Source: JBDREC01 sp043820105 [NCBI: Pseudomonadota bacterium]
Lineage (GTDB): Bacteria > Bdellovibrionota_F > JAHFAK01
DNA: 36,879 bases
NCBI GenBank assembly: GCA_043820105.1
Contig: JBDREC010000078.1
Span: 1-36,879, forward strand
Direction of reading: 5' to 3'
A program made the translations under genes and the position numbers. Positions 1 to 36,879 of the stretch are shown here, one piece after another; positions within the stretch are counted from its first letter, which is position 1; each line of letters opens with the position of its first letter. The notes below the pieces were generated by a model. That model was not told the origin of the DNA. It searched no databases and saw only the letters and a list, made by a program, of their open reading frames with translations.

Positions 1-91
1 AAATTTATTATAAATTTACTTCCCAAATATCCCTTTTATAAATACTTAATTTTGGCTTCCTTCAATATTTTATTATTTTTACTTTGGTAGG

Positions 92-141
92 TGGACCACT
101 TTTGCGTCCGATTACTGGACCAGTTTATCGTCCGATTTGCA
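92..141. repeat. Tandem 24-bp repeat, possible IS21-family end
   Basis: Two adjacent copies of a 24-bp unit start at 92 and 116. Both share the pattern TGGACCA, then TTT, then CGTCCGATT. On the minus strand the block would begin with TG at about 141 (TGCAAATCGGACG). IS21-type elements carry multiple repeats of this kind at their ends and begin with TG. No istA or istB coding sequence is visible. Bases 1-90 hold only a 29-codon open frame that enters from the window edge, is hydrophobic, and stops at 88-90. The IS assignment is inference. Confidence 0.35.
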
Positions 142-196
142 AAATTGAGTATATTTTAAATATATTATGGAAAAATGGGAGATTCGGAATAGTTTT

Positions 197-1501
197 TCAA
201 GTTTTTGCTGTATTAGAATTTTTCTTGGTCCTTCGATACTTTAAAACTTCTCGAATAATTGCATATATTAATAGATAGAAAAAAAACTTTTTTAAATAGT
301 ATTTTGTTTGATAATAAATAGACCAGAAAGTCTGTTTTGTAAATGTCTGTTTAAGCTTAATTGGTTCATCAAGAATAATAAATGGAGTTTGGACTTTATT
401 TTGATCAATCTTAGCCATTTCGTATTCTTTTTGTAACATTTGGGCAATTTCTTTCTGAACGCTATACTCAAATTCAATCTTCCTGTATTCAAAATCTAAG
501 ATAGGAATTTTTGACATTGGAATAAAAGAGGTGTTTTTGTCATCAAATTTATAGCTTTCAAAAAGCTTTTCATATTTCGTTTCCAGGCTTTTAATATCTG
601 CTTCGATACCTGAAATGATATTAGAATCTTTGTTTTTAACTTTATAATTATTAAAAGTTTGAAGCTGAATGCTTTTTGCTGCTATTTCTGAGACAATATC
701 TGAAGCCTTACTAAGCAAGGCAGACATGTCATCAGATATTTCAATCACATCTCTTCCTTCAGCGAAAACCATAAGGTTTTTATTAAGCCTGTTAACCTCT
801 TTTGAAATCACTTTAATTCTTTCTGAAAGAAAATTAATAGTGTGACTAACATTCATCGCGTCTATTTCATTGATAAAATTAGACAATTCTTCTGTATAGG
901 CTTTTGCTATCTTTATAGCTAAATTTTGATCTTTATTTCTAACTGTTATCATCATAGTTGAGTTCTGATTTCTATTAAAGAAATTCTGAGATTTGCTGCT
1001 TTGCTTTGTTGAGTTTACCATACCCCTTAACATCATTGCCCCTTCTTCAATGCTAGGCTCAAAATTGTCTCCGAAAACCCTCCATTTTTTTCCCCATGAC
1101 TTTTTTTCAGGATTCCAGTATTTTTTATATAAAATGGGTAAGAGATCTAGCCTCTTAACAACTCTTTCAGCAAGGCTTCGGCTCTCTATTAGTATTTCAA
1201 GTGTAGTTTTTCTTGAGGAGGAGTTGCCTAACAAGCTTGAGATCATCGACTGGTCTTCCATTAAGGTCAGTCTCTTTGTTTGTTTTAGTGGTAAAATCGT
1301 TGTGGTGCATGTATAAGTTCGATGAGAATAACTTCTATATATCGAATATGAAAACGCTAGTACAATTACAAAAATGATCTCATATTTATATCTTTTTAAA
1401 GCTTTTAGAGCTATAGAAACAATTTCTTTATAATCGATATTTCTTATTATCTGTTTAATTTCTTTAACTTTAAGCTCTTTAATGTCTTTTAATTCTTTCA
1501 T
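197..1501 (-). CDS. Wzz-type polysaccharide chain-length protein (paralogue 1)
   Basis: This 434-residue protein has the layout of polysaccharide co-polymerases. A cytoplasmic N-terminus is followed by a membrane segment at about residues 41-58. A long, partly coiled-coil periplasmic region comes next, then a second membrane segment near 398-415 and a short basic tail. There is no Walker motif or tyrosine-kinase tail, so it resembles Wzz or the kinase-free half of GumC/Wzc. Such proteins sit in the inner membrane and set polymer length with Wzy. It is clearly related to the protein at 3115-4317: both share RSLAE/RTLAE-(R/K)(V/I)(V/I)K, 'W..EKKSWGKKW'-like and 'FAEGRD/FSEGKD' segments. It is transcribed away from the cluster, with a 163-bp divergent gap before the gene at 1665. 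Confidence 0.8.
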   Translation of the reverse strand: MKELKDIKELKVKEIKQIIRNIDYKEIVSIALKALKRYKYEIIFVIVLAFSYSIYRSYSHRTYTCTTTILPLKQTKRLTLMEDQSMISSLLGNSSSRKTTLEILIESRSLAERVVKRLDLLPILYKKYWNPEKKSWGKKWRVFGDNFEPSIEEGAMMLRGMVNSTKQSSKSQNFFNRNQNSTMMITVRNKDQNLAIKIAKAYTEELSNFINEIDAMNVSHTINFLSERIKVISKEVNRLNKNLMVFAEGRDVIEISDDMSALLSKASDIVSEIAAKSIQLQTFNNYKVKNKDSNIISGIEADIKSLETKYEKLFESYKFDDKNTSFIPMSKIPILDFEYRKIEFEYSVQKEIAQMLQKEYEMAKIDQNKVQTPFIILDEPIKLKQTFTKQTFWSIYYQTKYYLKKFFFYLLIYAIIREVLKYRRTKKNSNTAKT

Positions 1502-1664
1502 TTAATCTTTTCATATTACGAAAATTAAAACGCATCAAAATAAAATCAATAAGAAAAGTCAAGGGGATCAATTATATTATCAACAAATATAACTTTAAAA
1601 CTTGTATTTTTTTTGTCAAAATGATAACACCCCAAGCTTTTCAATAGATTAGTTTAAAAAAGAA

Positions 1665-2864
1665 ATGGTCAATATTGAAATGAATGAAATATTAACATTT
1701 TACTATAATTCGCGGTTTGATGGTGTTTCAAAAAGGCTTCTTTTAAATTGTAGTGATGACTTTATTAAATATATTATATCAATTCTAATAGATAAACCTC
1801 TGCTGCCACCAAAAATTTCCCTAGAAACCTGGATGAATTATTTGTCTTATTTAGACATGAATCAACTAAGCCCTTATTTCCATCTAAAAGTGATGGATAA
1901 GGATCCTAAATTTCATCCACCCCAAAGGATAATGAAAAAAATCAAAGAACAGAGGCTTTGTTTTTCTGCAAACTCCATGTTGGCAAACAGGCAATTAACG
2001 GACCTATTTAAGATGTTTCAAGAAGAAAAAGGTTTGAAAGCTTTAGTATTTAAAGGGGCAATTTTTGACACTTGCCTTTATCCAAAACCAGGATTAAGAC
2101 CATTTTCAGATATAGATCTTTTGATTCACCCAAATGATTATGAGCAATTTAAAAAATGCATGTTTAGCCTAGGTTATACGGTAACAGGTGAATTAGCTAA
2201 CATTAGAGATATACAGCATGAAGAAACCTTTATAAATACTACAAAGAAAAATCAAAAGCCAATAGACCTCCACTGGAGATTAAATTATTATCCAGGTATT
2301 TTAAAGAATTATACAGTAGAAGATGCTTTTAGTAGCTCAGTCTCAATTGGGGATATGAGAACTTTTAATTTGCCCGACTCTTTTATACATATTGTAATTC
2401 ACACTCTTTTTACACATGAACAAGATATAAAAATGATAGCCTTAATTGACTCAATGTTGCTACTAGATAAAATACTATTGACAGGTGAATTTTCATGTTT
2501 GGTTAATAGAAGCAAAGACATTAATGCTTGGTTTTTAGTAAAAAAGATGATAAATCTTTTGTTTCACTGGGGTTTGCTAAACCTACCGCGAGATCTTATT
2601 GATGAATATGAAATCAATTTAGAAACAAAGGGTGAAAAAAAGAAACTAAAATATATAACACAAAGACATCGCAATCCATTTAATTGGTTATTTGTTAGAT
2701 TTCCGAGGTCTTTTGGTATTTTTAAAAGCTTCATTCTTTTAATAAGATATTCAATTTTTAGATATAAGCGGCTTATATTAAAGAAAAAGCTAAAAAAAAT
2801 TGATAAAAAAAGTACTGGCTCTATTAAAAAAATAAGAGAAAACCCGACATTTAATAGGTCTTGA
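1665..2864 (+). CDS. Nucleotidyltransferase-like protein (NTP_transf_5 type), copy 1
   Basis: A 399-residue soluble protein. The central segment around residues 126-150 reads VFKGAIFDTCLYP, then RPFSDIDLLIHP. The D-x-D inside it (SDIDLL) is the metal-binding signature of the polymerase-beta-like nucleotidyltransferase fold. It matches the uncharacterised nucleotidyltransferase family often found inside exopolysaccharide loci, whose substrate is not known to me. A conserved 'DLHW' follows at about residue 204. The protein at 27816-28943 is a full-length paralogue with the same order of motifs (GFDG/RFDG near the N-terminus, KRHKNPF/QRHRNPF near the C-terminus). The C-terminus is Lys-rich. No good Shine-Dalgarno site precedes ATG 1665, and ATG 1680 is an alternative. 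Transfer activity is inferred from the fold only. Confidence 0.75.
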   Translation: MVNIEMNEILTFYYNSRFDGVSKRLLLNCSDDFIKYIISILIDKPLLPPKISLETWMNYLSYLDMNQLSPYFHLKVMDKDPKFHPPQRIMKKIKEQRLCFSANSMLANRQLTDLFKMFQEEKGLKALVFKGAIFDTCLYPKPGLRPFSDIDLLIHPNDYEQFKKCMFSLGYTVTGELANIRDIQHEETFINTTKKNQKPIDLHWRLNYYPGILKNYTVEDAFSSSVSIGDMRTFNLPDSFIHIVIHTLFTHEQDIKMIALIDSMLLLDKILLTGEFSCLVNRSKDINAWFLVKKMINLLFHWGLLNLPRDLIDEYEINLETKGEKKKLKYITQRHRNPFNWLFVRFPRSFGIFKSFILLIRYSIFRYKRLILKKKLKKIDKKSTGSIKKIRENPTFNRS

Positions 2865-2984
2865 CAATTAGTTTTTAAAATTGTGTATGTTCAAAATAAA
2901 AATAAATAGAATTAATTTCGAATTAACTAATTGTTTTAATGATGGTAGTTTGTTGATATAGAAAAAATAGGCGATATCTTTTTA

Positions 2985-3013
2985 TTTTGATATAATATTG
3001 AGCTAAATATAAT
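2985..3013 (+). promoter_or_regulatory. Candidate sigma-70 promoter upstream of the second chain-length gene
   Basis: A perfect TATAAT lies at 3008-3013. A possible -35 is TTGATA at 2987-2992 (15-bp spacer) or TTTTGA at 2985-2990 (17-bp spacer). The 250-bp gap 2865-3114 otherwise holds only AT-rich sequence, another TATAAT at 2991-2996, and small inverted repeats. In DNA this AT-rich such matches arise easily, so this is weak. Confidence 0.3.
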
Positions 3014-3044
3014 TATTATATTATATAAAGGATAAAAATACCTG

Positions 3045-3065
3045 GTTTACATTAATGTTGTAAAC
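3045..3065. promoter_or_regulatory. Inverted repeat, possible operator
   Basis: GTTTAC at 3045-3050 and GTAAAC at 3060-3065 form a perfect 6-bp inverted repeat with a 9-bp spacer. It lies 50 bp before the start of the chain-length gene and just downstream of the candidate promoter. The size and spacing suit a dimeric regulator, but no regulator gene is in the window. Confidence 0.25.
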
Positions 3066-3114
3066 AATACTATCAATAATATTTAAATATGAGGACTAAT
3101 TTAGCTATTTTATT

Positions 3115-4317
3115 ATGGAAAATGAAAAAATTAACATATTAGTTTATTATAACATTTTAAAAAAAAAGAAAAAAACTCCCATTATATCGATTCTCATATC
3201 TTTGCTGGTTGGAATTATATATTATTTTTCTGCTACTCCAATTTATCAATCAGTTGCCACAATTTATCCAATCAGTGGTCAAAATAGCTCAATTCAATCA
3301 AAACTTAGTTTATTGTCAAATATGGGCATTTCTTCAAGTTTTTTAGGTTCAAATTATAGCTCTAGAGATGTATTTGAGATATTATTAAAAAGTCGCACCT
3401 TGGCTGAAAAGATAATAAAAAAAAATAATCTTCAACCCATAATTCACAGTAATATATGGGATAAGAAAAAAACACAATGGAAAAAGAAAAAATGGCTATT
3501 TTTTGATGTTCATCCACCGAACATATCAAGTTCTGCAACAACCTTTATAAATAGTTGCCTTACAATAGATAAAAATATGAGAACATCATTGATTTCTATT
3601 ATCATCAATCTAGATTGCAGCGAATGTACTGGCGAAATAGCTAACTTATATGTGACTGGCTTTCAAGAATACTTAAATGAAAGTATTGTATCAGATGTGA
3701 AAAGAACACGAGTTTTTATTGGAAAGCAACTAGAAGATGTTTTAAGCAACATAAAACATCTTGAAAAATCCTTGATTATCTTTTCAGAAGGTAAAGATAC
3801 AATATCTATTAATAGTTCAATCTCTTCTGTTTTAAATGAAGCATCTGAAACAATTGCAACCATTGCATCTAAAGAAGTTGAACTTTTAGTATTAGAAAAT
3901 ATATCAAAAGATCGAGAACAATATAATAAGTTAAAAAAAGAACTTGAAATGCAAAAAAACGAAATGTTAAATAAAATTAACAAAGCGACAATCGATGGCA
4001 GTGAACAAATCATTATTCCAATATCTAAGGTCCCTCTTTTGGCACTGGAATATGGCAGGCTTGACGCAGAACACAAGATTCAATCACAGATGTATTCAAT
4101 TCTTAAGCAAAAATATGAGCTTGCAAGAATAGATGAGTCTAAAGAGGAAATATCCTTTATTTCGATTGATCCGGCAGTTGGTACCGGTTCTAAACTTAAG
4201 CCAAAATTATATACAGTATTTTTATTAGTTTTGGTTGGATTGTTTATGGGGATAGTTCTTGTTTTTGCTCATGAATTTTATACAGGTGTTAAAAATGAAT
4301 TTAAGAAAATTTTATAA
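3115..4317 (+). CDS. Wzz-type polysaccharide chain-length protein (paralogue 2)
   Basis: A 400-residue co-polymerase of the Wzz class. After a short Lys-rich cytoplasmic leader there is a membrane segment at about residues 23-40. A periplasmic region with predicted helices at about 190-290 follows. A Pro/Lys-rich stretch precedes the second membrane segment at about 366-388, and a short cytoplasmic tail ends the protein. No kinase domain is present. It is a diverged relative of the minus-strand protein at 197-1501. It opens the main plus-strand run, with 33 bp to the polymerase gene, so it probably sets the chain length of the polymer made by that Wzy. ATG 3115 lacks a clear Shine-Dalgarno site. 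Confidence 0.8.
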   Translation: MENEKINILVYYNILKKKKKTPIISILISLLVGIIYYFSATPIYQSVATIYPISGQNSSIQSKLSLLSNMGISSSFLGSNYSSRDVFEILLKSRTLAEKIIKKNNLQPIIHSNIWDKKKTQWKKKKWLFFDVHPPNISSSATTFINSCLTIDKNMRTSLISIIINLDCSECTGEIANLYVTGFQEYLNESIVSDVKRTRVFIGKQLEDVLSNIKHLEKSLIIFSEGKDTISINSSISSVLNEASETIATIASKEVELLVLENISKDREQYNKLKKELEMQKNEMLNKINKATIDGSEQIIIPISKVPLLALEYGRLDAEHKIQSQMYSILKQKYELARIDESKEEISFISIDPAVGTGSKLKPKLYTVFLLVLVGLFMGIVLVFAHEFYTGVKNEFKKIL

Positions 4318-4350
4318 TAAAACAATAATAACAATTATAATCTTCCCAAA

Positions 4351-5718
4351 ATGAGTATTTTATATTTTTTATTACTTACATTCTTTTTTATAATGGGTGT
4401 GTTGGTAATTATCAGGACTGCTACTTCACCTGGGTCATTTATAACTTTACTCTTATTTACTATGATTTCGAGTGGAGGAATAATGGTTTTTGGATATTGC
4501 TTAATGGATGAATTTATTTTGGTTTGTCTTTTAATGGGGGTATTATTATTTTTCTCTATAAAAAAAAGGGTGTCAAACAAGGAAGAAGGTATTAATAAAT
4601 CTAAACTTTCTACCATTCATTTTATTGTATTTTCTGTCTTTATGGTATATCTGATTATTGAAAGTTTTCGTGGATATTTTGTTTTGAATGATTTCAGAAT
4701 GATGAGATTTGTCATCTTTTTTTCAATGCTAGGATTTCTATCTTATGTTCTTCATTATAAATTATTTCCCTTACCTACTCAGAAGCAAATTCTTATTGTA
4801 GTAATTTTAGGCAGCTTATTATATTTTTCTTTATATCTCTTTCATGGGGTGTTTTCAGAGCTAGTTAGGGGATTTAATAGATTTACTGCTCAAGGTACTG
4901 AATGGGCAGGAAGTTCAGTAGCTATGTTTCCAGTAATTACCCTGATACCAGCTTTATATAGTGTTTTTGGAAAAGACTCAAAGTATATTTTTAGTGCGGA
5001 ATCAGAAAAAAAAATTAGTAGGATTACGTGGATTACTCTTTCTGTGATAATTGCCACCTCCTTTTATTATGATTCGCGGTTGTCCTGGATAGCCATCACC
5101 GTTTTTATTGTTTTTTCTGTTCCAAATCTAGGAATTAAAAAATCTTTAATTATTTTTGGTATTTTTTTATTGTGTTTTTCCTTTCTATCATATGGGTTTA
5201 TTTCACATGGCAATTTTTTTGAAAATATAAGAATTTTTTATGATGAGTTGTTTATTGCAGGGACCGGACAACAAGTTTCAGACCTAGACCGTAAACTACA
5301 AGTGCTAGCAGGCTTCAGATGTATTAGTAAAAATATTCATACATTTTTTTTTGGAACGGGTTTTTATACTGAAAGATATGCATTAATACCTTATTATATA
5401 GAGGTGTTTTCTGAAATAGGAATTCCAACTGGAGAAGTAGAAATTGTTCGACCTGCCACTTTTACTTCATTTCTAACAGGAACAGGGGTTGTTGGTGTTT
5501 TCTTTTTAGTTGCATGTTTTGTTTTATCAGGTTTTGAAATTCTATTTGCTACAATGAGGACAAATCCTATTAAAATGGTTATTATTTTATTAATGCTATT
5601 TATGGCAGCATTTTCTATTTTTATTTCGATTAACCTAGATATGGTACTTTTTTATTTATGTATTATGCCATCAGGGATATTTATTTTATTAAGTAGAGAA
5701 GAAAGAAGAAAAGAATGA
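4351..5718 (+). CDS. O-antigen polymerase/ligase-like membrane protein (Wzy candidate)
   Basis: A 455-residue, very hydrophobic protein with about 12-13 membrane segments. One large hydrophilic loop (about residues 285-370) lies before the last three, which is typical of Wzy polymerases and WaaL ligases. The loop contains 'GTGFYTERY', in the position where this superfamily carries its functional residues. Family members show little sequence identity, so the assignment rests on topology, on the 33-bp distance from a Wzz gene, and on the flippase two genes downstream. It would polymerise lipid-linked repeat units at the periplasmic face. A T9 run lies at 5344-5352. The stop overlaps the next start (ATGA), which implies translational coupling. 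Confidence 0.7.
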   Translation: MSILYFLLLTFFFIMGVLVIIRTATSPGSFITLLLFTMISSGGIMVFGYCLMDEFILVCLLMGVLLFFSIKKRVSNKEEGINKSKLSTIHFIVFSVFMVYLIIESFRGYFVLNDFRMMRFVIFFSMLGFLSYVLHYKLFPLPTQKQILIVVILGSLLYFSLYLFHGVFSELVRGFNRFTAQGTEWAGSSVAMFPVITLIPALYSVFGKDSKYIFSAESEKKISRITWITLSVIIATSFYYDSRLSWIAITVFIVFSVPNLGIKKSLIIFGIFLLCFSFLSYGFISHGNFFENIRIFYDELFIAGTGQQVSDLDRKLQVLAGFRCISKNIHTFFFGTGFYTERYALIPYYIEVFSEIGIPTGEVEIVRPATFTSFLTGTGVVGVFFLVACFVLSGFEILFATMRTNPIKMVIILLMLFMAAFSIFISINLDMVLFYLCIMPSGIFILLSREERRKE

Positions 5719-6794
5719 AAATTTGTTTTTTCGCCGCGGCTAATTCTTTACATAGTCATAGGTGGGTTAATTATTTTGTTGATAAAGGGCATGATATTTC
5801 ATGGATTTCACTGTCAGAAACAAATGAAACATTGAAAAAAGTTGAGTTCTATGATATTGGTCCACTTTCTACAAAACCATTAACCTTTATTCGTCAAATT
5901 ATTCGATTTAGGAAATTAATAAAACAAATTAAACCAGATCTATTGCACATACACTCTGTTGGAACTTATGGTATTATTGGAGTTTTATCAGGATTTACTA
6001 ACATAGTTGCTACTGCATGGGGATCTGATGTTTTGTTTGCAAGCCAATTTTTTATTAAAAGGCAATTAATAAAATATACTTTAAAAAAGGCAAAGCTAAT
6101 TACCTGTGATGCTGATCATATGATAGTTGCTATGACTAAATTGGGAATTGGTCATGAAAAAATTAAGCTGATCTATTTTGGAATTGAACCAGAGAAGTTT
6201 AACCCTGGACCGAAGGACTCTAATATTCAAGAACAGTGGAATTCAAAAAATTCAGCAGTTATAATAAGTTTAAGGAATCTAGAATCCATTTATGATATTG
6301 AAACCCTAATAAAAAGTGTTCCAGCGGTGTTAAAAAAAATACAGAAGATAAAAGTAATTATTGCAGGTACAGGACCTCAAGAAGATTATTTAAAGAAAGT
6401 ATCTGCAAAGCTTGGACTTGAAAGATATATCAAGTTTATTGGAAGATATTCTCATCAGGATCTTCCCAGAATATTAAGGTCTTCTGATATCTATGTTTCT
6501 ACTTCTTTATCAGACGCAGGCATAGCTGCAAGTACAGCAGAAGCAATGGCTATTGGATTGCCTGTAATTATTACTGATTCAGGAGAAAACAGAAAATGGG
6601 TTAGTAACGAAATAAATGGATTAATTTTCCCGGTAAAAGATTCTGCTTTACTGGCAGAAAAAATTATAGATTTATGTTTAAACAATGAAAAAAGAGAAAA
6701 AATAGGTAGAGAGGGTCAAAAGAATATTAGGTTGAAAAATAATTATTATATTGAAATGGAAAAGATGATGAATCTTTATGAGTCATTAGGTTGA
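5715..6794 (+). CDS. Glycosyltransferase family 4 protein
   Basis: A 359-residue cytoplasmic GT-B enzyme. The N-terminal domain starts with a Rossmann strand (MKICFFAAANSLHSHRW) and includes 'LLHIHSVGTYG' near residue 75 and 'TAWGSDVLF' near 100, as in GT4 acceptor domains. The C-terminal donor domain has 'SLRNLESIYDIETLI', 'IIAGTGPQEDYL' and the E-x7-E-like region 'AASTAEAMAIGLPVI'. It transfers a sugar from a nucleotide donor with retention of configuration; donor and acceptor cannot be told from sequence. It starts inside the stop codon of the polymerase gene and ends 9 bp before the flippase gene, so it belongs to the same transcript. Confidence 0.85.
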   Translation: MKICFFAAANSLHSHRWVNYFVDKGHDISWISLSETNETLKKVEFYDIGPLSTKPLTFIRQIIRFRKLIKQIKPDLLHIHSVGTYGIIGVLSGFTNIVATAWGSDVLFASQFFIKRQLIKYTLKKAKLITCDADHMIVAMTKLGIGHEKIKLIYFGIEPEKFNPGPKDSNIQEQWNSKNSAVIISLRNLESIYDIETLIKSVPAVLKKIQKIKVIIAGTGPQEDYLKKVSAKLGLERYIKFIGRYSHQDLPRILRSSDIYVSTSLSDAGIAASTAEAMAIGLPVIITDSGENRKWVSNEINGLIFPVKDSALLAEKIIDLCLNNEKREKIGREGQKNIRLKNNYYIEMEKMMNLYESLG

Positions 6795-6803
6795 AAAAAG
6801 AAT

Positions 6804-8141
6804 ATGCTAATCATTCGTATAATTAATAAATATTTACAATATCTTTTGAGCCTTCTAAATCATAACGGGTTTAAGAGATATTTTACAAATACTTCATGGA
6901 TGTTAGGCGAGAATATATTAAGAATGATTGCTGGCTTGTTTGTAGGAATTTATGTTGCTCGTTATCTTGCTCCAGAAAAATATGGTATTCTTAGTTATGC
7001 GACTGCCTTCGCGAGTTTATTTAAAGCCCTATCTGATCTTGGTTTAGATTCAATTACAGTTAGGGAGTTGGTGAAATTTCCAGAAAAAAGAGATGATATT
7101 CTTGGGACAGTTTTTAGGCTAAGACTAATAAGTGGAATCTTTGTTTTGATTCTAATTGCTGTAGTTGTTCAATTAACTTCTAACAACCATATTGTTAATA
7201 TCTATATTTTTATCATCGCGAGTGGATTTATATTTCAATCTTCTCATGTAATAGACTATTATTTTCAGTCTAAAGTGCTTTCAAAATATGTATCTATCTG
7301 TAAAATGACACAGACATTTATTTCATCATTGATCAAACTTTATTTTATCTTTATTAGCGCTGACTTGTTTTGGTTTGTAATAGTAATTTTGGTGGATGAA
7401 ATTTTTTTAGCGATATCCCTTTGTTTTTCTTACTGGAAACAAAAAGTTGGATTGTTTTTTGGTAATTTTAGTTTTGACATTGCCAAACAGTTGCTTGAAT
7501 ACTCTTGGCCGCTTATTTTTTCGGGTGTTACCGTAATGGTTTATTTAAGAATTGATCAAATAATGATAAAGGAAATGCTCTGTGACGCTGATGTTGGAAT
7601 ATATTCTGCTGCAGTTAGATTGTCTGAAGTTTGGTACTTTTTTCCAGCCATTATCACAAATTCACTTTTTCCGGCGATTATTAATTCTAAGAAAAACGGA
7701 ATTGTTTTTTATAGAGATAGAATAAAAAAACTATACTCTCTATTGATTTGGATGGCTATTGGAATTTCTTTAATAACAACTTTTTTTAGTAATTGGATAG
7801 TTACAACTCTTTATGGAACTGCATATGAGCTAGCAGGTAATGTTTTGAAAATCTATATTTGGGGAAATGTTTTTGTCTATCTAAGTGCGGCTTTTGGTAA
7901 ATACTTAATTAATGAAAACATGATGAAGAAAAATTTTTATAGGGTTTTAGCTGGTGCTGTAACAAATGTAATCTTGAATTTAATATTAATAAAGGCATAT
8001 GGAATATTTGGTTCTGCAATAGCAAGTCTTATTTCTTTATTTGTTGCGAATTTTTTGTATGATTTTTTTGATAAAGATTTACATGATCAGCTAAAATTAA
8101 AAATACTAGCTTTAATAAATCCTTTTGGGGTGAAGCAATGA
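6804..8141 (+). CDS. Wzx-type polysaccharide flippase
   Basis: A 445-residue integral membrane protein with about 12 membrane helices. The opening 'NTSWMLGENILRMIAGLFVG', followed by 'YVARYLAPEKYGILSYA', is the characteristic start of the Polysacc_synt (MOP exporter) family. The inner-membrane Wzx protein moves undecaprenyl-linked repeat units from the cytoplasmic to the periplasmic face, where Wzy joins them. The next gene starts within its stop codon (ATGA). Length and topology match the family, and no lesion is seen. Confidence 0.88.
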   Translation: MLIIRIINKYLQYLLSLLNHNGFKRYFTNTSWMLGENILRMIAGLFVGIYVARYLAPEKYGILSYATAFASLFKALSDLGLDSITVRELVKFPEKRDDILGTVFRLRLISGIFVLILIAVVVQLTSNNHIVNIYIFIIASGFIFQSSHVIDYYFQSKVLSKYVSICKMTQTFISSLIKLYFIFISADLFWFVIVILVDEIFLAISLCFSYWKQKVGLFFGNFSFDIAKQLLEYSWPLIFSGVTVMVYLRIDQIMIKEMLCDADVGIYSAAVRLSEVWYFFPAIITNSLFPAIINSKKNGIVFYRDRIKKLYSLLIWMAIGISLITTFFSNWIVTTLYGTAYELAGNVLKIYIWGNVFVYLSAAFGKYLINENMMKKNFYRVLAGAVTNVILNLILIKAYGIFGSAIASLISLFVANFLYDFFDKDLHDQLKLKILALINPFGVKQ

Positions 8142-9298
8142 TTAATATAAGAAAAATTTTAAGGAAATATCCTACATTTTATAATATCGTTAGGCTATTA
8201 AGATATTTTTTAATGGCTTCTGTATTAAGAATTAATGGATCAAAGAAAAAATATCCAAAAGTATTACAATTACCTATAACTTATCGGTGTAATTCAAAGT
8301 GTAAAATGTGTAACATTTGGAATGTTCCATCCACTAAAGGCATAAGCTCAAAAGAGTTTGGTAAAATTTTGAATGATCCAATATTCAAAGAGATTATTGC
8401 AGCTGGAATAAATGGCGGTGAGCCCTCTCTTATTCCTGATTTGCCTGATTATGTAGCTGAATTACTTAAATTACCCAAAATTCAGTCTTTTAATATTATT
8501 TCCAACGGATTTATTAAAGATCCTTTTTTGAATAATATTGAAAAGATTTATTTGAATTGTAGAAAAACTGGAGTAAGTTTTCATATTGCCATTTCTTTAG
8601 ATGGTGTAAATGATGTACATAACATTATAAGGGGAAAAAAAGATGCTTTTTCTAAAACAATGTCTACAATTGAGGAGATTTTAAAAAACCAAAATAAATA
8701 TTGTGATTCTTTTGATGTCGCTTGTACTGTGATTCGGCAAAATATTGATTATTTAATAGAACTGGATTCGTTTGCTGAAAAAAAGAATTTTCCAATTACT
8801 TATCGATTGGGTATTGAAAACAAGCGGATTGAAAGCGATCGGCTGAAGGAGGGCTTTAGCGTATTGATGGATTCCATGTCAAAACAGGCATCAAAAGAAT
8901 TTATGCATTATAAATTTTTTGCGTCGGGTAGTCTTTACGAAAAACTAAAATATTTTTCCATTTTTTATTGGTTAAACTCAGATAAACCCAGAAGACTTTT
9001 GGGATGTGCCTGGAAAGATGAGGGGGCTACTTTAGACGCAAAAGGCGATTTGTTTTATTGCGCTGTTGCCAGTGATAGAATTGGTAATTGTCTACAAGAA
9101 ACAGGTGAAAAGTTATTTTTTGGAGAACATAATATATTACATAGAAAAAATATTATTAAATATAACTGTCCTAATTGCATTCATGATTACGACGGAAAAC
9201 CAGAATTGAAAAATCTAATTATCTTTTTAAAAGAAATCTTTATGAATAGATATTCAATGAGAATATATAAATTAAAATGTAGGCTTGGTTTAATATGA
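8138..9298 (+). CDS. Radical SAM protein with C-terminal Cys-rich extension
   Basis: A 386-residue enzyme. Cys51-x3-Cys55-x2-Cys58 (TYRCNSKCKMCNIW) is the radical-SAM 4Fe-4S signature, which binds S-adenosylmethionine and makes the 5'-deoxyadenosyl radical. 'GGEPSL' at about residue 94 is the usual SAM-contacting GGE motif. The C-terminal third has further cysteines ('GCAWKDEG', 'FYCAVASDRIGNC', 'CPNCIHD'), as in SPASM or twitch domains that bind auxiliary clusters. It lies between flippase and pyruvyl-transferase genes, with 4-bp overlaps on both sides, so its substrate is probably a sugar intermediate or a lipid-linked glycan. No precursor peptide gene is adjacent. The substrate is unknown. 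Confidence 0.85.
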   Translation: MINIRKILRKYPTFYNIVRLLRYFLMASVLRINGSKKKYPKVLQLPITYRCNSKCKMCNIWNVPSTKGISSKEFGKILNDPIFKEIIAAGINGGEPSLIPDLPDYVAELLKLPKIQSFNIISNGFIKDPFLNNIEKIYLNCRKTGVSFHIAISLDGVNDVHNIIRGKKDAFSKTMSTIEEILKNQNKYCDSFDVACTVIRQNIDYLIELDSFAEKKNFPITYRLGIENKRIESDRLKEGFSVLMDSMSKQASKEFMHYKFFASGSLYEKLKYFSIFYWLNSDKPRRLLGCAWKDEGATLDAKGDLFYCAVASDRIGNCLQETGEKLFFGEHNILHRKNIIKYNCPNCIHDYDGKPELKNLIIFLKEIFMNRYSMRIYKLKCRLGLI

Positions 9299-10440
9299 AA
9301 ATTACAATTATAGGCTGGTATGGCACTGAAACTATTGGGGATAGGGCAATATTGTGCGGGTTATTATCTTTTTTTGCTAAAGTTTTTAATCACTTTGAAA
9401 TTAGTCTTGGTAGTTTATATCCCTTTTTTAGTGAAAGATTATTAAAAGAGGATTCTAAATTTTGGAAAGAAATAACAGGAAAAGACTTAGAGGTAAACAT
9501 ATTTAACAGCAAAAAATCCTCAGAACTTAATGAGAGTATACGAAAATCAGATTTAGTAGTTGTTGGAGGTGGACCTCTTATGCATATTGAAGAGCTTTTT
9601 ATGGTTGAATATGCATTTAAAAAAGCAAAAAAATTAAAGAAACAAACAGCACTTTTAGGTTGTGGAATCGGGCCATTGTTTTATAAAGAATTTACAAAAA
9701 GTGTTAATGAAATTGCATTAAAAGCTGATCTTATTGTTTTGAGGGATTCAAAATCTAAAGATACATTACTAGAAATCAACAAAAGTTATAAGATGCAATT
9801 AAATAAAGATAATATTTTTACTAGTATTGATCCCTCTATTGAATGTATACTAGAGTACAATAAAATCACCCCAAAAGCCAATGATAGTTATATTACAGCT
9901 AATTTACGAGAGTTTCCCTCAGATTATTCAAAAAAGAAAATAGATAAATATAAAGAGATGTTAATATTTATAAAAGCCTTAGCGGAAAAATACAATGATA
10001 ATAAAATAAAACTTACACCAATGCATTATTTTCACAGTGGAAATGATGACAGAGTGTTTTTAAATAAAATTGCATTTGAATTAGAGAAAGCCAATATTAG
10101 CGTTCAAAATAAAATTTTAACCTTAAAAGAAACCATTAATGTTTTTCAGAATGCATACTTTAATATTGGAATGAGATATCATTCCATTATTTTACAAACA
10201 ATAGCCAGCGGAAAAAACTATATTCTAGATTATACTCAACCACAAAAGGGAAAAATTAGTGGATTTGTCAGTGATATTGATGATCAAAATTTCTATAAAG
10301 ATAGATATGTTAATTTACAAAACGATAACATTTCAATGAAGATTATTAATAATGAAGAAAAAGTTTTTGTTTTTAATTCTTCATTAGTAGAGCGAAAAAA
10401 TAAAATTTATTTAGAAAAACTAAGAGAATTGAATTTATGA
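9295..10440 (+). CDS. Polysaccharide pyruvyl transferase family protein
   Basis: A 381-residue protein of the PS_pyruv_trans family (CsaB, WcaK, PssM type). The N-terminus 'GWYGTETIGDRAILCGLL' and 'LVVVGGGPLMHIEELF' (about residues 84-101) fit the first GT-B-like domain. 'NIGMRYHSIILQTIASGK', about residues 285-302, contains the conserved R-x-H of the second. Members attach pyruvate from phosphoenolpyruvate as a ketal to a sugar, which adds negative charge to the polymer. It overlaps the genes on both sides by 4 bp. Some family members have lost transferase activity, so the reaction is inferred. Confidence 0.82.
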   Translation: MKITIIGWYGTETIGDRAILCGLLSFFAKVFNHFEISLGSLYPFFSERLLKEDSKFWKEITGKDLEVNIFNSKKSSELNESIRKSDLVVVGGGPLMHIEELFMVEYAFKKAKKLKKQTALLGCGIGPLFYKEFTKSVNEIALKADLIVLRDSKSKDTLLEINKSYKMQLNKDNIFTSIDPSIECILEYNKITPKANDSYITANLREFPSDYSKKKIDKYKEMLIFIKALAEKYNDNKIKLTPMHYFHSGNDDRVFLNKIAFELEKANISVQNKILTLKETINVFQNAYFNIGMRYHSIILQTIASGKNYILDYTQPQKGKISGFVSDIDDQNFYKDRYVNLQNDNISMKIINNEEKVFVFNSSLVERKNKIYLEKLRELNL

Positions 10441-11675
10441 AAGTATTAATCGTTAATTCCAATGATATTAAGGGGGGGGCTGCAAAGGCTGCATATAGGT
10501 TAAACAAGGGTTTGCAAAAAATTGGTGTAAGCTCACAAATGCTAGTTCAAGAAAAAACTAGTTCAGACTCATCTGTTTTAACATCTGAATCGAAGTGTTA
10601 TAAAATTATACCTAATACTAGACCTAGGTTTAATCAATTGCCAGTTCACTTTTATAAGAATCGCCTGACACTTCCATTTTCTCCAGCATGGCTGCCATTT
10701 TCGAATATTGTTAATAAAATTCATGAAATAAAACCAGATATAGTTCATTTACATTTCATCACAAATGGTATGATTCATCTCAAAGATTTATTAAAAATAA
10801 AATGCCCAATTGTTTGGTCATTGCATGATATGTGGGCTTTTACAGGAGGATGTCATTACGACAATTATTGCAACAAATTTCAAAGCCAATGTTTTGATTG
10901 TCCAATTCTTAATTCAAATAAAAAAAACGACCTTAGTAAAAGAATTTTTAAACAAAAAAATAAGATCTATAATAAATTAGACAATATTACAATTGTTGGC
11001 CTCAGTAAATGGATGGCAGATTGTGCTTCAAAAAGTGTTCTGTTAGGCAGGAAAGATATAAAAAACATTCCAAATCCCATAGATACAGACTTATATCAAC
11101 CTATAGAAAAGAAAATTGCTAGAAAAATTTTAAATCTACCCTTAGATAAAAAATTTGTTCTTTTTGGGGCTGATTGTATCAATGATTATCTAAAGGGATT
11201 TGATTTTTTAAGAAAAGCTCTTGAATGCATAGATCAAGACAATATTGAACTATTAATCTTAGGTTCCGTAGAAAAAACAACTTCAAGCTTATTTAGATTT
11301 CCTGCTCATTTTATCGGAAAATTAAATGATGAAATTTCTATGAAAATACTATATAATGCCGCAGATGTTACAGTGCTACCTTCTCTACAAGAGAATTTAT
11401 CTAATGTTGTTATAGAGTCTTTATCATGTGGAACCCCTGTTGTTGCTTTTAATATTGGGGGTAATGGTGATATGATTGAGCATAAGAAGAATGGGTATCT
11501 TGCTAATATGTCAAGTTCTGATGATGATTTGCTTAAAGGCATTAATTGGATTTTGAAAAATCCTGATTATGACAGTTTAAAGCATAATGCTAGGATGAAG
11601 GTTTTAAATGAATTTGAAATGATAAAAGTTGCACAGTGTTATAAAAACTTATATGAAACTATTTTATTTAACTAA
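10437..11675 (+). CDS. Glycosyltransferase family 4 protein (WcaC-like subgroup)
   Basis: A 412-residue GT-B enzyme. The start 'KVLIVNSNDIKGGAAKAAYR' and the Cys/His-rich segment after 'WSLHDMWAFTGGCHYDNYC' (about residues 125-150, ending CFDCPIL) define a well-known GT4 subgroup in colanic-acid-like clusters. The donor-binding half has 'VLPSLQENLSNVVIESLSCG', giving the E-x7-E pair, then 'TPVVAFNIGG'. Two Gly codons near the start (residues 13-14) lie in an eight-G run at 10472-10479, intact in frame here; slippage would truncate the protein after about 15 residues. It follows the pyruvyl transferase with a 4-bp overlap and is the last gene of the tightly overlapped series. Confidence 0.87.
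   Translation: MKVLIVNSNDIKGGAAKAAYRLNKGLQKIGVSSQMLVQEKTSSDSSVLTSESKCYKIIPNTRPRFNQLPVHFYKNRLTLPFSPAWLPFSNIVNKIHEIKPDIVHLHFITNGMIHLKDLLKIKCPIVWSLHDMWAFTGGCHYDNYCNKFQSQCFDCPILNSNKKNDLSKRIFKQKNKIYNKLDNITIVGLSKWMADCASKSVLLGRKDIKNIPNPIDTDLYQPIEKKIARKILNLPLDKKFVLFGADCINDYLKGFDFLRKALECIDQDNIELLILGSVEKTTSSLFRFPAHFIGKLNDEISMKILYNAADVTVLPSLQENLSNVVIESLSCGTPVVAFNIGGNGDMIEHKKNGYLANMSSSDDDLLKGINWILKNPDYDSLKHNARMKVLNEFEMIKVAQCYKNLYETILFN
10472..10479. repeat. G8 homopolymer in a glycosyltransferase gene
   Basis: Eight consecutive G residues at the 5' end of the GT4 gene. This and the G9 at 22716-22724 are the only G runs of seven or more that I find in this AT-rich window. The gene is in frame as given. 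Confidence 0.9.
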
Positions 11676-11740
11676 GCATAAGCAAAAAATAGACTATACA
11701 TTTTCTACTTATTTACAAAATAATTTGAAAGGGAAAGTTT

Positions 11741-12649
11741 TTGGATATTAACAGACACACTGAAGAAACAGAGAAAATAAATAAAAACAAAGTTAATTTT
11801 GATATGCACAATCCTCTTATAAGTATTGTTACAGTTGTTTATAATGGCGAAAAATATCTAGAGCGTTGTATTGAAAGTGTATTAAGGCAAGTCTATAAAA
11901 ATATAGAATTCATTGTCATCGATGGTGCTTCGACAGATGGGACTTTAGATATCATCAAAAAATATGAAGCTTGCATAAGCTATTGGAAAAGCGAACCAGA
12001 TATTGGGATATATGATGCTATGAACAAGGGAAGTAAGATTGCATCAGGAGATTATGCCTTATTTCTTAATTCAGATGATTATTTGTTTGATGAAAATTCT
12101 ATTAGCCAAACAATCAATTTAGGCTTAAAAGAAAAGGAATTACCCTTGTTGATTGCTGGAAAAATAGCTTTAGCTATAGATGATAAATTATTTGAAGATT
12201 GGATTTATCCTTCAAGTGAAAAACAGATGCATAATAGTAACCCTTCACATCCTGGCACACTCATCTCATCTGAAATTTATAAAAAAATTCCATACGGTGT
12301 TTTTTATAAGTTTGCCGGAGATTATGATCTTTGGGAAATGATTCGGCAAAGAAATTTATATAAAATAAAAAATGTTGATAATGTTGTTTCTGTTTTTAGG
12401 ATGGGCGGCACTTCTAATAATGGAAAACACGAATTTTTGGTTTCTATTGAGCTTGAAATTTCAAATTATATTCACTTTGGTAAATTTGATTTGAAAAAGA
12501 TAATAACAGGTGTAATAAGGACAAAATTAAAAAATTTATTAATAAAAATTATTGGCACAAATAGGTACTATACTTATATTCCATATGGCAAATATAGATT
12601 ACAAAAGAAAATATCCACTTTGTTCAATGGTTGTTTGATCAAAAAATGA
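11741..12649 (+). CDS. Glycosyltransferase family 2 protein
   Basis: A GT-A enzyme. 'PLISIVTVVYNGEKYLERCI' starts the fold, 'FIVIDGASTDGTLDII' follows, and the D-x-D-like 'LNSDDYLFD' lies near residue 110. It also has 'SHPGTLIS' near residue 168 and 'FAGDYDLW', typical of the WcaA/WcaE-like subgroup. It should add a sugar with inversion. The start is uncertain. TTG 11741 gives 302 residues and has AAGGGAAAG about 5-10 bp upstream. ATG 11804 gives the more usual N-terminus (MHNPLISIV) but has no Shine-Dalgarno site. The gap to the preceding gene is 65 bp, so it need not be coupled. Confidence 0.85.
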   Translation: MDINRHTEETEKINKNKVNFDMHNPLISIVTVVYNGEKYLERCIESVLRQVYKNIEFIVIDGASTDGTLDIIKKYEACISYWKSEPDIGIYDAMNKGSKIASGDYALFLNSDDYLFDENSISQTINLGLKEKELPLLIAGKIALAIDDKLFEDWIYPSSEKQMHNSNPSHPGTLISSEIYKKIPYGVFYKFAGDYDLWEMIRQRNLYKIKNVDNVVSVFRMGGTSNNGKHEFLVSIELEISNYIHFGKFDLKKIITGVIRTKLKNLLIKIIGTNRYYTYIPYGKYRLQKKISTLFNGCLIKK

Positions 12650-12736
12650 GTTTTCTCTAAATTGGTTTAAATGGAAGAATAAATTATATTGTATATCTAA
12701 ATCTAAAAAAAGCAGTAATTTTTTTTAAAGGATCAA

Positions 12737-14014
12737 ATGAATATTAATAATTCAACGTCTCTTCTAGTCTGGATTTTTCAGACAGGCGAACCATTGCAAA
12801 TTGATGATAAAAACGCACGACCAATGCGAGCTGTCAGCTTAAGTAATTCTCTGCTTGACGCTGGACATAAAGTTGTTTTGTGGAGCACGGATTTTTACCA
12901 TCAAGAAAAACGCCATCGCTATAATAAGTATAAAAGAATTAAGATGTCTGATAAATTTGAAATTCGTTTAATTCCAACTATGGGATATAAAAGAAATATA
13001 GGAATTGGGCGCTTATTAGATCATGCTCAGCTTGCTTTTAGGTTAAAAAAGCTGTTGTCTGAAGAAGAATCCTCACCAGATATTGCATTTATTGGCTTTC
13101 CTCCTATTGAAACTGCATATCTATTGGCAAAGTGGCTTAAAAAACGAGATATTCCATCTATTCTAGATGTAAAGGATCTTTGGCCAGTAATCTTTTTAGA
13201 CCCTCTGCCGAAGTTAATTAGACCTCTAGGAAAATTAGCTCTCTTTCCATATTTCTATCTAGCTAAAAAGGCAATCAAAGACGTCACTGGCGTGACTACA
13301 ATGGCAAATAAATTTCTTGATAGCACTCTGGGTTTTATCGGTCGCGAAAAAACAAATAAAGATGGTGTGTTTTTCCTTACATCCCCTAAATTTCGGGTAT
13401 CAGATTCTCAATTAAATGAAGCTAGAAAGTGGTGGGATAGTAAAGGTATTATAGATAATGGAAAACATCGATTATGTTTTATTGGTAGTCTTTCATATGC
13501 ATTTGACTTTCATCCTATATATAAAGCAGCAAAAATTGCCCTTGAAAAAAACAATAATATAGAAATAATTATATGTGGAGAAGGAAGTTGTTCTGAGAAA
13601 ATAAAAAAAATGATGTCCGGTCTTTCCAATGTGCATTTTCCCGGTTGGATAGATAGACCTAAAATTGAAACATTGGCCAAGAGATGCATAGGTTCTCTTG
13701 CTCCTTATATAAATATTGATAGTTTTATTAATAGTATTCCGAATAAAATAATTGATGCCTTATCATTAGGATTACCAATTCTTAGTCCACTAAAAGGAGA
13801 AGTTGCATCTATTATTAATCAACATAATGTTGGATTAAAATATGATAGTGATGGCGACGATAGCCTTTATAATTGCTTGAAAATTCTTCAAAAAGATAAT
13901 GAGTTAAGAAAAGCAATGGCAAAAAACGCGTTAAATCTTTATGAAGATCAATTTTCATTTGAAAAAACGTATGATAGTCTTGTAAAGCACCTTGAAACAC
14001 TTGCATCGTATTAG
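12737..14014 (+). CDS. Glycosyltransferase family 4 protein (WbuB-like)
   Basis: A 425-residue GT-B enzyme. The N-terminal half has 'PMRAVSLSNSLLDAGHKVVL' and 'PDIAFIGFPPIETAYLLA', followed by 'DVKDLWP', as in WbuB-like GT4 proteins of O-antigen clusters. The C-terminal half has 'LCFIGSLSYAFDF', 'IIICGEGSC' and 'IPNKIIDALSLGLPI', the donor-site region. AAAGGA at 12727-12732 lies 4 bp before ATG 12737, a better ribosome site than most genes upstream. It is the last plus-strand gene of the left module. The next gene, convergent on the minus strand, ends at 14072. The linkage is unknown. Confidence 0.85.
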   Translation: MNINNSTSLLVWIFQTGEPLQIDDKNARPMRAVSLSNSLLDAGHKVVLWSTDFYHQEKRHRYNKYKRIKMSDKFEIRLIPTMGYKRNIGIGRLLDHAQLAFRLKKLLSEEESSPDIAFIGFPPIETAYLLAKWLKKRDIPSILDVKDLWPVIFLDPLPKLIRPLGKLALFPYFYLAKKAIKDVTGVTTMANKFLDSTLGFIGREKTNKDGVFFLTSPKFRVSDSQLNEARKWWDSKGIIDNGKHRLCFIGSLSYAFDFHPIYKAAKIALEKNNNIEIIICGEGSCSEKIKKMMSGLSNVHFPGWIDRPKIETLAKRCIGSLAPYINIDSFINSIPNKIIDALSLGLPILSPLKGEVASIINQHNVGLKYDSDGDDSLYNCLKILQKDNELRKAMAKNALNLYEDQFSFEKTYDSLVKHLETLASY

Positions 14015-14071
14015 TGTAAGCGTTTAGCTGTCTTTGCTTCAGAAGTCCTAGACATGTTTTAAACAAGAAAA

Positions 14072-14728
14072 TCAAAAAGCTCTTTTTTTGAATACCAATC
14101 TCTTGGCATTCTCGTCAAAAAACCGTTCTTTAGAAAGATGTTGGGATTTGTCAATGATAATGATATCAAATCCAAAATCATCAAATATCTTTTTGTAGTT
14201 TTTTGAGTGGTAAGCACCATTACTATCTACAAAAGATTCGTTATGAAAATCATCGACAATTACAAAAAGAAACAGATCAGCAAACTCCAATAAGTGTTTC
14301 CTTATTTCATCTTCAGTTAAAAGATATAAAATCCGATCATATATGGCTAAATCGAACTTCTTGTATCCAAAAACACGGAGTGACTCAAACACTTCACGTT
14401 TACGTAATTGAGCAACAAAAATAGAGGTGTTTTGATCAAATCTTTTCTTCGCGTATTTGATTGCACTAGGGTTTATATCATATCCAAAAAGAAAAATACC
14501 AGATTCACAATTTTCTCTAATATTCGCTAAATTTGGACCACTTGCACAGCCATACTCAAAAACAGATTTTATTTTATTCAAATTAGTGAATTCAGAATAG
14601 AAATTTCTTCTTTCGGAATTGAAATTATTATAGTAATTTTTCATTACTTTTCTATCTATTAAATGACGAAACCGCCAAAAAGTTTTAGATATTTTAACCT
14701 TATTCTTGATCCACTGCAATATTGACAT
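14072..14728 (-). CDS. Class I SAM-dependent methyltransferase
   Basis: A 218-residue protein. 'VFEYGCASGPNLANI' (about residues 56-70) is motif I, the SAM-binding glycine loop. 'FGYDINPSAIKYAKKRF' supplies the acidic residue at the end of strand 2, and 'FDLAIYDRILYLLTEDEI' is the motif-IV region. It is probably a small-molecule or sugar methyltransferase acting on the polymer, judged by location only. AAGGG lies 6 bp upstream of the ATG. It is the only minus-strand gene inside the polysaccharide cluster and separates the glycosyltransferase module from the sugar-nucleotide module, so it may be a separately acquired cassette. Confidence 0.78.
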   Translation of the reverse strand: MSILQWIKNKVKISKTFWRFRHLIDRKVMKNYYNNFNSERRNFYSEFTNLNKIKSVFEYGCASGPNLANIRENCESGIFLFGYDINPSAIKYAKKRFDQNTSIFVAQLRKREVFESLRVFGYKKFDLAIYDRILYLLTEDEIRKHLLEFADLFLFVIVDDFHNESFVDSNGAYHSKNYKKIFDDFGFDIIIIDKSQHLSKERFFDENAKRLVFKKRAF

Positions 14729-14909
14729 TAAAATCCCTTCATATTTGTATGGTATGTTTTCCTTTGAATATGTAATGTTTTTTTAACCTGAAATCTCGAA
14801 TAAAAACAATCTTTTTCTTAATAGACTGATCAACCCATAACAATATCATGAGCTTTTATTGAATGAAAGTGAGCATATAGCGAACCAGTGTTGATAGTGG
14901 TGTGATGTT

Positions 14910-14927
14910 TGTTTTCGGAAGAAAACA
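14910..14927. promoter_or_regulatory. Inverted repeat in the divergent intergenic region
   Basis: TGTTTTC and GAAAACA flank a 4-bp centre in the 290-bp gap between the divergent methyltransferase and wbpD-like genes. A shared regulator site or a short hairpin is possible. I found no convincing -35/-10 pair in the gap, and the rest holds nothing I recognise. Confidence 0.25.
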
Positions 14928-15018
14928 TTACGTTTGAGGTTTGCTTCTATATTTTTTCTTGCTATTCAAATAAAACGAACTTAATAAAAGTCTAAAATTT
15001 TAAATAGGAGAATTGAAA

Positions 15019-15564
15019 ATGATTCATGAAACAGCCCAAGTTTCTCCTGATGCAAAAATCGGAGAAGGAACCAGTATTTGGAACTGGTGTCAAGTTCGAG
15101 AGAATTCTGTTATTGGAAAAAATTGTACCCTTTCAAAAGGTGTTTATGTAGATTTTGATGTTATTATTGGTGATAATGTAAAAATTCAGAACAATGTTTC
15201 TGTTTATCATGGGGTTGTGCTTGAAAACGGTGTTTTTGCTGGTCCACATGTTTGTTTTACAAATGATTTATTGCCAAGGTCAATTAATCCTGATGGCTCT
15301 TTAAAATCTAATGATGACTGGGTCTTATCTAAGACTTTAGTAAAAGAAGGAGCTTCAATTGGCGCTAATGCAACTATCGTGGCTGGCACGACAATTGGTA
15401 GATTTGCTTTAATAGGCTCAGGATCTGTTGTCACAAAAGATGTTCCAGACCATGGCCTAGCGTTTGGAAACCCTGCAAAATTAAGAGGTTACGTCTGTCA
15501 TTGTGGTCAAAAACTTGACAGTGAGAATGAATGTAAAAAATGTAATTTTAAGCTGGAATTGTAA
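15019..15564 (+). CDS. wbpD: WbpD-like UDP-2-acetamido-3-amino-dideoxyglucuronate N-acetyltransferase
   Basis: A 181-residue left-handed beta-helix acyltransferase with hexapeptide repeats ('IGEGTSIWNWCQV', 'VIGDNVKIQNNVSVYHGV', 'SIGANATIVAGTTIG'). The segment 'VFAGPHVCFTNDLLPRS' is typical of WbpD/WlbB, including the catalytic His of this family. The C-terminus carries CHCG and CKKC, a pair of Cys motifs that suggests a small metal knuckle. WbpD acetylates the 3-amino group of UDP-GlcNAc(3N)A, giving UDP-2,3-diacetamido-2,3-dideoxyglucuronic acid. ATG 15019 is preferred over TTG 15013: AGGAG at 15006-15010 is 8 bp from the ATG and only 2 bp from the TTG. It heads the wbpD-E-B-A-like set. Confidence 0.87.
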   Translation: MIHETAQVSPDAKIGEGTSIWNWCQVRENSVIGKNCTLSKGVYVDFDVIIGDNVKIQNNVSVYHGVVLENGVFAGPHVCFTNDLLPRSINPDGSLKSNDDWVLSKTLVKEGASIGANATIVAGTTIGRFALIGSGSVVTKDVPDHGLAFGNPAKLRGYVCHCGQKLDSENECKKCNFKLEL

Positions 15565-15570
15565 GATTTG

Positions 15571-15668
15571 TTTTGCCACAGAGACACAGAGGTCACAGAG
15601 GAAGAAAATATTATTTCGAAGAAATAAAAAACCCAATTCTCTGTGCTCTCTGTGCCTCTGTGGCAAAA
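15571..15668. repeat. Dispersed hairpin repeat, copy A
   Basis: The left arm (TTTTGCCACAGAGACACAG...) and right arm (...CTGTGCCTCTGTGGCAAAA) are about 30 bp each and nearly perfect inverse complements. They enclose a loop with TATTATTTCGAAGAAATA. The repeat lies just after the wbpD-like stop. It is not a terminator by form, since no T-run follows the stem. Confidence 0.9.
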
Positions 15669-15769
15669 ATAAAATTTGGTTATCAGAGTATTTTCCTTGC
15701 CTTTTTTAGCTTTCAGGGCTAAAAGACGGCCGATTTTTAACAATAATCCTCAAATAAAGGAGATTAATA

Positions 15770-16870
15770 ATGATCGCTATTACTAAACCAATAGTTGGTG
15801 ATAGAGAAAAAGAACTTGTAGTTGAAGTGATGAATTCAGGAATGCTTGCTCAAGGTCCAAGAGTCAAAGAATTAGAAGAAAAATTTGCTGCTTTATGCGG
15901 TACAAAATATGCTGTTGCAACCAATTCAGGTACTGCAGCAATTCATGCCTCCTTAGCTGCTTTTGGTGTGGGAGCAGGAGACGAAGTCATAACAGTTCCA
16001 TTTACTTTTATAGCATCTGTTAATCCAATATTAATGCAAAATGCTACACCAGTTTTTGCAGACATTGATGAAAAAACTTTTAATTTAGATCCAGAAAAAT
16101 TAGAAGAAAAAATCACTAAAAAAACAAAAGCAATTATCCCTGTTTGTCTTTATGGTCAGATTTATAATTATGAAAAAATTAAAGAAATAGCGGATAAGCA
16201 TAATTTGTTTTTATTAGAAGATGCTTGCCAATCTGTTAATGCAAAACGTGGCGATCTAATGAGTGGAGCTTGTGGCGATATGGCTGCCTTTAGCTTATAT
16301 GCAACAAAAAACATTATGAGTGGCGAAGGCGGAATCGTAACAACAAATAGTGAAGAACTTGCTACTAAAGTCATGAGATTTAGGCATCATGGTCAAGGAC
16401 CAGATGTTAGATATTTTTATCATGAATTAGGTTACAATTATAGGACTACTGATTTATGTGCTTCTATAGCTCTTGCACAACTAGAAAGGCTAGAAGAAGT
16501 AACAAACAATAGAATTACTAATGCTAAATATCTTTCTGAATGCCTTGGTGGACTTGAAGGAATTACAATTCCACATATTGATGAAAACTGCAAACACGTT
16601 TTTCATCAATATACTATTAAAGTTGATTCAGAAAAAGTAAGTAGAGATGAATTCTTACAAAAACTTAGAGATGGTGGGATAGGCGCTGGAGTTTATTATC
16701 CAAAACCAATCCATCTTTTTCCATTATATGAAAAGTTTGGATACAAAGAAGGTGATTTTCCTGTTGCAGAAAAAATGTCACAGCAGGTGGTCTCACTTCC
16801 TTGTCATCCTTCATTAAGCAGAGAAGACTTGGATACTATTGTTAAGAGCGTAAAAGACGCTTTGAAATAA
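15770..16870 (+). CDS. wbpE: WbpE-like DegT/DnrJ/EryC1 sugar aminotransferase
   Basis: A 366-residue PLP enzyme of the DegT family. Lys180 in 'YATKNIMSGEGG' should form the Schiff base, Asp151 in 'LLEDACQS' should contact the pyridine nitrogen, and 'TNSGTAAIHASLAAFG' at about 51-66 binds the PLP phosphate. WbpE transfers an amino group from glutamate to UDP-3-keto-GlcNAcA. The neighbours (acetyltransferase before, NAD-dependent 3-dehydrogenase after) match that pathway. AAAGGAG precedes ATG 15770 by 8 bp. A hairpin repeat lies on each side of the gene. Confidence 0.87.
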   Translation: MIAITKPIVGDREKELVVEVMNSGMLAQGPRVKELEEKFAALCGTKYAVATNSGTAAIHASLAAFGVGAGDEVITVPFTFIASVNPILMQNATPVFADIDEKTFNLDPEKLEEKITKKTKAIIPVCLYGQIYNYEKIKEIADKHNLFLLEDACQSVNAKRGDLMSGACGDMAAFSLYATKNIMSGEGGIVTTNSEELATKVMRFRHHGQGPDVRYFYHELGYNYRTTDLCASIALAQLERLEEVTNNRITNAKYLSECLGGLEGITIPHIDENCKHVFHQYTIKVDSEKVSRDEFLQKLRDGGIGAGVYYPKPIHLFPLYEKFGYKEGDFPVAEKMSQQVVSLPCHPSLSREDLDTIVKSVKDALK

Positions 16871-16882
16871 CGAATTTAAAAA

Positions 16883-16974
16883 GCCACAGAGACACAGAGG
16901 TCACAGAGGAAGAAAATATTATTTCGAAGAAATAAAAAAAAACCAATTCTCTGTGCTCTCTGTGCCTCTGTGGC
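16883..16974. repeat. Dispersed hairpin repeat, copy B
   Basis: Nearly identical to copy A: the same GCCACAGAGACACAGAGGTC left arm, TTCGAAGAA loop and CTCTGTGGC right arm. It lies 12 bp after the wbpE-like stop codon and 65 bp before copy C. Confidence 0.9.
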
Positions 16975-17038
16975 AAAAAAACCGTTGTATAATAAGGCTT
17001 AAGAGAACAATTAATTAGTGAGGGTAAAAGAGAATACA

Positions 17039-17132
17039 AGCCACAGAGACACAGAGGTCACAGAGGAATAGAAAATATTATTTCGAAGAAATAAAAAAAA
17101 TACTTCTCTGTGTTCTCTGTGCCTCTGTGGCT
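17039..17132. repeat. Dispersed hairpin repeat, copy C
   Basis: Same family as copies A and B, with a slightly different centre and a C-to-T change in the right arm (TGTTCTCTGTG). It ends 20 bp before the wbpB-like start, so its right arm directly abuts the AAAAAGGAG ribosome site. Confidence 0.9.
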
Positions 17133-17152
17133 AAATAAAAAGGAGAATAAAA

Positions 17153-18148
17153 ATGAAAGTTGGAGTTATTGGTGTTGGATCTATGGGAAGAAATCATGCA
17201 AGAGTTTGTCATGATGTTGAAAATTTAGAATTAGTAGCAATTTCTGATGTAAATCAGGAAGCTGTTGATACATTAGCAAAAAAATATCGCTGTAAAGCTT
17301 ATACAGATTACGAGCAAATGATAAATGAAAATGAATTTGATATGGTGATTGTTGTTGTTCCTACTTCTTTGCATAAGGAAGTTTCTTTAAAGTGTATTGA
17401 AAAGGGAATTAATTTATTAATTGAAAAACCAATTGCCTCTACTGATGTTGAAGGTCAAGAGATCTTGAATTTTGCTGAAGAAAAAGGCGTGCAAGTAATG
17501 ATCGGTCACATTGAAAGATTTAATCCTGTTATTGCTGAACTTAGAAAAAGACTTAAAGAGGGCGAACTTGGTAAGATATTTAAAATAGCCATTGACAGAA
17601 TTGGACCTTTTCCAGCTAGAATCAGAGACGTTGGTGTTATAATTGATCTAGCTGTTCATGATCTTGATATTATCAGATTTTTAACAGATGCAAAAATTAC
17701 AAGATTATATGCAGAAACAGGAAATAAAATTAACACAGATAATGAAGACCTTCTAGAAGGTACTATTAGACTTGATAATGATATTATTTGCACACTAAAC
17801 ATTAACTGGCTTACACCAACCAAGATGAGAAAAATCTTTGTAACAGGAGCAAAAGGAATGTTTGTTGCTGACTATCTTTCACAAAATCTTTTATTTTTTG
17901 AAAACAAAGAAATAGATAAAGACTATTCCTATACTGACATGGTCAGAGGTGTTTCAGAAGGTGTTATGATTAGATATAATATTAACAAATATGAACCTCT
18001 AATGGCTGAAATAAAGCATTTTGCGGATTGTATTAAAAATGACACAAAACCTTTAATTACTGGCTATGACGGACTTACAGCTTTAAAGCTTGCGCAGGAT
18101 TTGAAAAAATCTGCTGAACTTGGTGAAGTTGTTAAGGTTAATTACTAG
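17153..18148 (+). CDS. wbpB: WbpB-like Gfo/Idh/MocA oxidoreductase
   Basis: A 331-residue NAD(P)-dependent oxidoreductase. The N-terminal Rossmann fold has 'GVIGVGSMGRNHA' (G-x-G-x-x-G). 'LLIEKPIAST' at about residue 95 holds the conserved EKP lysine, and 'DLAVHDLDIIRFL' near 165 carries the catalytic-region His. WbpB/WlbA oxidises C3 of UDP-GlcNAcA, and in characterised members tightly bound NAD+ is regenerated with 2-oxoglutarate. It is placed between WbpE-like and dehydrogenase genes as expected. A strong AAAAAGGAG precedes the ATG. Generic Gfo/Idh activity on another sugar is the alternative. Confidence 0.83.
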   Translation: MKVGVIGVGSMGRNHARVCHDVENLELVAISDVNQEAVDTLAKKYRCKAYTDYEQMINENEFDMVIVVVPTSLHKEVSLKCIEKGINLLIEKPIASTDVEGQEILNFAEEKGVQVMIGHIERFNPVIAELRKRLKEGELGKIFKIAIDRIGPFPARIRDVGVIIDLAVHDLDIIRFLTDAKITRLYAETGNKINTDNEDLLEGTIRLDNDIICTLNINWLTPTKMRKIFVTGAKGMFVADYLSQNLLFFENKEIDKDYSYTDMVRGVSEGVMIRYNINKYEPLMAEIKHFADCIKNDTKPLITGYDGLTALKLAQDLKKSAELGEVVKVNY

Positions 18149-18184
18149 AAGAAAAGTACTTGCTAAAATGTAAGTGATAAAGAA

Positions 18185-18289
18185 ACCACAGGGACACAGA
18201 GACACAGAGAAATTAATATACATAAAAAAGAATTTTATTTTATAAAATTCTTTTTTATTTTTTTCTCTGTGTCTCTGTGCCTCTGTGGT
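18185..18289. repeat. Dispersed hairpin repeat, copy D (diverged centre)
   Basis: The outer arms (ACCACAGGGACACAGAGACA... and ...GTCTCTGTGCCTCTGTGGT) match the same family. The centre instead contains a second AT-rich inverted repeat around AAGAATTTTATTTTATAAAA. The right arm lies just before AAGGAG of the dehydrogenase gene, and an upstream in-frame ATG at 18269 lies inside the repeat. Confidence 0.88.
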
Positions 18290-18307
18290 AAAAATAAGGA
18301 GTTTCGA

Positions 18308-19282
18308 ATGAACAAAATAGCCGTAATTGGACTTGGAAAGGCTGGAATACCTTTAGCTTGTGTAATTGCTGAACAAAATATTCCAGTAATTGGCTTAGAT
18401 GTTTCGACAAAAAGAGTTGAAGATATTAATAATAAGATCAATCCGATCCCAGAAGAACCAGGAGTTTCAGAAATATTTGACAAACATATTGGAGTTAACT
18501 TTGAAGCAACTACTTCTTATGAAAAAATCTTAAAAGAATGTAATGTTTTTATAGTTATTGTTCCATTGTTTATTGATGATAATAAGCAACCGGTTTTTGA
18601 TAATATTGATACTGTCATGAATGAACTTTCTAAAGGTTTAAAAGATGATGATTTAGTTGTTTTAGAAACAACAGTTCCAGTTGGTACAACTCGAAATCGT
18701 TTAAAACCTATTTTAGATAAAAGTGGTTCTGATTATATGTTAGCTTATTCACCAGAAAGAATCATGACAGGCTGGTCAATTTCACGATATAGAGAATTTC
18801 CAAAAGTTGTAGCAGGACTTGATGAAAAAGCTACAAACAAGGTTTTTGATGTTTATTCAAAATTTTGCACAAAAGCTGACAAGGTTGACACAACTGAAAC
18901 AGCTGAGATGATAAAAGTTTCAGAAGGCGTTTATAGAGATGTTAACATTGCCTTGGCCAATGAGCTTTTTAAATTATGCGAAAAATATGGAATTGACTTT
19001 AAACAAATGAGAGAAAAAGCAAATCATCAATTCGTAAATATTCATCAGCCGGGCATTGGCGTTGGCGGGCACTGTATTCCAGTTTATCCATGGTTTTTGA
19101 TAAATGATAATGATGTCCCACTCACAAAAACAGCTCGGCTCATGAATGATGATATGATTCATTATTGGAAAAATAAAGTTTTAAAAAAAATTAGATGGGA
19201 AAAAGAAAGTTGGTGTAATTGGAATTACATACAGAAAAGGTGTAAAAGAGCTAGCTTATACAAGATCTCTTCCTTTCATTAA
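18308..19282 (+). CDS. UDP-sugar 6-dehydrogenase (WbpA/WecC type), frameshifted near the C-terminus
   Basis: This NAD-dependent nucleotide-sugar dehydrogenase would oxidise UDP-GlcNAc at C6, the first step of the neighbouring wbp-like pathway. 'GLGKAGIPLACVIAEQ' is the dinucleotide-binding loop. 'VVLETTVPVGTTRN' and 'LAYSPERIMTGW' follow. 'GVGGHCIP' holds the catalytic Cys at residue 256. ATG 18308, 6 bp after AAGGAG, is the start; an in-frame ATG at 18269 lies in a hairpin repeat. The true frame is lost after 'KNKVLKK' at an A8 run (19183-19190), and about 30 unrelated residues follow to the stop at 19282. With seven A's the frame would continue to 19448. This could be a sequence error, a real mutation, or a slippage site. 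Confidence 0.85.
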   Translation: MNKIAVIGLGKAGIPLACVIAEQNIPVIGLDVSTKRVEDINNKINPIPEEPGVSEIFDKHIGVNFEATTSYEKILKECNVFIVIVPLFIDDNKQPVFDNIDTVMNELSKGLKDDDLVVLETTVPVGTTRNRLKPILDKSGSDYMLAYSPERIMTGWSISRYREFPKVVAGLDEKATNKVFDVYSKFCTKADKVDTTETAEMIKVSEGVYRDVNIALANELFKLCEKYGIDFKQMREKANHQFVNIHQPGIGVGGHCIPVYPWFLINDNDVPLTKTARLMNDDMIHYWKNKVLKKIRWEKESWCNWNYIQKRCKRASLYKISSFH

Positions 19283-19448
19283 AGAGCTTGAAAAGGCAGG
19301 CCTTGATGTTTATGTGGCGGATCCAATGTATAGTGAACAGGAGATACAAGAACTCGGTTTTAAATATCACGCTAATCATGAGAATGTGGACTTAAATATT
19401 GTTATTAATATGACTATGAATATAACTAACAATACTATGTACATTTAA
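19206..19448 (+). pseudogene. Out-of-frame C-terminal domain of the UDP-sugar dehydrogenase
   Basis: In the frame +1 to the dehydrogenase gene, the sequence encodes 'KVGVIGITYRKGVKELAYTR', then 'FIKELEKAGLDVYVADPMYS'. This is the standard start of the UDP-glucose/GDP-mannose dehydrogenase C-terminal domain. It stops at 19446-19448 after about 80 residues. It lacks the last 30-40 residues, including the usual D-x-hydrophobic-T-x-H region, so it looks short even if the frame is restored. It is expressed only if the A8 run is read as seven. Confidence 0.8.
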
Positions 19449-19485
19449 GAAATTAATTATTAAACTTTTTTAGGATATGAAAACG

Positions 19486-20127
19486 ATGAGTAAAAGATTA
19501 TTTGATATGTTTTTTTCTTTTATAGGACTCATATTTTTTAGTCCTTTTTTTCTTATTATATCTATTGCTATTAAATTAGAATCAGAAGGCCCTGTTTTCT
19601 ATCGAGGTGTTAGGGTTGGAAGGCATGGAAAACTGTTTAGGATATTTAAACTTAGAAGCATGGTTGCTGATGCTGAAAAACATGGTGTTGATTCAACAAG
19701 CACGATAGATTTCCGTTTAACAAGAATTGGTCATATTATTAGAAAATTCAAACTGGATGAGTTCTCTCAACTTATTAATGTTTTTATTGGAGATATGAGC
19801 CTAGTTGGGCCACGTCCAGAGGTTGAAAGATTTGTTAATAAATATACTAAAGAAGAAAAAAAGATATTATTATTAAGACCAGGAATTACAGATTGGTCCT
19901 CTATCAAGTTTCATAACGAGGGTGAAATAATTGAAAAGTCTGGAATTATTGATGCTGATGTGGCATATGAACAATTAATCCGTCCTGACAAGCTTAGACT
20001 ACAGCTTTTATATTTAGAAAAAAACAATATTTGGATTGATTTTATAATAATTATTTGCACAATTTTAACAATATGCAGTACAAGAAGTGGTGGACAACCA
20101 ATAGGAGTTCCCAGGATTACTAATTAA
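19486..20127 (+). CDS. PglC/WcaJ-type undecaprenyl-phosphate sugar-1-phosphate transferase
   Basis: A 213-residue initiating transferase of the bacterial sugar transferase family, in the short PglC-like form without the extra membrane helices of WcaJ. It has 'MSKRLFDMF', an N-terminal re-entrant or membrane helix (about 8-32), and 'EGPVFYRGVRVGRHGKLFRI'. Then come 'FKLRSMVADAE', 'KLDEFSQLINVFIGDMSLVG' (the conserved D-E pair) and 'PRPEVERF'. It moves a sugar phosphate from UDP-sugar to undecaprenyl phosphate on the cytoplasmic face, starting the repeat unit. ATG 19486 is preferred because TAGGAT is 9 bp upstream; ATG 19477 lies only 2 bp from it. Confidence 0.9.
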   Translation: MSKRLFDMFFSFIGLIFFSPFFLIISIAIKLESEGPVFYRGVRVGRHGKLFRIFKLRSMVADAEKHGVDSTSTIDFRLTRIGHIIRKFKLDEFSQLINVFIGDMSLVGPRPEVERFVNKYTKEEKKILLLRPGITDWSSIKFHNEGEIIEKSGIIDADVAYEQLIRPDKLRLQLLYLEKNNIWIDFIIIICTILTICSTRSGGQPIGVPRITN

Positions 20128-20144
20128 TACAAAAGGAGTAAACA

Positions 20145-21257
20145 ATGTCTGAAGTTAGGTCTGTTCCTTTTTTTGACTATCAAATATTCGAAAAAAGATA
20201 TGGTAAAAAATTAATTGATGTTATAAAAAACGTCGTTTCTAGAGGAGCTTTTATTCTTCAAAAAGATCTAGATAATTTTGAAAATAGAATCGCTAAATAT
20301 TTGGGTACTAAACATGCAATTGGAGTTGCAAATTGTACTGATGGACTTATTTTAGCCCTAGAAGCTAGCGGTCTAAAATCAGGCGATGAAGTTATTTTGC
20401 CTTCTCATACATTTATTGCAACTGCTTCAGCTGTTTATAGACTTGGTGGTATCCCTGTTCCAATTGAATGTGGAAAAGATCATATGATGGATGTTGATTG
20501 CATGGAAAAGGTAATATCTTCAAAAACAACCACAATTATGCCAGTACAATTAAATGGTAGGACTTGTCAGATGGATGCTGTATTGGATATTGCTAAAAAA
20601 CATGGTTTAAATGTTATCGAGGATGCTGCACAAGCGTTAGGATCTAAATATAAAGATAAGTTCGCAGGTACGTTTGGTAAAGCAGCAGCATTTAGTTTTT
20701 ATCCAGCAAAAATTCTTGGGTGTTTTGGCGATGGTGGAATTGTTGTTACAAATGATGATGATATTGCAGATAAAATATATCAACTGCACGAACATGGAAG
20801 AGATAAAAATGGTGAAATTAAATCTTGGGGTTATAATTCTAGATTAGATAATCTTCAAGCCGCAATATTAAATTTCATTTTTGATGAATACGATGAGATA
20901 ATTGCACGCAGAAGACATGTCGCATCATTATATCAAAAATATTTATTACCAGTTGAATCTCTATTGCTTCCTCCAGGACCAGATTGTTCTGATCATTTTG
21001 ATGTGTATCAAAATTATGAAATCGAAGCAGAAAATAGAGATGAGCTTCAAGATTACTTGAAAAGTGTTGGTATTGGTACTTTAAGACAATGGGGAGGGAT
21101 GGCTGTTCATCAGCATAAAGTTCTTGGATTTGATGTTGTATTGCCACAAACAGAACAAATGATTACTAAAGAATTGATGATCCCTATGAACATGTCTGTG
21201 ACAGATGATGATATTCTATATGTTTCAAATCATATTAAAAAATTCTATTCAAAATAA
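20145..21257 (+). CDS. DegT/DnrJ/EryC1 aminotransferase (second, FdtB/QdtB-like)
   Basis: A 370-residue PLP-dependent sugar aminotransferase, distinct from the WbpE-like gene. Lys189 in 'FSFYPAKILGCFGDGG' is the Schiff-base lysine, Asp160 in 'VIEDAAQALGS' binds the PLP ring, and 'VANCTDGLILALEASG' binds phosphate. The start 'VPFFDYQIFEKRYG' and 'VSRGAFILQKDLDNFE' resemble enzymes that make 3-amino-3-deoxy sugars. It implies a second amino sugar or a perosamine/quinovosamine-type product, but no matching dehydratase is in the window. AAAAGGAG lies 7 bp before the ATG. The two E1-type genes follow after a 120-bp gap. Confidence 0.85.
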   Translation: MSEVRSVPFFDYQIFEKRYGKKLIDVIKNVVSRGAFILQKDLDNFENRIAKYLGTKHAIGVANCTDGLILALEASGLKSGDEVILPSHTFIATASAVYRLGGIPVPIECGKDHMMDVDCMEKVISSKTTTIMPVQLNGRTCQMDAVLDIAKKHGLNVIEDAAQALGSKYKDKFAGTFGKAAAFSFYPAKILGCFGDGGIVVTNDDDIADKIYQLHEHGRDKNGEIKSWGYNSRLDNLQAAILNFIFDEYDEIIARRRHVASLYQKYLLPVESLLLPPGPDCSDHFDVYQNYEIEAENRDELQDYLKSVGIGTLRQWGGMAVHQHKVLGFDVVLPQTEQMITKELMIPMNMSVTDDDILYVSNHIKKFYSK

Positions 21258-21378
21258 GTTGTTTTTTTCATACACTAAATATATGGATATTTTACGAAAT
21301 AAATCTTGATTTCTTTTTTTCATTAAGCTTTATTGCCTGAAACCTAAAGGTTATAATTTTATTAATGTGGTGTTTAAT

Positions 21379-22356
21379 ATGGAATATTCAAAAGAATTGT
21401 TACTAAATCTATATAAGTCCATGCTAAAAATGAGGATTTGTGAAGAAAGCCTGGTTAATCCAATTATAGAGAGAGAAATTCAATGTCCTTGTCATTTGTA
21501 TAGTGGTGAAGAAGCAATTGCCGCTAGCTTTGGCGAGCTTCTGGAAAAAGAGGATTACGTTCTTGGAAACCATAGATCCCATGGACATTATCTGGCAAAG
21601 GGTGGAAACTTAAAGGAAATGATTGCGGAAATCTTTTGCAAAGATAGTGGTTGTTCAAGGGGAAAAGGTGGATCAATGCATTTGATTGATACCAGGGTTG
21701 GAATGTTAGGTTCAGCTCCAATTGTAGCTGGAACAATTTCTTTAGCCTTGGGCGTTGCTTTAGCTTCTAAAATAAGAAAAGACAATCGAGTTTCAGTTAG
21801 CTTTTTTGGTGATGGAGCAACAGGAGAAGGGGTTTTATATGAATCACTTAACTTTGCAGCTCTAAATAAACTACCAATCATTTTTGCATGTGAAAATAAT
21901 TTTTATTCTACTCATTTACACATTAAGGAAATTAGGGTTGAAAATGACATAAAGGACGTTGGGTCATCGCTTGGTATACAAAGCTATTTAGTAGATGGAA
22001 ATGATGTTTTAGAAACCTATAAAGTTATCAAGGAATCCGTTGATCTCATTAAAAATGGTAATGGACCTGTTTTTATTGAATTTCACACTTATAGGTTAAG
22101 AGGACATGTAGGCCCAGATGATAACCTTCAAGGAGAACATACTGATATTAGGCCAAAAGAAGAAATAGAAGCTTGGGTAAAGAAAGATCCTGTAATAAGG
22201 ATTGAAAAATATTTGTTAGAAAATAATTTGCTGGATGATAATGAAAAATTTGAAATAAAAAAACAAATTGAAATAGAAATAAATGAAGCAATTGATTTTG
22301 CGAAAAACAGTCCGTATCCAGACGTAAAGGAGTTATATTCAAATGTCTTCAAATGA
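21379..22356 (+). CDS. Thiamine-diphosphate dehydrogenase E1-alpha-like subunit
   Basis: A 325-residue homologue of the alpha subunit of pyruvate, acetoin or branched-chain 2-oxoacid dehydrogenase E1. 'HRSHGHYLAKGG' and 'SRGKGGSMHLID' are the conserved active-site segments. GDG at residues 144-146 through NN at 173-174 is the thiamine-diphosphate/Mg motif. Such subunits work as alpha2-beta2 with the beta subunit, encoded next with a 14-bp overlap. No E2 (lipoyl acyltransferase) or E3 gene is near, and the setting is sugar biosynthesis, so a two-carbon transfer to a sugar is possible. ATG 21379 was chosen over the in-frame GTG 21367; neither has a strong Shine-Dalgarno site. Confidence 0.85.
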   Translation: MEYSKELLLNLYKSMLKMRICEESLVNPIIEREIQCPCHLYSGEEAIAASFGELLEKEDYVLGNHRSHGHYLAKGGNLKEMIAEIFCKDSGCSRGKGGSMHLIDTRVGMLGSAPIVAGTISLALGVALASKIRKDNRVSVSFFGDGATGEGVLYESLNFAALNKLPIIFACENNFYSTHLHIKEIRVENDIKDVGSSLGIQSYLVDGNDVLETYKVIKESVDLIKNGNGPVFIEFHTYRLRGHVGPDDNLQGEHTDIRPKEEIEAWVKKDPVIRIEKYLLENNLLDDNEKFEIKKQIEIEINEAIDFAKNSPYPDVKELYSNVFK

Positions 22357-23338
22357 AAGAAAATTAAAATTTAGTCTTGCCATAAATGAAGCTCTTCATC
22401 AAATGATGGAAACTGATGATTCAGTGTTTGTATTGGGGCAAGGGGTTAAAAGTCCATGGTACGTTGGTAATACTGTTCAGGGATTGATTAAGAAATTTGG
22501 AGAGGAAAGGGTAATAGATACACCCATTTCTGAAAATGCCATGACAGGTGCCGCAGTGGGTGCCTCAATTGCCGGTATGCGAGCAGTAGTTGTTCATCCT
22601 AGAATGGATTTTATGTTATATGCATTTGATCCTATAATCAATCAAGCAGCAAACTGGTATTATATGAACGGTGGACAAGCCTCTGTTCCAGTAGTTGTAT
22701 GGTCAATTATCAACCGGGGGGGGGAGCAAGCAGCTCAGCATTCGCAAGCATTACAAAGTATTTTTGCGCATGTCCCGGGTCTTAAGGTTGTTACTCCATC
22801 TACTCCATATGATGCAAAGGGACTTATGATATCAGCTATCAAAGATGATAATCCTGTAGTTTTTATTGATGACAGATGGCTTTATAATATTGAAGATGTT
22901 GTTCCCACTGAAATTTATTCAATACCTATTGGAAAAGGCGAAATAAAAAAACATGGTAATGATGTAACAATAATTTCGAATTCATATTTAACACAAGAGT
23001 GCTTAAAATCTTTGAAAATTTTAAATGAAAAAAACATAGATGCTGAACTTATTGATTTACGTTCAATTAAGCCTTTAGATAAGGATTTAATTTTTGAATC
23101 TGTTAAGAAAACAGGAAAAGCAGTTATTGTGGATGGAACATGGAAAACATGTGGAATTTCTGCAGAAATATCAGCTCTTATTTCGGAAAATATTTTTGAA
23201 TACCTTAAGGCTCCGGTTTTTAGAATGGCTTTACCAGACACCCCAGCTCCTGCTAATAGGGTTTTAGAGAAAGAATACTATATTACCTCTGATAAAATAG
23301 CTTCTCAAGTGGAAGAATTTTGCCTTTCTTGTAAATAG
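22343..23338 (+). CDS. Thiamine-diphosphate dehydrogenase E1-beta-like subunit
   Basis: A 331-residue partner of the preceding E1-alpha. 'DTPISENAMTGAAVGASIAG' holds the Glu that activates the thiamine ring. 'GGEQAAQHSQALQSIFAHVP' and 'GLKVVTPSTPYDAKGLM' follow, as in the transketolase pyrimidine-binding domain. The C-terminal transketolase domain has 'ISNSYLTQECLKSLKIL' and 'IDLRSIKPLDKD'. AAAGGAG lies within the end of the alpha gene, 7 bp before ATG 22343. Gly124-Gly125 are encoded in a G9 run (22716-22724); slippage there would truncate the protein at about one third of its length. Substrate unknown; pyruvate is the usual donor in this family. Confidence 0.86.
   Translation: MSSNERKLKFSLAINEALHQMMETDDSVFVLGQGVKSPWYVGNTVQGLIKKFGEERVIDTPISENAMTGAAVGASIAGMRAVVVHPRMDFMLYAFDPIINQAANWYYMNGGQASVPVVVWSIINRGGEQAAQHSQALQSIFAHVPGLKVVTPSTPYDAKGLMISAIKDDNPVVFIDDRWLYNIEDVVPTEIYSIPIGKGEIKKHGNDVTIISNSYLTQECLKSLKILNEKNIDAELIDLRSIKPLDKDLIFESVKKTGKAVIVDGTWKTCGISAEISALISENIFEYLKAPVFRMALPDTPAPANRVLEKEYYITSDKIASQVEEFCLSCK
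22716..22724. repeat. G9 homopolymer in the E1-beta gene
   Basis: Nine consecutive G residues inside the coding sequence, read as CGG GGG GGG GAG in the given frame. It is the longest G run in the window and very unlikely by composition alone at this base content. Confidence 0.92.
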
Positions 23339-23386
23339 ACCGATATCTTGGTGAAATTTGTGTACTATTATGAGTAATGTCTAGAA

Positions 23387-25462
23387 ATGTCTAAAAGATT
23401 TATCAAATTTCTTTTTTTATTGCTAGTCCTTAATTTTTTTTATTTTCCTGAGATTTATCCTTATTCATTAATAACAGATCTAAAAAAGCAGCTAACTTTT
23501 GATATTGGTTCTGATTCGCATAAGTTGATGCCCTTATTAACTTCAGAAGGTTATAGCGGTGCAATCTTTTCCCCAACAGGTGAAGTTTATCAAGATGGAC
23601 AACTTGGATTGGTTTTTAATACAGCTGTTGATACATTTGTAAATAGTAATGTCTCAAAACAATATAATTTTACTTTTGGGATTGGCTTTTTGCCAAGGCT
23701 TGAGCTGGGATTTCGTCTTGCTGATTCACAGACTCCAGCCGGATATGAACAGGATTTAGATTTACCAGAAAATCATGAAAGATATATTAGAGACCTATCA
23801 GCCAACTGCAAAATGAAGATAATAAAAGAGGGGTATTATCTTCCTGCTTTGGCTTTTGGAGTTCAGGATTTTGGAGGAGCATCTGAATTATTTAATTCAT
23901 ACTATTTAGCTATGTCTAAGACTTATTCTAATACGTTTAGATTTACATCCGGATATGGTTTTGGACCAGATCGTTTAAAAGGATTTTTTTCATCAATAGA
24001 AACATCTTTTTTAAAGTCTATTTATATTCAGGCAGAATATGATACAGAAAAGTTTAACGCAGGTCTTACTGTTTTCCCTTTCTTGAAATTTATTAAAGAA
24101 CATAGTTTTTTGGCTTATATTAATGGAAAATATATTCTTTCAGATATTTGGAATAACAACAATCATTATTGGGGAGTAGGCTTGGAAATTCCTCTTAATG
24201 AAAGACCAATTAGACATAAAAAAGAGATGGGATTACATGAAAAGACTTTGAAAAAAGATAAAAAAGAATTTTCAATTAATAGTCTTTTGAGCAAATTAAA
24301 AAATATTGGTTTTGAAAATTTATATTCAAGGATTGATGGAAATAGTATTTTAATTGAATATGAAAATCGCATTTATCCACGCTCCGAGCTTGATGCAATT
24401 GCCAGGATGTTAAGTGTTTTGTCTGAATATAAATATGAGAATAATTATGAAATTAACCTTATTATTAAGAAGCAAAAAATCGCTTTACTGAAACTTGCCT
24501 TTAAGATCAGAGACCTTTTGGCTTTTTCAAGTTATGAAATTTCTTCAGAAGATTTTGTGAATTTAGTTCATTTTTCATTTGTTGAACATGCTTATAAAGA
24601 TAAAAGCTCAGGGCTAATTAATTCTTCATTTTCAAAAAGTGATTTTTTCTTGTTACCAAAAAGGAAATATACAGTTGGCACAGATCTTGGTATTGCTGAC
24701 ATTAAGTTAGCCTTAATGCCGGAAATCAAAACACCTCTTTTTAAAGGCGGACTTTTAAGAACTTCATATTTAATACCCCTTGTAAATACCGAAGAATCAA
24801 TGCTTGGGCTTGATTATGATTATGGTTTTGAAAACTTAATGTATCATCAGGCTTTTTTATTGCCCTTTAGAGTCTTTAATCTAACATCTTTTGGGCAATT
24901 TGAGCAGTCTGCCTATTCAAATGATTTAGCTATATTCAATGAAACATCATGGTACTCTAGGGAGGGCGATTTAAAACTTGGAGGGATGTTTGGTTCAAGC
25001 TTTAATACAAGTTATTTTCTTTGGCTCAATAGGAAAATCACCAATGTTTTTGCAAGATACAGGGTTCAAAAATTGGATTTGGACCTTGGGCTTGAGGCAG
25101 GATATTATTATTATCGTGACTGGGGTTATAAAATATATTTTGATCGTTTTTATGGCAATACAAATGTTGGTTTATTCTACACTGGTAGTACTAGGGGAAA
25201 AGAGGCTGGTATTATGCTTTCATTCCCTCTTTGTTTTAAAAAGACAATACTGAAACCATGGTATATAAGGCCAAGGTTTCCTGATCAAATTAACTTGTCT
25301 CTAAGAAGTCAGATTTTTAATCCTGACATAATAAATAGTGTTGCTTCAAATGTGGCAAGATTGCCCGAAATGAGATATCGTACAGATTATTTATATTTTG
25401 ATAATGACAAGCTTACACCTTCTTATATAAAATCACATTTAAATGAAGCGATGGAGAGATAA
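23387..25462 (+). CDS. YjbH-family outer-membrane exopolysaccharide protein
   Basis: A 691-residue secreted protein, about the length of E. coli YjbH. A signal peptide (hydrophobic core about residues 5-23) is followed by 'SEGYSGAIFSPTGEVYQDGQ', 'FLPRLELGFRLAD', 'DLSANCKMKIIKEGYYLPAL' and 'AFGVQDFGGASELFNSYYLA'. This is the conserved start of the YjbH/GfcD family. Alternating aromatic/polar strands through the rest suit an outer-membrane beta-barrel. The central part (about 290-390) is more soluble in character. YjbH and GfcD are linked to polysaccharide secretion in YjbEFGH and GfcABCDE systems. The C-terminus 'YFDNDKLTPSYIKSHLNEA' recurs in a decayed copy at 26836-26919. A decayed thiD begins 2 bp after the stop. 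Confidence 0.8.
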   Translation: MSKRFIKFLFLLLVLNFFYFPEIYPYSLITDLKKQLTFDIGSDSHKLMPLLTSEGYSGAIFSPTGEVYQDGQLGLVFNTAVDTFVNSNVSKQYNFTFGIGFLPRLELGFRLADSQTPAGYEQDLDLPENHERYIRDLSANCKMKIIKEGYYLPALAFGVQDFGGASELFNSYYLAMSKTYSNTFRFTSGYGFGPDRLKGFFSSIETSFLKSIYIQAEYDTEKFNAGLTVFPFLKFIKEHSFLAYINGKYILSDIWNNNNHYWGVGLEIPLNERPIRHKKEMGLHEKTLKKDKKEFSINSLLSKLKNIGFENLYSRIDGNSILIEYENRIYPRSELDAIARMLSVLSEYKYENNYEINLIIKKQKIALLKLAFKIRDLLAFSSYEISSEDFVNLVHFSFVEHAYKDKSSGLINSSFSKSDFFLLPKRKYTVGTDLGIADIKLALMPEIKTPLFKGGLLRTSYLIPLVNTEESMLGLDYDYGFENLMYHQAFLLPFRVFNLTSFGQFEQSAYSNDLAIFNETSWYSREGDLKLGGMFGSSFNTSYFLWLNRKITNVFARYRVQKLDLDLGLEAGYYYYRDWGYKIYFDRFYGNTNVGLFYTGSTRGKEAGIMLSFPLCFKKTILKPWYIRPRFPDQINLSLRSQIFNPDIINSVASNVARLPEMRYRTDYLYFDNDKLTPSYIKSHLNEAMER

Positions 25463-25464
25463 AA

Positions 25465-25638
25465 TTGAAAACTGTTTTAACAATAGCAGGGTCGGATCCA
25501 TGTAGTGGAGCGGGAATTCAAGCTGATTTACAAACATTTAAAGATTATGTAGTATATAAGGTTTGAGTGTTTCCAAAGATGTCTTGAAAGCTTTAATTAA
25601 AAGTTTATTTGATAATAGTGAGGCTCAAATTAGTTTTT
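25465..25638 (+). pseudogene. Decayed thiD copy (5' remnant)
   Basis: From TTG 25465 the frame reads 'KTVLTIAGSDPCSGAGIQAD', then 'LQTFKDYVVY', and stops at 25564. This matches residues 2-31 of the intact ThiD at 27025. Two bases further, in another frame, GLSV continues the match (25560-25571). After a deletion of about 20 codons, 'SKDVLKALIKSLFDN' aligns with 'KANVLKDQLDSLIEDFD' of the intact copy. At least one frameshift and one internal deletion, plus loss of the last two thirds, make it nonfunctional. The following GT4 gene starts within the end of this remnant. Confidence 0.82.
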
Positions 25639-26781
25639 ATGAAAATAGCAATATTAAGCATTACGCAGAATGGTATAAGTGGTGGATATAAAAAATATTT
25701 AAATAATATTATTCCACTGATTAGCGGTAGCAAGGAAGTTGATGAAGTTCTATGTGTTTTTTCAAATTCTATTAAAAAATTATTTGTTGATCAAAAGATT
25801 GCAGGGGTTCAATATAAAAGTTGCAAAAATTTGACCTTATTGAATTATTTTTTTAACAAAGAATTATATAAATTTCTTGAAGAATTTGATCCTGATATTA
25901 TTTTTCTTACTGCTGAACGTCCTTTTAAATTCAAGAAGGTTCCCGTTGTTGTTTTATTTCAAGATATGAGGCCTTTTATTAAAAATGGCAGTGACTTTTC
26001 TTTTATAAACAAAATTAAATTACAACTCAAAAAAAGAATTAGTTTGATGTCTTTTCAGATGGCAGATAAAGTAATTACAGTTTCTGATAGCTGCAAATTT
26101 TATTTAAAAAAAGAATTAAAAATTAATTCAGACAAAATTAACTATATTTACTATGGTGTCAATCCTTGTGAACAATCTTTTAAGCCTACTATAGTTCCTG
26201 ATGATTGGAAAAACAAATTCATATTCACTGCAGGTAGTTTTGGATCCTATCGAGGTTTTGAAGATTTAATTAAAGCTTTTACACTTTTTGATTTTAATCA
26301 ACTTGGAATTAAGGGAATTGTAATTGCATCTAATTTAAATGATGTCGAAAAAAAATATAAAGCATATTTAGATAAACTAATAGCTAAACACAACCTTAAC
26401 TCAAAAGTTATTTGGACTGATGAAATTTCTGAACCAGAAATGACCTGGTGCTATTCTAATTCTCAGCTTTTCATAATGACCAGTAGAGTTGAGTCAATTG
26501 GAATGATTGCACTAGAAGCTTTAGCACATAAATGCAGAATAATTTCAGCCAGGAATTTTTGTTTGCCTGAGATTTTTGCTGAAGCAGCATTATACTACAC
26601 TCCCAAAGATTCTGAAATGCTTGCAAATGTTATTAAAGATGCTATTGCTATGACAAGGGTTGCAAAAGAAGAATTTGTTGAGAAAGTAGAAAAACAAGCA
26701 ATGATGTTTTCGTGGGATAAGTGTCTCATGGAAACGATTTCTAATTTTAATTCAATACTTCAAACAAAAACTTTTAAATAG
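25639..26781 (+). CDS. Glycosyltransferase family 4 protein
   Basis: A 380-residue GT-B enzyme. It begins 'MKIAILSITQNGISGGYKKY' with a glycine-rich acceptor-domain loop, and has 'DKVITVSDSCKFYLKKEL' near residue 145 and 'YYGVNP' near 170. The donor half has 'FTAGSFGSYRGFEDLIKAF', 'FIMTSRVESIGMIALEALAH' (E-x7-E) and 'ISARNFCLPEIF'. ATG 25639 is chosen because the in-frame upstream ATG at 25609 lies in thiD-derived sequence and adds ten residues with no homology. It sits between the decayed thiD and the decayed YjbH tail, so it was either part of the duplicated unit or inserted between the copies. The linkage is unknown. Confidence 0.85.
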   Translation: MKIAILSITQNGISGGYKKYLNNIIPLISGSKEVDEVLCVFSNSIKKLFVDQKIAGVQYKSCKNLTLLNYFFNKELYKFLEEFDPDIIFLTAERPFKFKKVPVVVLFQDMRPFIKNGSDFSFINKIKLQLKKRISLMSFQMADKVITVSDSCKFYLKKELKINSDKINYIYYGVNPCEQSFKPTIVPDDWKNKFIFTAGSFGSYRGFEDLIKAFTLFDFNQLGIKGIVIASNLNDVEKKYKAYLDKLIAKHNLNSKVIWTDEISEPEMTWCYSNSQLFIMTSRVESIGMIALEALAHKCRIISARNFCLPEIFAEAALYYTPKDSEMLANVIKDAIAMTRVAKEEFVEKVEKQAMMFSWDKCLMETISNFNSILQTKTFK

Positions 26782-26835
26782 CCGATGATTTTTATCGATT
26801 TTTAGTTTATAGTTTCTTTTTTAAAATTCGTTATT

Positions 26836-26919
26836 ATAATATTTGTTGATAATGATAGGTTGACACAATCCTATATTCGTGAGCACCTTGAAAAGACAAC
26901 TAACATATTAGGCTTGTAG
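26836..26919 (+). pseudogene. Remnant of a second YjbH-family gene (C-terminal tail)
   Basis: The frame ending with TAG at 26917-26919 encodes 'VDNDRLTQSYIREHLEKT'. It aligns with 'FDNDKLTPSYIKSHLNEA' at the C-terminus of the intact YjbH-like protein: DND(R/K)LT.SYI..HL is preserved. Only about 25 codons are recognisable. The upstream 55 bp after the GT4 stop show no further similarity that I can see. As with the intact pair, a thiD gene follows it. Confidence 0.72.
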
Positions 26920-27006
26920 CTTATAGCTTGTGGCTTGTAGGGACTGTTGGGCAATGTGAATTAATAATTTATTTTCCTACTAGCTACTAGCTACCAACTA
27001 CCAGCT
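26909..27006. repeat. TAGCTT/CTAGCTAC-type low-complexity inverted repeat
   Basis: The left part repeats TAGCTT and GGCTTGTAG (26909-26940). The right part repeats CTAGCTAC, CCAACTAC and CAGCTA (26979-27006). The two are roughly inverse complements around a 40-bp centre. The element fills the gap between the YjbH tail remnant and the intact thiD, whereas the first copy pair is separated by 2 bp. It therefore looks like an insertion between them. Confidence 0.6.
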
Positions 27007-27024
27007 ATTATGAAAGAAAAGCTA

Positions 27025-27819
27025 ATGCTAACAGTGCTAACAATCGCCGGCTCTGATCCTTGTGGTGGCGCAGGTGTTCAAGCCGACTTATGGACATTTC
27101 GTGATCTGGGGGTATATGGCTTAAGTGCGATTACCGCTCTTACGGCTCAAAACACATCAGAGCTTAGGTCTTTGCATATAGTAAAAGCGAATGTTTTGAA
27201 AGATCAATTGGATTCCCTGATTGAGGATTTCGATATTTCTGCAGTGAAAATCGGTATGGTTGGGGATTTAAAATTAGCTGAACTTATAGAAAAATATATT
27301 ATAGTTAATGAAATGAAAAACATTGTAGTTGATCCTGTTTTAACTTCTACAACTGGTAAAAATTTAAGCGATGATGATCTTAAAAGCTTTTATTTGGAAA
27401 AGCTTTTCCCTTTGGCAAAAGTTATAACACCAAATATTCCAGAGGCAGAAACCTTAACTGGGATTAAAATTGATAGTGAAGAAAATCTTGAGAAAGTTTT
27501 ATCAAAGCTTAAAGGCACAAATTGTGAATATGTTGTTCTTAAGGGAGGACATCTTGAAAAAATAACAAATAACAAATACCAAATGCCAAATACTACTTCT
27601 GATTTTATTTATGATGGAAAAAAAATAGAAACGCTTTCTCTTAAGACTATTGACACTTGTCAAGTGCGTGGTACGGGTTGCCGCTTTTCTTCTGCTATCG
27701 CCGCTAATATGGCAAAAGGATTGGAACCTCTTGTGGCTATATCAAAAGCTAAAGAATATGTTCATTTTGGAATCAAAAATTCTATTAAAATAGGGCAAGG
27801 AGCTAATTTAATTTTATGA
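27025..27819 (+). CDS. thiD: Hydroxymethylpyrimidine/phosphomethylpyrimidine kinase ThiD
   Basis: A 264-residue ribokinase-fold kinase. ThiD phosphorylates HMP and HMP-P, giving the pyrimidine half of thiamine. 'TVLTIAGSDPCGGAGVQAD' starts the fold. 'VKIGMVGD', 'VVDPVLTSTTGKNL', 'ITPNIPEAETLTG' and 'VLKGGHLE' follow. 'GTGCRFSSAIAANMAKG' holds the anion hole and catalytic Cys at about 219. ATG 27025 matches the start of the decayed copy at 25465; ATG 27010 lies next to repeat DNA and adds five residues. Residues about 180-190 are encoded by a small repeat (27561-27595) between two conserved blocks, apparently an in-frame insertion. The stop overlaps the next gene by 4 bp. ThiD supplies the cofactor precursor for E1-type enzymes such as those at 21379-23338. 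Confidence 0.9.
   Translation: MLTVLTIAGSDPCGGAGVQADLWTFRDLGVYGLSAITALTAQNTSELRSLHIVKANVLKDQLDSLIEDFDISAVKIGMVGDLKLAELIEKYIIVNEMKNIVVDPVLTSTTGKNLSDDDLKSFYLEKLFPLAKVITPNIPEAETLTGIKIDSEENLEKVLSKLKGTNCEYVVLKGGHLEKITNNKYQMPNTTSDFIYDGKKIETLSLKTIDTCQVRGTGCRFSSAIAANMAKGLEPLVAISKAKEYVHFGIKNSIKIGQGANLIL
27561..27595. repeat. AACAAAT-type short repeat inside thiD
   Basis: The sequence reads AATAACAAAT, AACAAATACC, AAATGCCAAA, TACT. This is a degenerate direct repeat of a type seen in intergenic regions of many environmental genomes. Here it lies in frame, coding ITNNKYQMPNT in a surface loop region between KGGH and the GTGC motif. Confidence 0.6.
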
Positions 27820-28943
27820 TAAAAACACCAGAAGATATTAAAAAAACAATTAACTTTTATGAAGAATCAGGGTTTGATGGCTTTTCAAAAAAAATGCTTA
27901 TGGAGTGTGATGAAAAATTTTTATTTTATTTTTTTTCTGTGTTATTTGAAGAGGCTAGTATTTGTGAATGTGAGCTTTCTTTAGAAAAATGGAGAGAGAA
28001 CCTGGCTTTCACAAATAGAAATAATGCAAGCTTTGTATTTTATTACAAATTAAAAAAAAATAAGCCTCAATTTATGCCACCAGATGAGATCTTAGGGGAT
28101 TTGAGATCAAAGTATCTTTCTGCCTGTTGTGCAAGCCTTGCTTCTATTCGGCAACTAAATGAATTGTTTTCAAAGTTTAATGAAGAAAAATTGTCTGTTA
28201 TTGTTTTTAAAGGGCCTGCTTTAGATCAATTTTTATATCCACAACAAGGCTTAAGAGTTTTTTCAGATATCGATCTTTTAGTAAATCCAAAGCAGTATAA
28301 TTTGTTTCATAAAGCAATTGGAAGCCTGTCGTATTTTAGCAAATATGATTCTAAAATAATGAAAAAAATTCAAGAATTGCATATAGAAGAAACTTTTTAT
28401 AATAAAAAAAATAATTATAAAGCAATTGATTTGCATTGGTCTTTAAATGCTTACAAGGGAATATTCCCAAAATTAAAAACTAAAGTATTCTTTGAAAAAT
28501 CTGTAGAGCATAATAAAATAAGAATATTTGATTTAATAGATACTTTCATTAGCTTGTCAATTCACCTTTTATTGACTCATGAAAATGAGATTGTTTTTAT
28601 CAGAATTTATGATCTTTATTTGGCTTTGCAAAAGATAATTGCTTCTGGTGATGTCTCTGAATTATTCGAAAGGGCTGCGAAAAATGAAACAACGGTTCTA
28701 ATTAAAAAAGCAATAAGTCTTGTTTTATTATGGACAGATCTTGAAATATCGGAAGATATACAGAGAAATTATAACCTTAATGAGTACTCTAAAGAAGAAA
28801 TCAAAATACTTAAGTATATTAGCAAACGCCACAAAAATCCATTTTATTGGCTTAAGGTTAGATTGCCAAAGGATAAAAATATTTTATCATCTTTAATTAT
28901 GTTAATTAGGTATGCAATATGCAGGAAGAAATATAAGCTTTAA
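27816..28943 (+). CDS. Nucleotidyltransferase-like protein (NTP_transf_5 type), copy 2
   Basis: A 375-residue paralogue of the protein at 1665-2864. 'VIVFKGPALDQFLYP' and 'LRVFSDIDLLVNP' (about residues 128-158) carry the D-x-D of the nucleotidyltransferase fold. 'EETFYNKKN', 'AIDLHWSLNAYKG', 'ISLSIHLLLTHENEI' and 'ISKRHKNPFYWLKVRLP' match the same blocks in copy 1. It overlaps thiD by 4 bp (ATGA), so it is translated with it. It is the last plus-strand gene of the cluster and converges with the lipoprotein gene that ends 17 bp away. No substrate is known; a role in polysaccharide assembly is inferred from location. Confidence 0.77.
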   Translation: MIKTPEDIKKTINFYEESGFDGFSKKMLMECDEKFLFYFFSVLFEEASICECELSLEKWRENLAFTNRNNASFVFYYKLKKNKPQFMPPDEILGDLRSKYLSACCASLASIRQLNELFSKFNEEKLSVIVFKGPALDQFLYPQQGLRVFSDIDLLVNPKQYNLFHKAIGSLSYFSKYDSKIMKKIQELHIEETFYNKKNNYKAIDLHWSLNAYKGIFPKLKTKVFFEKSVEHNKIRIFDLIDTFISLSIHLLLTHENEIVFIRIYDLYLALQKIIASGDVSELFERAAKNETTVLIKKAISLVLLWTDLEISEDIQRNYNLNEYSKEEIKILKYISKRHKNPFYWLKVRLPKDKNILSSLIMLIRYAICRKKYKL

Positions 28944-28960
28944 AGGCAGATAAATCGGAA

Positions 28961-31900
28961 TTACCAGCTTCCTGGCCCACCCCATCTTCCGCCAAAAGCT
29001 CCCATGTCTGTTGCAGTGTCTACAAATCCATCTTCATCGAAATCATCGCCTGTTCCGTCTTCATCCCAATCATCATAAGAGCCATCAGCATCAACATCGC
29101 AAGTTCCTGCATCTATTCCAGGAGAATAAGCCCTTATCAAGAACTGATTAAAGGCAACTTCATCATCTGGATCACTTGGCTCTAAAATGTCTGGAATGCC
29201 GTTTGCATCAATATCAATAGTAATGTCCATGACAGTATCACTGTCCCCATCATAGGTTTTAATGAAGAGTTCTGGATCAGACCCAAGTATATTGTTATAT
29301 GCTGATGAATCCGAATAGTCAGTTTCCAGGCACCAGTCATCAGAGTTATTATCGAACATCAAATTATAATGAAATAAGGCAGTGTAAGTTGGACTTCCAG
29401 AATGTTCCATCGCAACACCACAATCCAGACTTTTCGCGATAATATTGTTTGCAATGTAAACAGGGGCATCCAGACTTTCATCCTTATAAATAGAACCAAA
29501 TCCCTGACCATTATTAAAGTAAAAAATATTATTGACGATATGTATCGGGTCTTCAGAAGATTCATTCGCCAGATATACAACGCCTTCAGCTGTACCATTG
29601 TTACCATTAGCATAAAAAATGTTGTTAAAAAATTCCATGCCATATGTGTGCTTAGCATAAAATGCTGCTCCATTATCTGTGGCATTGTTTTTAGTAAAAA
29701 TATTATTATGAATTTCATTTTCACCGTTTACATAATTCATATAAATAGCGCCACCACTTTCTGCTGAATTGCTAATATATCTGTTGTTGGTAATAGTATA
29801 GGCAGCATTATTTAAGGAACTATATATTGCTCCACCATAATTCTGTGCACTATTTGAAATGAAATCATTGTCGGAAATAATAATGGGATCTGTTGCTGCT
29901 GAAAAGAATATTGCTCCACCACTTAAGCTGCTTCCTGAATCAGCCTGGGCAGTGTTGTTATTAAATTCATTTCCTGAAATAGTAAATTCACTGTTCATAG
30001 AATAAAATGCACCACCTTTTGCTGCTGTGTTATTTGAGATGCTATTATTATCCAAAAGGCCAGCCTCAACATTGTTAAAGGCAATGGCACCACCAGAATT
30101 CGCGATATTGTTACTAATGGTTGTATTATTATCAATTGACACCGAATTGCCACTATACACATAAATAGCACCACCGTACGATCCAGCGGTGTTATTTGAA
30201 ATACTGGTGTTAGAACTAATTGAGATATTGTCAGAATTTTTTACGTAAATAGCACCAAAGGAAGCAAATGATTCATTATAATCAATAGCTATATTATTAT
30301 CAATTGAGACATTATCTGAAGCATTAAGATAAATTGCACTTCCTGAGGTTTCGGCAAAATTGTGGGAAATTATATTTTCTTCAATCATGCTTCCTGGTGA
30401 GCTATCCACGGTAATTGCTCCTCCATTGATCTCTGAATAATTATATTGCAGTTCATTTCCACTAATGAGGGCTTCAGAATTGTCAAGATATATAGCTGCT
30501 CCGTAACTCGCGGTCTGATTGCAGTTAATTTTGTTGGAAGCAATGATTAAATCCTGACTTAAATCTTTTGCGTAAATTCCACCGCCATTACCATGTCTGA
30601 TAGTAAAGCCTTTGATATTGGTTTCTGTTTCAGAGCCAGAATAAGTGGATAAAGAGTAACTGATAGCAACATCTTCCATATTTCCATCTATAATTGTATC
30701 TTCACGTCCTTTTAAGCTTAAAAGCTTAAGTTTTTTATCATTAATTATAAGGTTTTCTTCATAAATACCTTCAGCAACAACAATGCATGCTCCATCTTCC
30801 ACCGAATCAATAGCATCTTGTATTGTATCAAAATCACCTGTTCCATCTAAAGCAACATAATAATCATATGCAAACATTGCGTCAGTATCATCACAATCTC
30901 CAGCTTCCTCTGAATAAATTGAGGTAATCATATCTCCAGGGTTTGAACAAGCCTCTATAGAATTTTCAAAAAGTCCATAACCATCATTATCTCTATCAGG
31001 ATACCATGTTATCATGACATCTTCATCAACAGCTCCATCACAATCATTGTCAATAGAGTCGCAAATTTCCGCGGCACCGGGATTGATTGTTGCATCGCTA
31101 TCATTGCAATCTCCCTCTGTCGGCGAATAACCATCACTGTCATCATCAAAGCCACTAATTTCAGCCTCATATCCTGAACAATCTTGATCTATTCCGTCAA
31201 ACATCATGGCGTCGTCCAGGGCTCCGGGATTTATTGATGCGTCTGAATCGTTGCAATCAGTGTTATCTGCAACATAATCTGTTGGCTCAGAACAGGCTTT
31301 TGTTGTATTATCCGGATTTCCATATCCATCTTCATCATTATCCTTATAATAAGTTGTTTTTACATATTCATCAACTACATCATCACAATCATTATCTTTA
31401 GCATCACAAACTTCAGAGGCGCTTGGATATCTTTCAGCATCAGTGTCATCACAATCATCACTTAACTCAGCGTAACCGTCTGGCAAAGCACAAGCTTCAG
31501 TTGTTGTGTCACTTACTCCGTGATTATCTCCATCATCATCAATATAATAAGTTGTAAGTCCTATTATGAGTGGATCCTCATCATCTGATAAACCATCACA
31601 GTTATTATCTATTCCATCACAGATTTCTGAAGCACCTGGATAGGCACTAGCTTCTGTATCATTGCAATCAGTATTGTCTGCAACATATCCAGGAGTCGCA
31701 GTACAGGCAAATATTCCACTTGAGCTATCTCCATAACCATCAATATCACTATCCAAATAGAATGTTGTCATATCAATAGCATCAGAGTCAGTTATTCCAT
31801 CACAGTTATTATCAACTCCATCACAAACTTCATCCATGTCTGGATTTATTGCCCCGTCAGTATCATCACAATCTTCATCATTTGAAACAAAACTACTTGG

Positions 31901-32830
31901 CCTTTCACAGGCATAATCAATTGAAGCTGCATTCCCATAGCCATCACCATCAAGATCATGATACCAGGTTAAGACATCAATAGCATCAGCTTCATCGGTG
32001 CTTCCATCACAATCATTATCATCTCCATCACAGAATTCATCAGCTCCTGGATTAATATCAGCATCAAAATCATTACAATCAAGGTCTACTAATGACATTA
32101 ATGCAGAGGCATCAACATAACCTGACATAGCTCCACATGATTCGTAAGTTACTCCTGTTGTGTAGCCATCAGAATCATCGTCCTGATAGTAGACTGTTGA
32201 AGGTGCTTCCTCTGTATCAACAAGCCCATTGCAATTATTATCAATTCCATCTAAGCAGTCTTCTGGCGCCTGTGGATTTATTGAAGCATCTGAGTCATCA
32301 CAATCTTCATCATTGCTTTCATAATCATCTGGCTGAGCACAGGCTTGAATACTTGTTTCACTGCTTCCGTACCCATCTGTGTCCTCATCTAAGTACCAGG
32401 TGGAGGCATCTAGGGCATCAGCTTCATCAATTTCATCATCACAATCATTGTCAACTCCATCACAATATTCATTGGCACCTGGATAAATGCTTGCATCAGT
32501 GTCATCACAGTCGCCTGCCTCGACAGTTGAACCATCTCCGTCAGAGTCTGTTTCAGCGTCTCCATCGCCGTCTCCATCACCATCACCGTCCCCATCACCA
32601 TCGCCATCCCCATCACCATCACCATCACCGTCCCCATCGCCGTCTCCATCACCATCACCATCTCCATCACCATCGCCGTCTCCATCTCCATCTCCTTCAC
32701 CAGTCTGTCCATAAATTCCAGAATCATCTGTATCTTCATCTGTATTTGAACATGCGATAAAAGATGTTAATAAGAATAATGAAATTAATAAAAGTATAGA
32801 AATGTTTTTTATTTTGCCACTAGAGCCCAT
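28961..32830 (-). CDS. Large lipoprotein: (GD)n linker, MopE-type repeats, beta-helix
   Basis: A 1289-residue surface protein. The start is ATG 32830, with GGGAGA 5 bp upstream; TTG 32848 is poorer. A lipoprotein-like signal ends 'LLTSFIACSN', with Cys27 as the likely lipid site. A linker of about 24 Gly-Asp pairs follows. Eight full and one partial MopE-like repeats come next (pattern C(D/N)D.DA.I.PGA.E.CDG.DN(D/N)CDG, about residues 95-645), each with paired Cys and many Asp, suited to calcium or other metal binding. From about 655, 'YYVALDGTGDFDTIQDAIDS' opens a right-handed parallel beta-helix with many 'NN.(I/A)..GGAIY' coils to about 1190. The C-terminus is Asp-rich, ending in GAFGGRWGG. 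An adhesin or surface-layer role is inferred. No enzymatic residues were recognised. Confidence 0.85.
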   Translation of the reverse strand: MGSSGKIKNISILLLISLFLLTSFIACSNTDEDTDDSGIYGQTGEGDGDGDGDGDGDGDGDGDGDGDGDGDGDGDGDGDGDGDGDGDGDGDAETDSDGDGSTVEAGDCDDTDASIYPGANEYCDGVDNDCDDEIDEADALDASTWYLDEDTDGYGSSETSIQACAQPDDYESNDEDCDDSDASINPQAPEDCLDGIDNNCNGLVDTEEAPSTVYYQDDDSDGYTTGVTYESCGAMSGYVDASALMSLVDLDCNDFDADINPGADEFCDGDDNDCDGSTDEADAIDVLTWYHDLDGDGYGNAASIDYACERPSSFVSNDEDCDDTDGAINPDMDEVCDGVDNNCDGITDSDAIDMTTFYLDSDIDGYGDSSSGIFACTATPGYVADNTDCNDTEASAYPGASEICDGIDNNCDGLSDDEDPLIIGLTTYYIDDDGDNHGVSDTTTEACALPDGYAELSDDCDDTDAERYPSASEVCDAKDNDCDDVVDEYVKTTYYKDNDEDGYGNPDNTTKACSEPTDYVADNTDCNDSDASINPGALDDAMMFDGIDQDCSGYEAEISGFDDDSDGYSPTEGDCNDSDATINPGAAEICDSIDNDCDGAVDEDVMITWYPDRDNDGYGLFENSIEACSNPGDMITSIYSEEAGDCDDTDAMFAYDYYVALDGTGDFDTIQDAIDSVEDGACIVVAEGIYEENLIINDKKLKLLSLKGREDTIIDGNMEDVAISYSLSTYSGSETETNIKGFTIRHGNGGGIYAKDLSQDLIIASNKINCNQTASYGAAIYLDNSEALISGNELQYNYSEINGGAITVDSSPGSMIEENIISHNFAETSGSAIYLNASDNVSIDNNIAIDYNESFASFGAIYVKNSDNISISSNTSISNNTAGSYGGAIYVYSGNSVSIDNNTTISNNIANSGGAIAFNNVEAGLLDNNSISNNTAAKGGAFYSMNSEFTISGNEFNNNTAQADSGSSLSGGAIFFSAATDPIIISDNDFISNSAQNYGGAIYSSLNNAAYTITNNRYISNSAESGGAIYMNYVNGENEIHNNIFTKNNATDNGAAFYAKHTYGMEFFNNIFYANGNNGTAEGVVYLANESSEDPIHIVNNIFYFNNGQGFGSIYKDESLDAPVYIANNIIAKSLDCGVAMEHSGSPTYTALFHYNLMFDNNSDDWCLETDYSDSSAYNNILGSDPELFIKTYDGDSDTVMDITIDIDANGIPDILEPSDPDDEVAFNQFLIRAYSPGIDAGTCDVDADGSYDDWDEDGTGDDFDEDGFVDTATDMGAFGGRWGGPGSW
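32558..32698. repeat. Hexanucleotide array encoding the (GD)n linker, gene 1
   Basis: About 24 degenerate 6-bp units of (C/T)CCATC or (A/G)CCGTC type encode Gly-Asp pairs on the minus strand. Third-position variation (GAT/GAC, GGT/GGA/GGC/GGG) shows that the array is not freshly expanded. Any gain or loss of units keeps the frame. Apparent Ser-Pro and His-rich frames on the plus strand are its shadows. Confidence 0.95.
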
Positions 32831-32967
32831 ATCTTTCTCCCAATTCAAAAATTATGAAAATTGAACTGCTTCTTTTGCCCTAAAAATGGTAAAATGACTA
32901 TCTAACTATTATTAAACATTATAATAATAAGAAAGTTCCGAATAGCTTATTTAGCAAGAAATATATC

Positions 32968-32994
32968 AATATAGAAAATTACGCGACATGTCAA
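32968..32994 (-). promoter_or_regulatory. Candidate promoter of the large lipoprotein gene
   Basis: On the minus strand, a perfect TTGACA (32989-32994) is followed after 15 bp by TATATT (32968-32973), about 135 bp before the start codon. The spacer is short for sigma-70, so this is tentative. It would give the lipoprotein its own transcript, separate from the gene ending at 33075 or starting at 35441. Confidence 0.35.
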
Positions 32995-33074
32995 CGGAAT
33001 TCGGGCTTATGGATAAACATTTAGTTTTAATGTAAAAGGAATTAAGTTATAGATTTAAGATACTGGTAAAATAT

Positions 33075-35441
33075 CTATAAAGCGTTACAATATGGTACCT
33101 TAATATACTGAAGATCTGAACTGCTGTTTTGAAAAACTATCATGGCGATATTATTTACTGAATCCAGTGCAAGATCTGATCTAATATCTCCACCAACTAA
33201 AGAAGTGCCTATTTCAATAAAGTTCAATATGCCATCTCCAAAATCATTTCCATACATCATTTTTCCATTGGTTGAATCAAAGTAGATTATGTGTCTTGAA
33301 TTATCGTTTTTATCAATTGCTAAATTTGGTCGTTTTATAGTTGCAACTGCTGGGTTAATTGTTTCAAACTCCCATAAACCATTTGATTTTTTTGCATAAT
33401 ATAACATGTTTTCATTTGAATCCAAATATACTGTATGTAAATTGTTGCCCAGGTCCATGACCATTGAAGGTCTTGTTCCGATCTCTGAGGCTCCGTATGG
33501 ATTGGGGTCTGGTACATCTTCAATTGTCCAGGCACCCCAAGGATCAAGCCCTCTATCAAGGAAGCCATGTTGAAGGTTGTTATTTGTGTCATTAAAAAAT
33601 ACTGAATGGATATTGTCATTTGCATCAATGTCACCAGAAATATAATTTGTTTGATCAGTACTTATATATCTCCAATTTCCATTACAGGAAAATTGCTCAC
33701 AATAATAAGCAGGATCTGAAGACTCTTCATTACCATTTACATCAAAGCCTATATTGCAAAGCATATGTGTGTTGCTTAAGCTATCAATTAACAGGTTGTA
33801 ATAGTTTCCCATGCTTCTTTCTACTTGTGTGCTGATTGTATTATTTGCAGGGTCAGACCAAAGCATTGAATCTGTGGGTTTGTAAAAAAGAATATGTGGC
33901 ATATTCGAATTATTTGGATCTGTTTTAATGTCTATAGATCTTGCGAAAGTGCATTGGGACTCTTGGTTTTTGGACCAGGCAGCAAGTGATCCAGTAGCAT
34001 ATTTAAGACAGTTTCCATTATTATATGCAATATGTGGTATGCCATCGGAGCCTACTGCAATGCTGTTATATTCACCGGCGTTTTCTTCAATAATTCCACT
34101 TTCGATTGTACATTCACCATCCCCATCACCGTCACCATCGCCATCACCATCACCGTCGCCGTCACCATCACCGTCACCATCACCATCACCATCGCCATCA
34201 CCATCACCTGGTTCAGGATTGTTTTGTCTTAGACTTCCTTTTAAATATTTTAAACCCCAGTCTACTTCATTTTCTTGGCTAAAAAAAGATGTAACTAGAT
34301 GAAAACCTCTATTATCTAATACAAAAGAATGCTGGCCACCAAGATAATTTTCCTCAAGCAAATCATAAGACCAAGTATTAGCGACTTTACGATAAAGTCT
34401 TAAGCCATCTCCATTTGATGATGTTATGATTGGATTTTCTTTTTTTAAATTTATATGTATTCCTCTCTGCCCGTGATATGGAAGTTCCCCGATTACTTCC
34501 TCAGAAAAATTATTAAACTCTCCGTGAGTATAAATAAATTCATCAGAATCATTAACAAATACAGCATGAATAATACCATTTCTGTCAATTGTCGCATCTA
34601 TGGAATAATCCAATGAAATTGATTCTGCATGACTATGCAGTGGAGCTACAATAATATTTTCACTATCAAATGTTTTCCAGGCTATACTGGCTTTTTGGTT
34701 TGTGGTATCATAGTAAACTAGGTATAAGTTATTTTGAAAAAATAAAGCTTTTAATGGAGTGTATTCCGCAGTGTGTTGTGTGATATTGCTTATTTCCCAA
34801 TCACCACCTGCCAAAGCTTGTCTTGCATATTTAATTTCTTGCTCAATATGATCTTTATAGAAAAAATGTTTTCTTTGTGTTGCAATAATTAAGTTAGATA
34901 CATTTCGTGCACTTGTTCCTTCAATGCTTGCTTCTTCCCTATTTGATGGATCAAGAGGATCTTGACCAGGATCAATTATTTTTAAATATGTAACTTGAGG
35001 GTCATCATAAATGTATGGCAAGGTTAATATGTGCAGTGAATTATTGCGATCAAGTAATGTTTTGCTATTATAACCAGATGTTCCTTGAGAGATTAAATCA
35101 AAAAGCTCCCAGTTATTTTCTTTTAACTTGCGCGCAAATTTCAATTTTTTATCATTTACTGCAAAACTTTCAGCGTATACAGCAAATAATAATCTGTTTT
35201 GTGCTATCAACTCTAATGATGGATAATAACCCAAATCGCCCTGTTCAACAAATTCCGAATTTAAATTTAAACTCGATTTTTCACTCATTCCCACCAAGAC
35301 ATTTGGATCATATTCAAGGGAATCAGATCCTTGAGTATCTACATCTTTACCTCCACAAAATCCTACAACTCCCAAGGATAATGCTAATAAAAATGTGGAA
35401 ATCGCGATTATAAGGGCTGGAATTTTAAGTTGTTTCTTCAT
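33075..35441 (-). CDS. Secreted repeat protein with central (GD)n linker, beta-propeller-like halves
   Basis: A 788-residue exported protein. The N-terminal hydrophobic segment (about 8-28) ends in 'LGVVGFCGGKD'. A Cys lipid site is possible, but Phe at -1 is unusual, so plain secretion or an anchor is also possible. Residues about 40-410 and 450-788 are two halves joined by about 16 Gly-Asp pairs. Both contain short blade-like repeats such as 'IDRNGIIHAVFVND', 'VGSDGIPHIAYNN', 'MVMDLGNNLHTVYLDSN' and 'IDKNDNSRHIIYFDS'. These resemble sialidase-like or other beta-propeller blades (hydrophobic-D-x-x-G/N-x-x-H-hydrophobic-x-Y). No catalytic Asp-box set was recognised. GAGGGGG lies 7 bp before the ATG. 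It shares the linker type with the lipoprotein downstream. Confidence 0.82.
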   Translation of the reverse strand: MKKQLKIPALIIAISTFLLALSLGVVGFCGGKDVDTQGSDSLEYDPNVLVGMSEKSSLNLNSEFVEQGDLGYYPSLELIAQNRLLFAVYAESFAVNDKKLKFARKLKENNWELFDLISQGTSGYNSKTLLDRNNSLHILTLPYIYDDPQVTYLKIIDPGQDPLDPSNREEASIEGTSARNVSNLIIATQRKHFFYKDHIEQEIKYARQALAGGDWEISNITQHTAEYTPLKALFFQNNLYLVYYDTTNQKASIAWKTFDSENIIVAPLHSHAESISLDYSIDATIDRNGIIHAVFVNDSDEFIYTHGEFNNFSEEVIGELPYHGQRGIHINLKKENPIITSSNGDGLRLYRKVANTWSYDLLEENYLGGQHSFVLDNRGFHLVTSFFSQENEVDWGLKYLKGSLRQNNPEPGDGDGDGDGDGDGDGDGDGDGDGDGDGDGDGECTIESGIIEENAGEYNSIAVGSDGIPHIAYNNGNCLKYATGSLAAWSKNQESQCTFARSIDIKTDPNNSNMPHILFYKPTDSMLWSDPANNTISTQVERSMGNYYNLLIDSLSNTHMLCNIGFDVNGNEESSDPAYYCEQFSCNGNWRYISTDQTNYISGDIDANDNIHSVFFNDTNNNLQHGFLDRGLDPWGAWTIEDVPDPNPYGASEIGTRPSMVMDLGNNLHTVYLDSNENMLYYAKKSNGLWEFETINPAVATIKRPNLAIDKNDNSRHIIYFDSTNGKMMYGNDFGDGILNFIEIGTSLVGGDIRSDLALDSVNNIAMIVFQNSSSDLQYIKVPYCNAL
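34114..34208. repeat. Hexanucleotide array encoding the (GD)n linker, gene 2
   Basis: About 16 degenerate hexamers (CCATCA, CCGTCA, CCGTCG) code for Gly-Asp pairs on the minus strand and separate the two halves of the 788-residue protein. It is built like the array at 32558-32698. Confidence 0.95.
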
Positions 35442-35529
35442 TATTGTTCCCCCTCTACTGTTATTTTGTGTGTGCTTGGCAATTTCTTTTCTATTTCAAT
35501 GACTTATTGGAAATTAGCACAACTATATT

Positions 35530-35558
35530 ATTATAACATATATATAAGGGGAATTCAA
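35530..35558 (-). promoter_or_regulatory. Sigma-70-like promoter of the 788-residue protein gene
   Basis: On the minus strand, TTGAAT (35553-35558), a 17-bp spacer and a perfect TATAAT (35530-35535) lie about 90 bp before ATG 35441. Spacing is ideal and the -35 matches 4 of 6. This is the best promoter match I see in the window. Confidence 0.55.
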
Positions 35559-35598
35559 ATTTATTAGATTCTTGAGACACTGGGGAACAGTGAGAGGA

Positions 35599-35704
35599 AG
35601 GGGTAAGTGGTAAGGGGTAAGTGGTAAGTGGTAAGTGGTAAGGGGTAAGTGGTAAGTGGTAAGGGGTAAGGGGTAAGTGGTAAGTGGTAAGTAGTATGTG
35701 GTAA
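35599..35704. repeat. Heptanucleotide tandem array (GGGGTAA/GTGGTAA)
   Basis: About fifteen 7-bp units alternate between AGGGGTA and AGTGGTA in irregular order, ending with degenerate AGTAGTA and TGTGGTA units. It is intergenic, with strong strand asymmetry (G-rich on the plus strand). Confidence 0.95.
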
Positions 35705-35891
35705 CGTCTTTCCTGTTGATTATTGAAAAATTTAACTAGTTACCGAACTGGAAACTGGGTCAAGCCACGGGATGATAACACGGGATGTTATGTTTTTTTG
35801 TTTTTGCCTCTTTTTCTTCTTATATCTTAACTCTTAAATCTTAATCTTAATCTTAAATCCTAAGTAGTAAATATAACATTCAACTTTTTTC

Positions 35892-35938
35892 GATTAGGAT
35901 TAAAGAACCAAGAATTGTGAAAAATTGTAATCCTAATC
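35892..35938. repeat. Perfect 11-bp inverted repeat
   Basis: GATTAGGATTA (35892-35902) and TAATCCTAATC (35928-35938) are exact inverse complements with a 25-bp centre. It may be a regulator site or an RNA hairpin downstream of the minus-strand gene at 36112. There is no T-tract directly after it. Confidence 0.6.
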
Positions 35939-36111
35939 ATGATTAATTATTATACTTATTTTTAGGGGTTTTTTATGTTTTTTTTTCTAAAAATCTTCCT
36001 TTTTTAGTTTTTTGAAAACAGCTTAATTATTGGATATTTTATTTCTTTAAATTGATCTCTGATTATTGAAAATTTAATTTTGCTGGATGAATTTGAAGGA
36101 TATTTATTCTT

Positions 36112-36879
36112 TTATTCTGATGAAGTAAGGGCCGTATCAGCTGCTGTAATAGCCTCTTTCGCTTTATCTTTTTTTGAGACTTTATGGGATTCATCAATGG
36201 CTGAAATTGCATCTTGTGCAATTTCATATTGTTCTTTAGCCTCTTTATATTTTTCTGCTATGGCTTCATATTTTGCAGCTTCATCGTTATTTCCTTGTTC
36301 TTTATAAGCTTTTGCAAGTTCTCTGTTCAGTGTTTCAATTTCTCCAGCTTTTTCTGCTGCATCACTTAGTTTTTGAGCTAATTCGTCTTTTTTGCTTAAA
36401 TCTAGATTAGTAATTTCAGTTTCTAAATTATCACTTAACTTTTCTAGTTCTTTCTCTTTTTCTTTTATCTTTTTTGGATTACCATCATCAGCCACTATCG
36501 CTTTATTTTTCTTCTCTTTCTCTTTTTTCTCTTTTGCTTCTCTTTCTTTCGCTTCTCTTTTTTCTTTCTCTCTTTGCTCTTTATTTGCTCTAGATGCACA
36601 TGCGTCTTCTATCACACTAATCCCAACAGCAGCAATATTCCACTTTCCAAGTTCTTTTGTGCAGTTACAGTCTGTTGGTTTCCAGGATGTTTTAAAACAT
36701 GCTTTGCAAATTTGATCCATATCATTTTCGCAGGGTATCTTTTTCTCAGCTGGCGCGCCTACTCTTCCGCCGCCTCCTGCCTGTATATAAGCAAGCGTAA
36801 CATCTCGATCAGCCATTAATTGGGCCATCGCTAAATCATGACCTGCTCCTGCTGCTGCTTGAGCTTGAGCTGCTTGTGC
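36112..36879 (-). CDS. Hypothetical Lys/Glu-rich coiled-coil protein, 5' end outside the window
   Basis: At least 256 codons are open, and the frame runs through the right edge with an Ala/Gln-rich start (AQAAQAQAAAGAGHDLAMAQ), so the true start lies beyond 36879. A Cys-containing segment follows (CENDMDQICKACF..SWKPTDCNC), with five Cys in about 27 residues. After 'WNIAAVGISVIEDACASRAN' comes a long stretch of charged heptads (about 90-230) rich in Lys and Glu, surely helical coiled coil. No domain was recognised. The Cys cluster suggests either disulfides in a secreted protein or a metal site. It is separated by 670 bp from the neighbouring minus-strand gene. Confidence 0.7.
   Translation of the reverse strand, partial: AQAAQAQAAAGAGHDLAMAQLMADRDVTLAYIQAGGGGRVGAPAEKKIPCENDMDQICKACFKTSWKPTDCNCTKELGKWNIAAVGISVIEDACASRANKEQREKEKREAKEREAKEKKEKEKKNKAIVADDGNPKKIKEKEKELEKLSDNLETEITNLDLSKKDELAQKLSDAAEKAGEIETLNRELAKAYKEQGNNDEAAKYEAIAEKYKEAKEQYEIAQDAISAIDESHKVSKKDKAKEAITAADTALTSSE

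Follow-up and report, generated by a model that had tools for sequence, protein, structure and literature searches.

Remnants of a repeated yjbH-thiD gene pair in a bacterial polysaccharide locus: a possible scar of rearrangement between related cassettes

The described systems closest to the genes analyzed here are the YjbH/GfcD outer-membrane family (DUF940, PF06082) and the HMP/HMP-P kinase ThiD (TIGR00097). GfcD, of which YjbH is the Escherichia coli paralogue, was found to reside in the outer membrane and to consist mostly of beta-strand, its function being unknown (PMC8592465). The window, by which we mean the whole stretch of DNA analyzed (36,879 nucleotides), encodes one intact member of each family, YjbH above the curated Pfam cut-off and ThiD likewise above that of TIGR00097. 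The YjbH protein is only about 23-29% identical to other YjbH proteins over long alignments, and an NCBIfam search with it returned no model at E 0.01. Unlike other ThiDs, that of the window lies in a polysaccharide locus and carries a repeat-born insert within residues 184-195, in eight columns of which a residue is present in only 0.06 of 54 other ThiDs; a heptamer array at 27560-27592, inside the thiD coding sequence, accounts for about eight extra residues, in frame. The same protein (27010-27819) carries RGTGCRFSSAIAA. Of the 16 ThiD rows listed for another phylum, 13 share its RGTGCRF motif, while HGTGC stands in 23 of the 39 ThiD rows of the genome-contig search, a distribution of RGTGCRF that is possibly a hint to the origin of the window. 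Placement of the window in the RGTGCRF-rich phylum was dropped, since 0 of 46 of those genomes gave a YjbH match.

Both genes belong to a long polysaccharide locus, largely on the + strand, that encodes Wzz-like proteins, glycosyltransferases, DegT aminotransferases and a bacterial sugar transferase (several of these names were given by eye). In its right-hand part the gene order is E1 alpha/E1 beta, yjbH, thiD remnant, GT4, yjbH tail remnant, thiD and NTP_transf_5, with the following features from yjbH onwards:

23387..25462, + strand: intact yjbH, copy 1, 691 aa (PF06082, Pfam E 1.4e-27, 97.3 bits, cut-off 24)
25453..25467, + strand: GGAG with the TTG at which thiD copy 1 formerly started, overlapping the yjbH end (sequence reading; putative coupling)
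25471..25557, + strand: remnant of thiD copy 1, N-terminal 29 codons, without a stop (alignment, TIGR00097, PF08543, ThiD profile, codon analysis)
25558..25638, + strand: stretch without supported homology, from the thiD remnant to GT4 (segment profile E 13; no Pfam match)
25639..26781, + strand: GT4 glycosyltransferase gene (PF00534, E 1.1e-19 on ORF 25609-26781; ATG chosen by eye)
26842..26895, + strand: remnant of yjbH copy 2, conserved C-terminal motif (C-terminal profile E 1.9e-6; alignment score 62)
26912..27007, no strand: inverted pair of heptamer arrays, GCTTGTA x4.1 and CTACCAG x4.4, between the yjbH-2 remnant and thiD-2
27010..27819, + strand: intact thiD, copy 2, 269 aa (TIGR00097 261 bits, cut-off 204.95; PF08543 E 4.8e-80)
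27816..28943, + strand: NTP_transf_5 gene, overlapping the end of thiD-2 (PF14907)

The order yjbH-thiD is present twice, each gene being intact in only one of the two pairs, and GT4 occupies the place expected for the remainder of thiD-1 and the bulk of yjbH-2. This arrangement of intact yjbH, decayed thiD, GT4, decayed yjbH tail and intact thiD is that of the original prediction, and both remnants are recognized by profiles built without the window copies.

The first remnant (25465-25560) reads LKTVLTIAGSDPCSGAGIQADLQTFKDYVVYK and begins two bases after the yjbH stop, as had been noted, with what reads as a TTG start. GGAG at 25453-25456 sits within the last yjbH codons, and together with the TTG this looks like a former translational coupling of thiD-1 to yjbH. 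The proposed kinship with the intact copy is borne out by alignment, the remnant scoring above every shuffle both as protein (121; best of 1000 shuffles, 54) and as DNA (50; best of 500 shuffles, 33). TIGR00097 matches it over model positions 1-32 of 254 (E 6.6e-10) with 38.7 bits, far below the whole-protein cut-off of 204.95, as expected for a fragment, and PF08543 matches with E 8.3e-5 (22.5 bits, below the cut-off of 27). A ThiD profile of 54 proteins, window copies excluded, gave E 1.3e-15 for the remnant and E 9.5 for the next match in the window; 39 of the 54 had been found via patterns from the window's own pair, so this profile leans towards the remnant, a lean of which the TIGR00097 and PF08543 searches are free. 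The remnant covers the N-terminal segment of ThiD and lacks the remaining fold, nothing beyond it being supported, and it stops short of the GT4 start (ATG at 25639). Its earlier delimitation as 25465-25640 was too long, as homology is secure only over 25471-25557; a further thiD piece, proposed for about 25570-25640, did not hold up (score 38, reached by 11 of 1000 shuffles; no Pfam match; segment profile E 13).

Upstream of the intact thiD, FVDNDRLTQSYIREHLEK at about 26842-26895 (about 17 codons) is a YjbH C-terminus. Its predicted alignment with the intact copy stands above shuffles for the protein (score 62; best of 1000 shuffles, 52), while the DNA score of 32 exceeds all 500 shuffles (30) in a tail-only comparison and is marginal against the whole gene, where 8 of 500 shuffles matched it. 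In a C-terminal profile of 23 foreign YjbH proteins, taken from the flanks of genomes of one class (one protein being cut by a contig end), the remnant is the top match in the window (E 1.9e-6), followed by the window's own YjbH tail (E 7.2e-5) and by a next match at E 0.051. The full-length profile from the same 23 proteins gave E 0.002 for the tail remnant, and a Pfam search of it gave no match. Most of these foreign proteins share a C-terminal motif, DRL, then YI/YL, then HL, which the remnant fits, while it is without the final ~10 residues of the family's usual end. The heptamer-repeat element starts just after the point where the remnant departs from the family pattern.

The two arrays of this element (26912-26940 and 26977-27007) are inverted and lie beside thiD; folded as a single strand, they are only slightly superior to shuffled sequences (z -1.48; 18 of 200 shuffles did as well). 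Other repeats occur in the window: a 15-copy array of AAGTGGT at 35598-35704, and short arrays of the TCTCTGTG/CACAGAGA type in the intergenic gaps at 15638-15662, 16948-16972, 18187-18210 and 18264-18287, one array of this type extending into the start of the next ORF. Abundant heptameric repeats in bacteria have been mentioned before (PMC4692102). A WecC-like UDP-sugar dehydrogenase ORF (18269-19480, named by eye) changes frame near its end, with a continuation readable in another frame, which would be either a frameshift or a sequencing error. NTP_transf_5 paralogues (1665-2864 and 27816-28943, 40% identical) lie near both sides of the locus, and 28961-32848 on the - strand encodes a large protein with GDGDGD repeats and with Asp/Cys repeats that are presumably MopE-like.

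The differences between the copies fall mostly at silent positions. Over the 29 codons of thiD, 26 of 87 nucleotides differ (6, 4 and 16 at codon positions 1, 2 and 3), and 13 of the 23 shared residues use a different codon. In the yjbH tails, 22 of 51 nucleotides are different (7, 4 and 11 at the three positions) and 10 of 17 residues are shared, and the reading frames are kept in both remnants. Such a pattern indicates that, long after the two pairs had parted, yjbH and thiD were still functional in each. We simulated neutral decay under a simple mutation model in which one copy drifts while the other keeps its protein, and asked for as many base differences, as many shared residues and no stop: 0 of 500 runs matched the data at each of six depths, for thiD and the yjbH tail alike, which argues that the copies diverged as working genes and that the losses came late. 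The identity of both remnants, their order and the coding type of their divergence are direct observations. For the thiD segment, third-position GC amounts to 0.10 in the remnant against 0.34 in the intact copy, the 22 tabulated genes ranging from 0.16 to 0.26. The whole intact thiD has an ordinary value for the window (0.24), with 0.33-0.38 in its first third and 0.16-0.22 in the rest, a step that could reflect a mosaic gene or merely conserved codons and to which we give little weight.

How closely the copies are related has to be read from remnants of 29 and 17 codons only. The thiD remnant is identical to the intact ThiD at 23 of 29 residues and to two foreign ThiDs at 22 of 29, none of 54 foreign ThiDs being closer to it than the window's own. 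Furthermore, both copies share GSDPC, and the Cys after Asp-Pro is missing in all 16 ThiD rows listed for another phylum, which come from 15 genomes and include one gene twice; the two copies may therefore be related more closely than identity over so few residues conveys. In a calibration on an unselected set of 15 ThiDs, 23/29 was reached by none of 32 pairs less than 50% identical outside this segment; the share of pairs reaching it was 15% of 39 at 50-60%, 32% of 22 at 60-70% and 91% of 11 at 70-80%, while in the full set of 54, mostly selected by motif, 15% of 137 pairs at 40-45% already reach it. For yjbH, the remnant matches both the window's own tail and the best of 23 foreign tails at 10/17, a value usual for YjbH pairs with 40-50% identity (mean 0.58, range 0.24-0.82). 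Taken together, the distance between the copies perhaps corresponds to whole proteins 40-75% identical. In a ThiD tree, the window stands on a long branch, in no supported group; the best long ThiD matches elsewhere are 43-46% identical, depending on tool and method, and two partial matches, covering residues up to 93, reach 52 and 55%.

We also looked for the pair in other genomes, the original prediction having proposed a search of related ones. In genomes that are all distant from the window, 0 of 83 distinct YjbH stretches contained ThiD and 0 of 55 ThiD loci contained YjbH, and outside the window a selected link is thus without support. Flanks were very unequal in length, some being cut by contig ends with one or both sides barely visible. 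Of 244 genomes in one class, 25 had YjbH, in a few cases as a fragment, and further sets had it in 59/398, 9/198 and 6/64 genomes; sets with no YjbH match were 0/24, 0/46 (two queries), 0/77 (the same 77 genomes, reached from two centres) and 0/199. The 83 stretches (87 loci counted, four of which repeat places already included) comprise 23 from the one class, 8 from one phylum and 52 from another phylum. For the class, flanks were taken from 23 of the 25 genomes, omitting two fragment genomes and, in one genome, using one of two YjbH places; 49 of the 59 genomes gave the 52 stretches, ten genomes and some second copies being omitted, and all six of the smallest set gave the 8. Eight short YjbH loci from the 198-genome set showed no ThiD match. 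The 55 ThiD loci are 39 from the genome-contig search and 16 from whole genomes, where ThiD was present in 42/46 and 348/395, wide flanks having been examined for 16 of the 348. As controls, the ThiD profile found ThiD in 55/55 ThiD loci and the YjbH profile found YjbH in 85/87 YjbH loci, the other two being recognized via PF06082 only.

The 39 contig loci came from a two-row ThiD alignment searched against genome contigs, with a best segment 44% identical, and tblastn found no YjbH in them. A YjbH search of genome contigs yielded no relative, and viral contigs scanned for ThiD, YjbH and E1 beta gave no match. Plasmids contained 416 ThiD records, all below 60% identity, and 28 YjbH records, 0 of them covering 80%; they gave no near DNA match to 15000-36879. 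In the literature searched, no publication connected thiD with YjbH or with the export of polysaccharides; the one paper returned for yjbH together with thiD concerns Staphylococcus aureus. The YjbH of that species is an unrelated protein.

Next to the intact yjbH, E1 alpha/beta genes of pyruvate dehydrogenase type (21367-23338) follow a DegT aminotransferase in the polysaccharide locus and end 48 bp upstream of yjbH. E1 alpha falls below the PDH equivalog cut-offs and E1 beta above a subfamily cut-off. The pair is possibly a thiamine-diphosphate-dependent sugar-modifying enzyme; it depends on that cofactor by family, which makes a cofactor link with yjbH-thiD thinkable.

Polysaccharide loci often exchange cassettes. 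The reading that we put first, giving it about an even chance, is that this stretch is a scar of rearrangement between a related cassette and the resident one. After a long separate evolution as working genes, two yjbH-thiD pairs would have come into tandem (...yjbH1-thiD1 followed by yjbH2-thiD2-NTP_transf_5), most likely when a polysaccharide cassette of a related lineage, with identical gene order, was joined to the resident cassette by acquisition or recombination. The redundant genes would then have been reduced to one of each, GT4 now occupying the place of the thiD1 3' part and the yjbH2 5' part, for which one replacement or two deletions would be enough. The surviving YjbH should serve as an outer-membrane polysaccharide protein and the surviving ThiD as an HMP/HMP-P kinase. 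We infer the number and order of these events, the function of the surviving genes and the choice of import over an old duplication; the latter is favored because such loci exchange cassettes and hold remnant genes, and because other distant paralogue pairs are present here. These pairs (NTP_transf_5 40%, Wzz-like 26% and DegT 28% identical in a self search) are what a composite locus would lead one to expect. Among the genomes and contigs searched, all distant from the window, neither a donor nor a relative carrying a second intact pair turned up, and an ancient duplication in place would yield identical remnants.

That duplication is the chief competitor, and we consider it possible though rather doubtful. 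The original prediction took a tandem yjbH-thiD duplication with complementary loss as the simplest reading; the pair does occur twice in the same order with complementary survival, but silent-position divergence requires any such duplication to be ancient, both pairs having worked in this lineage until they were only moderately alike. The GSDPC common to both thiD copies and the failure of 54 foreign ThiDs to match the remnant better than the window's own favor such a history, which nevertheless asks that redundant tandem pairs be kept through extensive silent change with one gene of each lost late, and which sits uneasily with a remnant nearly as near two foreign ThiDs (22/29) as the intact copy (23/29). 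A recent tandem duplication whose spare copies quickly decayed would explain the order of the remnants, yet the silent-site divergence, the kept frames and the failure of every simulated decay make it very unlikely, indeed the least probable of all the readings. An assembly chimera that mixes two metagenome strains or species is improbable; it would have to accommodate genes that abut cleanly, an uninterrupted GT4 and an even third-position GC along the locus. Equally improbable, in our judgment, is that yjbH-thiD is a selected operon, supplying for instance thiamine diphosphate to the upstream E1-type pair and kept through rearrangements. The closeness of the E1 genes to yjbH, the apparent former coupling of thiD-1 and the repeated yjbH-thiD order speak for it; the lack of neighborhood in all 83 YjbH stretches and 55 ThiD loci speaks against it, as do the best-matching foreign ThiD, among 395 genomes, whose neighbors read by eye as thiamine genes (thiE/thiL-like and thiM-like), and the finding of no TPP riboswitch or other Rfam family at the gathering threshold in the window. 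Slighter still is the chance that yjbH and thiD form a selected pair in an unplaced lineage, tied to an E1-type thiamine-diphosphate-dependent polysaccharide enzyme and swapped as a unit; cofactor supply and surface-polymer export would then be inherited and exchanged together.

Altogether, the stretch looks like gene-cluster reshuffling, neither a fresh duplication nor a proven link between thiamine and cell-surface sugars: a scar of an ordinary evolutionary kind with an unusual partner gene. Its interest would rise if relatives showed yjbH and thiD travelling together. When a gene pair is replaced in a polysaccharide locus, its ends can stay legible, an aid in dating and orienting the exchange, and analysis by codon position tells copies that are old or imported from a fresh duplication, even where only 17-29 codons are left. 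The nearest parallel is offered by Acinetobacter baumannii and its capsule (K) loci, since left-over genes likewise lie inside polysaccharide loci there: qnr and itrB2 are described as remnants of a sugar-synthesis operon (PMC3628348). In contrast with those loci, what is left here is two short gene ends of one repeated pair, one partner of which is a thiamine gene.
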